A stretch of DNA of 64,000 nt from contig OX460916.1 of the NCBI GenBank assembly GCA_949788275.1, positions 1,488,001-1,552,000 on the forward strand, written 5' to 3'. Shown piece after piece: positions 1-64,000 of this stretch (positions are counted from its first letter, which is position 1; every line of letters begins with the position of its first letter). Position numbers and translations under genes: made by a program. Origin of the DNA: Weeksellaceae bacterium. GTDB lineage: Bacteria; Bacteroidota; Bacteroidia; Flavobacteriales; Weeksellaceae. A model generated the notes under the pieces. It was not told the DNA's origin, did not search any database, and was given only the letters and a program-made list of their open reading frames with translations.

Positions 1-20
1 GACATATTATTAGATATTAT

Positions 21-758
21 TTATTTTACAATGATGCTACTTTTCACCTGCTCTTCGGTTAATGCGAGCAGTTCGTCAAATTTGTAATCGCTTACTTTCA
101 AAGGTGGATGGTATTCAATGGTTACGTTGGCGCCAAGGCATAAAGGGAATTTACCGTTTTTGGTAATCTTCCATGTATTGTTTAAGGTAATAGGTACAAT
201 ATACGCATTGTTGGCGTATTTTGTAAGCACTTTTAGACCGTTTTCTTTAAAACGCTTCGGATGTCCGTCTTTACTCCGCGTACCTTCTGGGAAGATAATC
301 GCCGAATAATTATTCTTTTTAATGTACAGCGCAAGGTCTTTAATCGCCTGTATGGCTTGTTTACTATTTTTACGATCGATTAAGGCAGACCCCCCATTTC
401 TTAGGTTAAAAGAAACACTGGGAATTCCACGACCAAGTTCTATTTTAGAAATAAATTTCGGGTGAAAGCGGTATAAATCAGATTCAATCGGTGAAATATC
501 ATACATACTCTGATGGTTCGATACAAAAATAATAGGCACGCCTTCCGGAATTAACTCCTTTCCTTTATAACTGTATCGTGTTCCTAAAACGCGGCTACAA
601 CCAACCAACATCAAGTTCATTACACGAACACTTTGATGATGGGGCATATACCCACCCAATGTATAACACAACCATTGTACCACATGCATAACCAGCAATG
701 TTAATCCGTACAAGACATAAAAAACTATACTCAACGGAATAGCAATCATCTTTTTCAC
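21..758 (-). CDS. plsC: 1-acyl-sn-glycerol-3-phosphate acyltransferase
   Basis: This is a membrane-bound LPLAT-family acyltransferase that would convert lysophosphatidate to phosphatidate in phospholipid synthesis. It has an N-terminal membrane segment (about residues 5-33), the catalytic HX4D motif NHQSMYD (His82, Asp87) and the acceptor-binding motif FPEGTRS (about 156-162). The 245-residue length is normal for the family. The frame opens with GTG at 758; an ATG three codons in (749) is the alternative start. A TAnnTTTG promoter-like element lies at 775-782 on the same strand. Family assignment is firm, substrate is inferred. Confidence 0.9.
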   Translation of the reverse strand: MKKMIAIPLSIVFYVLYGLTLLVMHVVQWLCYTLGGYMPHHQSVRVMNLMLVGCSRVLGTRYSYKGKELIPEGVPIIFVSNHQSMYDISPIESDLYRFHPKFISKIELGRGIPSVSFNLRNGGSALIDRKNSKQAIQAIKDLALYIKKNNYSAIIFPEGTRSKDGHPKRFKENGLKVLTKYANNAYIVPITLNNTWKITKNGKFPLCLGANVTIEYHPPLKVSDYKFDELLALTEEQVKSSIIVK

Positions 759-774
759 CCTTTTCTAATTTGGC

Positions 775-782
775 CAAATTTA
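775..782 (-). promoter_or_regulatory. Putative -7 promoter element of plsC
   Basis: Read on the minus strand this is TAAATTTG, an exact match to the Bacteroidetes -7 consensus TAnnTTTG, 16 bases upstream of the plsC start codon. No clear -33 TTG partner was found at the usual spacing. Confidence 0.4.
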
Positions 783-829
783 ATTAAAATTAGTTATGCT
801 TTGCATACTATTTTCAATTAAACTTGCAT

Positions 830-1228
830 TTACTGACTTAAAGTTAAAATTTCCTGATCATTCTTATCGTACAAAACGACCATTTTTGCGTTTATCGCCT
901 TAAAATAGACTGTATTTAATAACTTTTCATCTAATTTATCTACATCAGAGCAGTCGTTATCCGTTTGCCCAATCGCCTGAAAGCTTAGCGCCTTCACGTC
1001 TTGCTGATAATTGGCATGATAATAATTACAGACCGACTTCACCATCACTTTTTTGGTGGTAGGCTCAAAAATCATATAGGCTTTTCCTTTATTAATGCCC
1101 CATTTCCCTTCTAAATTAACCGCTACTGGTGCAGACACAGTTGGGGTAGAAACCACCTTATTGGTGGTACATTGCACCATAAAGCCAGCAATAAAAATAA
1201 ACGAAAATCCTTTTATCCAATTTTTCAT
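830..1228 (-). CDS. Small lipoprotein, META/HslJ-like
   Basis: A 132-residue exported lipoprotein: hydrophobic signal then a lipobox ending GFMVQC (Cys about residue 20). The rest has the look of a META/HslJ-type barrel: a 'GKWGI' strand near residue 42, and two further cysteines (near 67 and 93) that could form a disulfide. Its start overlaps the stop of the upstream NTF2-like gene by 4 bases (ATGA), so the two are translationally coupled and probably function together in the envelope. The META assignment rests on general pattern only; function unknown. Confidence 0.65.
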   Translation of the reverse strand: MKNWIKGFSFIFIAGFMVQCTTNKVVSTPTVSAPVAVNLEGKWGINKGKAYMIFEPTTKKVMVKSVCNYYHANYQQDVKALSFQAIGQTDNDCSDVDKLDEKLLNTVYFKAINAKMVVLYDKNDQEILTLSQ

Positions 1229-1731
1229 TCCTGCACAATTTTAGTTCTTAACTCGGCTTGTTTTCCTATAATTAAAGGTAAAACGGCCTTAACCTCATCA
1301 TTTGGTATCGTCATCGACAACACATAGTGCTTCAATTTCCAAACCTTTCCCACTTTCACTAACACACCAGAACCACGGCATATAGACATCCTTGTATCTA
1401 AAAGCTCATCGAACCAAGCCGTTTTACCATCTTCTGCAAAAAAGATGTTGCGCTGAAAAGCCGTCATCTTCCACCCTCTTTTCTGTTCAAAAACAGGTTG
1501 AGTATACGCCTTAAACTGCGTCATATTCCAATTTTCGGTCGCATCGGTCCCTATAAAAATGGCATCGGTTGTAAAAAAATCAAAATACGCTTTAAAGTCC
1601 GAATTTGCTGCGGCCAAATGATAGGCATTCAGAACCTCAGTCACTTCCTTTTCTCGGGAAGAATTGTTGGCCTTGTTCTGGGCAAAGAGCAAAGACGAAG
1701 AAAATACGATAATCAGAAAAAATACTCTCAT
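1225..1731 (-). CDS. Secreted NTF2-like (DUF4440/SnoaL-fold) protein
   Basis: A 168-residue protein with a signal peptide (residues 1-17, ending LLFAQ) and one NTF2-like cone-shaped domain: helix 'EVLNAYHLAAANSDFKAYF', then 'TDAIFIGTDATENW', and a core 'GKTAWFDELLD'. Such domains are small ligand-binding or enzymatic folds; no catalytic function can be read from the sequence. The stop overlaps the start of the lipoprotein gene downstream (ATGA), which suggests one operon. A tiny open frame ends with the same kind of ATGA overlap upstream. Confidence 0.75.
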   Translation of the reverse strand: MRVFFLIIVFSSSLLFAQNKANNSSREKEVTEVLNAYHLAAANSDFKAYFDFFTTDAIFIGTDATENWNMTQFKAYTQPVFEQKRGWKMTAFQRNIFFAEDGKTAWFDELLDTRMSICRGSGVLVKVGKVWKLKHYVLSMTIPNDEVKAVLPLIIGKQAELRTKIVQE

Positions 1732-1817
1732 GGGTTGAATCTATTGGACGAAGATAATAAAAAGACGGCAACCACAATCAACGGTTTTACCATCTTAGAA
1801 GAAATAAATAACAGCAT
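1728..1817 (-). CDS. Possible small membrane peptide or gene remnant
   Basis: A 29-codon frame beginning at ATG 1817 encodes a hydrophobic peptide (MVKPLIVVAVFLL at its core) and ends in an ATGA overlap with the NTF2-like gene, which is a pattern of real translational coupling. The same frame stays open upstream into the dispersed element copy A (1829-1970), giving an 84-codon chimeric frame whose N-terminal half is only element sequence. It could be a true micro-protein, the tail of a membrane gene cut off by the element, or chance. I favour remnant or chance. Confidence 0.2.
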   Translation of the reverse strand: MLLFISSKMVKPLIVVAVFLLSSSNRFNP

Positions 1818-1828
1818 GATGCCTAGCT

Positions 1829-1970
1829 GGGCACCCCCTTCGGGCCAGGCTATCCGTTCCCAATTTTTGCAAGTGAAAACCATGCTTCCAAAAGAGCTTT
1901 GGTCGTTGCAAAAGATTTCCACTTCTATCCTTGGTGCAAATTGGGGTGTGCTTCGCCTTCGCTCAGCCTG
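1829..1970 (-). repeat. Dispersed structured element, copy A (type 1)
   Basis: On the minus strand this reads: a variable hairpin (GGCTGAGCGAAGGCGAAGC region), then AAGGATAGAAGTGGAAATC, a variable spacer, then ATTGGGAACGGATAGCCTGG, CCCGAAGGGGG and TGCCC. The same motif order is found in copies D and E, and a related order in B, C and F. Unlike B, C and F there is no T-tract terminator at its GGGC end. An open frame runs through it by chance. Confidence 0.75.
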
Positions 1971-2091
1971 ATTCTTACGCAATATAGCCCAAAAAAGCCT
2001 CCTTAATAAACATCAACATCGATCTGGTAGTAGAAAAAAACCGATGATTTTGTTGTCTTAAAGAGGCTAAAATGGATATAAACTATGGGGA

Positions 2092-2115
2092 ACCTAAAAC
2101 CGCTTTTGGTTTTAG
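2092..2115. other. Hairpin 3' of the surface-protein gene
   Basis: Perfect 9-bp stem CCTAAAACC / GGTTTTAGG with a 6-base loop, 17 bases downstream of the stop of the minus-strand gene at 2133-2948. There is no T-tract on either strand, so it is at best a weak terminator or an mRNA 3'-end stabilising hairpin. Confidence 0.35.
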
Positions 2116-2132
2116 GCTCTTCTTAGGCAAAA

Positions 2133-2948
2133 CTATCTGCTCAACTGGATGCTATAAGCCTTTGCAATGCCTATTTTCGTATAATCTTTCCCCAAAATAT
2201 GCACTTTATTTACCTTGTTGGTAAAAGGCTGCATGGGGATAAGGTTGGCCTTTAAATAAAATCGATCGTTTTGATAACCACTAACATACAATGTAGACGA
2301 GGGCAAAGAGAAAACACTTCCTCCAGGCAATAAACGCTGTTTTCCAACGGTATAGGTATGATTGAAATAATCGACTTGTCGGTCATTGCGATCATAAACC
2401 ACCACTTGGATTTCGAAAGCTTGGGTTGCTTCATTGGCCGTCTCTTGCGGATACTCCATGAGTAGAGCCAAATTAATGTGAAGGGCAAAATTACCGTCTT
2501 CCGGTAAATTGATATACTTTCCCGAAGTTCCGTGATAAACCGAATTGAGCTGCAAGACTTGCGGCCCACCCCCAACGGTCGCATTCCGATCGTAAATGGT
2601 CACATTATTAGGATAGACAAAAGAAGCTTGACCAAATTGTGCTGAATTTTCTTCATTCTTCAGCAATCTTCTCCATTTCGCCGAAGTAGGTCTACCCGTA
2701 TTCACGTAAATACCTTCCTCAAGATAATTTCCTAAATGGTAGACCATTAACCCTTTGGCTGGTCGAACAATGGTTGTACGATCGGTTAAGGATTGCAATA
2801 ATACTCTCGGAGGAAGAAACCCCTTGTCTTGACTAACCAGATCTAAAATAGCCGATGGATCTGCGGTTTCAGTTCCTACGCCGATTTGGGCCTTGGTCGT
2901 AATCGATAAGACAATGGGAATAATTAAATAGAGTAGATGTTTTTTCAT
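2133..2948 (-). CDS. Secreted surface protein with FLPPR-type N-terminal domain
   Basis: A 271-residue exported protein with signal peptide (1-20, ending TKAQ). Right after it comes the stretch common in Bacteroidetes surface proteins: IGVGTETADPSAILDL, then KGFLPPRVLL, then PAKGLMVYH and GIYVNTG. The C-terminal part (residues about 110-271) looks like a beta-sandwich. No T9SS sorting domain is visible. A paralogue with the same layout lies at 49449-50282 on the other strand. Function unknown; the fold suggests an envelope or extracellular structural protein. Confidence 0.65.
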   Translation of the reverse strand: MKKHLLYLIIPIVLSITTKAQIGVGTETADPSAILDLVSQDKGFLPPRVLLQSLTDRTTIVRPAKGLMVYHLGNYLEEGIYVNTGRPTSAKWRRLLKNEENSAQFGQASFVYPNNVTIYDRNATVGGGPQVLQLNSVYHGTSGKYINLPEDGNFALHINLALLMEYPQETANEATQAFEIQVVVYDRNDRQVDYFNHTYTVGKQRLLPGGSVFSLPSSTLYVSGYQNDRFYLKANLIPMQPFTNKVNKVHILGKDYTKIGIAKAYSIQLSR

Positions 2949-3025
2949 AAATGATAAACTAAATAAATTTAAATAAAGCTGTAGTTTATAAACAGAAGCG
3001 TTTATAAAACAGCGTAAATGCGATG

Positions 3026-3033
3026 CAAAATTA
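3026..3033 (-). promoter_or_regulatory. Putative -7 promoter element of the surface-protein gene
   Basis: The minus strand reads TAATTTTG, an exact TAnnTTTG match about 78 bases upstream of the start at 2948. It lies in a 400-base gene-free stretch (2949-3348) that otherwise holds only two hairpin terminators. Confidence 0.4.
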
Positions 3034-3142
3034 AATGAATAATTAAAAAAACGTAGCCCCAGAATCTCAACAAAACCCCATATTAATCAAAGAGTTAATC
3101 TACTTAATTTTATCAACACACGGTGATCAAAGAGATTGAACC

Positions 3143-3167
3143 CCCTTGAAACAAGGGTGTTTTTTTA
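3143..3167 (+). terminator. Orphan intrinsic terminator-like hairpin, plus strand
   Basis: Stem CCCTTG / CAAGGG with a 3-base loop followed by TGTTTTTTTA. The only plus-strand transcript it could end would be a short non-coding one, because both flanking genes are on the minus strand and I see no open frame or exact promoter match upstream. Confidence 0.4.
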
Positions 3168-3276
3168 CTTACTTATTTATACTCATTTAACACAAGTCTT
3201 TACTAATTAAATACTTACTAAACAAACGCATTGATTTTCAGGCACTCCACCCCTATTCACACACCATAAAAGGGCA

Positions 3277-3317
3277 TAAAAAAACAACAAATACGCTAAA
3301 AATTAGCGTATTTGTTG
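3277..3317 (-). terminator. Intrinsic terminator of the ABC-F gene
   Basis: A 15-bp perfect stem (CAACAAATACGCTAA and its complement) with a 3-base loop, followed on the minus strand by TTTTTTTATG. It lies 32 bases past the ABC-F stop codon. Confidence 0.85.
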
Positions 3318-3348
3318 CTTTTTATGGAATAAAACGGTTAAAAAGGGT

Positions 3349-4938
3349 TTATTCAATCTTTATTTCTCGGTGACAATTAATGTCTTTTAAAAAGACAGAA
3401 TCATGGGAAATAACCAACAAGGTGCCTTTGTAGTTTTTAATTGCATGGGTTAAGAGCATCGTATTTTGCAAATCGAGGTTATTGGTCGGTTCGTCCAAAA
3501 TAATCAGATCGGGTGAGTGTTGGCCTATGGTTAAGCAACATAAAATAAGCCGTAGTTTTTCTCCTCCGCTTAAGGTAGAACATGGTTTATCCCAGGTCGA
3601 TTTAGAAAATAAAAATCGATTTAAACGAATTTTAACTTCATGATCCGCCAATGCTTGGCTGTTAAAAGATTCGGCTTGTTGAATAACCGTCTGACGATCT
3701 TGGATGATGGAATACTCTTGATCGATGTACATGGCGGAGGTAAAATGGCGTGAAATTGTTCCTTGTGAAGGTTGAAGTTCCCCTAAGACTAATTGGACAA
3801 ACGTTGTTTTACCTGCCCCATTTTTCCCCTTTAGAGCGACGCGATCACCGCTTAGCAACTGAAAATTCATGGGGTTTTTCCACAGTAAATTAGCCGAATA
3901 GCCAAAATTGATGTGTTCTGCATGGACCAATAATTTTCCTGTATGCAGTGTCGAATCATCAAAAAAGACTTTAATTTCTTCCAATGAAGCCACTTTATCG
4001 CGTAAGCGATGTAAATCTGTGGTGAGCGATTGAATTTTATCGGCATGGGCCCCTTTAGTTTTAGCCGTCGTTTTTTCGGCTTGGTTTCTAAGGGTATTCA
4101 TCATGATGGTCGATATACCGGCTTTTTCTTGCTTTTTCTTCCCACGGGCATCTAATTTTTGCTGACGTTCTAAGGTATCTCTTGCTTTTTCTTTCGCTTT
4201 TTTCAGTGCTTTTTCTTGGTTGTTTATGTCCATTTGCAAAGCTGAAGTTTCTACGTCTTTCTGGGTGGTATAAAAGGCATAATTGCCACCATAGGTCTTT
4301 ACTCCATCAGAACGGAGTTCGATGACTTTATTTAACCTGTTGAGCAATTCCCGATCGTGACTAACGACGATAAGCGTAGCAGATGTCGTGGAGATGTAGT
4401 GATACACCAATTCTCTGGCCTCTGAGTCTAAATGATTGGTGGGTTCGTCTAACAAAACGAATTTGGGCTGATGAATGTGTAAACCGGCTAAAAAGACCTT
4501 TGTTTTTTGTCCACCGCTTAATTCGGCCATCGATTGAGACCACTCGAACTGATCTAATTCCCAATAGCGAAGCGCCTCTAAAGCACGCTCTTCAATTGTC
4601 CAATCGTCATTCAGTACTTCCAAATTTTGAGTTGTGACGTCGCCATGGAGTATTTCTGATAAGGCTTTTAATTGGTGATCGATATGGAGCGCTTCTGCTA
4701 GAGACAAATGATTAAATTGCCCAACGACTTGCGGGATATAATAGGCCTGACTGTCTACTTGAATTTGGCCGGAAGTGGGTACTAAAAGCCCTGCAATTAG
4801 TTTTAAAAGAGTCGATTTCCCCGTCCCATTATGGCCAACTAGCGCAATTTTTTCTTGGTTATTGACAGTGAATGAAATCGCCTGAAAGAGTTCTTCTTTA
4901 TTGGGATGATTGTACGTGAGTTGATGAATATAGAGCAT
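3349..4938 (-). CDS. ABC-F family ATPase
   Basis: A 529-residue soluble protein with two tandem ABC ATPase domains and no membrane segments, the signature of ABC-F ribosome-associated ATPases. Domain 1 has Walker A GHNGTGKST (35-43), signature LSGGQ (140-144) and Walker B VLLDEPTNHLD (161-171). A charged linker (about 215-325, rich in KKAKEKARD-type sequence) separates it from domain 2 with GKNGAGKTT (near 370), LSGGEKLRL and LIILDEPTNNLD. It may relieve ribosome stalling or protect against a ribosome-binding antibiotic; the subfamily cannot be decided by eye. Single-gene unit with its own promoter, long leader and terminator. Confidence 0.85.
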   Translation of the reverse strand: MLYIHQLTYNHPNKEELFQAISFTVNNQEKIALVGHNGTGKSTLLKLIAGLLVPTSGQIQVDSQAYYIPQVVGQFNHLSLAEALHIDHQLKALSEILHGDVTTQNLEVLNDDWTIEERALEALRYWELDQFEWSQSMAELSGGQKTKVFLAGLHIHQPKFVLLDEPTNHLDSEARELVYHYISTTSATLIVVSHDRELLNRLNKVIELRSDGVKTYGGNYAFYTTQKDVETSALQMDINNQEKALKKAKEKARDTLERQQKLDARGKKKQEKAGISTIMMNTLRNQAEKTTAKTKGAHADKIQSLTTDLHRLRDKVASLEEIKVFFDDSTLHTGKLLVHAEHINFGYSANLLWKNPMNFQLLSGDRVALKGKNGAGKTTFVQLVLGELQPSQGTISRHFTSAMYIDQEYSIIQDRQTVIQQAESFNSQALADHEVKIRLNRFLFSKSTWDKPCSTLSGGEKLRLILCCLTIGQHSPDLIILDEPTNNLDLQNTMLLTHAIKNYKGTLLVISHDSVFLKDINCHREIKIE

Positions 4939-5057
4939 AACTTCTTCTTATATAAAATGAATAATCAATGCGTAAACCAAGTGATGGTTCAGCTTATCTA
5001 TTTTTATTATGAAAAAATTATATGCTACATGCAGGATTTATGAGATGATTAGTTATG

Positions 5058-5090
5058 CAAATATAGGTATTTCGTTTCTTACTTTCAAAA
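5058..5090 (-). promoter_or_regulatory. Promoter of the ABC-F gene
   Basis: On the minus strand a -33 box TTTTG (5090-5086) is followed after 20 bases by TATATTTG (5065-5058), which fits the Bacteroidetes consensus TTTG-N19-21-TAnnTTTG. The implied leader is about 115 bases and contains a start-stop mini-ORF (ATGTAG near 5010) and a small AACC/GGTT hairpin. Leader regulation is typical of some ABC-F genes, but here it is inference. The rest of the 359-base gap 4939-5297 holds repeat copy B and a terminator. Confidence 0.55.
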
Positions 5091-5150
5091 TATTTACCCG
5101 AGGTGGTTTTTGTAACGAACTTGAAGTTGTGGTGACGGATAACTCTTTTA

Positions 5151-5243
5151 TTGCGCTAAGGATTGCAGCATTTGTTTGAGCTCTTTGGTGAAGTGTAACG
5201 CAACCAAAAGCGAGTGCGGAAAGCCTGCCCGAAGGGAGCGCCC
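5151..5243 (+). repeat. Dispersed structured element, copy B (type 2)
   Basis: Motif order on the plus strand: AAGGATTGCAGCATTTGTT, TGAGCTCTTT, a variable part, AAGCGAGTGCGGAAAGCC, a small hairpin CCCGAAGGG, and GCGCCC. It is followed by an A-tract that is the T-tract of the minus-strand terminator of the GLPGLI gene downstream. Copies C and F share this layout. Confidence 0.8.
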
Positions 5244-5275
5244 AAAAAAAATACGCCCTCTTTCGAAAGCGTATT
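5244..5275 (-). terminator. Intrinsic terminator of the GLPGLI gene pair
   Basis: On the minus strand AATACGC / GCGTATT stem around a TTTCGAAAGAGG loop (itself partly paired), followed by TTTTTTT. The T-tract ends exactly at the first base of repeat copy B. Confidence 0.8.
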
Positions 5276-5297
5276 GAATACGTTATGTTGGAGAAAA

Positions 5298-6038
5298 TTA
5301 ATCCAATTTTTTATCAATGCCTATTTGAAAGGTTTTCATCATTTTTTCACGGCTTTCTTTGCTTAATGCCTCCATTTCTGCTCGCGTTACTCGCGCTCCT
5401 TTGGTGGGTTTTTCCATTTTAAAGCGCTTCGGGTTTTTATCAATCGACTCTGCTTCAAAGGTAACTACACGCGGGAGTTTACCTGTTGTTTCGTATTCCA
5501 GAAGCAGTATGGTGCCTGGTAAGCCTTCGAATAACGATGGTCCTGTAAATGGCAATGTTGGGCAATACCATGCTTTAATCAGTTGGTTCTCCTTATTGAT
5601 GGCTTCAGCATAGTGTGCAGAGCACCCTAAAATGGCTTTGGTCTGATCTTTTATTTTCCAGTCTAAGGTTTCTAAACTATCCATTTCTACGTATTTTTTA
5701 TTATCGAGGTCCATTTCACGCGCATAGGTTTTTGCGGTAATATCGCGGTAGGTCCCTTTGGGTGAAGCCCCTATACGGATAGTCATTCCGGAAGATGACA
5801 TGGGGTTATTTTGATCATTATCGATACGCTCTTGTTGTTGGTAATAGGATTCTTTTTCATTGGTTAAAAGCTCGTAATACTGGTCCGGTGATTTAAAAGA
5901 AACCGATCCTTTAACCTCTTTCATATATTCTTTCATCTTCACAGGATCGACCACCGAAGATTGTTTATAAATGATTTTATAATTGTCTTGAGCAAACGCA
6001 ATGCTGGTTAGCAGAAGGAGAAATAGTATTTTTTTCAT
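5298..6038 (-). CDS. GLPGLI family secreted protein
   Basis: A 246-residue exported protein of unknown function. Signal peptide MKKILFLLLLTSIAFAQ, then the family pattern: 'YKIIYKQ' opening strand, 'LDWKIKDQTKAILGCSAHYA', 'AWYCPTLPFTGPSLFEGLPG' (variant of the GLPGLI motif) and 'LEYETTG'. I place the start at ATG 6038 rather than the frame's first ATG at 6080, because 6038 begins a clean signal peptide and avoids overlap with the upstream gene (ends 6067). It forms an operon with the other GLPGLI gene 28 bases upstream and ends in a strong terminator. Confidence 0.85.
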   Translation of the reverse strand: MKKILFLLLLTSIAFAQDNYKIIYKQSSVVDPVKMKEYMKEVKGSVSFKSPDQYYELLTNEKESYYQQQERIDNDQNNPMSSSGMTIRIGASPKGTYRDITAKTYAREMDLDNKKYVEMDSLETLDWKIKDQTKAILGCSAHYAEAINKENQLIKAWYCPTLPFTGPSLFEGLPGTILLLEYETTGKLPRVVTFEAESIDKNPKRFKMEKPTKGARVTRAEMEALSKESREKMMKTFQIGIDKKLD

Positions 6039-6066
6039 ATGTGTAATTTTTCGTTTTTTAGCTGAC

Positions 6067-6846
6067 TTAAAGTTTTGCATCGACCCCTTGGTTCATCATT
6101 TCGCGTTGACGATTTATTAATGCTTCCATGGCGGCTTTGTATTCTATTTTATTGACCACTTGTCCTTTCTTGGGTTTTTCTACTTTATCCTTCGGTTTAC
6201 CGACCGCCACTTCTTTTAATCGGAAGTCGAACACAAAATTCGCTGCATCGTTTAAGCTATGTTTTAATTCTAAGATCAATCCGGGAAGACCGTGATAAAA
6301 TGAAGGTCCGTTGGTATAGGCTAGACTAGGTGCATACCACGCTTCAATGACTTGAATTGAATCGACAATGGCTGTTGCTTTTTTAACCTCGTACCCCATA
6401 ATGGTTTTGGTTTCGCCTCGAATTAATTTCCAATCGTAGGTTTTCAGATCTTCTTTAATTAGGAAATCTTTATCGTAACCCGAGGCCACATGAAGGGAAG
6501 AATTATCTTGAAGGTTTTTATATAACAAACCGTTTCCTTCCGATAGACTAATGGTTATGGTTCTGTTTACCCGACCTTCATTGTTGTTATCGATGCGTTC
6601 TAAAGGACGATAACTCGATTCGTTTTTCGAGACAAAAAGCTCGTATTGATCCGGGATAAGCATTTTATCGCTTAGTCGTTTTATCACCTGTTCTGGCGAT
6701 AATTGCACACCATTTTCGGAGATAGACGATTTGGTTTTGGATGCATCGTATACGCGATAGTAATCGTAAACGGCATATAGAATATCCTGAGCAGAAAGCG
6801 TTGGTTGTGAAAAACAGAAACAGTACAAAACAAGGAGTGTTCTCAT
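6067..6846 (-). CDS. GLPGLI family secreted protein
   Basis: A 259-residue secreted protein with signal peptide (about 1-19, ending LSAQ), then ETKTIMGYEVKKA, IEAWYAPSLAYTNGPSF, and the full family motif GLPGLILEL. A paralogue lies immediately downstream in the same operon. The family is typical of Bacteroidetes and has no known activity; the sequence shows no catalytic motif. Its central region closely resembles the N-terminal domain of the PNGase F-like protein at 11284-12963, which suggests a shared fold. Confidence 0.85.
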   Translation of the reverse strand: MRTLLVLYCFCFSQPTLSAQDILYAVYDYYRVYDASKTKSSISENGVQLSPEQVIKRLSDKMLIPDQYELFVSKNESSYRPLERIDNNNEGRVNRTITISLSEGNGLLYKNLQDNSSLHVASGYDKDFLIKEDLKTYDWKLIRGETKTIMGYEVKKATAIVDSIQVIEAWYAPSLAYTNGPSFYHGLPGLILELKHSLNDAANFVFDFRLKEVAVGKPKDKVEKPKKGQVVNKIEYKAAMEALINRQREMMNQGVDAKL

Positions 6847-6869
6847 ATTCGATGATTTTAAATTACAGT

Positions 6870-6877
6870 CAAATATA
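6870..6877 (-). promoter_or_regulatory. Putative -7 promoter element of the GLPGLI operon
   Basis: The minus strand reads TATATTTG, an exact TAnnTTTG match, 23 bases upstream of the start at 6846. Confidence 0.45.
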
Positions 6878-6994
6878 AATTAAAAAAAGAAACTCTACAA
6901 ATGTAGAATCGTTATTTACGAAACTTTTTTAGCTAAGTCCATAATTGATAGTGCTCGCGAAGAGTATATTGAGAAAATTTAAAGCGAATGGGGT

Positions 6995-7025
6995 AAAAAA
7001 AGCCTCTACATAGAGGCTTTTTTTT
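6995..7025 (-). terminator. Intrinsic terminator of the lysine operon
   Basis: Stem AAAGCCTCTA / TAGAGGCTTT flanked by A-tract and T-tract, so it can work in both directions. It lies just past the stop codon of the lysine aminotransferase gene. Confidence 0.85.
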
Positions 7026-7035
7026 AGAGTTTATA

Positions 7036-8343
7036 TTAAAGTGTCAGCGCATTTCGCATAATGGAAAAGGCCAAATCGATTTCTTTCAATCCAACATTCA
7101 GGTGGGGACGAAAACGAACCGATGTTTCGCCACATCCCAATAGAATTAGTTTATTTTCAAAACAATGTTGGACAAAAACGTCACGGGCTTGATCGGTTGT
7201 AAAATCAAAAGCGATGAATAATCCTTTTCCTCTGACTTTGGTAATTTCGGGAAATTCTTGAGCCAAATCGTGCAAACGATTCATTATTTCATTTCCCATC
7301 TCTTGCGCATTGCCGACTAAATTATCTTTTTCAATGACGTCTAAGATGAGTTTAAACCTCAACATATCGATGTAATTTCCACCAAAGGTTGAATTGATAC
7401 GGCTGGATTCTTTAAAGACGTTTTTAGGAATTAAATCCATTTTATCTTTATTGGCAAGGATACCACACACTTGGGTTTTCTTCCCAAAAGAGATGATATC
7501 GGGCACCACACCATAGTGTTGAAACGCCCACATTTTACCCGTCATGGCCATTCCGGTTTGTATTTCGTCAAAGATGAGTAAGATTTCTTCGTGATCACAA
7601 ATTTCGCGCAATTGCTGTAAAAATTCTTTGCGGAAATAGTTATCTCCCCCTTCACCTTGAATGGTTTCAATGATAATACACGCCACTTTATTCTTACGCG
7701 TTTCTAACGCGCTTGCAATTTGTTTTAGAGCTGCTGTTTCGGTTACCATGGTAGCCGCCAGATTTTCTTCGTTAATCGGAAATTGAATTTTCGGGGTATC
7801 GATTCGGGGCCATTCAAACTTTGGGAAATACTCGTATTTACGCGGATCTTTGGTATTGGTTAAGGACAAAGTATAGCCAGAACGACCGTGAAAAGCCTGT
7901 TTAAAGTGAATTACTTCACCCGCTTCGTGTTCTATACCTTTTGAAAAATTTAAACGGGTTTTCCAATCAAAAGCCGCTTTTAGTGCATTTTCTACGGCCA
8001 GTGCTCCACCCGAGACAAAGAAGCAATACTGCAACTCTTTCGGCATAGCAACCCGAGCAAATGTATCAATTAATTGAGCGTAATCTTCGGTATAGATATC
8101 TGACATAGCAGGTTTATTCACGGCATTTCGCCCTAAAAAATCAATTTTAGAAACAACATACGGGTGATTGTAACCAATGGGGCTAGAAGCAAACATGCTG
8201 AACATATCGAGATATTCATCTCCCTTATCGTCTACGATATATGAACCGTGAGATTTGGCAATATCCATCACAATGGGATAACCGTCTGCTAAGATATGTT
8301 GGCCTAAACGGTAATGAACTGTATTTTTTAGTGTTGAATTCAT
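7036..8343 (-). CDS. lat: L-lysine 6-transaminase
   Basis: A class III PLP-dependent aminotransferase of 435 residues that would transfer the epsilon-amino group of L-lysine to 2-oxoglutarate, giving 2-aminoadipate 6-semialdehyde. Seen: DEYLDMFSMFASSPIGYNHP (42-61), cofactor-binding FDEIQTG (Asp259, Glu260), and the Schiff-base lysine in ISFGKKTQVCG (Lys288 or 289), which is the pattern of lysine 6-aminotransferases rather than ornithine or GABA enzymes. It is 13 bases downstream of the dehydrogenase that would use its product, so substrate and context agree. Cytosolic. Confidence 0.85.
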   Translation of the reverse strand: MNSTLKNTVHYRLGQHILADGYPIVMDIAKSHGSYIVDDKGDEYLDMFSMFASSPIGYNHPYVVSKIDFLGRNAVNKPAMSDIYTEDYAQLIDTFARVAMPKELQYCFFVSGGALAVENALKAAFDWKTRLNFSKGIEHEAGEVIHFKQAFHGRSGYTLSLTNTKDPRKYEYFPKFEWPRIDTPKIQFPINEENLAATMVTETAALKQIASALETRKNKVACIIIETIQGEGGDNYFRKEFLQQLREICDHEEILLIFDEIQTGMAMTGKMWAFQHYGVVPDIISFGKKTQVCGILANKDKMDLIPKNVFKESSRINSTFGGNYIDMLRFKLILDVIEKDNLVGNAQEMGNEIMNRLHDLAQEFPEITKVRGKGLFIAFDFTTDQARDVFVQHCFENKLILLGCGETSVRFRPHLNVGLKEIDLAFSIMRNALTL

Positions 8344-8356
8344 GTGTTAAATGAGT

Positions 8357-9886
8357 TTAAAAATTAAACGAAATCCCTTGTGCTAAAGGCACTTCAGTTG
8401 AGTAATTGATGGTATTGGTTTGTCGGCGCATATAAATTTTCCATGCATCAGATCCCGACTCTCGGCCACCTCCCGTGTCTTTTTCGCCACCGAAGGCACC
8501 ACCAATTTCGGCTCCAGAAGTTCCAATATTGACATTGGCTATACCACAGTCTGAACCTTGATGACTTAAGAATAATTCGGCCTCGCGCAGATTATTGGTC
8601 ATAATGGCTGAAGACAGTCCTTGTCTTACGCCATTCTGAAGTGCCAGTGCTTCATCGATATCGCCTGTATATTTAATTAGATAAACAATGGGTGCAAATG
8701 TTTCGTGCTGAACAATAGCGTAATGATTTTCAACTTCTGCAATAACAGGCTTAACATAGCAACCACTCTCGTAACCTTCTCCTGCTAAAACACCGCCTTC
8801 AACCAAAATTTTACCCCCTTCTTGGGTAATTTTATCCAAGGCCGATGAATACATCTCAACCGCTTGTTTATCGATCAATGGACCCACATGATTCGCAACA
8901 TCGAGTGGATCGCCAATCTTTAATTGTTTGTAAGCGTTCACCATCGCTTCCTTCACTTGATCGTATACTTTTTCGTGAATAATTAATCGGCGAGTCGATG
9001 TACAACGCTGCCCCGCAGTTCCTACGGCACCAAAAACAGCAGCCGTTAATGTTAAGCGTAAATCAGCATCTGGTGTGACAATAATCGCATTGTTTCCGCC
9101 AAGCTCTAAAAGTGTTTTACCCAGTCGGCCAGCCACCACTTTATTCACTTCGATGCCCATTCGGGTTGAACCCGTAGCCGAGATCAAAGGAATTCGTTCA
9201 TCTTTGGCTAGTAATTCGCCGATGACTTTATCGCCAATGACTAGTCCAGAGATTCCTTCTGGTAATTTATTTTCGGTTAAGACTTCGCTCAACAAGTGCT
9301 GACAAGCAACTGCACACAAAGGCGTTTTCTCACTCGGTTTCCACACAAACGTATCGCCACAAACCATCCCTAAACAGATATTCCACGCCCAAACGGCTAC
9401 GGGAAAATTAAAGGCGGTGATCACGCCTACCACACCTAGAGGGTGGTATTGTTCGTACATACGGTGCATTGGGCGTTCTGAATGAATCGTTAGGCCATAC
9501 AGTTGACGCGATAGACCAACCGCGAAATCGCATATATCAATCATTTCTTGAACTTCTCCTAAACCTTCTTGGTAAGATTTACCCATTTCATAAGAAACAA
9601 GTTTGCCCAATACGGCTTTTTTCTCGCGTAATTTTTGGCCAAATTGTCGAACAATCTCTCCTCTTTTAGGTGCCGGAAGCATACGCCATTCCTTAAAGGC
9701 TGTTTGCGTATGTTTCATGACATTTTCATAATCATCGACGGTTGACATTTTTACTTTGGCAATTAATTTTCCATCAACCGGCGAGTATGAAGCTAACCAT
9801 TCGCCGCTTGCAAACCATGTACTCCCTGTAGAGGATCCAAAATTCTCAGCGAGAATGCCCAGTTCTTTTAATTCGTTTTCTAACAT
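8357..9886 (-). CDS. amaB: 2-aminoadipate semialdehyde (piperideine-6-carboxylate) dehydrogenase
   Basis: A 509-residue ALDH7-type NAD-dependent aldehyde dehydrogenase. Catalytic Cys295 lies in GTAGQRCTSTRR and the general base Glu261 in ELGGNNA. The N-terminus (ELGILAENFGSSTGSTW) and the closing FNF-type tail are typical of the antiquitin family, which oxidises 2-aminoadipate 6-semialdehyde to 2-aminoadipate. It is the first gene of a two-gene operon with lysine 6-transaminase. The next step genes (2-aminoadipate transaminase, 2-oxoadipate dehydrogenase) are not in the window, but glutaryl-CoA dehydrogenase is divergent from it. Confidence 0.85.
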   Translation of the reverse strand: MLENELKELGILAENFGSSTGSTWFASGEWLASYSPVDGKLIAKVKMSTVDDYENVMKHTQTAFKEWRMLPAPKRGEIVRQFGQKLREKKAVLGKLVSYEMGKSYQEGLGEVQEMIDICDFAVGLSRQLYGLTIHSERPMHRMYEQYHPLGVVGVITAFNFPVAVWAWNICLGMVCGDTFVWKPSEKTPLCAVACQHLLSEVLTENKLPEGISGLVIGDKVIGELLAKDERIPLISATGSTRMGIEVNKVVAGRLGKTLLELGGNNAIIVTPDADLRLTLTAAVFGAVGTAGQRCTSTRRLIIHEKVYDQVKEAMVNAYKQLKIGDPLDVANHVGPLIDKQAVEMYSSALDKITQEGGKILVEGGVLAGEGYESGCYVKPVIAEVENHYAIVQHETFAPIVYLIKYTGDIDEALALQNGVRQGLSSAIMTNNLREAELFLSHQGSDCGIANVNIGTSGAEIGGAFGGEKDTGGGRESGSDAWKIYMRRQTNTINYSTEVPLAQGISFNF

Positions 9887-10014
9887 TTTTTTGTTCTTTT
9901 GGTTTTAATGATTTTTAAATATAAGATTATTATGAAATTATACAAAACGAAGTGTATTTTTATTCATATCATTAAAATAGTTGGTTTAAAGTTTCTGAAT
10001 TAATAAATTCTTTC

Positions 10015-10030
10015 TAGCTTAGACAAGCTA
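10015..10030. promoter_or_regulatory. Small palindrome in the divergent lysine-catabolism intergenic region
   Basis: TAGCTT AGAC AAGCTA, 17 bases upstream of the gcdH start, in the 161-base region between the divergent dehydrogenase operon and gcdH. It could be an operator for a local regulator, but none is encoded next to it. I see no exact TAnnTTTG promoter element in this region. Confidence 0.25.
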
Positions 10031-10047
10031 AAAATTACACAAGAAAG

Positions 10048-11214
10048 ATGAATAATACCACAGATTACTTCAACATTGATGCGCTATTAACCCCAGAACA
10101 TCTATTAATTCGCCAATCGGTTCGAGATTTTGTCGATGCCGAAATCAAGCCTGTGATTGATCAATGCGCACACGAACATAAAGACATTCCGAACTTGATG
10201 CAAAAACTAGGAGCCATTGGTGCATTAGGACCTTATATTCCGGAAGAATATGGCGGAGCTGGCTTAGACCAAATGGCCTACGGATTGATTATGCAAGAAT
10301 TAGAACGCGGAGATTCGGCTGTACGATCGGCTGCGTCTGTTCAATCCTCTTTGGTCATGTATCCGATTTACACCTATGGTTCGGAAGAACAAAAATGCAA
10401 ATTTTTACCTTCATTGGCTTCAGGAAGCTTTGTTGGGAGTTTTGGATTAACGGAACCCAACCATGGTTCAAATCCAGGTGGAATGGAAACGCGTTTAACT
10501 AAAAACGGGGATCATTATCACTTAAACGGTGCAAAAATGTGGATTACCAATTCACCAATTTGCGACTTAGCTGTTGTTTGGGCGAGAGATGAGGAAGGAA
10601 AAATTAGAGGCGTAATCGTTGAAAGAGGTATGGCTGGATTCTCTACACCAGAAACCAAAAACAAATGGTCGCTTCGTGCTTCACAAACAGGCGAGCTTGT
10701 TTTTGAAAATGTAGTTATTCGTGAAGAAAATATTTTACCCCATGTAAACAGTTTACGCGGACCACTTTCGTGCTTAAATTCTGCGCGTTATGGAATCTCT
10801 TGGGGCGTGATTGGTGCTGCCATCGATTGTTATGAAACCGCTTTGACCTATGCGTTAGAACGAACTCAATTTGGAAAACCGATTGCCTCGTTTCAATTAC
10901 AACAAAAAAAATTAGCTGAATTTATCACAGAGATTACCAAGGCTCAGTTATTATGCTGGCGTTTAGGCACGTTAAAAAATGAAGATAAAGCGACACCCGA
11001 ACAGATTTCGATGGCCAAACGAAACAATGTGAAAATGGCTATTGATATAGCCCGTGAATCGAGACAAATTTTAGGTGCGATGGGCATTGTTGGTGACTAT
11101 CCCATGATGCGACATGCCGCAAATTTAGAATCGGTTATTACCTATGAAGGCACCCATGATGTTCACCTCCTAATTACAGGCGCAGATATTACAGGAATCA
11201 GTGCATTTGTCTAA
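10048..11214 (+). CDS. gcdH: Glutaryl-CoA dehydrogenase (acyl-CoA dehydrogenase family)
   Basis: A 388-residue FAD-dependent acyl-CoA dehydrogenase that would oxidise and decarboxylate glutaryl-CoA to crotonyl-CoA in lysine catabolism. The flavin-binding stretch GSFGLTEPNHGSNPGGMETR and MWITNSP are the form seen in glutaryl-CoA dehydrogenases, and the catalytic base is Glu367 in YEGTHDVH. The C-terminal helix region (ERTQFGKPIASFQLQQKKLA) is well kept. It is divergent from the lysine 6-transaminase operon, which supports glutaryl-CoA as the substrate over short-chain fatty acyl-CoA. It ends in a strong terminator. Confidence 0.85.
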   Translation: MNNTTDYFNIDALLTPEHLLIRQSVRDFVDAEIKPVIDQCAHEHKDIPNLMQKLGAIGALGPYIPEEYGGAGLDQMAYGLIMQELERGDSAVRSAASVQSSLVMYPIYTYGSEEQKCKFLPSLASGSFVGSFGLTEPNHGSNPGGMETRLTKNGDHYHLNGAKMWITNSPICDLAVVWARDEEGKIRGVIVERGMAGFSTPETKNKWSLRASQTGELVFENVVIREENILPHVNSLRGPLSCLNSARYGISWGVIGAAIDCYETALTYALERTQFGKPIASFQLQQKKLAEFITEITKAQLLCWRLGTLKNEDKATPEQISMAKRNNVKMAIDIARESRQILGAMGIVGDYPMMRHAANLESVITYEGTHDVHLLITGADITGISAFV

Positions 11215-11241
11215 CAAATAATTGCTATTTTTATATTTTTA

Positions 11242-11273
11242 AAGGTTTACACATGTGTAAACCTTCTTTTTTT
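11242..11273 (+). terminator. Intrinsic terminator of gcdH
   Basis: Stem AAGGTTTACA / TGTAAACCTT around CATG, then CTTTTTTT. It ends only ten bases before the start of the PNGase F-like gene, so that gene needs a promoter inside or upstream of the hairpin, or read-through. Confidence 0.85.
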
Positions 11274-11283
11274 GCTCAAAATT

Positions 11284-12963
11284 ATGTCTATACAGAAATT
11301 ATTCATTAGTGCTTGCCTTACCATAGGGATCAGTAGTCATGCCCAAGAGGCTTACCGAATTACGTACGAAAAAATTAATCACGATAAAAAAGTAGACGAG
11401 GCTAACCCTATACAGGTTTTAGCGGATAATACAATCAGTATTATAGGGACTGTAGAGTCCCTGAATAAACCAACGAATTCCCCAACAGAATACTTGGTTT
11501 ATGACCGGAATCAACCCGACAATTTAATTCAAATATTCCAACAAAAACCGACCCATGTCATTCATACCATTGATTCTGTTAAATGGAATAAAATCACCTT
11601 TGAGAAGAAAAACGAAACCAAACGCATTTTGGGGTTACGCGTAAAGAAAGCAGTTGCCCATATCAACTCGAATACGCTCGATTTATGGTATGTCGATGAT
11701 TTAGGCATCCATGCTTCGCCCACCAGTATTGGAATCCCGTTAGGCTTTGTGATGGAATTCACCCGAAACAACACCTATACCATACGCGCTAATAAAATTG
11801 AACGAATTCAACATTCTTTAAACGAATTCCCCGCATTGATCGCCATAGACGATCAATTACCGATCGATGGATTAACCTACAAAGATCATTTATGGCGAAG
11901 TAAATTCACCGAAATTAGTTTATTCGAAAACAAGCAAATCAATTTTACCAAAGATCCTGTATCAAACGATTCTGTTTTTTCATATGCCCATGGGACCATC
12001 GCCGTACGCAAAATAAAATTGCCGAAAATACCTAGAGGAAGTCAGGTGTTTTTATCCGTTGAACAACAATCCAACGGAGACGCCTACGACCGAACAGGTA
12101 CGGTGTTTCTTATACCAAAAACAAATAAAGAAGCTTTTATAACCGCACTAAAAAATGGACCAAAAACACTGCCTATTTATCAAAATGGCAATGGAAAAAG
12201 CTATCAAGGAATGCATGCCACCAAAGACTTTTCACCCTTCATAGAATTGATGCGATTTTTTACCCCATTCGGCATCCAACACTTTAATCACATTGAACAA
12301 AAAAATGTCCGATGGCAAAATAAGGCCCATTATCGACAAGATATATCTGAATTTAGTTCACTATTGACCGATGAAGAAGTTCTTATAGGATTATTTATAG
12401 GGAATTATGATCAAGGAGGTCACCGTGTATCAGCCAAATTAAGTATTCATCCGAATCCGAGTCAATTAATCGGTGGAGACAAAGTTATGACGTTATTTAA
12501 CACCTCCAATCCTTTAGAAATGATTGGACAAGAATATGGAACTTTATTTGATAACGCCAAGGGAATGATGGTTGAATTTGAATTAAAGGAAGATTGGAAC
12601 AACGCAAAACTTCGCTACACTACAACAGGTCATGGAGGATGGTCGAATGGAGACGAATTTGTACCGAAAGAAAATCGTGTTTTTTTAGATAATCAATTGG
12701 TTTTTTCAGTTATTCCATGGCGCCAAGATTGTGGATCATACCGTTCGTACAACCCCGCATCGGGCAATTTTGATAATGGGCTATCCTCTTCCGATTACAG
12801 TCGTTCCAATTGGTGTCCAGGTACAATCACCAACCCCTACTACATTGAACTTGGAAATTTAAAGGCCGGTAAACATCAAATGCAAGTTAAAATTCCTCAA
12901 GGAGAAGCAGAAGCGGGTAGTTTTAGTTTTTGGGCGGTTTCGGGAACACTTTTAGCCGACTAA
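11284..12963 (+). CDS. Secreted PNGase F-like (class II) peptide N-glycosidase with GLPGLI-like N-terminal domain
   Basis: A 559-residue exported protein (signal peptide about 1-20, ending SHAQ). Residues about 25-200 form an N-terminal domain that resembles GLPGLI proteins: ETKRILGLRVKKA and LDLWYVDDLG, then GIPLGFVMEF in place of GLPGLI. Residues about 225-559 form the two beta-sandwich PNGase F region. Two catalytic acids of PNGase F appear kept: Asp269 in AYDRTGTVFL (Asp60 of PNGase F) and Glu458 in NGDEFVPKEN (Glu206), and the SNWCPG motif matches its GWCPG. It should remove N-glycans from glycoproteins outside the cell. Translation starts at ATG 11284, not the TTG upstream. No T9SS domain is seen. 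Confidence 0.75.
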   Translation: MSIQKLFISACLTIGISSHAQEAYRITYEKINHDKKVDEANPIQVLADNTISIIGTVESLNKPTNSPTEYLVYDRNQPDNLIQIFQQKPTHVIHTIDSVKWNKITFEKKNETKRILGLRVKKAVAHINSNTLDLWYVDDLGIHASPTSIGIPLGFVMEFTRNNTYTIRANKIERIQHSLNEFPALIAIDDQLPIDGLTYKDHLWRSKFTEISLFENKQINFTKDPVSNDSVFSYAHGTIAVRKIKLPKIPRGSQVFLSVEQQSNGDAYDRTGTVFLIPKTNKEAFITALKNGPKTLPIYQNGNGKSYQGMHATKDFSPFIELMRFFTPFGIQHFNHIEQKNVRWQNKAHYRQDISEFSSLLTDEEVLIGLFIGNYDQGGHRVSAKLSIHPNPSQLIGGDKVMTLFNTSNPLEMIGQEYGTLFDNAKGMMVEFELKEDWNNAKLRYTTTGHGGWSNGDEFVPKENRVFLDNQLVFSVIPWRQDCGSYRSYNPASGNFDNGLSSSDYSRSNWCPGTITNPYYIELGNLKAGKHQMQVKIPQGEAEAGSFSFWAVSGTLLAD

Positions 12964-13024
12964 TTTTTATGAAAACTTTATCGTATTCCTTCGGTTTAAT
13001 CACGATAAATCGATAATTAATTCG

Positions 13025-13032
13025 TATTTTTG
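13025..13032 (+). promoter_or_regulatory. Putative -7 promoter element of the DUF4290-murA run
   Basis: TATTTTTG matches TAnnTTTG, 23 bases upstream of the start at 13056. No good -33 box at the usual distance. Confidence 0.45.
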
Positions 13033-13055
13033 TAAGATATACACGAGAAAATTCA

Positions 13056-13805
13056 ATGGAATATAATACACTACGCACCAATTTAATTATTCCAGAATAT
13101 GGACGTCATATTCAAGAGATGGTGAATCATTGTAAAACAATCGAAGACGAAAAAGAGCGCAATGAATTTGCACAAATTATCATTGAAGTAATGGGGGAAT
13201 TAAACCCGCACTTACGTGACATACCTGATTTCCAACACAAATTATGGGATCAGTTGTTCATCATGGCTCAATTCGATATCGATGTACATTCACCCTATCC
13301 TATCCCTACCAAACGGGATACGATTAATTCGAAACCCAATCCTATTCCTTACCCGAAGAGTATTTCAAAATACCGTTATTACGGGCACAACATACGCAAA
13401 ATGATTGATGTCGCTGTTACTTGGGAAGAAGGTGAAAAAAGAGAAGGTTTATACTTTGCTATCGCCAACCACATGAAAAAATGTTATTTGTTATGGAACA
13501 AAGACACGGTTGATGATTTGGTGATTTTCAATCATTTGTACGAATTATCCGACAGTCAGATTGATTTAAGAAATGCAACCGATGCTTTGGTATCGCCAGA
13601 ACGTATGGTTCCAGCTCAATACAGCAACACAACGACGAATCAGAATCGATCTCAGAACCAAAACCAAGGTCAAAACCGTCAGCAGAATAATCAAAACCGT
13701 AATCAGAATCAACAACAGAACAGGCCTTATAGCCAAAATCGTTCAACCAATCAAAATAATAACAACACTAACCGCAACCAGAATCCGAGGAATAATAACG
13801 GTTAA
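13056..13805 (+). CDS. DUF4290 domain protein with Asn/Gln-rich tail
   Basis: A 249-residue cytosolic protein. Residues 1-185 are the DUF4290 domain ('EYNTLRTNLIIPEYGRHIQ', 'YGHNIRKMIDVA', 'LWNKDTVDDLV'), a Bacteroidetes family of unknown function. The last about 60 residues are almost only Asn, Gln and Arg (NQNRSQNQNQGQNRQQNNQ pattern), a low-complexity basic tail that may be disordered or bind nucleic acid. The gene sits directly ahead of murA, an arrangement that suggests a link to cell-wall synthesis or division. Function unknown. Confidence 0.8.
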   Translation: MEYNTLRTNLIIPEYGRHIQEMVNHCKTIEDEKERNEFAQIIIEVMGELNPHLRDIPDFQHKLWDQLFIMAQFDIDVHSPYPIPTKRDTINSKPNPIPYPKSISKYRYYGHNIRKMIDVAVTWEEGEKREGLYFAIANHMKKCYLLWNKDTVDDLVIFNHLYELSDSQIDLRNATDALVSPERMVPAQYSNTTTNQNRSQNQNQGQNRQQNNQNRNQNQQQNRPYSQNRSTNQNNNNTNRNQNPRNNNG

Positions 13806-13829
13806 TAAACAACAATAATAGTTTTCAAA

Positions 13830-15140
13830 ATGGGAACATTTCAGATTAGAGGAGGAAAACGCTTAAAAGGCGAAATCACTCCACAAGGTGCAAAAAATGA
13901 AGTTTTACAAATTTTATGTGCCGTCCTTTTAACGAACGATCAGGTCCGTGTTAAAAACATACCTGATATTAAAGACGTTAACCGCCTAATAGAAATACTA
14001 GGCGACCTTGGCGTAAAGATTCAGAAAAATGGCAAAGGCGATTATTCTTTTCAGGCCAATGATTTACGATTGGATTACTTAAAAAGTGATGCATTTCGTA
14101 AAGATGGAGCTTCTTTACGGGGATCGATTATGCTGATGGGACCAATTTTAGCTCGTTTTGGGAAGGCTTATATGCCAAAACCAGGGGGTGATAAAATTGG
14201 ACGTCGTCGTTTAGACACCCACTTTCAAGGTTTTTTCACCTTAGGTGCTCAGTACCGTTTTAATTCTGACGAAGATTTCTACGGTGTAGAAGTTGGCGAA
14301 GAAGGATTAAAAGGAAATGATATTTTATTGGATGAAGCTTCGGTAACAGGTACCGCCAATTTAATTATGGCAGCCGTATTAACACCCGGAACAACAACCA
14401 TTTATAACGCTGCTTGTGAGCCTTACATTCAACAATTATGTAAGATGCTGAATCGCATGGGGGCTAAAATTTCTGGTATTTCTTCGAATTTATTAACCAT
14501 CGAGGGGGTTGAATCATTAACAGGAACTGAGCATACTGCTTTACCCGATATGATTGAAATTGGATCATGGATTGGGTTGGCAGCGATGACAAAATCGGAA
14601 TTAACCATTAAGAATGTTTCTTGGGAAAATCTTGGTGTAATCCCCGATGTATTTCGCAAGCTGGGAATTAAATTAGAAAAGGTCAATGATGACATCTATA
14701 TTCCTGCGCAAGAGAATTATGAAATAGAACGATTTATCGATGGGTCAATTTTAACGATTTCTGATGCGCCATGGCCAGGTTTTACCCCTGATTTATTGAG
14801 TATTGTTTTGGTGGTGGCTTCACAAGCAAAAGGAAGTGTATTGGTTCATCAAAAAATGTTTGAATCGCGCCTATTCTTTGTCGATAAGTTAATCGACATG
14901 GGTGCACAAATTATTTTATGTGATCCACACCGCGCAACGGTAATCGGATTAAATCAAGAGATCCCTTTCAAAGGATCGGAGTTAACATCGCCTGATATTC
15001 GTGCGGGTATCGCCTTACTGATTGCCGCTTTGTCTGCACCTGGAAAATCAGTGATTCACAACATCGATCAAATCGACCGTGGGTATGAAGATATCGACCA
15101 ACGATTAAGAGCCATTGGAGCCGATATAATACGCGTGTAA
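13830..15140 (+). CDS. murA: UDP-N-acetylglucosamine 1-carboxyvinyltransferase
   Basis: 436-residue MurA, which transfers enolpyruvate from PEP to UDP-GlcNAc, the first committed step of peptidoglycan synthesis. Seen: KNEV near residue 22, the active-site loop PGGDKIGRR, SPDIRAG and the closing DRGYEDIDQRL. The loop residue equivalent to Cys115 of the E. coli enzyme is Asp121 here (codon 14190-14192). Cys-to-Asp MurA enzymes elsewhere are active and insensitive to fosfomycin, because the drug alkylates that cysteine. It lies 24 bases after the DUF4290 gene and 12 before the DedA gene. Confidence 0.95.
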   Translation: MGTFQIRGGKRLKGEITPQGAKNEVLQILCAVLLTNDQVRVKNIPDIKDVNRLIEILGDLGVKIQKNGKGDYSFQANDLRLDYLKSDAFRKDGASLRGSIMLMGPILARFGKAYMPKPGGDKIGRRRLDTHFQGFFTLGAQYRFNSDEDFYGVEVGEEGLKGNDILLDEASVTGTANLIMAAVLTPGTTTIYNAACEPYIQQLCKMLNRMGAKISGISSNLLTIEGVESLTGTEHTALPDMIEIGSWIGLAAMTKSELTIKNVSWENLGVIPDVFRKLGIKLEKVNDDIYIPAQENYEIERFIDGSILTISDAPWPGFTPDLLSIVLVVASQAKGSVLVHQKMFESRLFFVDKLIDMGAQIILCDPHRATVIGLNQEIPFKGSELTSPDIRAGIALLIAALSAPGKSVIHNIDQIDRGYEDIDQRLRAIGADIIRV

Positions 15141-15152
15141 AAAACAAAGCAT

Positions 15153-15824
15153 ATGCAAAGCATTATAGAATTCATTACCAATTTTGTGCAACGGCCGGAT
15201 AAAGTGCTGATGGATATTATTGCGTCTTATGGTTATTGGATTTATGCTATATTATTTGTCATTATTTTTGCCGAAACCGGCTTAATTATCATGTCATTTA
15301 TAATGCCTTTCTTACCAGGCGATGCGTTGATTTTCTCCATAGGGATGATTGCTGCAAATGATGAACAAAATCATTTACACATTGAATACATTATACCTTT
15401 GTTAATGGTAGCAGCCATTTTAGGTGATAATGTCAATTATTTTGTGGGCAAAAAATTTGGGAATTGGATTTTGCGCAAGGAGGATTCGTTTTTCTTAAAA
15501 AAGAGACATTTAGATAAGGCGACAGCGTTCTTTAACGATCATGGTAAATCAGCTATTATTATCGCTCGGTTTATGCCAGTTGTTCGAACCATTATCCCTT
15601 TTATTTGTGGAACGACTCATTTGCGTTACCGCACATTTATCACCTACAGTTTTATTGGGGCTGTATTATGGGTAGGGGCTATTTCCTTATTGGGGTATAC
15701 CTTGGGACAATTCGATATCGTTAAGAACAATTTAGAAAAATTTATTGTCGGTATTATTGTATTGGCTAATATGCCGTTAATCATTCGGATCGTTAAAGCT
15801 CAATTTAACAAAAAAACAACTTAA
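15153..15824 (+). CDS. DedA family membrane protein
   Basis: A 223-residue inner-membrane protein of the DedA/VTT family, which includes undecaprenyl-phosphate and phospholipid flippases. Family signs: the re-entrant loop FMPFLPGDALIFSIG near residue 50, 'GDNVNYFVGKKFG', and ARFMPVVRTIIPFICG near residue 140 with the conserved Arg residues. Four to five hydrophobic segments. Position straight after murA fits a role in recycling the lipid carrier of cell-wall precursors, but that is inference. Confidence 0.85.
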   Translation: MQSIIEFITNFVQRPDKVLMDIIASYGYWIYAILFVIIFAETGLIIMSFIMPFLPGDALIFSIGMIAANDEQNHLHIEYIIPLLMVAAILGDNVNYFVGKKFGNWILRKEDSFFLKKRHLDKATAFFNDHGKSAIIIARFMPVVRTIIPFICGTTHLRYRTFITYSFIGAVLWVGAISLLGYTLGQFDIVKNNLEKFIVGIIVLANMPLIIRIVKAQFNKKTT

Positions 15825-15827
15825 GAT

Positions 15828-16571
15828 ATGCGACAATTTGGTTTAATTGGAAAAGCGATTGCTTATTCCTTTTCAAAAAGCTATTTTACAGAAAAATTTA
15901 TACAAGAAAACATCATAGACTGTGTCTATGATGTTTTTGATTTAAATGAAATAGAAGATATTACCTCGGTTTTTAGTCGACCAAACCTGGTTGGTTTCAA
16001 TGTCACTATTCCATACAAACAAGCGATTATCCCTTATTTAGATGAATTATCACCTGAAGCGGAGGCCATAGGAGCAGTGAATACTGTACTTATTGAAAAT
16101 GGGCGGAAAATTGGCCATAACACCGATTACACGGGTTTTGAAAATTCACTTAAACCCCTTTTAAAACCCCATCACAAGCGAGCCCTTATTTTGGGTTTTG
16201 GCGGTGCAGCGTTAGCGATAGCTTATAGTTTAAAGAAACTAGGCATTCCCTATACTGTAGTTTCACGAAATCCAAGCCAAGCGGAAATAAGCTACACCGA
16301 TTTAAATCAAAGCCTAATGGAGGAGCATTTAATTATTATTAATTGCACGCCCCTAGGAACACATCCAGATGTTTCGGCGGCACCCAATATTCCATATGCC
16401 TATTTAACGGATCAACACCTTTTATACGACTTAATTTACAATCCTGCAAAAACAGAATTTTTAAGACGTGGAGAGGAAAAAAAATCAACCATTAAGAATG
16501 GTCAGGAAATGCTTATCTTACAAGCAGATAAATCTTGGCGAATTTGGAATAATCCCTCACATTCCGTTTGA
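15828..16571 (+). CDS. aroE: Shikimate dehydrogenase
   Basis: 247-residue NADPH-dependent shikimate dehydrogenase of the aromatic amino-acid pathway. Substrate-binding motifs are present: GKAIAYSFSKSYF near residue 8, NVTIPYK with catalytic Lys64, GAVNTV and GHNTDYTGF with catalytic Asp100. The nucleotide-binding GFGGAALA follows near residue 124. Its start is 3 bases after the DedA stop, so it is in the same transcription unit. Slightly shorter than the 270-residue E. coli enzyme, as usual in this phylum. Confidence 0.92.
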   Translation: MRQFGLIGKAIAYSFSKSYFTEKFIQENIIDCVYDVFDLNEIEDITSVFSRPNLVGFNVTIPYKQAIIPYLDELSPEAEAIGAVNTVLIENGRKIGHNTDYTGFENSLKPLLKPHHKRALILGFGGAALAIAYSLKKLGIPYTVVSRNPSQAEISYTDLNQSLMEEHLIIINCTPLGTHPDVSAAPNIPYAYLTDQHLLYDLIYNPAKTEFLRRGEEKKSTIKNGQEMLILQADKSWRIWNNPSHSV

Positions 16572-16620
16572 TTTTATTATTAACTTTTATTAAATTTGTT
16601 AGGAAACAAAACAATCTATT

Positions 16621-18477
16621 ATGACTATTGAATTGGATAACCTGCCTGGTGCAGACGGAGAAAACACACCTCAAGACAAAAATTTGCAAGAATCGAATGT
16701 AGAGACGTATAAGACAAACGACAACGAAGCAGTCAAAGCGGAAAACGAAATTCCGGTTAAAGAGTATGCTACGTTTAGTTTTGATGTATTAATCGATGAA
16801 GCGAAAGATTTATTAAACAAACATGCTGTTCATCAAATAAGAGAGCATTTTGCGCAAATTAAAGAGGCTTTTAAAGAAAAAATTGAAGCAGACGAGGTTC
16901 AGAAAAAGGAATCGTTCTTAGCAGAGGGTGGAGATGCCATTGACTTTCGATACGAAAGCACCTATAAAACGAAATTTAATGTCGTTTATAACGACTTTAA
17001 AAATCAGTTGACGGCTTTTCACAAAGAAAATGAACGCAAAGAAAAAGACAACCTAGAAATTCGTTTAGCGATTATCGAAGAACTAAAAGGTTTATACCAA
17101 GATTCGAATGAATCGAGTTCGACGATGTTCAAGAAATTTCGCGAGCTGAAAACGCGTTGGCACAATGCGGGCAAAATCCCAAGTGCTAAAGCGGAAAATA
17201 TCTTTAAAAACTATTTCTTCCACTTAGACAATTTCTATAGTTACTTAGACTTAAATAAAGAATTACAAAGCTTAGATTACAACCACAACTTAGAGGTTAG
17301 AAAATCGATTATTAAAAGAGCCGAAGAATTAATCGTTGAGCCCAACGTTCAAAAAGCGCTGAATGAATTGCAGTACCTACACCTTTTATGGAAAGAAGAG
17401 GCGGTTCCTGTAGCTGAAGAATTTCGTGAACTTACTTGGCAACGATTTAAAGAATTAACCAATAAAATTCACGACCGTAAAGCTGAATTGAATGAAAAAA
17501 TGAAGCTTGAACAAGCCGAAAACTTGGTTAAGAAAATGGAAATTATTTCTCAGATTGAAGCGGTTGTCGCCGAAGGTGGATCAAAAATGCACGGTGAATG
17601 GCAAAAGGCCATTAAAAAGGTGAACACTTTACGCGATGAATTTTTAGCGATTGGGCGCGTTCCAAAAGATAAGAACACCAAGACATGGGATGCTTTTAAA
17701 CAAGTTACCCGTAACTTCAATCACCTGAAAAACGAATTTTACAAAAATTTAAAAACAGAACAACAAGATAATTTACAGAAAAAATTAGCCTTGTTAGATA
17801 TCGCCAAAGAACACCAAGAAAGCACGGATTGGGACGAATCGGTTCGCGTGATTAAAAAGATCCAAAACGATTGGAAAAACATTGGTCACGTTCCGCGAAA
17901 AAATTCAGATAAAATCTGGAAAGATTTCAAAGAAACCTGTAATACCTTCTTTGATCGCTATAAAAAACGAAACGAGCAGTCTATTGAAGAACTGGAAGCC
18001 AATTTCGTTTTAAAATCGGCTATTTTAGAAGAATTAACGGCTTTTACTTTTTCTGAAAAACGAATTGATGATTTGGATCGTTTAAACGCTTTTAATCAAA
18101 AATGGGCTGCCGCCGGTAAAGTACCTTCTGACAAATTAGAAATCAACCAGGCCTACACCCAATTATTCAATCAAAAATTAAAAGAATTGGATCTTTCAAA
18201 AACCGAGATTCAAAACTTTAAACTGCAGCATTTTGTTGATCAATTGAAATCGACAGGAAATGCACGTCAATTGGATGATGAGATTCGTAGAACCAAAAAA
18301 ACCATTGAAGATTTAGAAAGAGAAATCAATCAATTAGACAACAACGTTAACTTCTTTGCGAATGCCGATAAGAACAATCCTTTATTGAAAGATGTGTATC
18401 GCCAAATTGAAGAAAAAAGAACCAAACTAACGGAAGCCGAAATTAAATTACGTACGCTTTTTAGTATTGACTTATAA
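16621..18477 (+). CDS. DUF349 repeat protein
   Basis: A 618-residue acidic cytosolic protein of helical repeats. DUF349-type units are marked by a W-x3-G-x-(V/I)-P signature at about 180 (WHNAGKIP), 345 (LAIGRVP), 418 (WKNIGHVP) and 495 (WAAAGKVP), with a degenerate one at 257 (WKEEAVP). The first 45 residues are low-complexity and acidic; the last 60 form a coiled coil. DUF349 is known in bacterial proteins of poorly defined role, some linked to nucleic-acid or stress functions. Located between aroE and ribD, co-oriented. Confidence 0.8.
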   Translation: MTIELDNLPGADGENTPQDKNLQESNVETYKTNDNEAVKAENEIPVKEYATFSFDVLIDEAKDLLNKHAVHQIREHFAQIKEAFKEKIEADEVQKKESFLAEGGDAIDFRYESTYKTKFNVVYNDFKNQLTAFHKENERKEKDNLEIRLAIIEELKGLYQDSNESSSTMFKKFRELKTRWHNAGKIPSAKAENIFKNYFFHLDNFYSYLDLNKELQSLDYNHNLEVRKSIIKRAEELIVEPNVQKALNELQYLHLLWKEEAVPVAEEFRELTWQRFKELTNKIHDRKAELNEKMKLEQAENLVKKMEIISQIEAVVAEGGSKMHGEWQKAIKKVNTLRDEFLAIGRVPKDKNTKTWDAFKQVTRNFNHLKNEFYKNLKTEQQDNLQKKLALLDIAKEHQESTDWDESVRVIKKIQNDWKNIGHVPRKNSDKIWKDFKETCNTFFDRYKKRNEQSIEELEANFVLKSAILEELTAFTFSEKRIDDLDRLNAFNQKWAAAGKVPSDKLEINQAYTQLFNQKLKELDLSKTEIQNFKLQHFVDQLKSTGNARQLDDEIRRTKKTIEDLEREINQLDNNVNFFANADKNNPLLKDVYRQIEEKRTKLTEAEIKLRTLFSIDL

Positions 18478-18489
18478 ACGATTACTTCA

Positions 18490-19560
18490 ATGAATCAAGA
18501 ACAAATCGATGAGCAATTTATGGCTCGTTGTATACAAATAGCCACAAACGGGTTAGGATTAACATATCCTAATCCGTTTGTTGGTTCTGTGATTGTCCAT
18601 AACAATCAAATTATAGGCGAAGGTTTCACTTCCGTCTACGGTGGCGCACATGCCGAGGTAAATGCGGTGAATTCGGTCAAAAATAAAGACTTACTAAAAG
18701 ATGCAACGCTTTACGTCACATTAGAACCCTGTGCCCATTGGGGTAAAACACCGCCTTGTTGTGATTTAATTATCGCAAATGAAATTCCACGGGTCGTGAT
18801 TGGAACGCTGGATCCTTTTTCGAAAGTGAATGGCCAAGGTTACCTTCGCATGTTAAAGAATGGTGTTGACGTAAAAGTGGGGGTGTTAGAAGAAGAATGC
18901 TTAGAATTGAATAAGCGCTTTATCACGTTTCACCAGAAAAAAAGACCCTATATTATTCTTAAATGGGCGGAAACACAAGATGGCTTTATGGGTCGGGATG
19001 ATGTTCAATTATGGATAACCAATCCCTATTCAAAACAATTGGTTCACCAATGGAGAACTGAAGAACAAGGATTATTAGTTGGAAAACGAACCGCTTTGGT
19101 TGACAATCCCCAGCTCAATTCTCGCCTATGGGAAGGAGAAGATCCCGTACGCATGGTGATTGATAAAAATTTAGCCATTCCGCGCCATTTTCATTTGTAC
19201 GACCAAAGTCAGAAAACGATTATTTTTAATTCGTTAGAAAACAAAATAGACGGATTGATTCATTATATTCAACTCGACTTTTCAACAGCGATTATTCCTC
19301 AACTGCTACAACACATTCATCAGTTAGGCTTACAATCGGTAATCATTGAAGGCGGGAGCAATACCATTCAACGCTTCATCGATTTAAATCTATGGGATGA
19401 AGCGAGAATACTTAAGTCGAATCAAGATTGGGGCGAAGGAATTTTAGCCCCAAACGTCTGGGGAAAACGCATCGATAAACACCCCTTGTTCACCGATGAA
19501 TTAACGGTGATTCGAAACCCGGCCCAATTGTTAACCAAAAAAGCAACACCCAATGACTGA
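18490..19560 (+). CDS. ribD: Bifunctional riboflavin deaminase/reductase
   Basis: 356-residue RibD for riboflavin synthesis. The N-terminal deaminase domain has the zinc site HAEVNAV (His54, Glu56) and PCAHWGKTPPC (Cys81, Cys90), and acts on the diaminohydroxy-pyrimidine intermediate. The C-terminal reductase domain begins near residue 150 (RPYIILKWAETQDG) and has the NADPH-binding stretch VIIEGGSNTI near 285. The gene overlaps the next one by 8 bases. No other rib genes are nearby. Confidence 0.93.
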   Translation: MNQEQIDEQFMARCIQIATNGLGLTYPNPFVGSVIVHNNQIIGEGFTSVYGGAHAEVNAVNSVKNKDLLKDATLYVTLEPCAHWGKTPPCCDLIIANEIPRVVIGTLDPFSKVNGQGYLRMLKNGVDVKVGVLEEECLELNKRFITFHQKKRPYIILKWAETQDGFMGRDDVQLWITNPYSKQLVHQWRTEEQGLLVGKRTALVDNPQLNSRLWEGEDPVRMVIDKNLAIPRHFHLYDQSQKTIIFNSLENKIDGLIHYIQLDFSTAIIPQLLQHIHQLGLQSVIIEGGSNTIQRFIDLNLWDEARILKSNQDWGEGILAPNVWGKRIDKHPLFTDELTVIRNPAQLLTKKATPND

Positions 19561-20164
19561 TGCTTATAAGACATTAAAAGAACCAGTCGAAGGAATTATC
19601 TTTAAAGAAATGGGAAGCAAGTTCATTAACTATGGATATCCTGTTGAAAATGAAGAAGACATTAAATTCTATTTGGAACAATTGCAAGAACAATGGCCCG
19701 ATGCGAATCATCATTGTTACGCCTACAGTTTAGGATTGGATGGAAAAAACTTCAGAGCCAATGACGATGGGGAACCGAGTGGATCGGCGGGTTTACCTAT
19801 ATACAATCAATTGCTATCGCATGAAGTGACCAATTTATTAATCGTTTCAGTGCGCTACTTTGGCGGTACCAAACTCGGTATTCCTGGTTTAGTGAAAGCC
19901 TACAAATACGCAGCACAAGTTATATTTGAAGAAGGAGAGATTGTTGAAAAATACATTTCAAAACGGGTGCGAATGGTTTTTAATTACGATCAGCAAGGCA
20001 TTGTTGAACGAAATGTTGAACGCATAGGCGGAGAAATAAAAGACAAACACTTTAGCGATAAATGCATGTTTACCATTCGGGTACGAGCGAGTAAAATGGA
20101 TGAATTTATCCTACAGTTCAAGGAATATTATCAAATGGAAATAAAACAACTAGACGAATGCTGA
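19553..20164 (+). CDS. YigZ/IMPACT family protein
   Basis: 203-residue cytosolic protein of the UPF0029/IMPACT family. The signature DDGEPSGSAGLPI (about residues 81-93) and VRYFGGTKLG (about 102-112) are intact, and a C-terminal domain of about 65 residues follows. Relatives bind ribosome-linked regulators, but the bacterial role is not settled. It overlaps ribD upstream by 8 bases and the acyltransferase downstream by 7, so translation is coupled. Confidence 0.85.
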   Translation: MTDAYKTLKEPVEGIIFKEMGSKFINYGYPVENEEDIKFYLEQLQEQWPDANHHCYAYSLGLDGKNFRANDDGEPSGSAGLPIYNQLLSHEVTNLLIVSVRYFGGTKLGIPGLVKAYKYAAQVIFEEGEIVEKYISKRVRMVFNYDQQGIVERNVERIGGEIKDKHFSDKCMFTIRVRASKMDEFILQFKEYYQMEIKQLDEC

Positions 20165-21198
20165 ATAGCCTAACCTCGTTGCGATTTTTCTTCGCTTTGG
20201 CTGTTTTTTTTAGCCATTTAACCTTTGTTAAAACCGATATTGCTTGGTATAACTGGCTAAAGAACAATGTGTTTTTTGAAGGCTATGTGGGGGTTGGCTT
20301 CTTTTTTATTCTTAGCGGATTTGTATTGGCGCTGAACTACCAACAAAAAGTAATGCAGCCTGACTTCGCTTGGAAGAAGTTTTACATCGCGCGGTTTGCG
20401 CGGATCTATCCGTTGCATCTGCTCACGTTTGCATTAATGCTACCCTGGGTGGTAATCACTGGCATATTCCAATGGGATAAAACCATTGTGAATGCCTTTT
20501 TATTGCAATCCTATATTCCCTTTAAAGCCTATTATTTCACCATAAATAATGTTTCTTGGAGTATTTCCACCGAGTTTTTCTTTTACTTGATGTTTCCCAT
20601 CTATGTGATTGGCCTGGTGCGTTACCCCAAACTTAAATACTTTTTACTCTTGATTATTCCGGCGATTATCTATGCTGAACCCTATTTAATAAAGAACCGC
20701 GATTTAGAAAAAGGAATTTTTTATATTAATCCCCTGGTTCGGAGTTTCGATTTTATTTTAGGAATCGTATTGTTTCAAGTCTACTCGAAGATGAAACAGT
20801 CCTCCATTAATTTCACCAAAGGGACATTTATCGAAGTCTTTACCCTCCTCCTATTCATCGCTTTTTTTAGTTTTCATGATGAAGTAGCGAGGGCTTTTCG
20901 ATACGGTATTTACTATTGGATTCCTATGACCGCCATTGTCTTGGTATTTGCCTTACAAAAAGGCGCCATATCTAGCGCACTTAACCATAAGACATTTGTC
21001 TATTTAGGTGAAATTAGTTTTAGTTTTTATATGATTCATATGGTGATTATAAAATACGGGAATCATTTTTTTCCCATGATCAATTCATTCATCAAAATTG
21101 GTATTTACTTCGCATTGGCGATTGGATTCAGTGCCTTATGCTTCGAGTATTTTGAAAAACCGATGAATCAATGGATCAAGAAAAAATGGATCCATTAA
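20158..21198 (+). CDS. Acyltransferase 3 family membrane protein
   Basis: 346-residue integral membrane O-acyltransferase (OafA/OatA type) with about ten hydrophobic segments. The N-terminus LNSLTSLRFFFALAVFFSH carries the catalytic His of the family (His20), and 'FFILSGFVLAL' and 'RFARIYPLHL' follow as expected. Such enzymes add acyl groups to cell-surface sugars or peptidoglycan. No glycan gene cluster is next to it, so the substrate is unknown. Starts inside the last codons of the YigZ gene. Confidence 0.82.
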   Translation: MLNSLTSLRFFFALAVFFSHLTFVKTDIAWYNWLKNNVFFEGYVGVGFFFILSGFVLALNYQQKVMQPDFAWKKFYIARFARIYPLHLLTFALMLPWVVITGIFQWDKTIVNAFLLQSYIPFKAYYFTINNVSWSISTEFFFYLMFPIYVIGLVRYPKLKYFLLLIIPAIIYAEPYLIKNRDLEKGIFYINPLVRSFDFILGIVLFQVYSKMKQSSINFTKGTFIEVFTLLLFIAFFSFHDEVARAFRYGIYYWIPMTAIVLVFALQKGAISSALNHKTFVYLGEISFSFYMIHMVIIKYGNHFFPMINSFIKIGIYFALAIGFSALCFEYFEKPMNQWIKKKWIH

Positions 21199-21244
21199 AC
21201 CCAATTATCAATGTCAATACACAAACGCATTTAAACCATTCATT

Positions 21245-22306
21245 ATGAAAAAACTGGCGGCTCTGGCCCTCTTCTTTTTTGTTATCTCCATACAAGCACA
21301 AACAAAAAAAGCTTCCACTTCACCGCTTCCGCGGGTCATTATTTTAGCAACCGGAGGAACCATTGCAGGATCTGGAGCTTCATCAACCGAAGCTGCTTAC
21401 ACAGCAGGTAAAATTCCGATTGAAAACTTATTGAATGCGGTTCCTGAAATCCACCAAATCGCTCAAATAAAAGGTGAACAAATCGCCCAAATAGGCAGTC
21501 AAGACATGAATATAGCGACTTGGCTAAAACTCAGTCAACGCATTAACGAGCTCTTTGAAAAAGATGAAGTCGATGCTGTTGTGTTAACCCATGGAACAGA
21601 TACCCTGGAAGAAACCGCTTACTTCCTTTCCTTAACCATCGCATCCGATAAACCGGTTGTTTTAGTAGGCGCTATGCGTCCAGCCACAGCAATGAGCCAA
21701 GATGGAAACCGTAATTTACTGGATGCTGTTATGGTTGCTGCCGACCAAAAAAGTATTGGTCATGGGGTGGTGGTTGCTATGAATGAATCGGTGTATGCGG
21801 CTCGTGATGTAACCAAAACCAATACAACCAATATGGCGACCTTTCAATCGAGAAATTTTGGGCCTATCGGTTTAATCTTCGATGGAAAAGTGAATTACTA
21901 TTATAAAAGCATTCGAAACTCGGCTCAAAAATTTGATGTTTCTCAGCGAAAAACCTTACCCAAAGTGGCGATTGTGTACGGTTATGCCGATGCAACTTCT
22001 AGTGCTATAGAGGCCGCTATAAAAGATGGCGCACAAGGAATTGTTTATGCTGGTATGGGAAATGGTAATTATAACGAAGCCGTAGGTAAAGCCTTGATCA
22101 CAGCGTCTAAAAATAATATTCTTATTTGTCGTTCGGCCAGAGCTGGAGCTGGACAAGTGACCTTATTCAACGAAGTGGATGATGCCGCTTTGGGATTTGT
22201 GGTGGCGGATGATTTGAATCCTCAAAAAGCCCGAATTCTACTGATGCTCGCCTTAACTAAAACCAACGACAAAAAGAAAATTCAAGACTATTTCTTGAAG
22301 TATTAG
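21245..22306 (+). CDS. ansB: Periplasmic type II L-asparaginase
   Basis: 353-residue exported asparaginase. Signal peptide about 1-19 (ending SIQAQ). Active-site motif ATGGTIAGSG with nucleophile Thr39, SQDM near residue 85, and the second motif THGTDTLEET (Thr118, Asp119). It hydrolyses asparagine to aspartate and ammonia in the periplasm, the low-Km class. Stands 47 bases after the acyltransferase gene and likely shares its transcript. Downstream is the repeat-rich gap 22307-22752. Confidence 0.92.
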   Translation: MKKLAALALFFFVISIQAQTKKASTSPLPRVIILATGGTIAGSGASSTEAAYTAGKIPIENLLNAVPEIHQIAQIKGEQIAQIGSQDMNIATWLKLSQRINELFEKDEVDAVVLTHGTDTLEETAYFLSLTIASDKPVVLVGAMRPATAMSQDGNRNLLDAVMVAADQKSIGHGVVVAMNESVYAARDVTKTNTTNMATFQSRNFGPIGLIFDGKVNYYYKSIRNSAQKFDVSQRKTLPKVAIVYGYADATSSAIEAAIKDGAQGIVYAGMGNGNYNEAVGKALITASKNNILICRSARAGAGQVTLFNEVDDAALGFVVADDLNPQKARILLMLALTKTNDKKKIQDYFLKY

Positions 22307-22392
22307 TCTATAGATGGGAGATATAAGATATTAGATTATGGATAATGGATAATGGATAGGAGATATCAGATTATAGATAGGAGATTATAAAA
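22307..22392. repeat. Low-complexity TAGAT/GGAGATAT simple repeat
   Basis: Degenerate units such as GGAGATAT, TTAGATTAT and GGATAATGGATAATGGATAGG follow directly after the ansB stop codon. Similar TTAGAT-rich tracts lie at 47703-47740 and 55990-56045. No coding potential seen. Confidence 0.5.
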
Positions 22393-22393
22393 A

Positions 22394-22519
22394 TAGCGTT
22401 TGATTTATAGAAGACGTATAGCATTGAGTTTTATATGGAAGCTAGGAAATAATAGATAACGTTTGGTTTATAGAAGACATGTATCATTGAATTTTGCTTG
22501 AAAGCTGGGAGATATTGAT
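22394..22519 (+). repeat. Direct tandem duplication, 2 x 63 bp
   Basis: Unit 1 (22394-22456) begins TAGCGTTTGATTTATAGAAG, unit 2 (22457-22519) begins TAACGTTTGGTTTATAGAAG; both continue with a shared ATTGA(A/G)TTTT and GAAGCTAGG/GAAAGCTGGG stretch. The copies differ at several positions, so the duplication is not recent. Lies between ansB and repeat copy C. Confidence 0.6.
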
Positions 22520-22547
22520 AAAATTTGGCTAGGGGTTCACCGAAACG

Positions 22548-22688
22548 CTCTGGTCCTAGAATTTTCTCTACAGAACATTCTAGGACCAGAGTGCTACGGC
22601 AGGGATTGCAGCAATTGTTTGAGCTTTTTGGCAGAGCGAAGCGACACCGAAAAGCGAGTGCGGAAAGCCCGGCGCGTAGCGGCCGCCC
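22548..22688 (+). repeat. Dispersed structured element, copy C (type 2)
   Basis: Starts with a 15-bp perfect stem CTCTGGTCCTAGAAT (22548-22562) paired to 22577-22591, then GGCAGGGATTGCAGCAATTG, TTGAGCTTTTTGGCAGAGCG, AAAGCGAGTGCGGAAAGCCC, a small hairpin and GGCCGCCC. It abuts the A-tract belonging to the minus-strand lipoamide dehydrogenase terminator. Confidence 0.82.
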
Positions 22689-22733
22689 AAAAAAGACATA
22701 AAAAAAGGAGAAACCCATGGGCTTCTCCTTTAT
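22689..22733 (-). terminator. Intrinsic terminator of lipoamide dehydrogenase gene
   Basis: On the minus strand AAAGGAGAAGCCC ATGG GTTTCTCCTTT-type hairpin followed by TTTTTATGTCTTTTTT. It ends where repeat copy C begins. Confidence 0.8.
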
Positions 22734-22752
22734 CATTTTATGCTATTCACGC

Positions 22753-24153
22753 TTAAGCGTGAATTGAACGATTGTCTGTTGCTGCAAGGGCAGCTTCTTT
22801 AATGGCTTCTGCAAATGTCGGATGCGCATGAGACATGCGTGTAAGATCCTCGGCAGATGCACGGAATTCCATAGCGGTTACTCCTTCTGCGATAAGATCG
22901 GCAGCACGAGCACCAATAATGTGCATTCCTAAGATTTCGTCTGTATTTTTGTCGGCTAAGATTTTAGCGAAACCATCTAAGTCCATAGAAGCTCTTGCGC
23001 GCCCTAATGCTTTGAATGGGAAGCTACCTACTTTGTAGTCTACACCTTCTTCTTTTAATTGTTCTTCGGTTTTACCAACTCCGGCAACTTCTGGCCATGT
23101 GTAAACAACCCCTGGGATAAGGTTGTAGTTGATATGTGGTTTTTGACCTGCTAAAAATTCAGCGACTAAAACGCCTTCTTCTTCGGCTTTATGCGCTAAC
23201 ATAGCTCCGGCAACAACATCACCGATTGCGTAAATATTCGCAACATTGGTTTGTAAATGTCCGTTTGTTTTAACACGACCTCTTTCGTCGGCTTCAACAC
23301 CTGCATTTTCTAATCCTAAAGAACCTGTAAAAGCACGACGACCAACAGCTACTAAAGCGTAGTCCCCTTCTATTACTAATTCCTGTCCTTTTTTGTCTTC
23401 CGCTTTCAAAGTAACTGATTCTCCATTATTGACAACAGAAGTTACTTTGGTAGAGGTATGGAATTTCATGCCTTGTTTTTTCAATACTTTAGTCAATTCT
23501 TTTGACAAAGCACCGTCCATTCCTGGAATTACACGGTCTGCATATTCAACAACAGTTACTTTTGAACCTAAACGTAGGTAAACAGAACCTAATTCTAACC
23601 CAATAACACCTCCACCAATAACGATTAGATGACTTGGAACTTCTTTTAAAGAAAGTGCTTCGGTTGATGTAATGATACGTTGAGCATCGGTTGGTGCAAA
23701 TGGCAATTCAGAAGAGACAGATCCTGTAGCAATAATGGTATATTTTGCTTCAATTTCTTGTGTATTTCCGTTGGCATCTGTGACTACAATATGAGTGGCA
23801 TCTTTAAAAGATCCTGTTCCACTTAAGACGTCGATTTTATTTTTATCCATTAAGTAGCTGATTCCAGCAACATTGGTATCAATAACACCTTGTTTACGCG
23901 CAATCATTTGCTCAAAGTTAACCTTTGGGGTATCGATTTCAATCCCATGCTCTTTGAAATTATGCATCGCTTCGTGGAAGTGATGAGAAGAATCTAAAAG
24001 CGCTTTAGAAGGAATACAGCCTATATTAAGACATGTACCTCCAAGGCTTGTTTTTTCAATGATTGCAGTTTTAAACCCTAATTGTGCGCAGCGAATTGCG
24101 GCTACGTATCCACCTGGTCCTGCACCAATTACGGCAACATCATAAGAACTCAT
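22753..24153 (-). CDS. lpdA: Dihydrolipoyl dehydrogenase (first copy)
   Basis: 466-residue FAD enzyme that reoxidises dihydrolipoamide in 2-oxo-acid dehydrogenase or glycine cleavage complexes. FAD-binding GAGPGGYVAAI (10-20), redox disulfide GGTCLNIGC (Cys41, Cys46), NAD-binding GGGVIGLELGS near 183, and the active-site pair HAHPTFAE near 445. A second 466-residue copy lies at about 45.9-47.3 kb and is a different subtype. No partner E1/E2 genes are adjacent, so the complex served cannot be told. Confidence 0.95.
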   Translation of the reverse strand: MSSYDVAVIGAGPGGYVAAIRCAQLGFKTAIIEKTSLGGTCLNIGCIPSKALLDSSHHFHEAMHNFKEHGIEIDTPKVNFEQMIARKQGVIDTNVAGISYLMDKNKIDVLSGTGSFKDATHIVVTDANGNTQEIEAKYTIIATGSVSSELPFAPTDAQRIITSTEALSLKEVPSHLIVIGGGVIGLELGSVYLRLGSKVTVVEYADRVIPGMDGALSKELTKVLKKQGMKFHTSTKVTSVVNNGESVTLKAEDKKGQELVIEGDYALVAVGRRAFTGSLGLENAGVEADERGRVKTNGHLQTNVANIYAIGDVVAGAMLAHKAEEEGVLVAEFLAGQKPHINYNLIPGVVYTWPEVAGVGKTEEQLKEEGVDYKVGSFPFKALGRARASMDLDGFAKILADKNTDEILGMHIIGARAADLIAEGVTAMEFRASAEDLTRMSHAHPTFAEAIKEAALAATDNRSIHA

Positions 24154-24186
24154 ATTGACTATTTTTGTTTATTAAAAGTTTCATTA

Positions 24187-24194
24187 CAAATATA
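24187..24194 (-). promoter_or_regulatory. Putative -7 promoter element of lpdA
   Basis: The minus strand reads TATATTTG, an exact TAnnTTTG match, 33 bases upstream of the start at 24153. Confidence 0.4.
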
Positions 24195-24248
24195 AATTTT
24201 TAATCGGGTAATCCATGCATTTTTGTCATGAATTTTATCAAGGGTTTT

Positions 24249-25259
24249 TTACCAATTGATTAGTACCGATCCCCATGTGAAACCAGCACCAAAGGCGGTC
24301 ATCATGACTAAATCGCCCTGTTTTATTTTACCAGCCGCTTTGGCTTCGCTTAGAGCGATGGGAATTGAAGCCGCTGTTGTATTTCCGTATTTTTGGATAT
24401 TATTGAACACTTTTTCATCGGGAAGATTTAATTGGCGTTGAACGAACTGAGAAATACGTAAGTTCGCTTGGTGAGGTATAAAGAGATCTAAATCTTCTAC
24501 GGTTTTACCAGCGTCGTTTAAAGCTTCTTTGATGCTTTCAGGAAAACGGGTTACAGCATGTTTAAACACGTGGTTCCCATTCATAAAAGGATAGATTTCA
24601 TTTTTGGTAATGCTGTGTTCATCTTTCAGCACTTCGTCTGACCAACCGTGTTTAGTACCCGGGAATAAGACGGCTAATTCTTCCGCATATTCACCTTCAG
24701 AATGTAAATTAGTCGCTAAGATACCTCGGTTTTCTTCAGTCGCTGAAACGATAACCGCTCCTGCTCCATCGCCAAAAATAACCGATACATTGCGACCTTC
24801 GTCTGACATATCTAATCCGAACGAGTGAACTTCAGCTCCAATCACCAGAATATTCTTGTAAGCGCCTGATTTAATAAATTTATCGGCCGTTGATAAGGCA
24901 TAAACAAAACCCGAACATTGGTTACGAATATCCATTGCCCCAATATTTTTACAACCCAGTTCACGTTGAACCAACACACCATTTCCTGGGAAATAATAGT
25001 CGGGTGACAACGTAGCAAATAAAATAAAGTCGATGTCTTGCGCTGTTAATCCAGCGTCATTTAGGGCATTTTTAGCGGCGATAACCCCTAAATCGGTTGA
25101 TGTAATTTTTGAGCCCGTTTCAATATGGCGTCTTTCGACAATGCCTGTACGTTCTTGAATCCACTCGTCGTTCGTATCCATTAATTCGGCTAAATCAAAA
25201 TTGGTTACGACACGTTCGGGTACATAATGCCCTACTCCGGTTATAATTGAGTTCATCAT
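24249..25259 (-). CDS. fabH: 3-oxoacyl-ACP synthase III
   Basis: 336-residue KAS III condensing enzyme that would start fatty-acid elongation from an acyl-CoA and malonyl-ACP. Catalytic triad: Cys115 in IRNQCSGF, His in IPHQANLRI (about 266) and Asn in YGNTTAAS (about 296). Start MMNS at 25259; the second Met is equally possible. Not next to plsX, rpmF or acpP as in many genomes. It could be one of several FabH-like copies, so a role in a special lipid cannot be excluded. Confidence 0.9.
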   Translation of the reverse strand: MMNSIITGVGHYVPERVVTNFDLAELMDTNDEWIQERTGIVERRHIETGSKITSTDLGVIAAKNALNDAGLTAQDIDFILFATLSPDYYFPGNGVLVQRELGCKNIGAMDIRNQCSGFVYALSTADKFIKSGAYKNILVIGAEVHSFGLDMSDEGRNVSVIFGDGAGAVIVSATEENRGILATNLHSEGEYAEELAVLFPGTKHGWSDEVLKDEHSITKNEIYPFMNGNHVFKHAVTRFPESIKEALNDAGKTVEDLDLFIPHQANLRISQFVQRQLNLPDEKVFNNIQKYGNTTAASIPIALSEAKAAGKIKQGDLVMMTAFGAGFTWGSVLINW

Positions 25260-25349
25260 ATTCTAATCTCTACTTTTCAAGCGGTAAAGATAAGGCAAAA
25301 TGATAAATCAGGGAATTGATTTATGGTAATTTTGAGGAAATTAGAATAG

Positions 25350-25395
25350 TATAAGGTTTATAGGCGTTTTTAATAAAACGATCTACAAACCTTAT
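25350..25395. other. Long intergenic hairpin between EamA and fabH genes
   Basis: ATAAGGTTTATAG and GCGTTTT on one side pair with AAAACG and CTACAAACCTTAT on the other around a TAAT loop; as minus-strand RNA the only imperfect pair of the outer stem is a G-U wobble. There is no T-tract after it on the minus strand, so it is more like a structured 3' end or processing signal of the EamA mRNA than a standard terminator. Confidence 0.5.
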
Positions 25396-25421
25396 TATAG
25401 GTGAATTTAGAGTCTGAAAGT

Positions 25422-26312
25422 TTAAATAGCGGTTGTTTTTTTGGAGGAAAAGCGATTTTTGACCAAACCATTGACAATAATAGATAAAATCATAACACCT
25501 GTAGCTATATAAAAAATAGGCGTCATTTTCTCGGATTCGCCAAACATAATACTGGCCAAAATAATTCCGTAAACGGGCTCCATATTGACGTTTAATAAAA
25601 TGGTGTACGAGCTAAAATATTGATAAAGGTTAACAAATTCAACTTGAGCAAAAGCGGTAAAGAAAACACCCAAAATGACTAACCAACCGAAATTAGACCA
25701 ACCTACGTTAAAAATTTCGACAAAACCAGCGGGTTGAAAAAAGATGAGAATTAGATTAATCATGATAAATCCACCGATCATTTCATAAAAAGTCATGTTG
25801 GTTGGACTCACATCATCTTTCAGCTTTGAATTTAATACTGAAAAAAGAGCCGATAAAAAACTACAAATAACGCCATAAATGACACCTAATTTATATTCGG
25901 GTGAAGCTCTAAAAATCATTACCACACAGAAAGAGACGATAAGGGCCAAAACAATTTCGAGAATTTTAATTTTTCGTTTAAAAAAGATCGGTTCAAGGAC
26001 TGATGTAAATAGGGCCCCCATGGAAAGTGTACTTAATGCAATGGCTACATTGGAAACTTTAATGGATTGGTAGAATGTAAACCAATGGAGACCAATAATG
26101 GCACCAATACCAAACAGATACAGCATTTGTTTGGTGGTTACACGGGCGTCTAATTTTTTAAATCGGATATAGATAAAAATAGCAATTGCAGCAATTAACA
26201 ATCTATACCACACTATTGGTAATGCAGCAACTGTAATTAACTTTCCGAATACACCTGTAAATCCCCATAACAGGACCAAAAACTGTAAGCGCAATTGTAC
26301 TTTTGAAATCAT
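25422..26312 (-). CDS. EamA/DMT family transporter
   Basis: 296-residue membrane protein with ten hydrophobic segments in two EamA repeats (about 1-140 and 150-290), the drug/metabolite transporter superfamily. The conserved 'LLWGFTGVFGKL' opens repeat 1 and 'NVNMEPVYGIILASIMFGE' is the usual end of repeat 2. I use ATG 26312 because the longer frame starts with TTG at 26330. An exact -7 match on the minus strand lies at 26328-26335 (TAGTTTTG). Substrate unknown. Confidence 0.85.
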   Translation of the reverse strand: MISKVQLRLQFLVLLWGFTGVFGKLITVAALPIVWYRLLIAAIAIFIYIRFKKLDARVTTKQMLYLFGIGAIIGLHWFTFYQSIKVSNVAIALSTLSMGALFTSVLEPIFFKRKIKILEIVLALIVSFCVVMIFRASPEYKLGVIYGVICSFLSALFSVLNSKLKDDVSPTNMTFYEMIGGFIMINLILIFFQPAGFVEIFNVGWSNFGWLVILGVFFTAFAQVEFVNLYQYFSSYTILLNVNMEPVYGIILASIMFGESEKMTPIFYIATGVMILSIIVNGLVKNRFSSKKTTAI

Positions 26313-26327
26313 ATGGACAAATTTTGA

Positions 26328-26335
26328 CAAAACTA
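26328..26335 (-). promoter_or_regulatory. Putative -7 promoter element of the EamA gene
   Basis: The minus strand reads TAGTTTTG, fitting TAnnTTTG, 15 bases upstream of ATG 26312. This also argues against the TTG start at 26330. Confidence 0.4.
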
Positions 26336-26460
26336 CGTTTACTTCGTCAATTTAAGTATATCTAAAGCATAATTATTACCAATATTAAATTAAGGTTAAT
26401 TTTTGGTAAATATTTCAGGGTAAATGGATAATTTGTAATTTCGAACCCTTAATTAAAACC

Positions 26461-27264
26461 ATGGATTTTAGTATTTTCTTACAGCCTGATGCGCTAATTG
26501 CATTATTTACTTTAACAATGTTAGAAATTGTTTTAGGAATTGACAATATAGTATTTATCTCGATTCTATCGGGAAAGCTGCCTTTAGAGCAGCAGAAGAA
26601 AGCTCGTCAATTAGGTCTTTTCTTAGCTATGTTTACTCGTGTATTACTATTGTTCTCTTTAAGTTGGGTAATGAGTTTAACCACTCCCCTATTTAACGTT
26701 GGTCAATGGCTAGGTTTAAGCGATCCGGATTGGTTAGAGAAACTAGCCATATCAGGTAGGGATTTAATTTTATTAATTGGAGGATTATTTCTGATTTATA
26801 AATCGACTGTAGAGATACACCATAAATTAGAAGGAGTTGTGGAAGAAAATGGATCGGTAAAAGTGCATTCGTTTCTTGGAACCATTGTTCAGATTCTGAT
26901 ATTAGACGTTGTTTTTTCGTTAGATTCTGTTATTACGGCTGTTGGGATGGCCGAGAACATTGAAGTAATGATTGCGGCTGTTGTTATTGCGGTTATCGTG
27001 ATGATGATCTCAGCTAGTGCAGTCAGTAATTTTGTAAACGATCATCCGACAGTTAAAATGCTCGCTTTATCGTTTTTACTTCTTATTGGCGTATCCTTAA
27101 TTGCAGAAGGTTTTGATCAACATATATCGAAAGGTTATATTTACTTTGCGATGGGCTTCTCGGTTTTAGTTGAGTTCTTAAATCTACGTATGAAAAAGAA
27201 AGCTATTAACCCGATTGGTATTCGAAATATGATGGAAAACGAAGGTGAGCAGAAAAAAGATTAA
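26461..27264 (+). CDS. TerC family membrane protein
   Basis: 267-residue integral membrane protein of the TerC/Alx family with seven to eight membrane segments. Conserved acidic membrane motifs are present: LEIVLGIDNIVFISIL (about 22-37) and VFSLDSVITAVGMAE (about 155-170). Relatives are linked to manganese export and to metallation of exported proteins. The 130 bases upstream do not show the yybP-ykoY riboswitch pattern that precedes some homologues elsewhere. Ends in a strong terminator. Confidence 0.88.
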   Translation: MDFSIFLQPDALIALFTLTMLEIVLGIDNIVFISILSGKLPLEQQKKARQLGLFLAMFTRVLLLFSLSWVMSLTTPLFNVGQWLGLSDPDWLEKLAISGRDLILLIGGLFLIYKSTVEIHHKLEGVVEENGSVKVHSFLGTIVQILILDVVFSLDSVITAVGMAENIEVMIAAVVIAVIVMMISASAVSNFVNDHPTVKMLALSFLLLIGVSLIAEGFDQHISKGYIYFAMGFSVLVEFLNLRMKKKAINPIGIRNMMENEGEQKKD

Positions 27265-27323
27265 CCATTTATGAATAAAGCAAAATTGAAATACCTAGGA
27301 GTTTCAATGTGATGATCTATGCG

Positions 27324-27350
27324 AAGGCCTCTTTTAAAGAGGCCTTTTTT
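27324..27350 (+). terminator. Intrinsic terminator after terC-like gene
   Basis: Stem AAGGCCTCTTT / AAAGAGGCCTT followed by TTTTTT. The T-tract runs into the promoter of the next gene. Confidence 0.88.
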
Positions 27351-27352
27351 AT

Positions 27353-27360
27353 TACCTTTG
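27353..27360 (+). promoter_or_regulatory. -7 element placed 4 bases before a start codon
   Basis: TACCTTTG, exact TAnnTTTG, ends four bases before ATG 27365. A transcript from it would have almost no 5' leader. Confidence 0.5.
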
Positions 27361-27364
27361 CCGT

Positions 27365-28165
27365 ATGAATAAAACGCCGATTAAATTAGTGGTCACCGAT
27401 ATGGACGGTACCTTATTAAATTCGAACCATGAATTACCTTCCGATTTCTTTGAAGTCTATGAAAGTCTTAAAAAAGAAGGCATTTTGTTTGTAGCGGCCA
27501 GTGGCCGACAATATGAAAGTTTAGTCCATTATTTTGATTCCATTCAAAATGAAATGGCTTTTTTAGCCGAGAATGGAAGTTACGTTGTTTATAAAGGTGA
27601 AGAGTTATTTATCGATTCCATTCCATTAGAAATGGTACACCAAGTAATTGATCAGGTTCGACAAATTCCAGAAGCACAAATCGTTTTATGTACAAAAAAT
27701 AAAGCTTTTATAGAGAGTAAGGATGAGTCATTTATAAAAGAGTTTTCTCATTTTTATTACAATTCTGCACAAGTGAATGACTTAAAAGAAATTGTGGGTC
27801 ATTCGGTTATAAAATTGGCAATACATCATGCAAAAAGTAGTGAAGAATACATTTACCCCTACATTGGAACTGATTCGTTAAATGGAATAAAGGTCGTTGT
27901 TTCGGGTCAAAACTGGTTGGATGTAATGAATTCCGATACGAATAAAGGGAAGGCATTAAAAAAATTACAAGAGCAATTAGCCATTAAAGATGAAGAGACG
28001 ATTGTTTTTGGCGATTATATGAATGACCTTGAAATGCTATCGAATAGCATCAATAGTTATGCCATGGCCAATGCTCATCCTGAAGTTAAAAAAATCGCTC
28101 GCTACGAAACCGTGTCTAACAACGATGGTGGAGTTATAAAGGTTCTTAAAAATTTAACACACTAA
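27365..28165 (+). CDS. Cof-type HAD-IIB family phosphatase
   Basis: 266-residue cytosolic HAD phosphatase. Motif I TDMDGTLL (nucleophile Asp12, acid Asp14), motif II 'AASGRQ' near 43, motif III Lys in 'NKGKALKKL' near 197 and motif IV FGDYMNDLEML near 217. The C2B cap between residues 85 and 185 places it in the Cof/YidA group, which dephosphorylates sugar phosphates, FMN or pyridoxal phosphate. Substrate not known. Probably leaderless mRNA. Confidence 0.88.
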   Translation: MNKTPIKLVVTDMDGTLLNSNHELPSDFFEVYESLKKEGILFVAASGRQYESLVHYFDSIQNEMAFLAENGSYVVYKGEELFIDSIPLEMVHQVIDQVRQIPEAQIVLCTKNKAFIESKDESFIKEFSHFYYNSAQVNDLKEIVGHSVIKLAIHHAKSSEEYIYPYIGTDSLNGIKVVVSGQNWLDVMNSDTNKGKALKKLQEQLAIKDEETIVFGDYMNDLEMLSNSINSYAMANAHPEVKKIARYETVSNNDGGVIKVLKNLTH

Positions 28166-28229
28166 TTTTAAAAAACATTGGATAATTCCAAAATTATTTA
28201 TTAAATTCGGGCAAAGAAGCCACCCTATT

Positions 28230-29087
28230 ATGCCACGTTACAAATCAATACCTTACGCCACAATTACCCTCCTATTTTGTTTACTGATTATGTCGTGTAA
28301 ATTCGAAGAATTTTCGATGGAGCAACCTTTAGATCAAAAGGAGGTCTTGTCGAATACAATTACACCAAAAGACAGTGTTTTAATACCAGCATTGCTATCT
28401 ATAGATGAAGAAATTGATAGTACGAAACAATATGTTTATTTAACTTTTGATGATGGGCCATATGTTGGTAGCAAAAAGATTAACCAAATTATTCAAGAAG
28501 AGAATGTTAAGGCAACCGTCTTTTTAGTGGGTTTTAATGCCTACACCAAAGATTTAAATCAATACGTTGAAGATTACAAGCAAAATAGCAATTTAGAAAT
28601 TGCGAATCATACTTTTTCTCATGCGCGTAATCACTATACCAAATATTATAGTGACCCCGCTGCTGTGTTAAAAGATATCCAGAAAAATGAAAGTGTTTTA
28701 AAATTAGAAAATCGTTTGGTGCGTTTGCCTGGCCGAAATGTTTGGCGTACAGCGAATCGTAAAAAGGACGATTTTGATAAACAATCCAAAGTCACTGCAG
28801 ACCTCATAGCTGACAATCAGTACATGATCTATGGCTGGGACTATGAATGGTTGCGTTCACACGCAAAAGCTCCTCTAAGTCCTCCTAAATCAATTTATGA
28901 TGGAATTATCACCCGTCTAGCTAACGATAGTACTTTCGAGAAAAATCATTTGGTAATTTTAATGCATGACGATATGTTTGATAAGGATGAAGATGCTCAA
29001 AAATTGCGAGAACTGATTGGAATGCTAAAAGAAAATAAAAAAATTGTTTTGCAAGTGATCTCTAAATACCCGAGTAAACTGAGTTAA
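28230..29087 (+). CDS. Polysaccharide deacetylase family lipoprotein
   Basis: 285-residue exported lipoprotein: signal ending in lipobox LIMSC (Cys23), then a NodB-type deacetylase domain. Motif 1 TFDDGP (72-77, with Asp74 and Asp75) and motif 2 HTFSH (His127, His131) give the metal-binding triad; 'RLPGR' near 168 and 'ILMHDD' near 255 match motifs 3 and 5. It likely removes acetyl groups from surface polysaccharide or peptidoglycan at the outer face of a membrane. Single gene; substrate unknown. Confidence 0.85.
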   Translation: MPRYKSIPYATITLLFCLLIMSCKFEEFSMEQPLDQKEVLSNTITPKDSVLIPALLSIDEEIDSTKQYVYLTFDDGPYVGSKKINQIIQEENVKATVFLVGFNAYTKDLNQYVEDYKQNSNLEIANHTFSHARNHYTKYYSDPAAVLKDIQKNESVLKLENRLVRLPGRNVWRTANRKKDDFDKQSKVTADLIADNQYMIYGWDYEWLRSHAKAPLSPPKSIYDGIITRLANDSTFEKNHLVILMHDDMFDKDEDAQKLRELIGMLKENKKIVLQVISKYPSKLS

Positions 29088-29199
29088 TTGGTTCTTATCA
29101 TTATTTATAAATAATTCATTTTTAACAAAATAGAAACACTCTTATTTTAATTCGATTAATTGTTTTTTATCATTATATTTATTTTAAATAATAAATAAA

Positions 29200-29856
29200 A
29201 TGAACTACCTAAACCGTTTAGTAAAAAACTTTAAAACAAAACAAGACCAGAAATTACCTATTCCAAAAATTTATCCCTTTGTCATGCACCCCAAAGAGAT
29301 TGAATTATTCAGAAAGTATATTCAATCATCAAAAAACTACCTTGAATTTGGTTTAGGTGGGAGTACAATTTATACTTTGATACACTCTGAATGTATCATT
29401 TATTGCGTAGACTCTAACCAATCATGGCTAGATTTTATGAAAAAATACACGATAATACAAAATCATTACGGCAAACGTTTGAATGTTTTTTTAGAAAATA
29501 TTGGCCCAACAAAAGAATGGGGATTTCCAGTTGACGAAACACACAAAGAACTATTTCCTGATTTTTCAAAAAATATCTACAATCACATTCCAACAGAAGA
29601 CATTGATTTGGTTTTGATTGATGGACGTTTTCGAGTAGCTTGTGCACTTATGGCCGTGATTCAGTTTTATACTAAAAGAGAGCATGTTCATATTATGATT
29701 CACGATTATACAATTCGCTCGGAATATACAACTATTGAAAAATACCTTGAACGAATAGATGGTATTGATACGCTTATGGTTTTTAAAATTAAAAAAGAAG
29801 TTGACTTAGATGAGGCATGGCAAGAGTATGCCAACTATCAATACATGCCTAATTAA
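29200..29856 (+). CDS. Methyltransferase-like protein
   Basis: 218-residue cytosolic protein with a Rossmann-type SAM-binding signature: YLEFGLGGSTI (about 47-57) as motif I, CVDSNQSW as the acidic end of strand 2, and DLVLIDGRFRVACAL near 146 as the strand-4 region, then IHDYT. No target-specific domain is visible. Its DNA is clearly more A+T-rich than its neighbours and it is flanked by AT-rich gaps, so it may have been acquired by transfer. Similar proteins occur in glycan-modification loci, but none is next to it. Confidence 0.55.
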   Translation: MNYLNRLVKNFKTKQDQKLPIPKIYPFVMHPKEIELFRKYIQSSKNYLEFGLGGSTIYTLIHSECIIYCVDSNQSWLDFMKKYTIIQNHYGKRLNVFLENIGPTKEWGFPVDETHKELFPDFSKNIYNHIPTEDIDLVLIDGRFRVACALMAVIQFYTKREHVHIMIHDYTIRSEYTTIEKYLERIDGIDTLMVFKIKKEVDLDEAWQEYANYQYMPN

Positions 29857-29891
29857 CTTCAGGCTTTTCTGTCTTAATGCTCTATGTTTTT

Positions 29892-29931
29892 TGTCAATTT
29901 GGCAGAATCAGTGCCCTTGGTATTCTATTTG
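29892..29931 (+). promoter_or_regulatory. Promoter/operator region of htpG with inverted repeat
   Basis: Imperfect palindrome TGTCAATTTGGCA (29892-29904, arms TGTCAA / TTGGCA) contains a TTTGG -33 box; 21 bases on is TCTATTTG (29924-29931), a one-mismatch -7 box. The arrangement suggests that a repressor or heat-shock regulator could control htpG here. Confidence 0.45.
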
Positions 29932-29974
29932 TCTAAATAAGATGATAATATCAAAAACTTAAATAATCTATACA

Positions 29975-31849
29975 ATGAGCAAAGGAAGTATTAATGTATC
30001 GGTGGAAAATATTTTTCCCTTAATTAAAAAATTCTTATACAGTGATCACGAAATCTTTTTACGTGAGTTAGTTTCAAATGCAACAGATGCTACTTTAAAA
30101 CTAAAACACTTATGCAACATTGGCGAAGCTAAAGTAGAATACGGTCAACCGATGATTGAAGTAAAGATCGATCGCGACAATTCTACCTTACACATCATTG
30201 ATCAGGGATTGGGGATGACTTCTGAGGAGGTTGAAAAATACATTAACCAAGTTGCTTTTTCTGGGGCAGAAGAATTTATCAACCAACACCAAGATGCTGA
30301 TGGAATTATCGGTCATTTCGGATTGGGATTCTACTCGGCGTTTATGGTGGCTGACAAAGTTGAAATCATTACCAAGTCGTTTAAAGACGATGCCGCAGTT
30401 CACTGGACGTGTGATGGATCACCTGAGTTCACTTTAGAGCCTTCTGATAAAACTAGCCGTGGTACCGAAATCATTTTACATATAGCTGAAGATTCTAAAG
30501 AATTTTTAGACGAATATAAAATCCGTGAATTATTATTAAAGTATAATAAATTTATGCCTATTCCGATTAAATTCGGAACTCGAAAAGAAACCCTTCCTTT
30601 ACCTGAAGGAGCTGCAGAAGATGCTAAAGCGGAAGAAATTGAGGTGGATGACATTATCAATAATCCGACACCTGCTTGGACTAAAATGCCCGCTGATTTA
30701 ACCGATGAAGATTACACGGCTTTTTACCGTGAATTGTATCCAATGCAATTTGATGAACCATTATTTCATATTCATTTAAATGTTGATTACCCGTTCAATT
30801 TAACTGGAATTTTATTCTTCCCTAAATTAGGTAACAACATTAATATCGATAAGGATAAGATTCAATTGTACCAGAATCAGGTCTTTGTAACCGATGAAGT
30901 AAAAGGGATTGTTCCAGACTTTTTAATGTTATTACGCGGGGTAATTGATTCACCTGATATTCCATTAAACGTTTCCCGTTCTTACTTACAAGCCGATGGT
31001 GCTGTAAAGAAAATCTCTGCCCATATCACCAAAAAAGTAGCTGATAAAATGGCTTCCTTAATGAATCAAAACCGAGCGGATTTTGAACAAAAATGGAACG
31101 ACATTAAAGTGGTTATTGAATATGGAATGGTTAGCGAAGATAAATTTTTCGAGAAATCAGATAAGTTTGCCCTGTACCCAACAGTTGATGGAAAATACTT
31201 TACATGGGCCGAGTTAACAGAAAAGATTAAGGACCAACAAACCAATAAAGATGGTAAAGTCGTGGTTTTATATACATCGGATGTCGATGGACAAGATCAA
31301 TATATTGAAATAGCAAAAGAGAAAGGGTATGAAGTGATCTTATTGGATTCTCCTATTGCCTCTCACTTAATTCAGAAATTAGAGCAAAGCAAAGAAAATG
31401 TAACTTTTGTTCGTGTGGATGCTGACCATATCAATAATTTGATTGAAAAAGACGAAGTGAAGATTTCTAAACTTTCTGATGAAGCAAAAACTCAATTAAC
31501 AACAGCGATTACAGAGACTATAGACAACAAGTCGTACACTATTCAATTAGAAGACTTAAGCGCGTCTGATGCACCATTTATTATTACAGAATCGGAGTTT
31601 ATGCGTCGAATGAAAGATATGCAACAAACAGGTGGCGCAAGCATGTTTGGTGGTAACTTCCCTGAGATGTTTAATGTGGTGGTGAATTCGAATTCAGATT
31701 TAGCTTCTGAAATCCTTGCAACAGAATCAAAAGAAGAAAAAGAAGCCTTGATTAAGCAAGCGTTGGATTTAGCTAAACTTTCAAAAGGATTACTAAAAGG
31801 AAAAGAGTTGACAAACTTTATCAATAGAAGTTTTAAAAACATCAAATAA
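29975..31849 (+). CDS. htpG: Molecular chaperone HtpG (Hsp90)
   Basis: 624-residue cytosolic Hsp90. The GHKL ATPase domain has 'RELVSNATDAT' (catalytic Glu and Asn), 'IDQGLGMT' (DxGxG type) and 'GHFGLGFYSAFMV' (ATP lid end), all in the first 130 residues. The middle domain has 'LNVSRSYLQ' with the conserved catalytic Arg; the C-terminal dimerisation domain follows, without the eukaryotic MEEVD tail. Length is normal. Ends in a terminator at 31875-31908. Confidence 0.95.
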   Translation: MSKGSINVSVENIFPLIKKFLYSDHEIFLRELVSNATDATLKLKHLCNIGEAKVEYGQPMIEVKIDRDNSTLHIIDQGLGMTSEEVEKYINQVAFSGAEEFINQHQDADGIIGHFGLGFYSAFMVADKVEIITKSFKDDAAVHWTCDGSPEFTLEPSDKTSRGTEIILHIAEDSKEFLDEYKIRELLLKYNKFMPIPIKFGTRKETLPLPEGAAEDAKAEEIEVDDIINNPTPAWTKMPADLTDEDYTAFYRELYPMQFDEPLFHIHLNVDYPFNLTGILFFPKLGNNINIDKDKIQLYQNQVFVTDEVKGIVPDFLMLLRGVIDSPDIPLNVSRSYLQADGAVKKISAHITKKVADKMASLMNQNRADFEQKWNDIKVVIEYGMVSEDKFFEKSDKFALYPTVDGKYFTWAELTEKIKDQQTNKDGKVVVLYTSDVDGQDQYIEIAKEKGYEVILLDSPIASHLIQKLEQSKENVTFVRVDADHINNLIEKDEVKISKLSDEAKTQLTTAITETIDNKSYTIQLEDLSASDAPFIITESEFMRRMKDMQQTGGASMFGGNFPEMFNVVVNSNSDLASEILATESKEEKEALIKQALDLAKLSKGLLKGKELTNFINRSFKNIK

Positions 31850-31874
31850 CACACTGGTTTACAGTGATTCTAAA

Positions 31875-31908
31875 AAGCCTTATTATTTAATTAATAAGGC
31901 TTTTTTTT
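31875..31908 (+). terminator. Intrinsic terminator of htpG
   Basis: Perfect 11-bp stem AAGCCTTATTA / TAATAAGGCTT, loop TTTAAT, then eight T. Confidence 0.9.
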
Positions 31909-31922
31909 ATAGAATAATTCTT

Positions 31923-31930
31923 TAAGTTTG
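31923..31930 (+). promoter_or_regulatory. Putative -7 promoter element
   Basis: TAAGTTTG matches TAnnTTTG, 21 bases before ATG 31952. Confidence 0.45.
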
Positions 31931-31951
31931 TAAAACCAACCTTAGAATTCA

Positions 31952-32713
31952 ATGCTTATGTCGACCGCTTTCAAGCGTATAAGAACGCCCTATATTATTT
32001 TGTTCATGGTTAGTTCATGGGCTTATGCACAAAACCAAGAACCCCTTAATTCAGATCGTCCCGATCAGAGCGATGGGACCTATACCCTAACCAAAAATAG
32101 TTATCAATTGGAAAATGGATTTTCATTTACCGATGACGATAAAGATTATTATGCCCATGAGTATATGTTGCGCTATGGGTTAACGCCCACTACAGAATTA
32201 CGTTTTATAGCCGAATTTGGTTCTGAACAAGGCGATTGGAAGTTAAACCCGTTAGGACTGAGTGTAAAACAAGCATTGGTGCAGAATGAAGGGATTCGAC
32301 CAGCCATTACGGCGGTGGGTTATCTCTACATTCCAGGAACAGCAAGCTTAGATAACAAACCCAAAGAGCTTCCGTTATCCGTTTTACTGGCTTTTGAGAA
32401 CGAATTATCGCCACGGCTATCCCTTGGGTATAATATTGGCTTAGCTTACGATGGTGACGATTACGATGAGAATTGGGTAAGCACCGCAGCGCTTAGTTAT
32501 TCATTGAGTAAAAAAGTGGATTTTTTTGTTGAATACTATGGCAGTTATAAAAAAGATGACGATCCATTGGATGATGATTATGAAAATGGATTTGACGGGG
32601 GAATTTTATGGGGAATAAATCCCAATTTTCAACTCGATATGGCCATTGGAAAGGCCTTGAACGAACCCGATGAATTTACCCTTACGGTAGGATTATCGTA
32701 TCGTTTTCAGTGA
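31952..32713 (+). CDS. Outer-membrane beta-barrel protein, Phenol_MetA_deg-like
   Basis: 253-residue protein with signal peptide (ending WAYAQ; start at 31952 or ATG 31958). The first mature segment is 'LNSDRPDQSDGTYTL', then alternating amphipathic strands to a terminal aromatic residue ('GLSYRFQ'), the signature of an outer-membrane barrel. This matches the family often annotated as transporter or phenol MetA pathway-like protein, a name that says little about its substrate. Converges on the sdh operon through a shared terminator region. Confidence 0.72.
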   Translation: MLMSTAFKRIRTPYIILFMVSSWAYAQNQEPLNSDRPDQSDGTYTLTKNSYQLENGFSFTDDDKDYYAHEYMLRYGLTPTTELRFIAEFGSEQGDWKLNPLGLSVKQALVQNEGIRPAITAVGYLYIPGTASLDNKPKELPLSVLLAFENELSPRLSLGYNIGLAYDGDDYDENWVSTAALSYSLSKKVDFFVEYYGSYKKDDDPLDDDYENGFDGGILWGINPNFQLDMAIGKALNEPDEFTLTVGLSYRFQ

Positions 32714-32742
32714 TATTAATCTCGCAATACCATTTTAAAACA

Positions 32743-32776
32743 TAAAAAAAGAGTAGATGGGCTTCCATCTACTCTT
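32743..32776 (-). terminator. Intrinsic terminator of the sdh operon
   Basis: Stem AGAGTAGATGG / CCATCTACTCT with a 4-base loop; on the minus strand it is followed by TTTTTTTATG. A weaker T-run on the plus side may serve the converging gene. Confidence 0.88.
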
Positions 32777-32804
32777 TCTATATATGATTACGTAATGTAA
32801 TTTA

Positions 32805-33581
32805 TTATGCTGTTTCTTCTGAACATACTTTAGCAGATAAGAACTCACGGTTCATACGAGCGATGTTTTCTAGCGAAATTCCTTTTGGACATTCAACTTC
32901 ACAAGCACCGGTATTGGTACAGTTACCAAAGCCTTCATGATCCATCTGCGCAACCATTTTCTGTGCACGACGAGAAGCTTCGATACGACCTTGCGGTAAT
33001 AAAGCGAATTGAGAAACCTTTGCACCAACGAATAACATGGCTGATCCATTTTTACAAGTCGCTACACAAGCACCACAACCAATACACGTCGCTGCATCAA
33101 ATGCATCATCAGCTGCTTTCTTGTTAATTGGAATAGCATTAGCGTCGACTGTTCTACCTGAAGTATTCACAGAAACATAAGCACCAGCTTGTTGGATACG
33201 GTCAAAAGCAGAACGATCAACAATTAAATCTTTGATAACTGGGAATGCAGCTGATCTCCAAGGTTCGATGTAAATCGTTTCCCCATCTTTGAACATACGC
33301 ATATGCAATTGACACGTTGTTACTCCAGAATCTGGTCCGTGTGCTTGTCCATTGATAAAAAGAGAACACATTCCACAAATTCCTTCACGACAATCGTGAT
33401 CAAATGCGATAGGTTCTTTTCCTTCTTCTATTAACTGCTCGTTTAGCATATCTAACATTTCAAGGAAAGAGCTATCCGTCGACACCTCTTTTAAAGAATA
33501 TGTTTCCATTTTCCCTTGCGTGTTCGCGTTTTTTTGACGCCAAATTTTCAGCGTTATGCTAATATTTTTTGATGATGCCAT
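32805..33581 (-). CDS. sdhB: Succinate dehydrogenase/fumarate reductase iron-sulfur subunit
   Basis: 258-residue subunit carrying three Fe-S centres: [2Fe-2S] ligands in CREGICGMC plus a later Cys, [4Fe-4S] in [11 protein letters not shown], and [3Fe-4S] in the [15 protein letters not shown] stretch. I place the start at ATG 33581 (MASSKN); the longer frame to 33632 adds 17 unlikely residues. Last gene of the operon sdhC-sdhA-sdhB, typical of the Bacteroidetes three-subunit quinone-linked enzyme of the TCA cycle. Confidence 0.95.
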
Positions 33582-33641
33582 AATTCTATATGATATTTTG
33601 ACAAGTGATTGAGCAGAAGACTGCTCAATCATTTGATTTAA

Positions 33642-35654
33642 TTATTTATAACTACGAGATTTTAACTCAATGAATTTGTACTCTAACATTTCTTTATGCA
33701 AGACCTCTGTGTTAATATCATCATTTTGATATTCCCAAGCGGCCACATACGTAAAGTTTTCGTCATCTCTCAAGGCTTCTCCTTCTGGTGTTTGGTATTC
33801 CTCACGGAAGTGACCACCACAAGACTCGTTACGGTGTAACGCATCGATTGCCATTAATTGTCCTAATTCTAAGAAATCAGCAACACGTCCAGCTTTTTCA
33901 AGCTCAGGATTTAATTCGTCAGCCGATCCAGGAACCATCACATCACGGTAAAATTCTTCGCGTAATTCAGCAATCTCTTTAATTGCTTCTGTTAATCCTT
34001 GTGCATTACGAGCCATTCCTACTTTATTCCACATAATGATCCCTAAACGCTTGTGGAAATGATCCACGGATTTAGTTCCTTTATTGTTCAAGAAAAAGTT
34101 GATTCGCTCGGTTACAGCATTTTCAGCCTCTACGAACTCCGGAGAGCTTGTAGAAATAGTACCTGTACGAATATCAGAAGCTAAGTAATCGGCTATGGTG
34201 TACGGTAGAACAAAGTATCCATCAGCAAGACCTTGCATTAAAGCCGAAGCCCCTAAACGGTTTGCACCGTGATCAGAGAAGTTCGCTTCACCTGCAACAA
34301 AACATCCAGGAATTGTAGACATCAAATTGTAATCCACCCAAACACCACCCATTGTGTAGTGAATGGCAGGATAAATACGCATTGGTTGTTCGTATGGATT
34401 CTCGTTGGTAATTTTTTGGTACATCTGGAATAAGTTACCATACTTATCCTCGATCCATTGTTTTCCTAATTTTTCGATGTGAGCATCCGAAGGATTTTGG
34501 TCACCGTTAGCAAACGCGACCTCTTTCCCTTTCTTCATAATCTCAGCCGTAAAGTCTAAGAAAACTCCTTCACCTGTATCGTTCCCTTCGATTCCAAAAC
34601 CAGCATCAGAACGCTCTTTTGCAGCACGAGATGCCACATCACGAGGAACTAAGTTACCAAATGCAGGGTATCTTCTCTCTAAGTAGTAATCTCTATCTTC
34701 TTCTTTAATTGAAGCGGCTTTTAACTTTCCAGCACGGACAGCTTCAGCATCTTCTTTTTTCTTAGGCACCCAAATACGACCCGAGTTACGCAATGATTCT
34801 GACATCAAGGTTAACTTCGATTGGTTGGTTCCATGTACAGGGATACATGTTGGGTGGATTTGCACATAACAAGGATTTGCGAACAAAGCGCCTTTTTTAT
34901 GAATTTTCCAAGCTGACGTTACATTCGATCCCATCGCATTCGACGATAAGAAGTAAACGTTACCGTACCCACCTGTAGCAACCACCACTGCGTGAGCAGA
35001 GTGTCTTTCGATTTCACCAGTCACCAAGTTACGCGCGATAATACCACGTGCTTTTCCGTCGACAATAACAATGTCTAACATTTCGTGGCGGTTATACATG
35101 TCGATGTGTCCTAGGTGAATTTGGTGATTCATGGCTGAATAAGCCCCTAATAATAACTGTTGACCCGTTTGTCCTTTTGCGTAGAATGTACGAGAAACTT
35201 GTACCCCACCAAAAGAACGGTTGTCTAACAATCCACCATAATCACGGGCAAAAGGAACCCCTTGCGCCACACATTGATCGATGATATTCCCTGAGACTTC
35301 GGCCAAACGGTAAACGTTTGATTCACGAGCGCGGTAATCACCCCCTTTGATGGTATCGTAGAACAATCTATAAATAGAGTCGTTATCTCCTTTGTAATTT
35401 TTAGCAGCATTAATCCCTCCTTGAGCAGCAATTGAGTGTGCTCTACGAGGAGAATCCTGGTAACAAAAAGCTTTCACTTTGTAACCTAACTCTGCTAAAG
35501 TAGCAGCGGCAGATCCACCAGCTAAACCTGTCCCAACAACAATAACATCAATTCTATCACGGTTATTCGGAGCAACTAAGTTTAAGTGAGCTTTATGCTC
35601 GCTCCATTGACTTGCGATATCTCCTGCAGGAGTTTTTGAATTTAATATACTCAT
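33642..35654 (-). CDS. sdhA: Succinate dehydrogenase/fumarate reductase flavoprotein subunit
   Basis: 670-residue catalytic subunit. FAD-binding [10 protein letters not shown] (41-50), and the histidine that carries covalent FAD is His73 in [11 protein letters not shown]. Substrate-binding 'HPTCIPVHG' and '[10 protein letters not shown]' are intact. The length (longer than the 590-residue E. coli SdhA) fits the B-type enzymes found in Bacteroidetes and epsilon-proteobacteria. Lies 14 bases after sdhC. Confidence 0.95.
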
Positions 35655-35668
35655 TTTCTTGACATTAA

Positions 35669-36349
35669 TTATAAGTTAGTAACAAAATGGTAAATAGCGA
35701 TTACAATAAATCCGGCTGGGATTAAAATTGAATACCATTTTCCAAATGATTGAACGAATGGGGTGTACTTTGCATGTCTAGCACCCATCGATTGAAATGC
35801 CGAAGCAAAACCGTGTTGTAAGTGTAGCGACAAGAATACGAACGCTACTACATAAAGTACTAAAGTAACGGCACTGGTAAATACATGATTCACATGATCC
35901 ATGAAGAAGTTTCCTTGTCCAAAGTTAGGATCTTGTGAAAAGTAATGCGCATCAATCGTAGGGATCCAAAATTGCCATAAGTGCACTAACAAGAACGCCA
36001 AGATTACCGCTCCAGAAACCAACATGTTTCTAGAAACCCATGAAGAGTTTGCACCCGCGTTAAATTTAGCATAGGCCACAGGGCCTCTCGCTTTTTTGTT
36101 CTGAATTTCTAATACAAATCCCATGCAGAAGTGATAGATCACCCCTAGCAACAAGATTGGTTGCATTACAAATTGAACAAGTTTGTTGTCACTCATAAAT
36201 GAGGATACTTCATTGAAGGTATCCGGACTAACCACTGAAAGTAGATTAATCACGAAATGCTGCGCAAGAAACACCAATAGGAATAAGGCTGACAAAGCCA
36301 TGGTGAATTTCTTACCAATCGAAGACTTTAGTAATGATTCATTTGCCAT
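35669..36349 (-). CDS. sdhC: Succinate dehydrogenase cytochrome b subunit
   Basis: 226-residue membrane anchor with five membrane helices and several histidines in helices (for example 'AQHFVINLL', '[12 protein letters not shown]', 'LLVHLWQFW', 'LSLHLQHGF', 'IAIYHFVTN') that would ligate two hemes b, as in the diheme B-type enzymes. It anchors SdhAB and passes electrons to menaquinone. First gene of the operon. Confidence 0.9.
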
Positions 36350-36381
36350 AAAGCAATACGTTTAATTTTTAGATATTTCCA

Positions 36382-36413
36382 CAAATTTATTAAAGTCAGA
36401 GCGGTATTCACAA
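36382..36413 (-). promoter_or_regulatory. Promoter of the sdh operon
   Basis: On the minus strand TTG (36413-36411) is followed after 21 bases by TAAATTTG (36389-36382), 33 bases upstream of the sdhC start. This is the best match to the Bacteroidetes TTTG/TTG-N19-21-TAnnTTTG pattern in the window. The gap 36350-36694 also holds the hairpin described next. Confidence 0.65.
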
Positions 36414-36532
36414 TGAATTATATCATTTCAATGAAAACACCCATCAGTTTAGAACGATTCTTATTAACCGTTAATGTTTTCTTAATTTTTAAGGAAGATA
36501 AATATGGATTTGTTAATTCGAATTTTTTATTC

Positions 36533-36642
36533 TAAATTTGATAGTGTTAAAGCCATGCTTTTTCATAGGTTTAAGTTAGTTAGGAAAATCCCCCTTTTAA
36601 TCTTTTTAGTAAAGTTAAATAGGGGATTTTATTTTTTTAGTG
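36533..36642 (+). ncRNA. Possible short transcript or attenuated leader upstream of sigma factor
   Basis: An exact TAnnTTTG box (TAAATTTG, 36533-36540) is followed 45 bases on by a 9-bp stem AAAATCCCC (36585-36593) / GGGGATTTT (36622-36630) with a 28-base loop and the T-rich ATTTTATTTTTTT. Promoter plus terminator with no convincing reading frame suggests either a small RNA of about 95 bases or a leader that is attenuated before the sigma-factor gene. Inference from pattern only. Confidence 0.35.
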
Positions 36643-36694
36643 TAACATTTTTGCGGAGACACCGACCAATACCAAAACACCAAAGTGAAGAACG

Positions 36695-37195
36695 TTGACC
36701 AATAAAGCCACCATTTTTACTGATTTAATTGAAAAAAATCAAGGAATAATCCATAAGGTTTGTCGGATATACACCGATGAATCCGATTCCCATGATGATT
36801 TATTTCAAGAAATCGTTTTGCAACTATGGCGCTCATTTGATTCGTTTAAAGGCGATTCGAAATTTAGTACATGGATGTATCGCGTTGGCTTAAATACAGC
36901 GATTACTTTTATACGCAAAAAAAACACGACCACGGCGTTTTATTCCTACGAAGAAGTCTCTTTTTCCATAAAAAGCGAAGAGAAAGATGAATTGCTCGAA
37001 GAGCGTTTATCGATGCTATATGCTGCTATTCGATTACTGAATGATGTAGAACGCGCTTTGGTCTTACTTTACTTAGAAGATTTACCCTATAAAGAAATTG
37101 CAGAAACCATGGGAATCTCTGATGTAAATGCCCGCGTAAAAATGAACCGTGTGAAAAGTAAATTAAAGGACATAATGACTAAAATGGAGCAATAG
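36695..37195 (+). CDS. ECF-type RNA polymerase sigma factor
   Basis: 166-residue sigma-70 family protein of the ECF group. Region 2 has 'SHDDLFQEIVLQLWRSFDSFKG' and 'FSTWMYRVGLNTAI'; region 4 has the HTH 'YKEIAETMGISDVNARVKMNR'. No ATG is available near the N-terminus, so I accept the TTG at 36695 as start, an unusual choice in this genome. It is followed after one base by a membrane protein that resembles the usual partner of such sigma factors. Its target may include the metal-uptake genes just downstream. Confidence 0.88.
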   Translation: MTNKATIFTDLIEKNQGIIHKVCRIYTDESDSHDDLFQEIVLQLWRSFDSFKGDSKFSTWMYRVGLNTAITFIRKKNTTTAFYSYEEVSFSIKSEEKDELLEERLSMLYAAIRLLNDVERALVLLYLEDLPYKEIAETMGISDVNARVKMNRVKSKLKDIMTKMEQ

Positions 37196-37196
37196 T

Positions 37197-37838
37197 ATGG
37201 AGTTAGACGACCTAAAATCGGCTTGGCATTCTGTTAAAGATGAGAAGCATTTTGATCACCAAGAGATTTTCACGATGTTGAAAAAGAAATCTTCAACCAC
37301 CATTAAATGGTTGTTTATTTTTACAGCAAGTGAGTTTAGTTTGTTGGTATTCTACAATATTTACATGCTGGTATCGGGCAGTGAATTCTTGAGCAGTGAA
37401 TCAATTCAAATTACGGATAGCCAAACTTTATTCACCTATAAACTCGCTTCTTATTTCAGTTTATTGATTAGTTTATTCTTTTTATTGTATGCCTATAAGT
37501 CGTATAAAAAAATAGATCTCAATCAATCGGTGAAAGAATTAATGACCTCCATTATTGTATTTCGACGAGTGGTGAATTTATTTATTCTCTTTACCGTGGC
37601 CAGCGTGATTATTTTTTCAGCGCCCTTTTATTACGAACTCGGCAAGTCGGTCTATTTAAATAAGCATTTGGCGTTGGCTGATGGACTAAGTGGTATGGAA
37701 AAAATATATGGTTGGATAGCCATTGGAATTTCAGTTTCATTTATTTTAATTATTGCCACCATCTATTATGCGGTGGTCTATTATTTATTTTTAAGAAAAT
37801 TGGATCGAAATTTAAAAGATTTAAAAGAAATAAATTAA
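37197..37838 (+). CDS. Membrane protein paired with ECF sigma factor
   Basis: 213-residue protein opening with 'ELDDLKSAWHSVKDEK', a soluble N-terminal segment of about 35 residues common to Bacteroidetes proteins co-transcribed with ECF sigma factors, followed by four membrane helices (about 39-60, 85-103, 124-145, 171-195). It may hold the sigma factor inactive at the membrane, but it lacks a recognisable zinc anti-sigma motif, so the role is inferred from position. Confidence 0.65.
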   Translation: MELDDLKSAWHSVKDEKHFDHQEIFTMLKKKSSTTIKWLFIFTASEFSLLVFYNIYMLVSGSEFLSSESIQITDSQTLFTYKLASYFSLLISLFFLLYAYKSYKKIDLNQSVKELMTSIIVFRRVVNLFILFTVASVIIFSAPFYYELGKSVYLNKHLALADGLSGMEKIYGWIAIGISVSFILIIATIYYAVVYYLFLRKLDRNLKDLKEIN

Positions 37839-37849
37839 AATATTATGTT

Positions 37850-37857
37850 TACTTTTG
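37850..37857 (+). promoter_or_regulatory. Putative -7 promoter element of the metal-uptake locus
   Basis: TACTTTTG matches TAnnTTTG, 20 bases upstream of the start at 37878. No Fur- or Zur-like inverted repeat was recognised near it. Confidence 0.42.
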
Positions 37858-37877
37858 TCCTGTTTTAGCACGTTTAA

Positions 37878-38189
37878 ATGAAAAACATCATGAAATATGT
37901 CTTACTTACTGTTGCCCTGATTATGTCAGTGTATCAGTCTGCGCATATTTTAGAACATGCTTACCAAGATCATCAATCGCAAAACGAAGACACTTATCCT
38001 TCTTTGCACGATCATCAGTGTACAATTTGTCATTTTAGTTTACATACGACGACTCCAGAAGTCTATGTTGCTGATTTCACCATCAATGAAACCATGGTTG
38101 AACACGACAAACAAGTCTTTTACCAAACCGTAAAACAATCTGTTTTATTTAAACAACGAAGTTTACGGGCTCCCCCGACCATGATTTAA
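37878..38189 (+). CDS. Small His/Cys-rich envelope protein, TBDR-linked
   Basis: 103-residue protein with one N-terminal membrane or signal segment (5-20), then 'HILEHAYQDHQ' and HDHQCTICHF, a cluster of histidines with a CxxC that could bind a metal ion, and the C-terminus RAPPTMI. A second small protein of the same plan (EH, HHQC, GPP near the end) lies on the other side of the receptor gene. I do not recognise a named family. The pairing points to a role in metal handling in the periplasm. Confidence 0.55.
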   Translation: MKNIMKYVLLTVALIMSVYQSAHILEHAYQDHQSQNEDTYPSLHDHQCTICHFSLHTTTPEVYVADFTINETMVEHDKQVFYQTVKQSVLFKQRSLRAPPTMI

Positions 38190-38236
38190 TTACCAACCGC
38201 TTACACAAGCTTTTACGTATTTAAATCAAATCAATC

Positions 38237-40612
38237 ATGTCATTTTATCTAAAATTGGCTTTAGCAACCCTATCTATTAGTGGTACAGCTATGGCCCAAC
38301 ATACGATTAACGCGAAGATCGTTGATCAAAACCATCAACCTATTCCCTTTGCGAACGTTGCCCTTAACAATCAAGAAATTGAAGTAAATTCAGACGGTTT
38401 ATTCACCATTTCTGATTTAAAATCGGGGTCTTATACCCTATTCATTCATGAACAAGGCTATATCGCCATTGAGCAATCCATTGCGCTATCCAAATCAACC
38501 ACACTTACTTTTGTCTTGATTAAAGATGAGACCTATCAACTGCAAGAGATTAAAGTCATTGGTCATACACACGGTTTCTCAACAGCTAATTCGGAAAAAG
38601 TCGATCAACAATACGTGGTCGATCATTACGCTGGATCCTTAGCGAAATCGTTGGAAAACCTAGCTGGGGTGAATGCTTCTGGTATTGGTTCATCGGCTTC
38701 AAAACCAATTATTCGGGGATTAGGATTTAACCGATTAAGCGTCACTGAAAATGGTTTAAAACAAGAAGGACAGCAATGGGGCGCCGACCATGGATTAGAA
38801 ATAGATGCGTTGAATGTTGAAGAAATAGAGGTGATAAAAGGACCTGGAACATTGGAATATGGAAATGAAGCCATTGCAGGGGTCATTAAAATTAAAAACG
38901 ATCGTTTACCCGCTAAAAACTCGTCCAACTCTTCTGTACAGACGCTATATCAAAGTGTCAACGACCATTACGGCATTGCATTTCAACATGCTACTCGAGG
39001 AACAAATAGCTTTATAAAAGTAAAAGGTTCCTATGGAAATTATGGCGATTACCGAACAACGACCGATCGCATAAAATACTTGGATCGTTATTTACCTATT
39101 TACGATAAGCGGGTTAAGAATACGGCTGGTAGAGATATCAATGCCCAGATTCAATTGGGGTATGTCACCGATCATTTTCGCACGACAACCACCCTATCGA
39201 ATGTTGCTCAAAAAACAGGATTTTTCCCTGGATCACATGGAATACCGGTAACGGAACGATTAAAACCCGACGGCAACAACCGCAACATAGAGTACCCTTA
39301 CCAACAAGTCAATCACTTTAAGGTGATTAATGACAATCAATGGACATTAAACTCGAAAAACGCATTGAATTTATTAATGGGTTATCAATACAATGTTCGT
39401 CAGGAGAAGAGTGAATTTCATACGCATTATCAGAACGAACCTTTGCCGTTGAAAAATGCGGATTTAGAATTGGGCTTTAAATTATCGACTTATGATGCAC
39501 AGCTTAAATTTGAGCATAATCACAATCGACAATTTAAGACCGTTGCTGGAATACAAACCCAGATTCAGCGCAATGAGATCGAAGGGTATAATTACCTTTT
39601 ACCTCGTTATGAACGCAATATCTACAGCGCTTATGTACTCGAGGAATTTAAACGAGATAACCGATGGAAGATTACGGCAGGTATCCGTTACGATTATGCA
39701 AAAGTTGCCACAACAGGTTACTTTGATCAGTTTTTATACGATTACTTAATCCACGACGGATTATCGCCAACAACAGCTAATCATTACGCCAATAGAAGCG
39801 CGTCCATCGACCGAAATTTTGGAAATATTAATGGAATGATTGGTGCTACTTACCGCCCGAATGATTATTGGGATTTCACCTTGAATGCGGGGACTAATTT
39901 CCGTTTACCTACGGCGATTGAATTAGCTTCGAACGGAATACATCACGGATCATTTCGCCATGAACGGGGAAATGCAGATTTGGATACCGAGAAAGGTTAT
40001 GCCATCGATTTTAAAACGACTTATCACCAAAATGGATGGGAAGTAAGCGTTAGTCCGTATATGTATTATTTTACCAATTATCTATTTTTAAAACCATCGG
40101 GTCAGTTTTCTATTTTACCACATGGCGGGCAAATTTATGACTATACGCAGAGCAAAGCTTTATTAACTGGATTTGAAGTGAGTATAGCCAAAACATTTGC
40201 TGATCGTTTAAGCACTCAGGCGATTTATGAATTTAATTACAATCGTCAATTGAATGACAACAACCATTTAAGTTACTTTTTACCATTTACGCCCCCCCAT
40301 TCGCTATTTGCTGAAGTGACGTATCAAGTAACCCCATCGACCAAGAAACAAGCGGTATCGGTATATACCAATGCACGCTATGCGTTTGAGCAAAGTAATA
40401 TTGCTCAGAATGAAGATATAACGGCCGGGTATTTTATTATGGGATTAGGCGCAAGAGCACAATTGCACGTAGGGAATTTTAAATTCAATACGGCCGTGCA
40501 GGTGAGTAATTTATTGAATGAGAAATACTACAACCACACGAGTTTTTATCGTGTATTGGAAATGCCAGAACAAGCCCGAAACATACAAGTTATTTTAAGT
40601 ATTCCTTTTTAG
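38237..40612 (+). CDS. TonB-dependent receptor, probably metal uptake (ZnuD-like)
   Basis: 791-residue outer-membrane receptor. Signal peptide 1-20 (ending AMAQ), a carboxypeptidase-regulatory-like domain (about 22-100), plug domain (about 118-222, with 'SASKPIIRGLGFNRLSV' and 'QQWGADHGLEIDAL'), then a 22-strand barrel ending in 'NIQVILSIPF' with terminal Phe. The plug's DHG and the many histidines in loops recall zinc receptors of the ZnuD type. No SusD partner follows, so it is not a glycan receptor pair. Neighbours with His-rich sequence support a metal substrate. Confidence 0.82.
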   Translation: MSFYLKLALATLSISGTAMAQHTINAKIVDQNHQPIPFANVALNNQEIEVNSDGLFTISDLKSGSYTLFIHEQGYIAIEQSIALSKSTTLTFVLIKDETYQLQEIKVIGHTHGFSTANSEKVDQQYVVDHYAGSLAKSLENLAGVNASGIGSSASKPIIRGLGFNRLSVTENGLKQEGQQWGADHGLEIDALNVEEIEVIKGPGTLEYGNEAIAGVIKIKNDRLPAKNSSNSSVQTLYQSVNDHYGIAFQHATRGTNSFIKVKGSYGNYGDYRTTTDRIKYLDRYLPIYDKRVKNTAGRDINAQIQLGYVTDHFRTTTTLSNVAQKTGFFPGSHGIPVTERLKPDGNNRNIEYPYQQVNHFKVINDNQWTLNSKNALNLLMGYQYNVRQEKSEFHTHYQNEPLPLKNADLELGFKLSTYDAQLKFEHNHNRQFKTVAGIQTQIQRNEIEGYNYLLPRYERNIYSAYVLEEFKRDNRWKITAGIRYDYAKVATTGYFDQFLYDYLIHDGLSPTTANHYANRSASIDRNFGNINGMIGATYRPNDYWDFTLNAGTNFRLPTAIELASNGIHHGSFRHERGNADLDTEKGYAIDFKTTYHQNGWEVSVSPYMYYFTNYLFLKPSGQFSILPHGGQIYDYTQSKALLTGFEVSIAKTFADRLSTQAIYEFNYNRQLNDNNHLSYFLPFTPPHSLFAEVTYQVTPSTKKQAVSVYTNARYAFEQSNIAQNEDITAGYFIMGLGARAQLHVGNFKFNTAVQVSNLLNEKYYNHTSFYRVLEMPEQARNIQVILSIPF

Positions 40613-40622
40613 TATTCAAACT

Positions 40623-40955
40623 ATGAAGCCTGCTTTAAAACGCATGACAACACTATTTTTTAGTGGATTACTTTTATTGATTCCGATAGTTAACGAACTG
40701 CATTTTGTTCTTATAGAACACGATAATACATTCGCTAGTCAACAGAACAAAGTGATTCACCACCAGTGTAGTGACTTTTTATACCATGCGGTTTATTTAG
40801 ATAAACTTCCGGAAGAAATGGTTGTTCCGCAATGGATCGATTTTGAAAATTATCTGCCCATTTACAGCCAAGAAAAAGATTTGATTGAAGGCGCCTTTGT
40901 GCTATTAAACAATAAAGGCCCACCCTGTATACATAATCCTCTTATAAGCAGCTAA
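40623..40955 (+). CDS. Small His/Cys envelope protein, relative of the upstream one
   Basis: 110-residue protein with an N-terminal hydrophobic segment (about 8-24), 'ELHFVLIEHDN', IHHQCSDFLYH and a C-terminal GPPCIHNP. The order of these marks (EH, HHQC, then PP near the end) is that of the 103-residue protein before the receptor, which suggests an old duplication. Starts 10 bases after the receptor gene, so it is in the same transcript. Family and function not recognised. Confidence 0.5.
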   Translation: MKPALKRMTTLFFSGLLLLIPIVNELHFVLIEHDNTFASQQNKVIHHQCSDFLYHAVYLDKLPEEMVVPQWIDFENYLPIYSQEKDLIEGAFVLLNNKGPPCIHNPLISS

Positions 40956-41009
40956 ACTTTTGAGAAAACAAGCCTTTACTTCGTTTGTCGAGCGCTTAAA
41001 ATCCTTTTG

Positions 41010-41126
41010 TTGCTGAATGCTTCGCATTTAGTTGCGGCAAGGATAGCAGTGGAAATCCTTTTTTATGGGCATGTCTATGCCATAAAAAAGATTGGGAACG
41101 AATAGCCTGGCCCGAAGGGGCCGCCC
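41010..41126 (+). repeat. Dispersed structured element, copy D (type 1)
   Basis: GAATGC-TTC-GCATTT hairpin, then GCGGCAAGGATAGCAGTGG and AAATCC, a variable hairpin (TTTTTTATGGGCAT / ATGCCATAAAAAA), GATTGGGAACGAATAGCCTG, hairpin GGCCC-GAA-GGGGCC, and GCCC followed by an A-tract. Clearly the same family as A and E. It separates the small protein gene from the DUF4625 gene; here no gene terminator converges on its end. Confidence 0.82.
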
Positions 41127-41198
41127 AAAAAAAACCCTGCAATAAGCGAACGCAAAGAGGTTACTTATTATGTATACATACAATAAAATAAAACAATT

Positions 41199-41660
41199 AT
41201 GAAAACACGTTTTTTAAATTATACAATCGCGGCGATGGCCACCTTATTTATATTCTCTTGTTCATCGGATGATGATGTTGTTTTAGACACCGAGAAACCG
41301 ACTATTCTATTAGCAAAACCCACTGATCATGCTCATTTTCATCTAGGAGATGTGATTGATGTTGAAGCTATTTTTAAAGATAATCTTGAATTGGGGTCTT
41401 TTAAAATCGATATCCATTCGGCTGCAGGACACACGCATAAAACAGCTAATGTAAAATGGGAATATAAGTATGAAGAGCCTATAACAGCTGGGAAACGCGA
41501 GCATTTATTGCGTCATAGCATTCAAATCCCAGAAGAAGGAATTATTGAAGGCGATTATCATTTTGGGATTGTTCTTTTGGATAAAGCCGGTAATCAGACC
41601 ACAACATATATTGAAATAGAAGTTGGTCATGGTGATCACGATCATGATCACGACCATTAA
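41199..41660 (+). CDS. DUF4625 lipoprotein with His-rich tail
   Basis: 153-residue lipoprotein: lipobox IFSC (Cys about 21) followed by SSDDD, an export pattern of Bacteroidetes surface lipoproteins. One Ig-like DUF4625 domain ('EKPTILLAKP', 'HFHLGDVIDVEAIFKDN', 'LLDKAGNQTT'). It ends in HGDHDHDHDH and has further histidines (HAHFH, HTHK), so metal binding is likely. The receptor gene upstream makes zinc or copper capture the best guess. Ends in a terminator. Confidence 0.72.
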   Translation: MKTRFLNYTIAAMATLFIFSCSSDDDVVLDTEKPTILLAKPTDHAHFHLGDVIDVEAIFKDNLELGSFKIDIHSAAGHTHKTANVKWEYKYEEPITAGKREHLLRHSIQIPEEGIIEGDYHFGIVLLDKAGNQTTTYIEIEVGHGDHDHDHDH

Positions 41661-41677
41661 TCGTCTTCTACTACCGA

Positions 41678-41705
41678 TGCCCGAATTTATTCGGGCATTT
41701 TTTAT
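41678..41705 (+). terminator. Intrinsic terminator of the DUF4625 gene
   Basis: Stem ATGCCCGAA / TTCGGGCAT with a 4-base loop, then TTTTTT. Confidence 0.9.
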
Positions 41706-41761
41706 ACGGTAAAGTTGGTCAGAAATTCTTAATTTAGCGACACTCAAAATTTTAAAACACC

Positions 41762-42625
41762 ATGATTGCAATAGTAGATAGCGGCGCAACAAAAGCCGAT
41801 TGGGTAATTCTTGATGCCTCGTATAAAGAAAAATTTAGAACGGTAACTGCGGGAATGAATCCTTACCATGTTCCGAGTGCAGTCATGCTAGAAGAAATTT
41901 CAAAGAATGCCGATTTAGTAGCTGTTGCAAAAGAAATAACCCATGTTTTTTTCTATGGATCGGGTTGTTCTAATTCGCGGATGCATACAGTAGTTCGCGA
42001 AGGATTAATGCCTTTTTTTACAGAAGCAGAACACGTGATTGATCACGATTTATTGGCCGCGTGTTACGCCACCTATAAAGGCAAGCCAACCATGGTTTGT
42101 ATCTTAGGAACAGGTTCTAATTCGTGCTATTTTGATGGGAAAACCTTGAGAGAAGAAACTCGTTCTTTAGCTTATATTTTAGGTGATGAAGGAGGCGGAT
42201 GTGATTTAGGAAAACGTCTATTACAAGCTTATTTCTTAAAGAAAATGCCGAAGCATTTAGGGGATGCCTTTCACGAGGAATACAACTTGAGCGTGGATGA
42301 ATTAAATAAAAATGTGTATCAGAATCAGTTTGCAAGTGCCTATATCGCTTCGTTTAGCACATTTATTGCGAAACATAAGCAAGATCCATTTATTCAAAAA
42401 ATTATTTATGATGCGATGAAATCATTTATGGAGAATCAGATTATGCCCTATCCGGAGGCCCGATCTTCAGAATTGAATTTTATTGGATCGATTGCCTATT
42501 ATTACGAAGACATAATTCGAGCGGCAGCGGCAGAATACCACTTTAATGTGGGCCATATTGTGCAGAAACCGATTGATAATTTGGTGCAATATCACATTGA
42601 TTATTTGTTAAATAAACCCCAATGA
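41762..42625 (+). CDS. N-acetylglucosamine kinase-like BadF/BadG family ATPase
   Basis: 287-residue cytosolic sugar kinase of the ASKHA fold. Phosphate 1 motif 'VDSGATKADWVI' (5-16), phosphate 2 'CILGTGSNSCYF' near 118 and 'LGDEGGGCDLGKRLL' near 138 match GlcNAc kinases of Bacteroidetes. It would phosphorylate amino sugars recovered from cell-wall turnover or glycans. The next gene starts inside its stop (ATGA overlap). Confidence 0.8.
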   Translation: MIAIVDSGATKADWVILDASYKEKFRTVTAGMNPYHVPSAVMLEEISKNADLVAVAKEITHVFFYGSGCSNSRMHTVVREGLMPFFTEAEHVIDHDLLAACYATYKGKPTMVCILGTGSNSCYFDGKTLREETRSLAYILGDEGGGCDLGKRLLQAYFLKKMPKHLGDAFHEEYNLSVDELNKNVYQNQFASAYIASFSTFIAKHKQDPFIQKIIYDAMKSFMENQIMPYPEARSSELNFIGSIAYYYEDIIRAAAAEYHFNVGHIVQKPIDNLVQYHIDYLLNKPQ

Positions 42626-43320
42626 ATATAGAAAAAATTGCGGTGATCTCTTACCATACTCCGCATAGAAAAACACAAGATGTTTTATGTCAATTAAAAG
42701 CCAAGGGCTATACAGAAGTAACCGTTTTTGCTTTGCCTTTTGTGCAACGTCCCAATCCTTTTGCGCCCATTTATCAGCACCGGCCTAGCAAAGCAATGGA
42801 GGTTGAGCCCGAAGTGTTTTGTAACCGTTTTGGGTATGGTTTTGAACCCACAACAGTGGATACATTACACCAACAATTGGATGACTTTAAGGCTAATTTT
42901 GTGTTAATTGCAGGAGCTGGTTTATTACCCGATGCCTTGGTGGAAGCCTATAGAATGATTAACACACACCCCGGATTTTTACCTTTTACACGTGGGTTAG
43001 ATTCATTGAAATGGGCCATTCATAAAGGGGTAGAAATTGGAATTACAACTCATTTTGTAGACACCGAAGCCGATGCGGGCTTTTTAATTGAACAGCGCCA
43101 TATCCCTTTGTATACCAACGATACTTTTCATTCGGTGGCTAACCGCCAATACGAGATTGAGATTGAGATGTTGGTAGACTCTATTGCTTTAATTCCGCAG
43201 TTAAGTCATTTCCCTTCCTTATCCTCTACCGAATTTGAGGCGACACGGCGAATGCCTAAAGCTGTAGAAGCGCAATTGATGACGGATTTTGAGCATTATA
43301 AAACACGCTTTGCAAAATAA
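42622..43320 (+). CDS. Formyltransferase-like protein
   Basis: 232-residue protein with the formyl-THF-dependent formyltransferase core. The catalytic Asn-x-His is in 'MINTHPGFLPFTRGLDSLKW' (about 113-132) and the catalytic Asp in DTEADAGFLI. It is too short to be Met-tRNA formyltransferase, lacking its C-terminal domain, and differs from PurN. Substrate may be an amino sugar, since the gene is coupled to a GlcNAc-kinase-like gene by an ATGA overlap. Confidence 0.68.
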   Translation: MNIEKIAVISYHTPHRKTQDVLCQLKAKGYTEVTVFALPFVQRPNPFAPIYQHRPSKAMEVEPEVFCNRFGYGFEPTTVDTLHQQLDDFKANFVLIAGAGLLPDALVEAYRMINTHPGFLPFTRGLDSLKWAIHKGVEIGITTHFVDTEADAGFLIEQRHIPLYTNDTFHSVANRQYEIEIEMLVDSIALIPQLSHFPSLSSTEFEATRRMPKAVEAQLMTDFEHYKTRFAK

Positions 43321-43331
43321 ACGATTAAGAA

Positions 43332-43361
43332 AAAGAGGAAATTAAATTTTCCTCTTTTTTT
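43332..43361 (+). terminator. Intrinsic terminator of the kinase-formyltransferase pair
   Basis: Stem AAAGAGGAAA / TTTCCTCTTT followed by TTTTATG. Confidence 0.85.
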
Positions 43362-43479
43362 ATGCCTTTAACCGAGTAAAAAATAGGTATACACTATATT
43401 GCTACAATTTAGGTATAACTATTGATGGGTTAAAGCAATTATATTGAATTACAAAGTAGATACTTGATAAATTAAACCA

Positions 43480-43902
43480 ATGAAAAAGACTCTTTTAACC
43501 CAAAAAATTTTCCGCATACTACTCGGTTTATTCTTGCTTTATGCAGGGATTAGCCATCTAACGTTTAATCGCACCGAGTTTCTAGCACAAGTTCCGCAGT
43601 GGATACCTATGAATGCGGACTGGGTGGTCATCTTATCGGGCATCGTTGAAATTAGTCTTGGGGGCTCGTTAATTACGTTGGTAAAACAGCGAAAACTAGT
43701 GGGGATAATAACTGCCGTATTCTTTATCCTTATTTTCCCTGGAAACATTGCCCAATACGTTAATCAAACCGATGGATTTGGTTTAAACACGGGTGAATTA
43801 CGACTAGCACGCTTATTTTTCCAACCCGTCCTAGTCTTTTGGGCCTTGTGGTCGACGGGTTATTTCCGTAAAAACAATCACCGTGTTCACGAATATCATT
43901 GA
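43480..43902 (+). CDS. DoxX family membrane protein
   Basis: 140-residue inner-membrane protein with four helices (about 8-30, 47-68, 75-92, 108-128). The pattern 'RILLGLFLLYAGISHL' followed by 'ILSGIVEISLGGSLI' is that of small DoxX-like proteins. Function not defined; relatives act as quinone-linked or redox-stress membrane proteins. Single gene. Confidence 0.75.
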   Translation: MKKTLLTQKIFRILLGLFLLYAGISHLTFNRTEFLAQVPQWIPMNADWVVILSGIVEISLGGSLITLVKQRKLVGIITAVFFILIFPGNIAQYVNQTDGFGLNTGELRLARLFFQPVLVFWALWSTGYFRKNNHRVHEYH

Positions 43903-44096
43903 GCCAATTTATAAAGACCATAAAAACGGAAAAACTACAAAACACTTCTATACAGTTACTTCATTAAAAAAACGATGGGATTAACATAGGCAACGGTCAG
44001 AAATCCAGTCGAAGATTTTATCGGTGAAATTAAATAAAAATCGACCTCATCGTTATTTTCATACCCTATGTTAAGGTTATTTGCATAAATCCATTG

Positions 44097-44104
44097 TAAT
44101 TTTG
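44097..44104 (+). promoter_or_regulatory. Putative -7 promoter element
   Basis: TAATTTTG matches TAnnTTTG, 24 bases upstream of ATG 44129. The nearest TTTG (44080-44083) is too close to be a canonical -33 box. Confidence 0.42.
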
Positions 44105-44128
44105 ACCTTTTAATACAAAATATAGACC

Positions 44129-44677
44129 ATGAACATAGTAGGATTTGCGGCAAGCAACAATAAAAGATCGATTAACAAACAGTTATTAACCTATGCGATC
44201 AATCAATTAGAAAATACGCAAGAACATCGCATTAAGACCTTGGATATTCACCAATTCGAAATGCCTATTTATTCCATCGATCGCCAATTAGAAGAAGGAT
44301 TCCCTGTATTATCGCAAGAATTCTACAATGAAATTAAAGAAGCCGATGCTTTAGTGATTACCTTAGCAGAACACAATCTTAATTTTTCGACGGCATTTAA
44401 AAATATTTTAGATTGGGTATCTCGAATCGATATGAATTTTTTAGAAGGAAAAAACCTATTGGTTTTTAGTACTTCACCAGGGGCTTATGGAGGAGGAAAC
44501 GTGATGGAAATTGGTTTAAAATATTTCGCTTTTGCTAAAGGAAATATTGTCGATTACTATTCGTTACCTAGTTTTCAAGACCATTTTAGCAATGGGCAAT
44601 TCACCGATGAAAATCAAAAAGCCATTGTAGACGAAAAAATCAAGGCTTTCCATGAGTCATTGGTAACAAGCGTCTAA
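44129..44677 (+). CDS. NADPH-dependent FMN reductase family protein
   Basis: 182-residue flavodoxin-fold flavoprotein. FMN phosphate-binding 'GFAASNNKRSINKQLL' (about 5-20), 'DALVITLAEHNLNFSTAFKNILDW' around residue 72-95 and 'STSPGAYGG' near 113 match the FMN_red family (chromate/quinone/azo reductases). Cytosolic. A converging T9SS gene shares the terminator after it. Confidence 0.85.
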   Translation: MNIVGFAASNNKRSINKQLLTYAINQLENTQEHRIKTLDIHQFEMPIYSIDRQLEEGFPVLSQEFYNEIKEADALVITLAEHNLNFSTAFKNILDWVSRIDMNFLEGKNLLVFSTSPGAYGGGNVMEIGLKYFAFAKGNIVDYYSLPSFQDHFSNGQFTDENQKAIVDEKIKAFHESLVTSV

Positions 44678-44695
44678 AATAAGCGATTTTAAAAT

Positions 44696-44728
44696 AAAAA
44701 AAGCCCGTGAAATTTCACGGGCTTTTTA
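44696..44728. terminator. Bidirectional terminator
   Basis: Perfect palindrome AGCCCGTGAAATTTCACGGG plus CT, with A-tract before and T-tract after; serves the FMN reductase gene on the plus strand and the T9SS gene on the minus strand. Confidence 0.88.
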
Positions 44729-44747
44729 CGTTTCAAGAATACTTGAA

Positions 44748-45506
44748 TTATTTTTTTACAACTTTCGCTGTAGACGTAACACCTGCATTTGTTGTTTTCA
44801 CTAAGTAAACACCTTTTGCTAAGTCAGAAACGTTTACGTTTTGAGATCCTTCAATTGCAAAAGATTTTACCAATTGACCGTTTAAGTTATAAATCTCAAC
44901 TGTTGATTTTCCTTTTGCAGAGAAAGAAGCTACGTTTGTCCAAACTGTATTTTGTAAAGCTTTTGCTTCTTTTTCGTAGTCAGCTATCCCTAATTTCTCA
45001 GTCTCTACTTTAACATCGTCTAAGAAAAAACGTGCATTTGTATCACCAGCTCCTTTAAATGTAATTTTCGTAGCCTCAGTACCGTCTGCAATTTTAACTG
45101 TATAAGAAGAAAATTCAGCTTTAACTAAAGTCACTTGAGACATATCTAAAGTACCACCACCTGTAATTTCTAATAAAAGTGTTGTTTGCTCACTACCTGT
45201 ATTCCAAGCACCTGCACGAAACGTTAAAGTTGCATTGCCTTTTAACCCTTCTAAAGCAGGAGTAGTCGCAGAACCTTGTAATTTAGTTGTACCTAATTTA
45301 ATAGCACCAGAACCTTTATAAGCTTTCACTAAAGTCCAGTCTTTGTGTTCCAATAATGGTGGGTTATCTAAAGCCCCTCCCCATTGACCATCATTACCAC
45401 CTTGGTTTGTGAATTCATTAAAGTTTTCATCTAAAATAACAGTCTGTGCTTGTACTGTAGTAGAGGCAATCATTGCAACGATTGCTAAAGAATAAAATTG
45501 TTTCAT
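44748..45506 (-). CDS. T9SS-sorted secreted protein
   Basis: 252-residue secreted protein: signal peptide 1-20 (ending TVQA), a jelly-roll-like domain of about 150 residues ('ILDENFNEF', 'LTFRAGAWNTG', 'NARFFLDDVKVE') resembling carbohydrate-binding or anchor domains, then a T9SS type A sorting domain (about 185-252: 'STVEIYNLNGQLVKSF', 'LAKGVYLVKT', terminal KVVKK). It would be exported through the type IX system and attached to or released from the surface. Substrate unknown. An exact -7 match lies at 45535-45542. Confidence 0.82.
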   Translation of the reverse strand: MKQFYSLAIVAMIASTTVQAQTVILDENFNEFTNQGGNDGQWGGALDNPPLLEHKDWTLVKAYKGSGAIKLGTTKLQGSATTPALEGLKGNATLTFRAGAWNTGSEQTTLLLEITGGGTLDMSQVTLVKAEFSSYTVKIADGTEATKITFKGAGDTNARFFLDDVKVETEKLGIADYEKEAKALQNTVWTNVASFSAKGKSTVEIYNLNGQLVKSFAIEGSQNVNVSDLAKGVYLVKTTNAGVTSTAKVVKK

Positions 45507-45534
45507 ATTTATTTAGTTTTAAAGTTTACTGTGA

Positions 45535-45542
45535 CAAATATA
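45535..45542 (-). promoter_or_regulatory. Putative -7 promoter element of the T9SS cargo gene
   Basis: The minus strand reads TATATTTG, 28 bases upstream of the start at 45506. Confidence 0.42.
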
Positions 45543-45681
45543 AACGATATTTTGAAACATTTTTTAAAATTTTAACATTTGTAATCTTCTTAACCTTAAG
45601 TTAATACAACAAAAAAACCGCAAAACAATCCCAATACCTAGTAAATCAACTAATTAGAACACAATTTACTCTATTAAAATA

Positions 45682-45796
45682 GGGCGGCTGCTGCGCACCG
45701 GGCTATCCATTTCAATCTTTTTTTTAAATAAAAAAAAGGATTTCCATTGCTATCCCTGCCGCGGCTTCCTACAAAATGGATGCTCAGCCATTTAAA
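45682..45796 (-). repeat. Dispersed structured element, copy E (type 1)
   Basis: On the minus strand: hairpin AAATGG-CTGAGCAT-CCATTT, GCGGCAGGGATAGCAATGG, AAATCC, an A/T hairpin (TTTTTTTATTTAAAAAAAA), GATTGAAATGGATAGCCCGG, and TGCGCAGCAGCCGCCC. It sits in the 377-base gap 45507-45883 next to the terminator of the second lipoamide dehydrogenase. Confidence 0.82.
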
Positions 45797-45808
45797 AACT
45801 AAAGCACA

Positions 45809-45852
45809 TAAAAAAAAGCTGCACTGGAAATTCCAGTGCAGCTTTTTTTTAT
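45809..45852 (-). terminator. Intrinsic terminator of second lipoamide dehydrogenase gene
   Basis: 14-bp perfect stem AAGCTGCACTGGAA / TTCCAGTGCAGCTT with a one-base centre, T-tract on both strands. Confidence 0.9.
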
Positions 45853-45883
45853 GTATTCGTAATGAACTATTTTAAAGGTTCCA

Positions 45884-47275
45884 TTAGATATGAATTGAGT
45901 GACCATACGCATCTTCTACCGCTTCCATAATCGCTTCCGACATGGTTGGGTGTGGATGAATTGATTTCATAATTTCGTGAGCCGTTGTTTCAAGATTACG
46001 TGCGGCAACCGCCTCAGCAATCATTTCGGTAACACCTTCACCAATCATGTGGCAACCTAACCATTCACCGTATTTCGCATCAAAAACAACTTTCACAAAA
46101 CCGTCAGCAGCACCATTGGCAACCGCTTTTCCGTTGGCAGAGAAAGGGAATTTTCCAACTTTTACTTCGTATCCCATTTCAATGGCTTTCGTCTCGGTTA
46201 AACCAACAGAAGCAATCTCTGGTGAACAATAAGTACAACCAGGTACGTTTCCATAATCAATTGGTTCTACTTTTTCACCGGCCATATGTTCTACACAAAG
46301 AATTCCTTGAGCAGAAGCTAAATGGGCTAAATCAGCACCTTTAACAACATCACCAATAGCAAAGTAGCCTTTTACTGAAGATTCACAAAAATCGTTAATC
46401 ACAATTTTCCCACGTTCTAAAGTAATCCCTACCTCTTCTAATCCAAGATTTTCTGTATTAGGCACAATACCTACGGCCGATAAAACAACATCTGCTTCAA
46501 GAATTTCTTCTCCTTTCGCTGTTTTAATGGTTGCTTTAACGCCTTCACCGGTTGTATCCACTGAAGTAACCTCGGCATTGGTCATGATACTGATTCCTGA
46601 CTTTTTCAAAGACAATTGCAATTGTTTTGAAATATCTTCATCTTCTACCGGAACGATACGAGGTAAAAATTCAACGATAGTTACCTTCGTTCCTAACGTA
46701 TTGTAGAAATGAGCGAATTCAACACCAATGGCTCCAGAACCAACCACAATCATCGATTTAGGTTGTTTCTCTAAGGATAAAGCACCGCGGTAACCAATTA
46801 CCTTTTTACCATCCTGTGGTAAAGCTGGTAATTCACGAGAACGCGCTCCTGTTGCAATAATAATATTTTGTGCTGCAACCTCTTCAGATGTTCCATCTGC
46901 TTTGGTTACTTTAACTTTTTTACCTGCTAATAATTTTGCTTCACCTTGAATAACATCAATTTTATTTTTTTTCATTAAAAATTGAACACCTTTACTCATA
47001 CGGTCAGCTACACCTCTACTACGGTCAATCACATTGCCAAATTCGAAAGAGATGTCAGAAGGTTTATTTAATCCAAAATCCTCTGCATGGTTTAAATATT
47101 TAAAAACTTGTGCACTTTTAAGTAAAGCTTTCGTTGGGATACATCCCCAATTTAAACAAATCCCTCCCAATTCTGCTTTTTCGATAATGGCTACCTTTTT
47201 TCCTAGTTGAGAAGCTCTAATCGCTGCTACATAACCACCAGGTCCACTACCAATCACAATAATATCGTAACTCAT
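45884..47275 (-). CDS. lpdA: Dihydrolipoyl dehydrogenase (second copy)
   Basis: 463-residue FAD enzyme, start at ATG 47275 (a frame from ATG 47284 adds MEK). FAD-binding GSGPGGYVAAI, redox disulfide GGICLNWGC, NAD-binding GSGAIGVEFA and the active-site pair HPHPTMSEAI. The LNWGCIPTK form with HPHPT differs from the first copy (LNIGCIPSK, HAHPT), so the two serve different complexes, for example pyruvate or branched-chain versus 2-oxoglutarate or glycine cleavage. No E1/E2 genes adjacent. Confidence 0.93.
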   Translation of the reverse strand: MSYDIIVIGSGPGGYVAAIRASQLGKKVAIIEKAELGGICLNWGCIPTKALLKSAQVFKYLNHAEDFGLNKPSDISFEFGNVIDRSRGVADRMSKGVQFLMKKNKIDVIQGEAKLLAGKKVKVTKADGTSEEVAAQNIIIATGARSRELPALPQDGKKVIGYRGALSLEKQPKSMIVVGSGAIGVEFAHFYNTLGTKVTIVEFLPRIVPVEDEDISKQLQLSLKKSGISIMTNAEVTSVDTTGEGVKATIKTAKGEEILEADVVLSAVGIVPNTENLGLEEVGITLERGKIVINDFCESSVKGYFAIGDVVKGADLAHLASAQGILCVEHMAGEKVEPIDYGNVPGCTYCSPEIASVGLTETKAIEMGYEVKVGKFPFSANGKAVANGAADGFVKVVFDAKYGEWLGCHMIGEGVTEMIAEAVAARNLETTAHEIMKSIHPHPTMSEAIMEAVEDAYGHSIHI

Positions 47276-47351
47276 TTTTTCCATAATTTGATGCTAATTT
47301 AGCAATTCTAAACAGAATTAAAACAATTTTCTCAATAATGATATAATTTCT

Positions 47352-47359
47352 TAATTTTG
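47352..47359 (+). promoter_or_regulatory. -7 element 6 bases before a start codon
   Basis: TAATTTTG, exact TAnnTTTG, six bases upstream of ATG 47366, with TTTTC (47327-47331) 20 bases before it as a possible -33 box. The transcript would be nearly leaderless. Confidence 0.5.
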
Positions 47360-47365
47360 CAAGTC

Positions 47366-47701
47366 ATGAATATTTTCTTTCACAATATCGCAGACAATCT
47401 AGAAGTCGAGACTGATGAACCCTTGTTCGGAAGTTTGGAGCAAGCTGTTGAGATCTTTCACAACTTGCCCGACTATGATGGAAGTTACTTAGGCTTAGTG
47501 AATACCGACGGCAATGTGGTTCAGATATCGAAATACGATCGTTTTTTATTTCTCATCGAAATTCCTATTTACGAACAACAAGGGGCCTATTCGGTTTTGT
47601 TTACCTACTTTCAAGTGATGGATTTATTGGCCAAACTCTACCAAGGATTTGACCCTTACGATATCCCAGGACTCAATTTCGATAAATACATTGAGGAGTA
47701 G
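47366..47701 (+). CDS. Conserved-looking small cytosolic protein, function unknown
   Basis: 111-residue acidic protein without signal or membrane segments: 'DNLEVETDEPLFGSLEQAVEIF', 'GSYLGLVNTDGNVVQISKYD', 'FQVMDLLAKLYQGFDPYDI'. I place the start at ATG 47366; a TTG at 47357 overlaps the promoter box. I do not recognise the family. Its size and acidity would also fit an immunity-type protein, but no toxin gene is adjacent. Confidence 0.55.
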   Translation: MNIFFHNIADNLEVETDEPLFGSLEQAVEIFHNLPDYDGSYLGLVNTDGNVVQISKYDRFLFLIEIPIYEQQGAYSVLFTYFQVMDLLAKLYQGFDPYDIPGLNFDKYIEE

Positions 47702-47702
47702 C

Positions 47703-47738
47703 ATGTTAGATGTTCGATATCAGATTTTAGATTTTAGA
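47703..47738. repeat. Short TTAGAT-rich simple repeat
   Basis: Low-complexity tract with units TTAGAT, TCGATATCAGATTTTAGAT, like those at 22307 and 55990, directly before the tandem duplication. Confidence 0.4.
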
Positions 47739-47920
47739 TAGAAGATGTGAGCTATTGACCATGATGCTATACCATTAGCCCCATCATCGCAATGACAAAT
47801 GATTGACTGCCTATTTCTTATCCATTTTATAGAAGATGTGAGCTATTGACCGTGACGCTATACCATTAACCCCATCATCGCAATGACAAATGATTGACCG
47901 CCTATTTCTTATCCATTTTA
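47739..47920 (-). repeat. Tandem duplication, 2 x 91 bp, covering the 3' end of the MFS gene
   Basis: Unit 1 (47739-47829) and unit 2 (47830-47920) both start TAGAAGATGTGAGCTATTGA and end TTCTTATCCATTTTA; they differ at only a few positions. Unit 2 contains the last codons and stop of the permease gene (FYKMDKK, stop at 47902), so unit 1 carries a copy of that coding tail. Confidence 0.85.
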
Positions 47921-49185
47921 TAGAATAATAAAATACAGAAGCTAATCGCAAAAGAGAATCCCATGGCCAAAGCGGAAGCTTTCATTCCGCCCGAATATTC
48001 AATTAAAGATCCATAAATCATTAAACCAAAAAATAAAGCCAATTTCTCGAAGACATCATAAAAACTGAAAAAAGTGGTGGTATCTTCTGTTTCAGGCAAT
48101 AATTTCGCATAGGTAGAACGCGACAAGGCTTGTATACCTCCCATCACTAACCCAACCATACCGGCCATCATATAGAATTGCGTTTTCACATTCGGATCAC
48201 TCGGTTGTATATAGTAAGCAATTAAGCAGGTAATGATAAAAATAAACACCCCGATTAATAAGGTCAGTTTATTCCCTATTTTACCCGAGAGAAAAGAAAA
48301 TAACCAAGCCCCTAATACAGCTTCAATTTGAATTAATAAAATGGTCATGATTAACTCGGTTTCTTCCATGCCTATCTCAGAACTTCCAAACATAGCGGCC
48401 ATTAAAAAAATGGTTTGCATGGCTAAACTGTAGAAAAAGAAGCCCGCCAAAAATATACGGATATTTTTAAACTGATTTAATTCTTTAAACGTATTGGAAA
48501 GCCCGCGAAAGCTGTTCTTAAAAATTCCTTTCGGTATTTCACGATTCAATTTTTTATTAGGCAAGCGTGTTAACGCTATTTGCCCAAAACCAATCCACCA
48601 TACACCCGTTAATAAAAAGGTGAATCGCGTAAAGAACCCCACTTGATCATCGGGAGCAAATTGGATAATGGCTAAACAAATCGATAACAATACAACCGAT
48701 CCAATATAACCAAACATATAGCCCTTAGCCGAAACACTGTCCATTTTTTCTTCCGAAACAATCTCGGGTAAATAAGCATTGTAAAAGACTAAGCTCCCCC
48801 AAAACCCTATACTCGCCGTTACATTGAGTAAAAGTCCTAACCAAATTAAATCAGCACTATGAAAAAAGAACATCCCCATACACGACAAAGCACCTAAATA
48901 ACAAAAAAATCGCAAGAATTTTCTTTTATTCCCAATTAGATCAGCAATGGATGAAAGCATGGGTGATAAAACAATCACCACTAAAAATGCAATGGCTAAA
49001 GAGTAATTGAATGCTGTTTCTGGTAAAAAGCCGAGAAAACGAATGGGACTTCCATCGGTATTTCTGGTCATGGCTGTAAAATAAACGGGAAAAATGGCGG
49101 AAGCAATAACTAAGGAATGAACCGAATTGGCCCAATCATATGAAATCCATGCTTTGACTAAGCGAGGGTTATTTTTTTGAATCAT
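47902..49185 (-). CDS. MFS transporter, Atg22/UMF1-like
   Basis: 427-residue inner-membrane permease with twelve hydrophobic segments. The N-terminus 'KAWISYDWANSVHSLVIASAIFPVYF' is the hallmark of the Atg22-like group of the major facilitator superfamily, and 'MGGIQALSRSTYAKLLPETEDTTTFFSFYDVFEK' near residue 340-375 is its other conserved stretch. Yeast Atg22 exports amino acids from the vacuole; the bacterial substrates are unknown. Its last codons lie inside a tandem duplication. Confidence 0.85.
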   Translation of the reverse strand: MIQKNNPRLVKAWISYDWANSVHSLVIASAIFPVYFTAMTRNTDGSPIRFLGFLPETAFNYSLAIAFLVVIVLSPMLSSIADLIGNKRKFLRFFCYLGALSCMGMFFFHSADLIWLGLLLNVTASIGFWGSLVFYNAYLPEIVSEEKMDSVSAKGYMFGYIGSVVLLSICLAIIQFAPDDQVGFFTRFTFLLTGVWWIGFGQIALTRLPNKKLNREIPKGIFKNSFRGLSNTFKELNQFKNIRIFLAGFFFYSLAMQTIFLMAAMFGSSEIGMEETELIMTILLIQIEAVLGAWLFSFLSGKIGNKLTLLIGVFIFIITCLIAYYIQPSDPNVKTQFYMMAGMVGLVMGGIQALSRSTYAKLLPETEDTTTFFSFYDVFEKLALFFGLMIYGSLIEYSGGMKASALAMGFSFAISFCILLFYKMDKK

Positions 49186-49414
49186 GGTTGGTAAATGAAT
49201 AAGGGTTAAATCTAGTAAAAAAATATGGACAGCCCGATATGTTTTTGTTATCTCTATACAAGCTGAATGTAAAATTTACGTATATACTCAACCCATAAAG
49301 AATAGTTATTATTTGGTATTCTTCATCCAAGAAAAAACAACCTAAGTACAAACAAGTAGTGTAAATTAGTATAAATAAGTATATTAATACACCTCAACAA
49401 AAATGTCAATACTT

Positions 49415-49422
49415 TAAATTTG
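49415..49422 (+). promoter_or_regulatory. Putative -7 promoter element
   Basis: TAAATTTG matches TAnnTTTG, 26 bases upstream of ATG 49449. Confidence 0.45.
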
Positions 49423-49448
49423 CATCCTAATTAAATCCTAAATATAGT

Positions 49449-50282
49449 ATGAAAAATTTATTTTTCTCCTTAGCACTCGCTGTTGGTACACTTAGTTTCG
49501 CCCAAGTAGGAATTAATACAGATATGGCTGACCCCAGTGCTATGTTGGAAGTGAAAGCGGCTAAAAAAGGTTTTCTACCTCCCCGTGTCGTGCTTGAAAG
49601 CACAAATGATAAGAAGACGATTCTTACTCCAGCGAAAGGTTTAGTCGTTTACAATACGATCAACAATCCTCAGCACATCCCTGAAGGTTTATATGTCAAT
49701 ACAGGAAATAAAGACGCACCTGTATGGTTTAGACTAAATCAAGATTTACCGCCACCACCTACTGGAGATCTTCTAAATCCGACGACCATGATTTTAGATG
49801 CAGCTTCAATTTTTAGATTAGGGTCTGCCCTATCGGACACCAAATCTAAGGTGAGTAAAATTATCAATAATAAAATTGTAGAAAGCAATAATTCTTTCGA
49901 ATTACCCGAGGATGGTTATTACTTATTGATGGTCAATTTTATGCTAGGGTTTAATAGCGTTAATTTGAATAATCCTGCACCAAATACACCCAATGTGGTT
50001 GTAGAATTTCAAAAAAAATTAACGATCAATGGAGCTATAAAAAGCACCTATAGCTATACATTACCCCGTATTACAGTCGTTTCTGTACCAGGCCAAACGA
50101 CCTTGATGAAAAATTATACCTTGCATTTCTATTTAAACGGCAATAAAGGCGATAAATTTTACCCTGTTTATCGCGTGACTGGAGAACCCCACATCGATTT
50201 CCCGAACATTAGTGAAATAAGAGTATTTAACCAACCTACATTTTCACTTATTCGTACCGCTGAAGTAAAGCTTTTGAATTAA
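49449..50282 (+). CDS. Secreted surface protein, paralogue of 2133-2948
   Basis: 277-residue exported protein: signal peptide 1-19 (ending LSFAQ), then VGINTDMADPSAMLEVK, KGFLPPRVVLES, PAKGLVVYNT and GLYVNTG, exactly the pattern of the gene at 2133-2948. The C-terminal two thirds look beta-rich, with no sorting domain. A proline run (PPPPTG) links the two parts. Function unknown. Followed by an intrinsic terminator. Confidence 0.65.
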   Translation: MKNLFFSLALAVGTLSFAQVGINTDMADPSAMLEVKAAKKGFLPPRVVLESTNDKKTILTPAKGLVVYNTINNPQHIPEGLYVNTGNKDAPVWFRLNQDLPPPPTGDLLNPTTMILDAASIFRLGSALSDTKSKVSKIINNKIVESNNSFELPEDGYYLLMVNFMLGFNSVNLNNPAPNTPNVVVEFQKKLTINGAIKSTYSYTLPRITVVSVPGQTTLMKNYTLHFYLNGNKGDKFYPVYRVTGEPHIDFPNISEIRVFNQPTFSLIRTAEVKLLN

Positions 50283-50308
50283 TTAACATCCTATCAATGC
50301 GAAAAACT

Positions 50309-50340
50309 AAAGCTGCTCTCTATAGCAGCTTTAATTTTTT
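50309..50340 (+). terminator. Intrinsic terminator of the surface-protein gene
   Basis: Stem AAAGCTGCT / AGCAGCTTT with a 6-base loop, then AATTTTTT. Confidence 0.85.
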
Positions 50341-50435
50341 AGTTCAACGTCCTTTATTCAATGCTCGATTAGTCATCATTCCTAATGCTTATTTTTTTTA
50401 AATAATGATTACATTCGAGTCCTAAAACAGGCGCT

Positions 50436-51092
50436 ATGACCGAAAACGAAAAATTCATCCATAAATCGATTCTTGCAAGCATTCACATGGGGTTTTATCC
50501 ATTGAATGAAATCAAGGAAATCATTCTTGATGAAATAGAAGACAATGAATTTGAAGATGAAATAGCAGAGCAATGGGCGCTTGAACAGATTGATCAGGTT
50601 TACTCAGCCCATAGGCAAGCGAGTGAAACGTGGTCCCACCCTACGGATACTGAACGGTTAATTCAGGTTTTTGACGAATTAACTGCTCAAGGGATCATCG
50701 CCCTTCACAATCCGGGGTATACCACGGGTGATGGAGAGTATGAAGTTATCCAAGTGGAACAAGCACTCCGCCAAGAGGGTATTTATTCAAACGGTTACTG
50801 TTTTTACCACGAGCAAGATTTAGAACGCGCTATTGAAGCTGAACATCCCACTCTACACCTCCATTTTCAAAAAGTCGATAACTCCATGGATGCGGTGACT
50901 ATAGCCCTTGGCCACCTCATTGTAAGTTGTTTAGAAAAAAATGGATTTACAACCCAATGGAATGGTACTGCTACCCAACGCATTGAACTACCTTTTTTTC
51001 GATGGCAATGGACTTTCGATGAAAACCATCGCGATTTACAAGATTATCGAGTCGTTATTGATCAAATTAAACAAGCTTATTCCGCTTCCTAA
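50436..51092 (+). CDS. Uncharacterised protein, DUF6891-like
   Basis: 218-residue acidic cytosolic protein, no signal or membrane segment. It opens with a helical segment ('IHKSILASIHMGFYPLNEIKEIILDEIED') and contains 'ALHNPGYTTGDGEYEV', 'GIYSNGYCFYHEQDLERAIE' and 'HLHFQ', the layout I associate with DUF6891, a family of unknown function. A gene with a DUF6138-like product starts 31 bases downstream, so the two are probably co-transcribed. Confidence 0.55.
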   Translation: MTENEKFIHKSILASIHMGFYPLNEIKEIILDEIEDNEFEDEIAEQWALEQIDQVYSAHRQASETWSHPTDTERLIQVFDELTAQGIIALHNPGYTTGDGEYEVIQVEQALRQEGIYSNGYCFYHEQDLERAIEAEHPTLHLHFQKVDNSMDAVTIALGHLIVSCLEKNGFTTQWNGTATQRIELPFFRWQWTFDENHRDLQDYRVVIDQIKQAYSAS

Positions 51093-51123
51093 TCGAAGAT
51101 TTCTTCTTATTGAATACCATATT

Positions 51124-52830
51124 ATGAATCACACCCTACAAACCACCATAGACACTATCGTAGCCCTTGTTGAGAAAATTATTCCACTTTCAGCTGAGCG
51201 TTTTAATGGTACGGCAGAAGAAATTATTCGCCGAAGCCCACTTCAAATTGGCGTGATGGATGAACTCGAGATCAACTACAATGCAAAAGGGGTGATACGA
51301 GTCGATACCACCAATTTATCATTAACCGAAACACATTGTCTGCCGAGTGAATTTTTAACCCAAGAACAGGTTGAACAGGATCTACTTCCGCTTTTAAAAG
51401 CGCAGTTATTGCCCATTATTAAAAGCTATGATCATAGTCCTATTCTAAATTTCAAATTCATTGTCGACTTTTCGGTCTTTGCGCTCTTGGCCAATGGGGT
51501 CGTTCGGAAATTGGATTATAGACTGTTCGACTATACCGCAGAAGATAAAAAGAACCAATTGTTGGATGCTATCAACACCTACATTGAAAACCGACTGGTT
51601 CAGGGCAAGCATCCCACCAAAGAATTGGATACCCACTTTTTAAGTCAACACCTAGTCGATCCAAAACTTTACCCCAGTCTACAGGCAAAATCGGTTATTG
51701 AAACCATCCATTTAATTTTCGAACGCAACAAACATATTCCTAAATTAATTGAAAGCCATCGCAGAACCATTATTTATGCCTTAGAACAATGGGCCAACAA
51801 CGAATTTCTACCAAAATATTGCACTACCAAGGAAGAGGAAGATGGACGACTATTTTCGTTATCGAAACGCATTCAATTATTCGGTTTAAAAACGAACGTA
51901 GTCATCGAACCCCACGATAAACCCTTGCTTGAATTACTCGTTTTTACGGCCTTATTAATCATCAAATACAGTCCGAACTATTCCCGTTCAACAGGAATTG
52001 AATTTTTGAATTATGCCGAAGGATTAGGCTATCTCAAAGCAAAAGAAATTCGACAATTAGGCAGTGGTGCATTTACAAAAGAGGAATCCTTATTAAAAGA
52101 AACCGGCGTTGAGTGTACTGCCAACGATGTTTTTGCCATTTTTACCGTAAAAATAAAGGTTGAAAATGCTGAAAGCTATAAAAAAGCATTGGATTTTATG
52201 TGTGGTTTACTTTTGAAGGGCTTTCCGAAAAGTTACCGAATCAAGTACTCTTCGAAAGTAAAAACGGCTTTGCCGATTAAAGGGATAAAGAAAACAGCTA
52301 CTCAGCAGTTCTTTGTGGATGCGATGGCTTATGCAACACTTTGGCCAACGATTGCTGCCTATGCCCAGTTAGCTATGGTAGAATTTGAATGGTACGAGGA
52401 TGCTGAAGACGAACACTGTGCAATGCCAGGAACGTATGCCGCTTTAGGATTGGCATTGAAGGACGAGCGTTATTTCCCCTTGGTAAGTCAATATTTTTCG
52501 ACGCTCGACGAGGAGCATCAATCGGTGCATTCTCATTTTATACACCCTTTTATAGCGCAATGGGGTGTGACTAAAACGACCATTCCGGTATTGATTGATT
52601 GTTTTTATGTAAGCCAAGAAAAAAAGATACCGAAATTAGGGGAAGCGTTTGAGGAGGTCGATCTTTTGTTGTTCTTCTTAGCCTATACGCAAACCATGGA
52701 GGCCTACCAATTCTCTTTGATTGTTTATTTTATCTGGGGGAAAGTAGCCGATTTGGAAAAACGAATTAAAAAAGCCGATAAGACTATAAAACCACTTTTG
52801 ATGGCGGTTCTACATAAGCTCGAGGCGTAA
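51124..52830 (+). CDS. Uncharacterised protein, DUF6138-like
   Basis: 568-residue cytosolic protein beginning at ATG 51124 (MNHTLQ); the longer frame from 50941 overlaps the previous gene by 150 bases and is unlikely. Mostly alpha-helical with 'PLSAERFNGTAEEIIRRSPLQ', 'VMDELEINYNAKGVIRVDTTN' near the start and 'EFEWYEDAEDEHCAMPGTYAALGL' near residue 415. It resembles DUF6138 proteins; no activity known. Lies between a DUF6891-like gene and a small secreted-protein gene. Confidence 0.55.
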   Translation: MNHTLQTTIDTIVALVEKIIPLSAERFNGTAEEIIRRSPLQIGVMDELEINYNAKGVIRVDTTNLSLTETHCLPSEFLTQEQVEQDLLPLLKAQLLPIIKSYDHSPILNFKFIVDFSVFALLANGVVRKLDYRLFDYTAEDKKNQLLDAINTYIENRLVQGKHPTKELDTHFLSQHLVDPKLYPSLQAKSVIETIHLIFERNKHIPKLIESHRRTIIYALEQWANNEFLPKYCTTKEEEDGRLFSLSKRIQLFGLKTNVVIEPHDKPLLELLVFTALLIIKYSPNYSRSTGIEFLNYAEGLGYLKAKEIRQLGSGAFTKEESLLKETGVECTANDVFAIFTVKIKVENAESYKKALDFMCGLLLKGFPKSYRIKYSSKVKTALPIKGIKKTATQQFFVDAMAYATLWPTIAAYAQLAMVEFEWYEDAEDEHCAMPGTYAALGLALKDERYFPLVSQYFSTLDEEHQSVHSHFIHPFIAQWGVTKTTIPVLIDCFYVSQEKKIPKLGEAFEEVDLLLFFLAYTQTMEAYQFSLIVYFIWGKVADLEKRIKKADKTIKPLLMAVLHKLEA

Positions 52831-52845
52831 ACTTAAATAAAAAAT

Positions 52846-53436
52846 ATGAAAACCAAGCTATCGAACATCTTAAGCATCATTCTGTTGGGAACAGTGGTGA
52901 GTGCACAAGAACAAGCCATTCAGCACCTATGGATTAAACAAGGTGATGAGTCGATTTTAATCGATCAAGCCGAACAATCGATTACGTTAAAAAAAGACGC
53001 TTTTACAATTCAGTTTTGGAATAAAGCCTATCAACCGAAAAAGAATCAATTTTATGCGGCTCAAGCGGTGATTATTTCTCAGGATATACAGGATCACTTT
53101 GAAGGCTTATCGACAGACGAGGTTCCTTATCTAGCGTCAGGAACAGGTTTTGCTGCTGAATCAAATCAGAACTTATCGTATCCGTTCTATTCCAATGAAG
53201 GCCATCAATACTTGTACTATACCTCTGAAAAAGATCGACGAATTGATAAAGTTAAAAAACACAATAATGGGAATATATACAATTGGACGATTAAAGGCTT
53301 ATGGATGGATGAGGAAGATTACGATTGGAAAACGATAGTAACGGAATCCATTCACCTCTTGTTTTTTATAGACAGCAACCAAAACGATGTGATGGATAAA
53401 GGCGAATATTTTATTATTCATATTGCCTTCGAATAG
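52846..53436 (+). CDS. Small secreted protein, function unknown
   Basis: 196-residue exported protein: signal peptide 1-20 (ending VVSAQ) and a beta-rich body with 'GDESILIDQAEQSITL', 'GTGFAAESNQNLSYPF' and 'FIDSNQNDVMDKGEYFII', an acidic D-x-N-x-N-D loop like a calcium-binding turn near residue 175. I do not recognise a family. It follows the DUF6138-like gene by 15 bases and is likely in the same operon. Confidence 0.6.
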   Translation: MKTKLSNILSIILLGTVVSAQEQAIQHLWIKQGDESILIDQAEQSITLKKDAFTIQFWNKAYQPKKNQFYAAQAVIISQDIQDHFEGLSTDEVPYLASGTGFAAESNQNLSYPFYSNEGHQYLYYTSEKDRRIDKVKKHNNGNIYNWTIKGLWMDEEDYDWKTIVTESIHLLFFIDSNQNDVMDKGEYFIIHIAFE

Positions 53437-53448
53437 GTGTCTACATAC

Positions 53449-53487
53449 AGAGGGACACCTTATACGTGTCCCTCTCTCTCTACTTTT
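53449..53487 (+). terminator. Hairpin after the small secreted-protein gene
   Basis: 10-bp stem AGAGGGACAC / GTGTCCCTCT with a 7-base loop, then CTCTCTACTTTTTATTT; the T-run is offset by a CT tract, so it is a moderate terminator. Confidence 0.6.
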
Positions 53488-54257
53488 TATTTCTCAAAGA
53501 TTAATTCGTCTAGATTTAATCCACCGATATACCTTCCCGCATACTGGCCTTTTTCAATGACCCATAGTACGCTATAAGAACCAGCACCATCACTGTTGAC
53601 ACTTTGAATGTATAGGGTATCTTTGGCTAAATTGTAATTGACTTGAGTGCTTTCTATATTCGGTTCAAAAAGATCGTTATACGCCCTTTCTGGTAAATGA
53701 ATTGAGGCATTATTTAGTTTTATTTCAATCCCATTGTAAGTGGTATTCGGAATATTTCCATCGGTTCCATAAATGGTTTTCCCATCAATTTTCTGTAAGA
53801 GCTGGCCTTCTGTTGGAGCATAGGATAATGGATGTTTATTTTTATGAAAAACGCTTTCTATTATCGTTACACGAATAAGTTTATCTTCAAAAACAGCGAT
53901 TCCATTCGCTGTTTTCTTAAAAGGGACTGTGGTATAGGTATCCAATGGCTTTATTCGATCCAGGTACACAAAACCCGAAACCTTCCCTTCCTTTTTTAGA
54001 AACATAACTTCGCCCCAGTTACCTACAGGCTCTATGAGATAGACCACGTTATTGTTTGATAATTGATGAACGACAGGGCTTTTTACACTGCCTGTATCGC
54101 GTATATTCACATAGCCATCGGGATCTTTTACTTCGGCAAATTGCCCGTAGCCAAATGAACAGTGGAGTACGAAAAGGGCGAATACGAAAGTGATACCCCT
54201 TTTACTTTTCAAAAATATGGATGGATTCAAATTAAAAATATATAGATTGATAAACAT
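53487..54257 (-). CDS. Secreted SH3 domain protein
   Basis: Protein with a bacterial SH3 domain after the signal segment: 'DPDGYVNIRDTGSVKSPVVHQLSNNNVVYLIE', 'GNWGEVMFLKKEGKVSGFVY' (about residues 43-100). SH3b domains bind peptidoglycan or other wall polymers. The first ATG (54257) gives a long N-terminal segment before the signal core; a TTG at 54209 (KSKRGITFVF) would give a normal signal peptide and is an alternative start. The C-terminal 130 residues are unassigned. Confidence 0.65.
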   Translation of the reverse strand: MFINLYIFNLNPSIFLKSKRGITFVFALFVLHCSFGYGQFAEVKDPDGYVNIRDTGSVKSPVVHQLSNNNVVYLIEPVGNWGEVMFLKKEGKVSGFVYLDRIKPLDTYTTVPFKKTANGIAVFEDKLIRVTIIESVFHKNKHPLSYAPTEGQLLQKIDGKTIYGTDGNIPNTTYNGIEIKLNNASIHLPERAYNDLFEPNIESTQVNYNLAKDTLYIQSVNSDGAGSYSVLWVIEKGQYAGRYIGGLNLDELIFEK

Positions 54258-54310
54258 TCTGATTGGTTGGTTAAAGGTCGCTAGAAAGCAAGGTTGACTA
54301 TAAAAGCCCC

Positions 54311-54769
54311 CTACTCTTTCAACTGAATGGCGAGTATTTCAGCCGTAGCACAGAGAATGCCATTGGCAGAAAGCGTCATATCGACCCATATTTTTCGGCC
54401 TTCAATGCTGCGCAACCTTCCTTTTAACTCCAAAGGTACACCCATGGGGGTTAAGGCCTTAAAATCGACTTTGAGTGATGCTGTGACACAACGAATGGGT
54501 ATAGGTCCTTCTTCTAAAGCTATGTGTTCTTGCTTACACATAAATGCAGCCGCGGACCCCGTACCATGACAATCGAGTAGAGAAGCAATTAATCCGCCAT
54601 AAACACTTCCAGGAATAGCCGTATACTTTTCTTCGGGTGTAAAATGAGCAATCGTTTCGTCGTCGATTAAATAGGTTTTTAATTGATATCCTTGGGGGTT
54701 ATTTTTTCCACAGCCGTAACAGTGGGCCAAATTTTCAGGATATAAGTCTTGGATAGCTTTTGAGTTCAT
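54311..54769 (-). CDS. PaaI-type thioesterase family protein
   Basis: 152-residue hotdog-fold protein with N-terminal 'HCYGCGKNNPQGYQ' (CxxC, possible metal or structural site) and 'GSVYGGLIASLLDCHGTGSAAA' (about 57-78), the conserved helix and catalytic acidic residue of acyl-CoA thioesterases. I start it at ATG 54769; the frame's extension to 54868 covers the neighbouring terminator. Substrate unknown. Confidence 0.78.
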   Translation of the reverse strand: MNSKAIQDLYPENLAHCYGCGKNNPQGYQLKTYLIDDETIAHFTPEEKYTAIPGSVYGGLIASLLDCHGTGSAAAFMCKQEHIALEEGPIPIRCVTASLKVDFKALTPMGVPLELKGRLRSIEGRKIWVDMTLSANGILCATAEILAIQLKE

Positions 54770-54832
54770 CGGGTTTAAAATTGATATACGTAAAATTACA
54801 CCATAAAAGAATTTTAGCCAAATCCTTCCTCG

Positions 54833-54858
54833 AAAAAAGCCACTTCCCTTGAAGTGGC
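54833..54858 (-). terminator. Intrinsic terminator of the AhpD-like gene
   Basis: Stem GCCACTTC / GAAGTGGC with a 4-base loop; on the minus strand followed by TTTTTTCG. Confidence 0.82.
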
Positions 54859-54917
54859 AGCGATACAACCTGAAAGGAGAAACAAACCTACTCGTTTATG
54901 TCTGTCACCCATGCGCT

Positions 54918-55352
54918 CTAGGGCCGCATTCGGGTTGCAATGGCCATTCGATTCCAAGCATTAATGGCGATAACGGCCATGATTAATTGTGCGATAACTT
55001 CTTGACTAAAAAACGCTTCGAGGTTTTTATAGGTTTCATCCGTAACCCCTTCCTTAGTAATAAGGGTAATTTCCTCGGTTAAAGCCAATAAAGCTTTCTC
55101 TTCTTGGGTGAATAAATCGACTTCATGCCAAGCGTTTAAAAGGAAAATACGTTGGTTGGTTTCCCCTAATTTCAGCGCATCTTTTGTATGCAAATCGATG
55201 CAAAATGCACATCCATTGATTTGAGACGCACGAACTTTAATTAGCTCACGATGGGTTTTGGATAAATTGGTAGCGTTTAAATACCCTTCTAAGGCATACA
55301 TGGCTTGATAAGCCTGTGGTTGAGCTACTTTAATGTTGACACGTTGATTCAT
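54918..55352 (-). CDS. Carboxymuconolactone decarboxylase / AhpD-like protein
   Basis: 144-residue AhpD-fold protein with the peroxidase-type redox motif NGCAFCIDLHTKDA (CxxC plus the proton-relay His) near residue 46, as in alkyl-hydroperoxide reductase partner proteins. I use ATG 55352; the frame to 55379 adds nine residues. It sits 64 bases downstream of a Crp/Fnr regulator in the same direction, a common pairing in this phylum. Confidence 0.85.
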   Translation of the reverse strand: MNQRVNIKVAQPQAYQAMYALEGYLNATNLSKTHRELIKVRASQINGCAFCIDLHTKDALKLGETNQRIFLLNAWHEVDLFTQEEKALLALTEEITLITKEGVTDETYKNLEAFFSQEVIAQLIMAVIAINAWNRMAIATRMRP

Positions 55353-55416
55353 ACTTGTTTTGTTTAAATGATTGAACAAAGATTAAAATTTATCAACGCC
55401 TTTTTCTTAAACTGGT

Positions 55417-55986
55417 TTAAGAACGTTTTTTATTGCGAATTTCACTGAGGTATTCGGGTGTTAATCCTAGAAAAGAAGCCAATAAATATTGAGGAACACG
55501 TTGCACAAACGCGGGATAATGGGCATTGAAATGATGGAAATACTCTTCCTTAGAATAGGTGAAATTATATTTTATTTTCATTTGTAATGCGGCAAATGCC
55601 CGTTGATAGACCTTTCGAAAATAACGTTCCATGATGGGCATTTCGACCATTAATTGTTCTTGTGAAGAATAGGAAATGGTTAAAACCACTGAATTTTCAA
55701 CCGCTTGAATATAAAAATCTGTCGACTCTTCGTTTTCAAAAGCCCTATGATCGGTCATCCACCAGTTTTCAATGGCAAATTCGGTGGTTTGCTCCACCCC
55801 TTTGTCATCGATAAAAAATTTCCGTAAGCAGCCCTCAAGCACAAAGTAATGGGAATGACAGCGTTGTCCTGCTTCCATTAAATTCTGTTTTTTGGGAACC
55901 TCTAGGCGCTTAAAATAGGGTAAGATGAAGGCCAACTGCTCGTCGTTGACATCAATGAATTTTTCGAGGTGGTTTTTGAATTTCAT
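55417..55986 (-). CDS. Crp/Fnr family transcriptional regulator
   Basis: 189-residue regulator with an N-terminal cNMP-binding barrel ('LEVPKKQNLMEAGQRCHSHYFVLEGCLRKF', then 'IENWWMTDH') and a C-terminal winged helix ('YLLASFLGLTPEYLSEIRNKKRS'). No Fe-S cysteine cluster at the N-terminus, so it is not an Fnr-type oxygen sensor. It may control the AhpD-like gene next to it. It starts just after the TTAGAT-rich stretch. Confidence 0.85.
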   Translation of the reverse strand: MKFKNHLEKFIDVNDEQLAFILPYFKRLEVPKKQNLMEAGQRCHSHYFVLEGCLRKFFIDDKGVEQTTEFAIENWWMTDHRAFENEESTDFYIQAVENSVVLTISYSSQEQLMVEMPIMERYFRKVYQRAFAALQMKIKYNFTYSKEEYFHHFNAHYPAFVQRVPQYLLASFLGLTPEYLSEIRNKKRS

Positions 55987-55989
55987 GAA

Positions 55990-56045
55990 TGGGGTATGTC
56001 GATGTTAGATATTAGATTTGAGATATTGGATGTTAGATTTGGATG
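55990..56045. repeat. TTAGAT-rich simple repeat
   Basis: Tract with GATGTTAGATATTAGATTTG, GAGATATTGGATGTTAGAT, similar to those at 22307 and 47703. It opens the 387-base gap 55987-56373, which also holds repeat copy F and a terminator. Confidence 0.45.
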
Positions 56046-56170
56046 TTTGTTGATCCTTCAATCAAGATGACGAATTCGGTGATGGTTAACACGATTAAAA
56101 ATAGAACTAATTCTTCATATGAGCTACACAATTTCAATTCTGTTGAACGGCACAAAAATCGTTTTTTCTT

Positions 56171-56336
56171 AACCGCTTGCATTTGTTAAAGCATTGCTTT
56201 AACAAATGTAAGCGGTTGCGTTAGGGATTGCAGCATCTGTTTGAGCTTTTTGCGGAGGGAAACGGAGCAATAAAGCGAGTGCGGAAAGCCCGCCCTTTCC
56301 TTGTTGTTGACTAAAACAACAAGGAAAGGGAACGCC
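56171..56336 (+). repeat. Dispersed structured element, copy F (type 2)
   Basis: Starts with a near-perfect 47-base inverted repeat (AACCGCTTGCATTTGTTAAA and complement, 56171-56217), then GCGTTAGGGATTGCAGCATC, TTTGAGCTTTTTGCGG, AAAGCGAGTGCGGAAAGCCC, then a 16-bp stem (56293-56308 with 56315-56330), and AACGCC. It abuts the A-tract belonging to the minus-strand terminator of the DUF1810 gene. Confidence 0.85.
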
Positions 56337-56368
56337 AAAAAAAAAGACTGTTCGGTGAGGAGCAGTCT
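56337..56368 (-). terminator. Intrinsic terminator of the argS-DUF1810 operon
   Basis: On the minus strand AGACTG / CAGTCT stem with an inner GCTCC-type loop, followed by nine T, ending at the first base of repeat copy F. Confidence 0.8.
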
Positions 56369-56373
56369 TAGGT

Positions 56374-56817
56374 TTATTTTTTGTTTTTTAATTCTTTGAT
56401 CGCCTTGAGCGTTTTTTGATCGAGTTGATCGGCAAAGAAAAAATGCAAAGCATCTTTGATGATTTTTTCTTTGGGTGCGACAAAGTTGAATAAGGTTAGA
56501 CTCGATTTCAGCTTCATGGAATCGTTTTTACCAAAGATTAACTGTGGCAATACACCTTTGTGTTCTAGAAGAACGGAGGTGATTTCAAGATAATTTTGCC
56601 ATAGTTCTTCGTCACGTGTAAAAGCACGGGCTTCTTCGATGGACAAGATTTCGAAATCTTGGGTAGCATCGCTTTTGCCTAGTCCTTTAATTTGGGGGTA
56701 GACAAACCACATCCATTGGGTATGTTTTCGACCCGCATAAATTTCCATTAAGGCATCGTCGTACATAAAAGCTTGTGCTTTATGAAAGCGTTTTAAATTG
56801 TGTCGATCGTCTGCCAT
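56374..56817 (-). CDS. DUF1810 family protein
   Basis: 147-residue cytosolic protein starting at ATG 56817 (MADDRH). The family core 'RKHTQWMWFVYPQIKGLG' and 'LFNFVAPKEKIIKDAL' are present. DUF1810 proteins resemble small calpastatin-like or helical proteins of unknown role. It begins one base past the argS stop codon, so it is in the argS transcript, and ends with a terminator. Confidence 0.8.
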   Translation of the reverse strand: MADDRHNLKRFHKAQAFMYDDALMEIYAGRKHTQWMWFVYPQIKGLGKSDATQDFEILSIEEARAFTRDEELWQNYLEITSVLLEHKGVLPQLIFGKNDSMKLKSSLTLFNFVAPKEKIIKDALHFFFADQLDQKTLKAIKELKNKK

Positions 56818-56818
56818 C

Positions 56819-58591
56819 TTACATTCTTTCTGGCACGCCAATTCCTAAAAGATCTAAAGACGATTCGATGGTGTTTGCCACCCATTGTGAAAGGTACAAA
56901 CGGAAGTTTTTCACGTCTTCGTCATCGCCTTTTAAGATGGGGTTATTTTGGTAAAAAGAGTTGAATAATTTCACCAATTCATAGGCATAGTTAGCGATTA
57001 GGGCAGGGCTTAATTCGTCGGCTGCTTTCTTAATCGTTGGTTGAAAATCGTTTAAAGCACGAATCATTTCCTTTTCCGCTTCGTTTAAGACGATCTGTTC
57101 GATAGCAAATGCGGCAGGTGCTTGTTTTCGCACTAGGGATTGAATACGTGCGTATGTATATTGTATAAATGGTCCTGTATTTCCATTAAAATCAACCGAT
57201 TCTTGTGGATCGAACAAGATTCTTTTCTTAGGATCGACTTTAAGAATGTAGTATTTTAAGGCACCCATTCCTATTTTTTCGTATAATTCAGCTTTTTCGG
57301 CATCGTCATAGGCTTCTAATTTTCCGAGCTCTTCGGAGATGGTTTTGGCTGTTTGGTAAATTTCTTCCATTAATTCGTCGGCATCGACCACGGTGCCTTC
57401 GCGCGACTTCATTTTACCATTGGGTAAATCGACCATTCCGTACGAAAGGTGGTGCAATGATTCGGCCCATGTGTAACCTAGTTTTGCTAAGATTAAGAAC
57501 AATACTTTGAAGTGGTAATCTTGCTCGTTTCCAACGACATAGATTAATTCTTCAAGGGTCGCATTATTTTTGAAACGCTCTACAGCCGTCCCCAGATCTT
57601 GGGTCATATAAACCGATGTTCCGTCTGAACGAAGCACTAATTTTTGGTCTAGGCCATCTTCTGTTAAATCGATCCATACAGAGCCATCTTCTTTTTTAAA
57701 GAATACGCCATTTGCTAAACCTTCGTCTACAATATCTTTTCCTAAGATGTAGGTATTTGACTCGTATAGGTATTCGTCGAATTCCACGCCTAAACGCTTG
57801 TATGTTTTTGCAAACCCGTCGTAGACCCAAGAATTCATGGTTTTCCAAAGTTCGATGACAGCGGGTTCTTGGGCTTCCCATTGGCGAAGCATTTGTTGTG
57901 CTTCAACGAATAGCGGTGCTTGCTTTTTGGCATCGTCTTCACTTAGCCCCTGCTCCATTAATTCTTTGATTTCGAGGCGGTAGTTCTTATCGAATTCAAC
58001 ATAGTATTTTCCTACTAAGTGATCACCTTTAAGTCCTGTAGATGCTGGAGTTTCTCCGTTTCCGAATTTCTGCCAAGCCACCATTGATTTACAGATATGG
58101 ATACCACGGTCGTTGATGATTTGTGTTTTAATAACATTGTTTCCTGCTGCTTGAATAATTTTAGCAACTGAAAAACCTAACAGATTATTGCGTACATGCC
58201 CTAAATGTAAAGGCTTGTTGGTGTTTGGTGAAGAGTATTCTACCATAACGGTACGCGACGTTGGAGTAACTTGGGTAAAGCCGTACGACTTGTCTGTTGC
58301 ATAGTTTACCACGTTGTTTAGGAACAATGCAGAATCGAGGCTCATGTTTAAGAACCCTTTTACAACATTAAAAGCAACAATCTGTTTTTGAGCAAGAAGA
58401 TGATCGCCAATCTTTGTCGCGATATCTTCTGGTTTTCCTTTTAAACTCCTAATTAATGGAAAAACAACTAATGTATACTCACCTTCAAATTCGCGGCGTG
58501 TGAATTGAATTTCTACACTTTCTGGTAAAATTTCAAATACATCCTGAATAGCGTTTCGTACAAAGTACTCAACTTGTTGTTTTAAATTCAT
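56819..58591 (-). CDS. argS: Arginyl-tRNA synthetase
   Basis: 590-residue class I aminoacyl-tRNA synthetase that charges tRNA-Arg. N-terminal Arg-tRNA-S additional domain (1-85), HIGH-type motif HLGH within 'SSPNTNKPLHLGHVRNN' near residue 125, the degenerate KMSKS-type 'KMKSREGTVV' near 385, and the C-terminal anticodon-binding domain (DALR) from about 465. I choose ATG 58591 (MNLKQQ); the frame to 58612 adds seven residues. First gene of an operon with DUF1810. Confidence 0.95.
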   Translation of the reverse strand: MNLKQQVEYFVRNAIQDVFEILPESVEIQFTRREFEGEYTLVVFPLIRSLKGKPEDIATKIGDHLLAQKQIVAFNVVKGFLNMSLDSALFLNNVVNYATDKSYGFTQVTPTSRTVMVEYSSPNTNKPLHLGHVRNNLLGFSVAKIIQAAGNNVIKTQIINDRGIHICKSMVAWQKFGNGETPASTGLKGDHLVGKYYVEFDKNYRLEIKELMEQGLSEDDAKKQAPLFVEAQQMLRQWEAQEPAVIELWKTMNSWVYDGFAKTYKRLGVEFDEYLYESNTYILGKDIVDEGLANGVFFKKEDGSVWIDLTEDGLDQKLVLRSDGTSVYMTQDLGTAVERFKNNATLEELIYVVGNEQDYHFKVLFLILAKLGYTWAESLHHLSYGMVDLPNGKMKSREGTVVDADELMEEIYQTAKTISEELGKLEAYDDAEKAELYEKIGMGALKYYILKVDPKKRILFDPQESVDFNGNTGPFIQYTYARIQSLVRKQAPAAFAIEQIVLNEAEKEMIRALNDFQPTIKKAADELSPALIANYAYELVKLFNSFYQNNPILKGDDEDVKNFRLYLSQWVANTIESSLDLLGIGVPERM

Positions 58592-58616
58592 TTTTTCGTC
58601 TTTAATAATCAAGAGG

Positions 58617-58624
58617 CAAAAGTA
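58617..58624 (-). promoter_or_regulatory. Putative -7 promoter element of argS
   Basis: The minus strand reads TACTTTTG, an exact TAnnTTTG match 25 bases upstream of ATG 58591. Confidence 0.45.
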
Positions 58625-58677
58625 CGAACAATTTCAGCATTTTTTAGGGTTTGCGCGGAATTTTGAAAATAGTTTTT

Positions 58678-58685
58678 TAACTTTG
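58678..58685 (+). promoter_or_regulatory. Putative -7 promoter element of the HMA protein gene
   Basis: TAACTTTG matches TAnnTTTG, 19 bases upstream of ATG 58705. A TTTG at 58650-58653 is 24 bases before it, slightly wide for the -33 box. Confidence 0.48.
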
Positions 58686-58704
58686 GGTAGTAAATACAAT
58701 CGTT

Positions 58705-58917
58705 ATGACAGAATTAAAATTTAAAACAAATATCAATTGTGGAAGTTGCATAAAATCGGTTAAGCCTTTTTTAGATGAAGCAGTTGGTGAAAACAATTGG
58801 TCTGTTGATACAGATGACGAAAAAAAAATCTTAACCATTCGCAACGAAGAAGCCGAATCGGAAGAAGTTGTGGAGGCCGTTACAGACGCTGGATTTAAAA
58901 TAGAGAAAATTGCTTAA
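58705..58917 (+). CDS. Heavy-metal-associated (HMA) domain protein
   Basis: 70-residue single-domain ferredoxin-like metallochaperone. The metal-binding loop is INCGSCIKSV (CxxC at Cys12 and Cys15), followed by the expected beta-alpha-beta pattern to 'AVTDAGFKIEKIA'. The loop is CGSC rather than the MxCxxC of most copper chaperones and lacks the Met. Likely copper or another soft metal; no P-type ATPase gene is adjacent. Confidence 0.82.
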   Translation: MTELKFKTNINCGSCIKSVKPFLDEAVGENNWSVDTDDEKKILTIRNEEAESEEVVEAVTDAGFKIEKIA

Positions 58918-58935
58918 ATATTTTTTTCAACAAAA

Positions 58936-58962
58936 AAAGTCCGACCAATTGGCCGGACTTTT
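58936..58962. terminator. Bidirectional terminator
   Basis: AAAAGTCCG-A-CCAATTGG-C-CGGACTTTT hairpin with A-tract and T-tract ends; serves the HMA gene (plus) and the T9SS gene (minus). Confidence 0.85.
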
Positions 58963-58982
58963 AGGTTAAATTAGTAGGCGTA

Positions 58983-60830
58983 TTAACGTTTAATAATTTT
59001 AAACGTCTTCGTTTGACCATCTATAGAGGCGCGAACGATGTAGATTCCCGTTGGAAGGGACCACATCTGAAGTTCTACCCGTTTGCCTTGGTCTATTTTG
59101 CGCTGTGAAACGGAATGAACTTGTTTCCCTGAAAGGTTAAAAACGGCGATCTGTTCAATTGATTTCAACGCTTTTAATACGAGTACATCTTCCACTGGAT
59201 TGGGATATGCCGTTATTTCTGTACGAAGGTTTTCTTGGATTCCCAATTGAGTACAATCACCTAAAATTGCAAACACCATTTCCGATTCGCTCTCCCGCCA
59301 TTGATTATCCGTATCTCGATGCTGATAAGCTGCATTTCTTCCTAATTTCATTGCTTTTGTGGATTCCCAAGAAATGGCATCGGAGACTACCTCCACCCAA
59401 TAACTCGTGTCGGTATCTTGATCCGCTTGCAACACAATAGGGCTTAATAACTGCAGGGTTGAAGTATAAAAATATTGGCCATAACGGGAACCGATTCGCT
59501 CTTGACGCACAATTGTTGTTGAGGTTTCTCCAATCAAATTTCCGACAAGGCCCGTCATGGGATCTGTGGTATAAAATTTTAATTGAAATTGATTGGCTGT
59601 ACCCGCATGATTTAAGACAAATTGGGTCGGAATCATTTTTTTACCTGCCTGAACATAAAAATCGACTGCTAAACGTTGATCTCTTTCTCCCTTAAAATAA
59701 CTCGCCCCTTCAAAATTATTTGCTGGGATTTCTTGATTACAGACCGCTGCTTGAATATGAACGGTGTAATCTTCGGTTTCGCCCCAAGTTCCTATATCCA
59801 TACAGGAAATATCTACAGGTATCTGAATATTAATAGCGGGGGACACACGGTATTGAATTCGCATGCGGTAATTGGCCGTTGGGACATCCGCTGGAATTTG
59901 AAGGTAACCACTCGCCTTTTTATCATCCCCTTGAATAGGAAAGACGGTCATTTCCCCAGGTTCAAAAAGACCGTTATCGTTGTAATCGATCCACACATTC
60001 ACTTGTCGTTGGAGGTATAACGATGGATGATCTAGGTTTCCTAACGTCACTGAAATAGGAACGGATGTATGGCCTGTTAGCTGAGCTGGTGAAAGATGGG
60101 TGAAGTCGCTATAGCCGTTTGTTCCACAACTTGAAGACTGATCTATCCCTGCCAATTCTACCCTAGCAATATGGTTTTGGTTTTCACAGTTTAATTCAGG
60201 TATACAATAGGTCGTTTGATTTGGTCGAAAGACTTCCAGGGTATAATCATGGGCTTGACCATTCCATGTACCTTTACACGGATCATTGGCATCGATTCCG
60301 CCGAGCATTTTTTTTATGCGCATACGGGTTTTCCCGATGACGGCATTTTCGGGAATGGTCATGGTCTGACTGACCTCTTTACCATCGGTACCATTCGAAT
60401 CTCTAAGCAACTGTTGAATTGGAATAATTTCCTCAGGACCGCTAAATTCACCGTCTTGATTCCAATCGATAAAGACGATAAATCGATTAGCGACATCGCC
60501 ATTGGTATTCCCCTGTAAACGAATGACATAATCTGCCCCTCTTTCTATTGTTGCCTGACGATCGAGGTACATTAAATGAGAAACGGTATTTTCTACAGGT
60601 GTCACACTTTGTAAATCATTAAATATCACCTTCGTAATGGGTTCTATTTTATCCGAAAATCGCAAAGGACCACAATAGATATCCTCCTTATTCATGGAGT
60701 CAAAACTGGTTGGCCATTGAAATGGACTAAAGTCGATTTGAAACGACGATTTATGTTGGCTTTGAATAGGTGATGCGAAGAGAAAACCAGCTAAACAACA
60801 GCTAATTATCAAAAATAATTTTTTTTCCAT
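58983..60830 (-). CDS. T9SS-sorted GEVED domain protein
   Basis: 615-residue secreted protein from ATG 60830 (MEKKLF; MCM at 60836 is an alternative, the longer frame starts with GTG). Signal peptide 1-22, then two GEVED-type domains (about 70-205 with 'FIDWNQDGEFSG', and 215-365 with 'WIDYNDNGLFEPGE' and 'WGETEDYTVHI'), a lectin-like or beta domain (370-530), and a T9SS sorting domain (about 535-615: 'AYPNPVEDVLVLKA', 'LPTGIYIVRASIDGQ', terminal IIKR). Paralogue of the next upstream gene, without its N-terminal anchor-J domain. A TAnnTTTG box lies at 60857-60864. Confidence 0.82.
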   Translation of the reverse strand: MEKKLFLIISCCLAGFLFASPIQSQHKSSFQIDFSPFQWPTSFDSMNKEDIYCGPLRFSDKIEPITKVIFNDLQSVTPVENTVSHLMYLDRQATIERGADYVIRLQGNTNGDVANRFIVFIDWNQDGEFSGPEEIIPIQQLLRDSNGTDGKEVSQTMTIPENAVIGKTRMRIKKMLGGIDANDPCKGTWNGQAHDYTLEVFRPNQTTYCIPELNCENQNHIARVELAGIDQSSSCGTNGYSDFTHLSPAQLTGHTSVPISVTLGNLDHPSLYLQRQVNVWIDYNDNGLFEPGEMTVFPIQGDDKKASGYLQIPADVPTANYRMRIQYRVSPAINIQIPVDISCMDIGTWGETEDYTVHIQAAVCNQEIPANNFEGASYFKGERDQRLAVDFYVQAGKKMIPTQFVLNHAGTANQFQLKFYTTDPMTGLVGNLIGETSTTIVRQERIGSRYGQYFYTSTLQLLSPIVLQADQDTDTSYWVEVVSDAISWESTKAMKLGRNAAYQHRDTDNQWRESESEMVFAILGDCTQLGIQENLRTEITAYPNPVEDVLVLKALKSIEQIAVFNLSGKQVHSVSQRKIDQGKRVELQMWSLPTGIYIVRASIDGQTKTFKIIKR

Positions 60831-60856
60831 ACACATTTTTTTGAAATTATTTGCTT

Positions 60857-60864
60857 CAAAAATA
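60857..60864 (-). promoter_or_regulatory. Putative -7 promoter element of the GEVED gene
   Basis: The minus strand reads TATTTTTG, an exact TAnnTTTG match 26 bases upstream of ATG 60830. It lies in the 325-base gap 60831-61155, in which I otherwise see only the terminator of the upstream gene. Confidence 0.42.
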
Positions 60865-61034
60865 AAGAATCCTTCAAAAAAACCCATGCAAAAAACAACA
60901 TAAATCACTGGTATACAAGTCTATACATTCACAGTAACCTTTCTGCCTTACGCTCTCCTTCTTAGGTATTCTTGCTTTAATGTATTTATACAGATGAGGG
61001 TGCCAACCAAATTATTTTTTTGGGAATTATTTGA

Positions 61035-61076
61035 CCATCAAAAAAGGCTAACAAATCGATTGATTTATTAGCCTTT
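61035..61076 (-). terminator. Intrinsic terminator of the large T9SS gene
   Basis: Stem AAAGGCTAA-C-AAATC / GATTT-A-TTAGCCTTT; on the minus strand followed by TTTTTGATGG. Confidence 0.8.
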
Positions 61077-61155
61077 GCCATGAGATGAATACCTTTTCGT
61101 CTGTATTAGGGGACATTCATGGGCTAAACAGTTTGTTTAATCAAAACTTAACGGA

Positions 61156-63441
61156 TTATTTCTTAATGACTTTAAAGGTTTTCACCTCCCCATCAATTTC
61201 GGCTTTTAAGATATAGACCCCAGCAGGTAAATGCGCTAAATGAACAACCGCTTTGGTTTTATTGTCTTCCATTTTCACCCGGCTATTCAACACTTGTTGA
61301 CCTGCTAAATTATACAATTCTACCTGTCTAATCGATTTTGTCGCCTCCACCGTCAGCTTATCGCGTACAGGGTTAGGATAAACCAGCACATCGGCTTTTA
61401 TGATTTCACGAATTGAGAGGTTTTCGCATTCTCCGTAGATCGCATAAACACCTTCCTGTTCGGCCTCGTCCCATTCTGAATTAGAGCTGTTATTATTAAA
61501 AGCCATTAATTTCCCTATTACATCGTTTGTGGTCGTTTCCCAAGCTACAGCATCGGTTTCTATTTCCATCCAGTAATACACTCCATCATTGACCAATGGT
61601 AAGTGAATCGGTGTATTTAACTGCAACGAAATCACATAAAACGGGTAACCAAAATTGTCCCCAATGTGATTTTTTTCAATAAAAGTGGTTTCAACCGTTT
61701 GAATTAAATCGGCTGGTAGCCCATCAGATCCTGAAGTATAAAAATGCAGTTTATATCGTGTGGCTTCACCGACTTGATTGAAATCGATTTTATCGATTCG
61801 CAGTCCTTCTGGTTTTTGAACCAAAATATCTACTGCTAATCGTTGGTTATTTGTACCTCCAAAGAAATAACCTGATTGTAAATTATTCGACGGAATCGAT
61901 TGCTCACACAGGGGTTCTTCTGGCTCTGGCTCATAACCATTTCTTACCGTGACTAAATAATCTTCTGTTTCTCCGAAACCACGTTCATCTTCACATGATT
62001 GATCCCACGTAGCGAGTTGTGCTCCAACAGCTGCAACCCGCACCCGCATTCTGTAGGTGCCATCATTCACCGAGGTTGGAACTTGAACAACCCCTTTAAT
62101 CACCGAATTTGATCCCGTACCTATATAGGTAAATTCATTTTCCTCGAACACACCATTCTGGTTGTAATCGATCCAAACCGATACTGACTCAGCGATAAAA
62201 CCACCGCCAACGGTTACGGCGATCGGGGCATCATACCCCGTTCCAACGAGAGCAGGATCTAGGTTGGTAAAATCGTTATAACCGTTTACACCACATGCAG
62301 ATGTATTATCGATACCAGCAAATACCACACGGGTAATAATATCGCCATCGGTACAATCTAAGTTGGGCGTACAATAAGTTACAGATTCGCCTTCTACATT
62401 GACCGTATAGTCATGGGCTTGGCCGTACGTCGTTCCTAAACAAGGGTCTAAATAATTTGAAATCCCAAAGATTTTTTTCACACGCATACGTGTATTTCCA
62501 GGCTTTGCATTCACAGGAACGGTAATCGTATGAACAATTTTTTTACCATCTGTCCCAGTAGAATTCACTAACAATTCTGTTACTTCGATAATTTCATCAT
62601 CCCCCGAAAAAACACCATCTTGGTTCCAATCGATGAAAACCGCAAATCGATTTATAAAATTACCTTTAGTATCGCCTTGAAGTTCGATATCATAGGATTC
62701 CCCTGGCGTGACATTCGCAATTTTATCCAGGTACATGATATGGGATTCGGTGTTGGTTAAAGGCGTATTTTGGGAAAGATCGCTAAAATTGACTTGCGTC
62801 ATCACTTCAACAATTGATGTAAATTCCAGTGGACCACAATAATCGGGGTTATCCCCATCATTTTCGATTTTCTCAGCCACCAAGAAATTATCGGCCAGAA
62901 GCATAAATTTATCGTTTGTGTTGTTAATCAAAGCAAAACGAATCGTTTGGCTAATGTAATTCACTAAATCAAAGCTTAACTCTGTCCACTGGGAAGGAGC
63001 AGCAGTCGACTGGCCTAAAATCACGGTAAAGTCATCGGGATCAGTGCTTCCGGTAGGCGACAATCGTAAAACGTAACCATCGGGATATGCAGGATCCTGT
63101 GCTTTTATATCAAAGGTCAATATAGGGTGTACAGCAGCTGATAAATCAATTTCAGGGGAAATTAACCAATCGTTTGAAGTCCCCGGAGGGGCATACCACG
63201 AGGTACTCATGGCCGCATAATTCCCAGGGGGGCCTCCATAATTCCCATTCGTACCAAATCGATCGATTCTATTCCACCCATTGGTTATAAAGCTAACATT
63301 GGCGTGTGGTGTTAAACCATCCAAATCTAACGTCGTCCAAGCAGCAATCCCTGGACCATTGCCATCAAAATCTTCTTGAAAGATTTGTGCACTCACAAAT
63401 AGACTTCCCAAAAAAGAAAATAGTAAAAATAAATTTTTCAT
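61156..63441 (-). CDS. T9SS-sorted adhesin-like protein with choice-of-anchor J and GEVED domains
   Basis: 761-residue secreted protein (ATG 63441; 63444 also possible). Signal peptide 1-19 (ending FVSAQ), a choice-of-anchor J jelly roll (about 20-190: 'FQEDFDGNGPGIAAWTTLD', 'NDWLISPEIDLS'), two GEVED domains (about 200-345 and 355-500, with 'FIDWNQDGVFSGDDEI', 'WIDYNQNGVFEENEF', 'GFGETEDYLVTV'), a beta domain (about 510-665) and a T9SS sorting domain (about 680-761: 'VYPNPVRDKLTVEA', 'LPAGVYILKAEIDGE', terminal VIKK). A surface or released adhesin- or protease-like modular protein; no peptidase domain seen. Confidence 0.83.
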   Translation of the reverse strand: MKNLFLLFSFLGSLFVSAQIFQEDFDGNGPGIAAWTTLDLDGLTPHANVSFITNGWNRIDRFGTNGNYGGPPGNYAAMSTSWYAPPGTSNDWLISPEIDLSAAVHPILTFDIKAQDPAYPDGYVLRLSPTGSTDPDDFTVILGQSTAAPSQWTELSFDLVNYISQTIRFALINNTNDKFMLLADNFLVAEKIENDGDNPDYCGPLEFTSIVEVMTQVNFSDLSQNTPLTNTESHIMYLDKIANVTPGESYDIELQGDTKGNFINRFAVFIDWNQDGVFSGDDEIIEVTELLVNSTGTDGKKIVHTITVPVNAKPGNTRMRVKKIFGISNYLDPCLGTTYGQAHDYTVNVEGESVTYCTPNLDCTDGDIITRVVFAGIDNTSACGVNGYNDFTNLDPALVGTGYDAPIAVTVGGGFIAESVSVWIDYNQNGVFEENEFTYIGTGSNSVIKGVVQVPTSVNDGTYRMRVRVAAVGAQLATWDQSCEDERGFGETEDYLVTVRNGYEPEPEEPLCEQSIPSNNLQSGYFFGGTNNQRLAVDILVQKPEGLRIDKIDFNQVGEATRYKLHFYTSGSDGLPADLIQTVETTFIEKNHIGDNFGYPFYVISLQLNTPIHLPLVNDGVYYWMEIETDAVAWETTTNDVIGKLMAFNNNSSNSEWDEAEQEGVYAIYGECENLSIREIIKADVLVYPNPVRDKLTVEATKSIRQVELYNLAGQQVLNSRVKMEDNKTKAVVHLAHLPAGVYILKAEIDGEVKTFKVIKK

Positions 63442-63721
63442 CATAGTATTATTTTATGTGTTATGCGCTTAAATTAAAAATAAAAAAACGTAAAACCAAA
63501 AAAACACGAATGTAATTCCTTGATTATCAATTCCCTACATAATCACTATTCCGTAAAAATTTAGAAAAAATAAAAGAAGCCTGCCTACATTCCCCTGAAC
63601 AATGGAGGATTCACAAAAGGGATACATCCATAATAATCAAAAAGAATATAAACCATAATAAAAAGTTACACTTGTTCAAAAAAAGAATATTTATGTCGCA
63701 ATCGATGCATTTATTTCAATC
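63442..63721. other. Gene-free AT-rich stretch
   Basis: Between the T9SS gene start and the rimO terminator I see no open frame, repeat or strong hairpin. The T9SS promoter should lie here, but I found no exact TAnnTTTG match on the minus strand. Confidence 0.4.
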
Positions 63722-63761
63722 AAAAAAAGGCTTGAAATCATTCGATTTCAAGCCTTTTTTT
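63722..63761 (-). terminator. Intrinsic terminator of rimO
   Basis: 12-bp stem AGGCTTGAAATC / GATTTCAAGCCT with a 4-base loop, A-tract before and T-tract after, so bidirectional. Confidence 0.9.
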
Positions 63762-63779
63762 CTATTTATAATCAATTTA

Positions 63780-64000
63780 TTAGTCGATCACTTGACCAAT
63801 TAAATCAAATTCAAAAGCATCCACAATTTCTACATTCACAAAGTCACCCACTGGTAAATAAGTATCTATAGCTGAAATTAGTACTTCGTTATCGACATCT
63901 GGCGAATCGTACTCGGTACGACCTACGAAGTTATCCCCTTCTTTACGGTCGATTAAGACGCGGTATTGTTTCCCAATTTTCTCTTGATTTAGTTCATAAG
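63780..64000 (-). CDS. rimO: Ribosomal protein S12 methylthiotransferase, C-terminal fragment
   Basis: The last 73 codons of a minus-strand gene that continues past the window. The tail reads 'GKQYRVLIDRKEGDNFVGR', 'TEYDSPDVDNEVLI', 'YLPVGDFVNVEIVDAFEFDL', which is the C-terminal TRAM domain of RimO, the radical-SAM enzyme that methylthiolates Asp of ribosomal protein S12. The catalytic part with the Fe-S clusters is outside the window, so the call rests on this tail. Confidence 0.82.
   Translation of the reverse strand, partial: YELNQEKIGKQYRVLIDRKEGDNFVGRTEYDSPDVDNEVLISAIDTYLPVGDFVNVEIVDAFEFDLIGQVID

Follow-up and report, generated by a model that had tools for sequence, protein, structure and literature searches.

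Candidate nascent-chain metal sensors preceding a TonB receptor and a DUF4625 lipoprotein in a Weeksellaceae bacterium

RAPP and RGPP are published ribosome-arrest motifs (PMC12992588, PMC10951233), and the Arg of the arrest motif is reported to be irreplaceable (PMC12992588). Small exported proteins with such a motif at the C-terminus include ApdA, ApdP, ApcA and a set from S. lividans; the peptides studied in detail are Sec/YidC monitors or actinobacterial. TonB-related RAPP/RGPP uORFs are reported throughout Gram-negatives, and arrest of CruR was shown in vitro (PMC12992588). CruR of Bordetella pertussis (bp2923) is the product of a small exported DUF2946 uORF located before the TonB receptor gene bfrG, with a CXXC motif 45 residues ahead of a RAPP that lies three residues from the end. 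A second group, the CutF-like proteins, is named after CutF of the Rhodobacter capsulatus cutFOG genes, a protein of less than 150 amino acids that is exported, has a CxxxC motif and a proline pair near the C-terminus, and is followed by a stem shielding the next start. Bacteroidota members make up 19% of list D of the CutF-like proteins. Candidate arrest uORFs related to Sec are also described in Bacteroidota, namely uA_NSP-stop and uDF_NAP-stop, with a proline at the very end; unlike the protein described below they precede sec genes and have other motifs, and the accessible part of the report mentions no metal site (PMC10987492).

The window, i.e. the whole stretch of 64,000 nucleotides that was analysed, harbors six genes of interest, all on the + strand. 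An ECF sigma factor gene (36695-37195, TTG start, Sigma70_r2 at 5.9e-15) and a gene for a membrane protein without a family above cut-off (37197-37838) are followed by S1 (37878-38189), which encodes a candidate arrest peptide of 103 amino acids, a TonB-dependent receptor resembling ZnuD and heme receptors with plug and barrel (38237-40612), S2 (40623-40955), a second candidate uORF of 110 amino acids, and a DUF4625 lipoprotein with a His-rich tail (41199-41660; Pfam 93.9 bits, gathering score 27). Every gene of the order given in the first-pass annotation was recovered. Its "element D" is also present on the + strand, but is the Rfam RNA Flavo-1 (RF01705, 41026-41116; 57.8 bits, E 4.6e-11, gathering score 42). 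Among 20 related loci picked by a match to S1, 18 have kept all six genes in order; the receptor is split across two ORFs in L053, L058 is without the sigma pair and S2, and L059 sits at a contig end.

S1 contains the elements HILEHA, HDHQCTICHF and LRAPPTMI, and S2 the elements VLIEHD, IHHQCSDF and NKGPPCIHNPLISS. The sharing of EH, HxHQC/HHQC and (A/G)PP motifs noted earlier is seen in both sequences, but the description of S2 as ending in GPPC was wrong, since nine residues come after GPP. In a single profile-profile comparison the two families matched over nearly their full length (probability 92%, E 7e-7). Judged from these sequences, S2 is a divergent relative of S1 with HxC and without CXXC.

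Similar to CruR, S1 is a small, probably exported protein encoded before a TonB receptor. Its CTIC sequence, the candidate metal site (codons 38019-38030, + strand), lies 45 residues before RAPP, the candidate arrest site (38166-38177, + strand), which is found three residues before the C-terminus. Both Cys residues are invariant in alignments A1 (23 rows) and A6 (24 rows). The spacing from CXXC to R(A/G)PP is 45-46 residues in all 23 close homologues, two of which have RGPP, and the tail after the motif counts three residues in 22 of the 23. Over 65 receptor-linked uORFs, with starts as called by script, the distance from CXXC to Arg has a standard deviation of 1.5 residues and the part before CXXC one of 11.9. 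The predicted structure has one helix, at the N-terminus (residues 2-36; pLDDT by block 84-95 over residues 1-30), probably an export signal or N-terminal membrane segment, and the prediction beyond it is of low confidence and disordered-looking. S1 passes the filters for CutF-like proteins (<150 amino acids, PP in the last 15 residues, exported, next same-strand gene at <1000 nt), whereas it has CXXC instead of CxxxC and an uptake-type receptor as target.

Unlike CruR, S1 scores below the cut-off of Pfam DUF2946 (14.9 bits, gathering score 23.7), and simple membership of that family was rejected on this score. DUF2946 is matched by 6 of 23 S1 members with E values of 0.1 or lower (the best being 0.0012), and above cut-off in 2 of 198 Bacteroidota genomes. 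The best sequence-family match of S1, over its full length, is NCBIfam LIC10965 from Leptospira (Spirochaetota; E 7.7e-4), at 19.7 bits with a curated cut-off of 130 (NF047702); 13 of 23 S1 members match it at E 0.1 or better, and LIC10964 is annotated as a TonB receptor.

The linkage of small His/Cys proteins to TonB receptors that the first-pass annotation put forward was examined from the receptor side and from the S1 side, and it holds in many Bacteroidota; this check, which could have refuted the idea, did not do so. Of 80 loci fetched by receptor similarity, 74 had enough upstream sequence. A uORF precedes the receptor in 62 of these, each time with CXXC, and was not found in the other 12. 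When 1913 small ORFs in any frame were considered, R(A/G)PP at most 12 residues from the end gave 84 receptor-adjacent cases and two elsewhere. Searches with S1 gave 54 matches in the phylum, 50 of them with terminal R(A/G)PP, and in 43 of these 50 a receptor is encoded within the next four ORFs. The uORFs before related receptors include those of gut Bacteroides, Phocaeicola and Parabacteroides. Left out were L066 (G011; E about 0.01, without motif) for S1, a match in G030 (0.0079, internal stops) and, from the phylum set, L165, L170, L171 and L172, which matched at E 8e-4 to 0.0099 but lacked an ORF with the motif. The ORF of L065 was assigned from its location and motif instead of a BLAST match. 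A DUF4625 gene is present in 76 of the 80 receptor-fetched loci. The earlier description of a metal-uptake-type locus built around two related small His/Cys proteins is supported.

The invariant R(A/G)PP of S1 and the near-fixed distance from Cys to this motif indicate a nascent-chain regulator, as do the disordered-looking prediction, the position before the next gene and the pairing of the last codons (see below). We consider it likely that S1 senses metal as a nascent chain, in the manner of CruR and CutF, and gates the receptor, and that S2 is a second such peptide.

Which metal would be sensed is suggested by the receptor and its neighbors. The closest solved relative of the receptor by sequence is ZnuD (4rdr, E 2e-19), with the strongest part of the match confined to the plug region (115-274). 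ZnuD is also the top NCBIfam match (NF038289, 130.5 bits, below the curated cut-off of 950), and heme-receptor models score nearly as high (121.8). An AztD-like zinc-chaperone gene is found downstream in eight loci, all of one genus, and at L161 a single-Cys relative heads ZnuA-ABC-ABC3 genes. In the lipoprotein the lipobox Cys21 and His73, 78 and 80 are invariant in 33 sequences. Its predicted fold is a beta-sandwich (mean pLDDT 86); a fold search gave general beta-sandwich proteins among the matches listed, with no metal protein singled out, and a literature search found no paper on DUF4625. The sequence evidence slightly favors zinc over copper. That the sensed metal is copper has a lesser but appreciable probability: in CruR the CXXC motif forms the copper site, and most Cys-type CutF-like proteins adjoin copper genes, whereas the ZnuD-like receptor, the AztD-like neighbors in one genus and the ZnuA-type operon argue for zinc, and Cu-related RAPP/RGPP uORFs are reported to be lacking in Bacteroidota (PMC12992588).

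The locus differs from that of CruR, whose repression depends on copper and Rho, in the region between uORF and receptor: at CruR the spacer measures 162 nt and holds a Rho terminator. The S1-receptor spacer is 47 nt in the window and 41-63 nt in 19 related loci, and it could form a start-occluding stem. The left arm covers the last codons and stop of S1 (38180-38191, + strand; inverted repeat I15, 10/12 complementary) and the right arm (38228-38239) covers the receptor start codon at 38237-38239; an alternative pairing (I10) joins 38182-38193 and 38217-38228. For the window alone the stem has p about 0.09. Over the 19 loci, 1 of 20000 permutations was as good as the native sequences, and 4 of 50000 for 10 representatives; none of 400 dinucleotide-shuffled sets was as good, and 142 ordinary adjacent gene pairs, used as control, showed no excess pairing. 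Individually the stem reached p < 0.05 in 7 of the 19 loci; it is absent in L061 and L062 and weak in L054 and L055. A first phylum-wide test of 50 loci with 150 nt downstream was weak (1235/50000). The spacer limit of 25-120 nt was set after this test and reused unchanged on a further 42 receptor-selected loci, for which 12 of 50000 permutations and 0 of 300 shuffled sets were as good; p < 0.05 was found in 7 of 14 Flavobacteriia but in only 3 of 28 other loci. Receptor starts in the short-spacer and further-set tests were fixed by a script rule. Because the last codons of S1 pair with the receptor start region above controls over the set, a stalled ribosome may uncover the start. The same uORF logic could operate through Rho-dependent termination, with the stem secondary. 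This has some plausibility, as CruR, the closest studied case, uses Rho, and at several distant loci the spacer is long or the stem not significant; we nevertheless regard it as doubtful in view of the short spacers and of start-region pairing exceeding the controls over the sets tested.

In the proposed cycle, transcription would start just 5' of S1, as suggested by a conserved box. This promoter-like box, TACTTTTG (37850-37857, + strand), lies 28 nt before S1 and matches TAnnTTTG, which we take to be the -7 promoter box of Bacteroidota. In 18 related loci it precedes S1 by 12-16 nt, and it lies within 45 nt of the start for 37 of 64 receptor-linked uORFs, against 46 of the 275 gene starts used as control. 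The genes for the sigma factor and the membrane protein end 39 nt ahead of S1, which is therefore perhaps not the first gene of its transcript. Of 20 near loci, 19 have this gene pair beside S1, whereas a tblastn search (E 1e-5) did not find it within 5 kb at 53 more distant loci of the phylum. It is conserved only in near relatives and therefore does not define the system; we set it aside as a part of it. At the other end, a probable intrinsic terminator follows the DUF4625 gene (41677-41698, + strand; 10-bp perfect inverted repeat I19, then a T run). A match to AgvB at 41633-41703 (27.9 bits vs 56) was taken as chance.

When metal is scarce, the ribosome would stall at RAPP near the end of S1, as expected from the published work on this motif. 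Occupying the last codons, it would keep them from pairing with the receptor start region, and the receptor would be made. Metal binding at the CXXC/His site, 45 residues back in the emerging chain, may release the arrest; the ribosome would then leave, the stem computed over the set of loci could form and the receptor would be switched off. The receptor presumably imports the metal, zinc being likelier than copper, and the lipoprotein may help it. The polarity could be reversed, since in CutF, whose stem shields the next start, metal prolongs the stall and the downstream gene is switched on (PMC9973294). We find this sign improbable here: CutO is a copper-detoxifying enzyme, an uptake-type receptor should be repressed by its metal, and CruR, the receptor-linked case, is metal-repressed. 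That S1 and S2 are exported carriers or chaperones which take metal over from the receptor and deliver it to an inner-membrane system, as the first-pass annotation suggested, fits the N-terminal hydrophobic helix and conserved His/Cys residues and recalls that CutF itself was first conjectured to be a copper chaperone (PMC9426467). This is very unlikely, because it would not account for an R(A/G)PP terminus that never varies in S1, for a Cys-to-RAPP distance that is nearly fixed when the N-terminal length is free, for the low-confidence prediction outside the helix, for last codons complementary to the start that follows, or for the position of S1 directly 5' of the receptor.

The nascent-chain reading may extend to S2, which has no counterpart at CruR, where the downstream gene encodes a PepSY membrane protein instead of a DUF4625 lipoprotein. 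The HHQC codons of S2 are located at 40758-40769 and those of KGPP at 40914-40925 (both + strand), with the Cys 48 residues before KGPP. His47 and Cys49 are invariant in all 19 homologues, none of which has CXXC, and the distance from Cys to (R/K)GPP is 48-49 residues throughout, equal to that from the first Cys to Arg in S1. RGPP is found in 16 of the 19; the S2 of the window and two others have KGPP, i.e. Lys for the critical Arg of the arrest peptides and no R(A/G)PP. S2 fits the CutF-like filters, with export judged from the hydrophobic N-terminus only. L067 (G060; E about 0.01, without motif) was left out for S2, and the S2 of L060 was taken by BLAST at 0.004.

Among 78 loci, 21 have an S2 located 3' of the receptor. 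Where it is present, the lipoprotein start lies 372-450 nt past the receptor (20 loci); where it is absent, the receptor and lipoprotein genes overlap by 4 nt in 26 of 56. S2 is thus a possible second gate, replacing the close spacing of receptor and lipoprotein genes. In the window the S2 codons right after KGPP (40926-40943, + strand; I8, core 12/12 complementary) could pair with a right arm at 41155-41178 that ends 20 nt before the DUF4625 start, forming a stem of 18 bp in all (-19.1 kcal/mol) with Flavo-1 in its loop. This stem has p 0.002 in the window. It is weaker set-wide than that of S1 (147/20000 permutations; 810/50000 for nine representatives without the window), and with p < 0.05 in only 3 of 19 loci it was rejected as a general feature. 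For L051 the lipoprotein start was shifted to the next in-frame ATG past S2 in this test. From its presence and position, S2 with its His/Cys site could serve as the lipoprotein's own gate, a reading less secure for this genome, where the motif is KGPP. An operon for zinc uptake with two gates on one transcript, in which a CXXC peptide before the receptor and a related His/Cys peptide before the lipoprotein each uncover the next start by stalling, is a tentative proposal that we hold to be rather unlikely in this full form.

The kind of system is known; this version was not found described. Literature searches for Bacteroidota gave counts of such uORFs and no studied metal case, and a double uORF arrangement was not seen in the available part of the CutF-like literature. 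Work on metal control in Bacteroidota usually looks for transcription factors. If the reading is correct, many "hypothetical" proteins of about 100 residues encoded before TonB receptors, in gut Bacteroides, Phocaeicola and Parabacteroides among others, would be translation-time metal sensors that are easily missed by proteomics, and regulation of the CruR/CutF type would extend to Bacteroidota. It would provide a nascent-peptide answer for zinc and show how two genes of the same operon can be uncoupled by the addition of a second uORF. If the doubly gated arrangement holds, it would amount to an arrest peptide that responds to zinc and an operon with two checkpoints; the two-peptide form would belong mainly to Flavobacteriia, with the one-peptide form more widely distributed in Bacteroidota.

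The window holds a one-direction gene set comprising an ECF sigma factor, a membrane protein, the small protein S1 (37878-38189, + strand, 103 aa), a TonB receptor, the small protein S2 (40623-40955, + strand, 110 aa) and a DUF4625 lipoprotein; the gene order of the first-pass annotation is borne out for all six. By the gene coordinates, the gap upstream of S1 measures 39 nt, and the spacers following S1, the receptor and S2 are 47, 10 and 243 nt long. The last spacer contains the RNA Flavo-1 (RF01705, 41026-41116), found by an Rfam search of positions 37000-42000; the 'element D' of the first-pass annotation was rightly placed in this spacer, and its identity is this RNA. The corresponding spacers in related loci are just 21-73 nt and thus too short to contain Flavo-1. 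Partial matches to the Flavo-1 core, both 20-mers on the - strand, occur at 1913-1932 and 45738-45757. The genome is a single contig of 3.34 Mb, of which the window covers 64 kb, and among the best 80 of 487 relatives in a receptor search the nearest named loci are those of Empedobacter and Faecalibacter, followed by Vaginella.

Of 148 family genomes, 24 were found to carry S1 and 18 to carry S2, the window's own genome counted in each; a profile search raises S2 to 21, one of these doubtful. Both proteins occur together in 13 further genomes of the genus, and all six genes are kept in order in 18 of the 20 loci read. The receptor frame of one locus (L053, 6345-8726) is broken into two ORFs by mutation or sequencing error. 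Judged by their profiles, S1 and S2 are remote relatives: their comparison gave 92% probability (91.6% with a broader S1 alignment) at 14% identity over 98 aligned columns, which take in both the Cys region and the terminal (A/G)PP.

An alignment of 23 S1 sequences showed His23, Cys48, Cys51, Leu96, Arg97, Pro99 and Pro100 to be invariant, and Met1 joins this set in an alignment of 24 sequences (S1 and 23 receptor-linked uORFs hand-picked from 65). The family motif is RAPP (21/23) or RGPP (2/23), located 3 residues from the C-terminus in 22 sequences and 45 or 46 residues after CXXC in all 23. Both motifs and the 45-residue spacing are shared with Bordetella CruR as described in the cited passages of Roy et al. 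(PMC9426467), where the copper response depends on CXXC, expression of the downstream TonB receptor depends on RAPP, and the spacing is kept within one or two residues in more than 2000 DUF2946 proteins. Fujiwara et al. (PMC12992588), in the sections drawn on, report robust arrest by RAPP and RGPP with an irreplaceable Arg, arrest of CruR in vitro, and TonB-related RAPP/RGPP uORFs throughout Gram-negatives; Ozturk et al. (PMC9973294) counted CutF-like proteins in Bacteroidota.

The linkage of such uORFs to receptors was examined in loci fetched by receptor alignment alone. The fetching alignment comprised 12 receptors, each from an S1-bearing locus, and of the 487 relatives it found the top 80 were retained, so the set is biased towards near receptors. 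Upstream sequence of 700 nt or more was available for 74 of these 80 loci. In 62 of the 74, a small ORF with an R(A/G)PP end (KAPP and KGPP were also accepted) lies within 600 nt before the receptor, and CXXC is found in 62/62. No qualifying uORF was found within that distance in the other 12; in at least one of them (L245) the receptor start had been set too far upstream and the uORF overlaps it. Among the hosts are Bacteroides cellulosilyticus, B. faecis, Phocaeicola vulgatus and Parabacteroides goldsteinii, and DUF4625 lies downstream of the receptor in 76 of the 80 loci. Across 1913 small ORFs in any frame of receptor-selected loci, an R(A/G)PP end was seen in 84 cases next to the receptor and in 2 at other places. 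L182 has a second RAPP-ending small ORF (1039-1401) outside the usual place, some 3.6 kb upstream of the receptor.

Searching from the S1 side gave matches in 44 of 395 phylum genomes (own included), and 50 of the 54 other matches end in R(A/G)PP. CXXC lies 41-46 residues upstream of this end in 43 of the 50 and is absent from 7; the first ORF after the match encodes a receptor in 29 of the 50, and in 43 a receptor is found within the first four. In L127, L130, L137 and L147, RAPP/CXXC uORFs also precede an ABC ATPase that looks NosF-like by eye; further downstream in L127 lie a TonB receptor of siderophore type and a DUF3526-containing ABC-2 membrane protein.

A TAnnTTTG box lies 28 nt upstream of S1 in the window and 12-16 nt upstream in 18 related loci, and was found within 45 nt of the start in 37/64 receptor-linked uORFs as compared to 46/275 control starts, which suggests that S1 may head its own transcript.

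The region around the receptor start (with the ATG itself in some loci) is complementary to the last codons and stop of S1 (38180-38191 with 38228-38239 in the window), and the two arms vary together from locus to locus. This stem was first seen by eye and tested afterwards. When right arms were swapped between 19 loci, the native mean energy was reached in 1/20000 permutations (4/50000 with 10 representatives), and 0/400 sets of dinucleotide shuffles matched it. By such shuffles 7/19 loci are individually below 0.05, the window's own stem giving p ~0.09, whereas of 142 ordinary pairs of adjacent genes 2 fell below 0.05, with no excess in the mean. For phylum loci a test with 150 nt was weak (1235/50000), and only after this outcome was the spacer limited to 25-120 nt, which gave 1/50000 (22 loci, 9 individually below 0.05) and 13/50000 (18 representatives). 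With the limit unchanged, 42 further receptor-selected loci gave 12/50000 permutations and 0/300 shuffle sets; 10 were below 0.05, namely 7/14 Flavobacteriia and 3/28 others by our own grouping of record titles. The stem is absent in L061 and L062. Given the usual footprint size, a ribosome stalled at RAPP would cover the left arm. This placement takes the third and fourth motif codons to be in the P and A sites, as published for the stall in the section cited (PMC12992588).

S2 is a candidate second uORF with a different Cys arrangement: HxC is found in 19/19 family members and CXXC in 0/19, and in all of them (R/K)GPP follows the Cys at a distance of 48 or 49 residues. Among the best 80 of 487 receptor relatives, an S2-type ORF, never with CXXC, directly follows the receptor in 21 of 78 loci. 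The lipoprotein starts 372-450 nt past the receptor in the 20 of these with DUF4625, whereas in the 56 loci without S2 it overlaps the receptor stop by 4 nt (26 loci) or starts within 60 nt (23 more); S2 thus swaps close spacing for a leader of its own. In the window an 18-bp stem (-19.1 kcal/mol, p 0.002) joins the codons after KGPP to a segment whose end lies 20 nt upstream of the lipoprotein start, with Flavo-1 in its loop; an S2 stem is individually significant in just 3/19 loci. The window's S2 reads KGPP and so lacks the Arg reported as needed for arrest in the section cited (PMC12992588), and S2 may be weakened or decayed in this genome.

Regarding the metal, we lean slightly towards zinc. 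By sequence, the closest solved relative of the receptor is ZnuD (4rdr, E 2e-19, best over residues 115-274), with heme-receptor models scoring near it. A gene resembling the zinc chaperone AztD is the fourth ORF in 8 phylum loci of one genus that also carry the uORF, DUF4625 genes and a receptor; the L119 gene matches AztD at 5.2e-23 with 81.4 bits (cut-off 400), and the other seven were assigned by similarity to it. In these loci (L119-L123, L138, L142, L145) the order is uORF, DUF4625 lipoprotein(s), receptor and AztD-like gene, the uORF adjoining the lipoprotein and not the receptor. Copper is the less probable candidate, although the copper site of CruR is, in the passage cited, CXXC (PMC9426467), which counts against zinc. 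Also in favour of zinc, in L161 (1250-5348, - strand) a related RAPP uORF with a single Cys and no CXXC heads ZnuA-, ABC- and ABC3-type genes of zinc-uptake type, an uncharacterised 389-aa gene lying between it and them; this uORF is a candidate zinc leader peptide.

A metal-reading arrest uORF ahead of a TonB receptor is a kind of system already known in outline, from the cited parts of the work on CruR (PMC9426467), CutF (PMC9973294) and RAPP surveys (PMC12992588). Our searches of the open-access literature turned up no description of a Bacteroidota system that combines a conserved receptor-DUF4625 module, a start-occluding stem and, within one operon, a second uORF whose sensor type differs from that of the first; these ORFs may be listed in the surveys' supplementary tables. 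We put forward the Bacteroidota version, including arrest, metal and direction of control, as a computational proposal. The best match of S1 is the LIC10965 family of Leptospira, and in host-adapted cells LIC10965 is up 9.73-fold and the receptor LIC10964 3.46-fold, according to the data cited (PMC3953431); the consecutive numbers suggest that the same uORF-receptor pair may exist in Spirochaetota.
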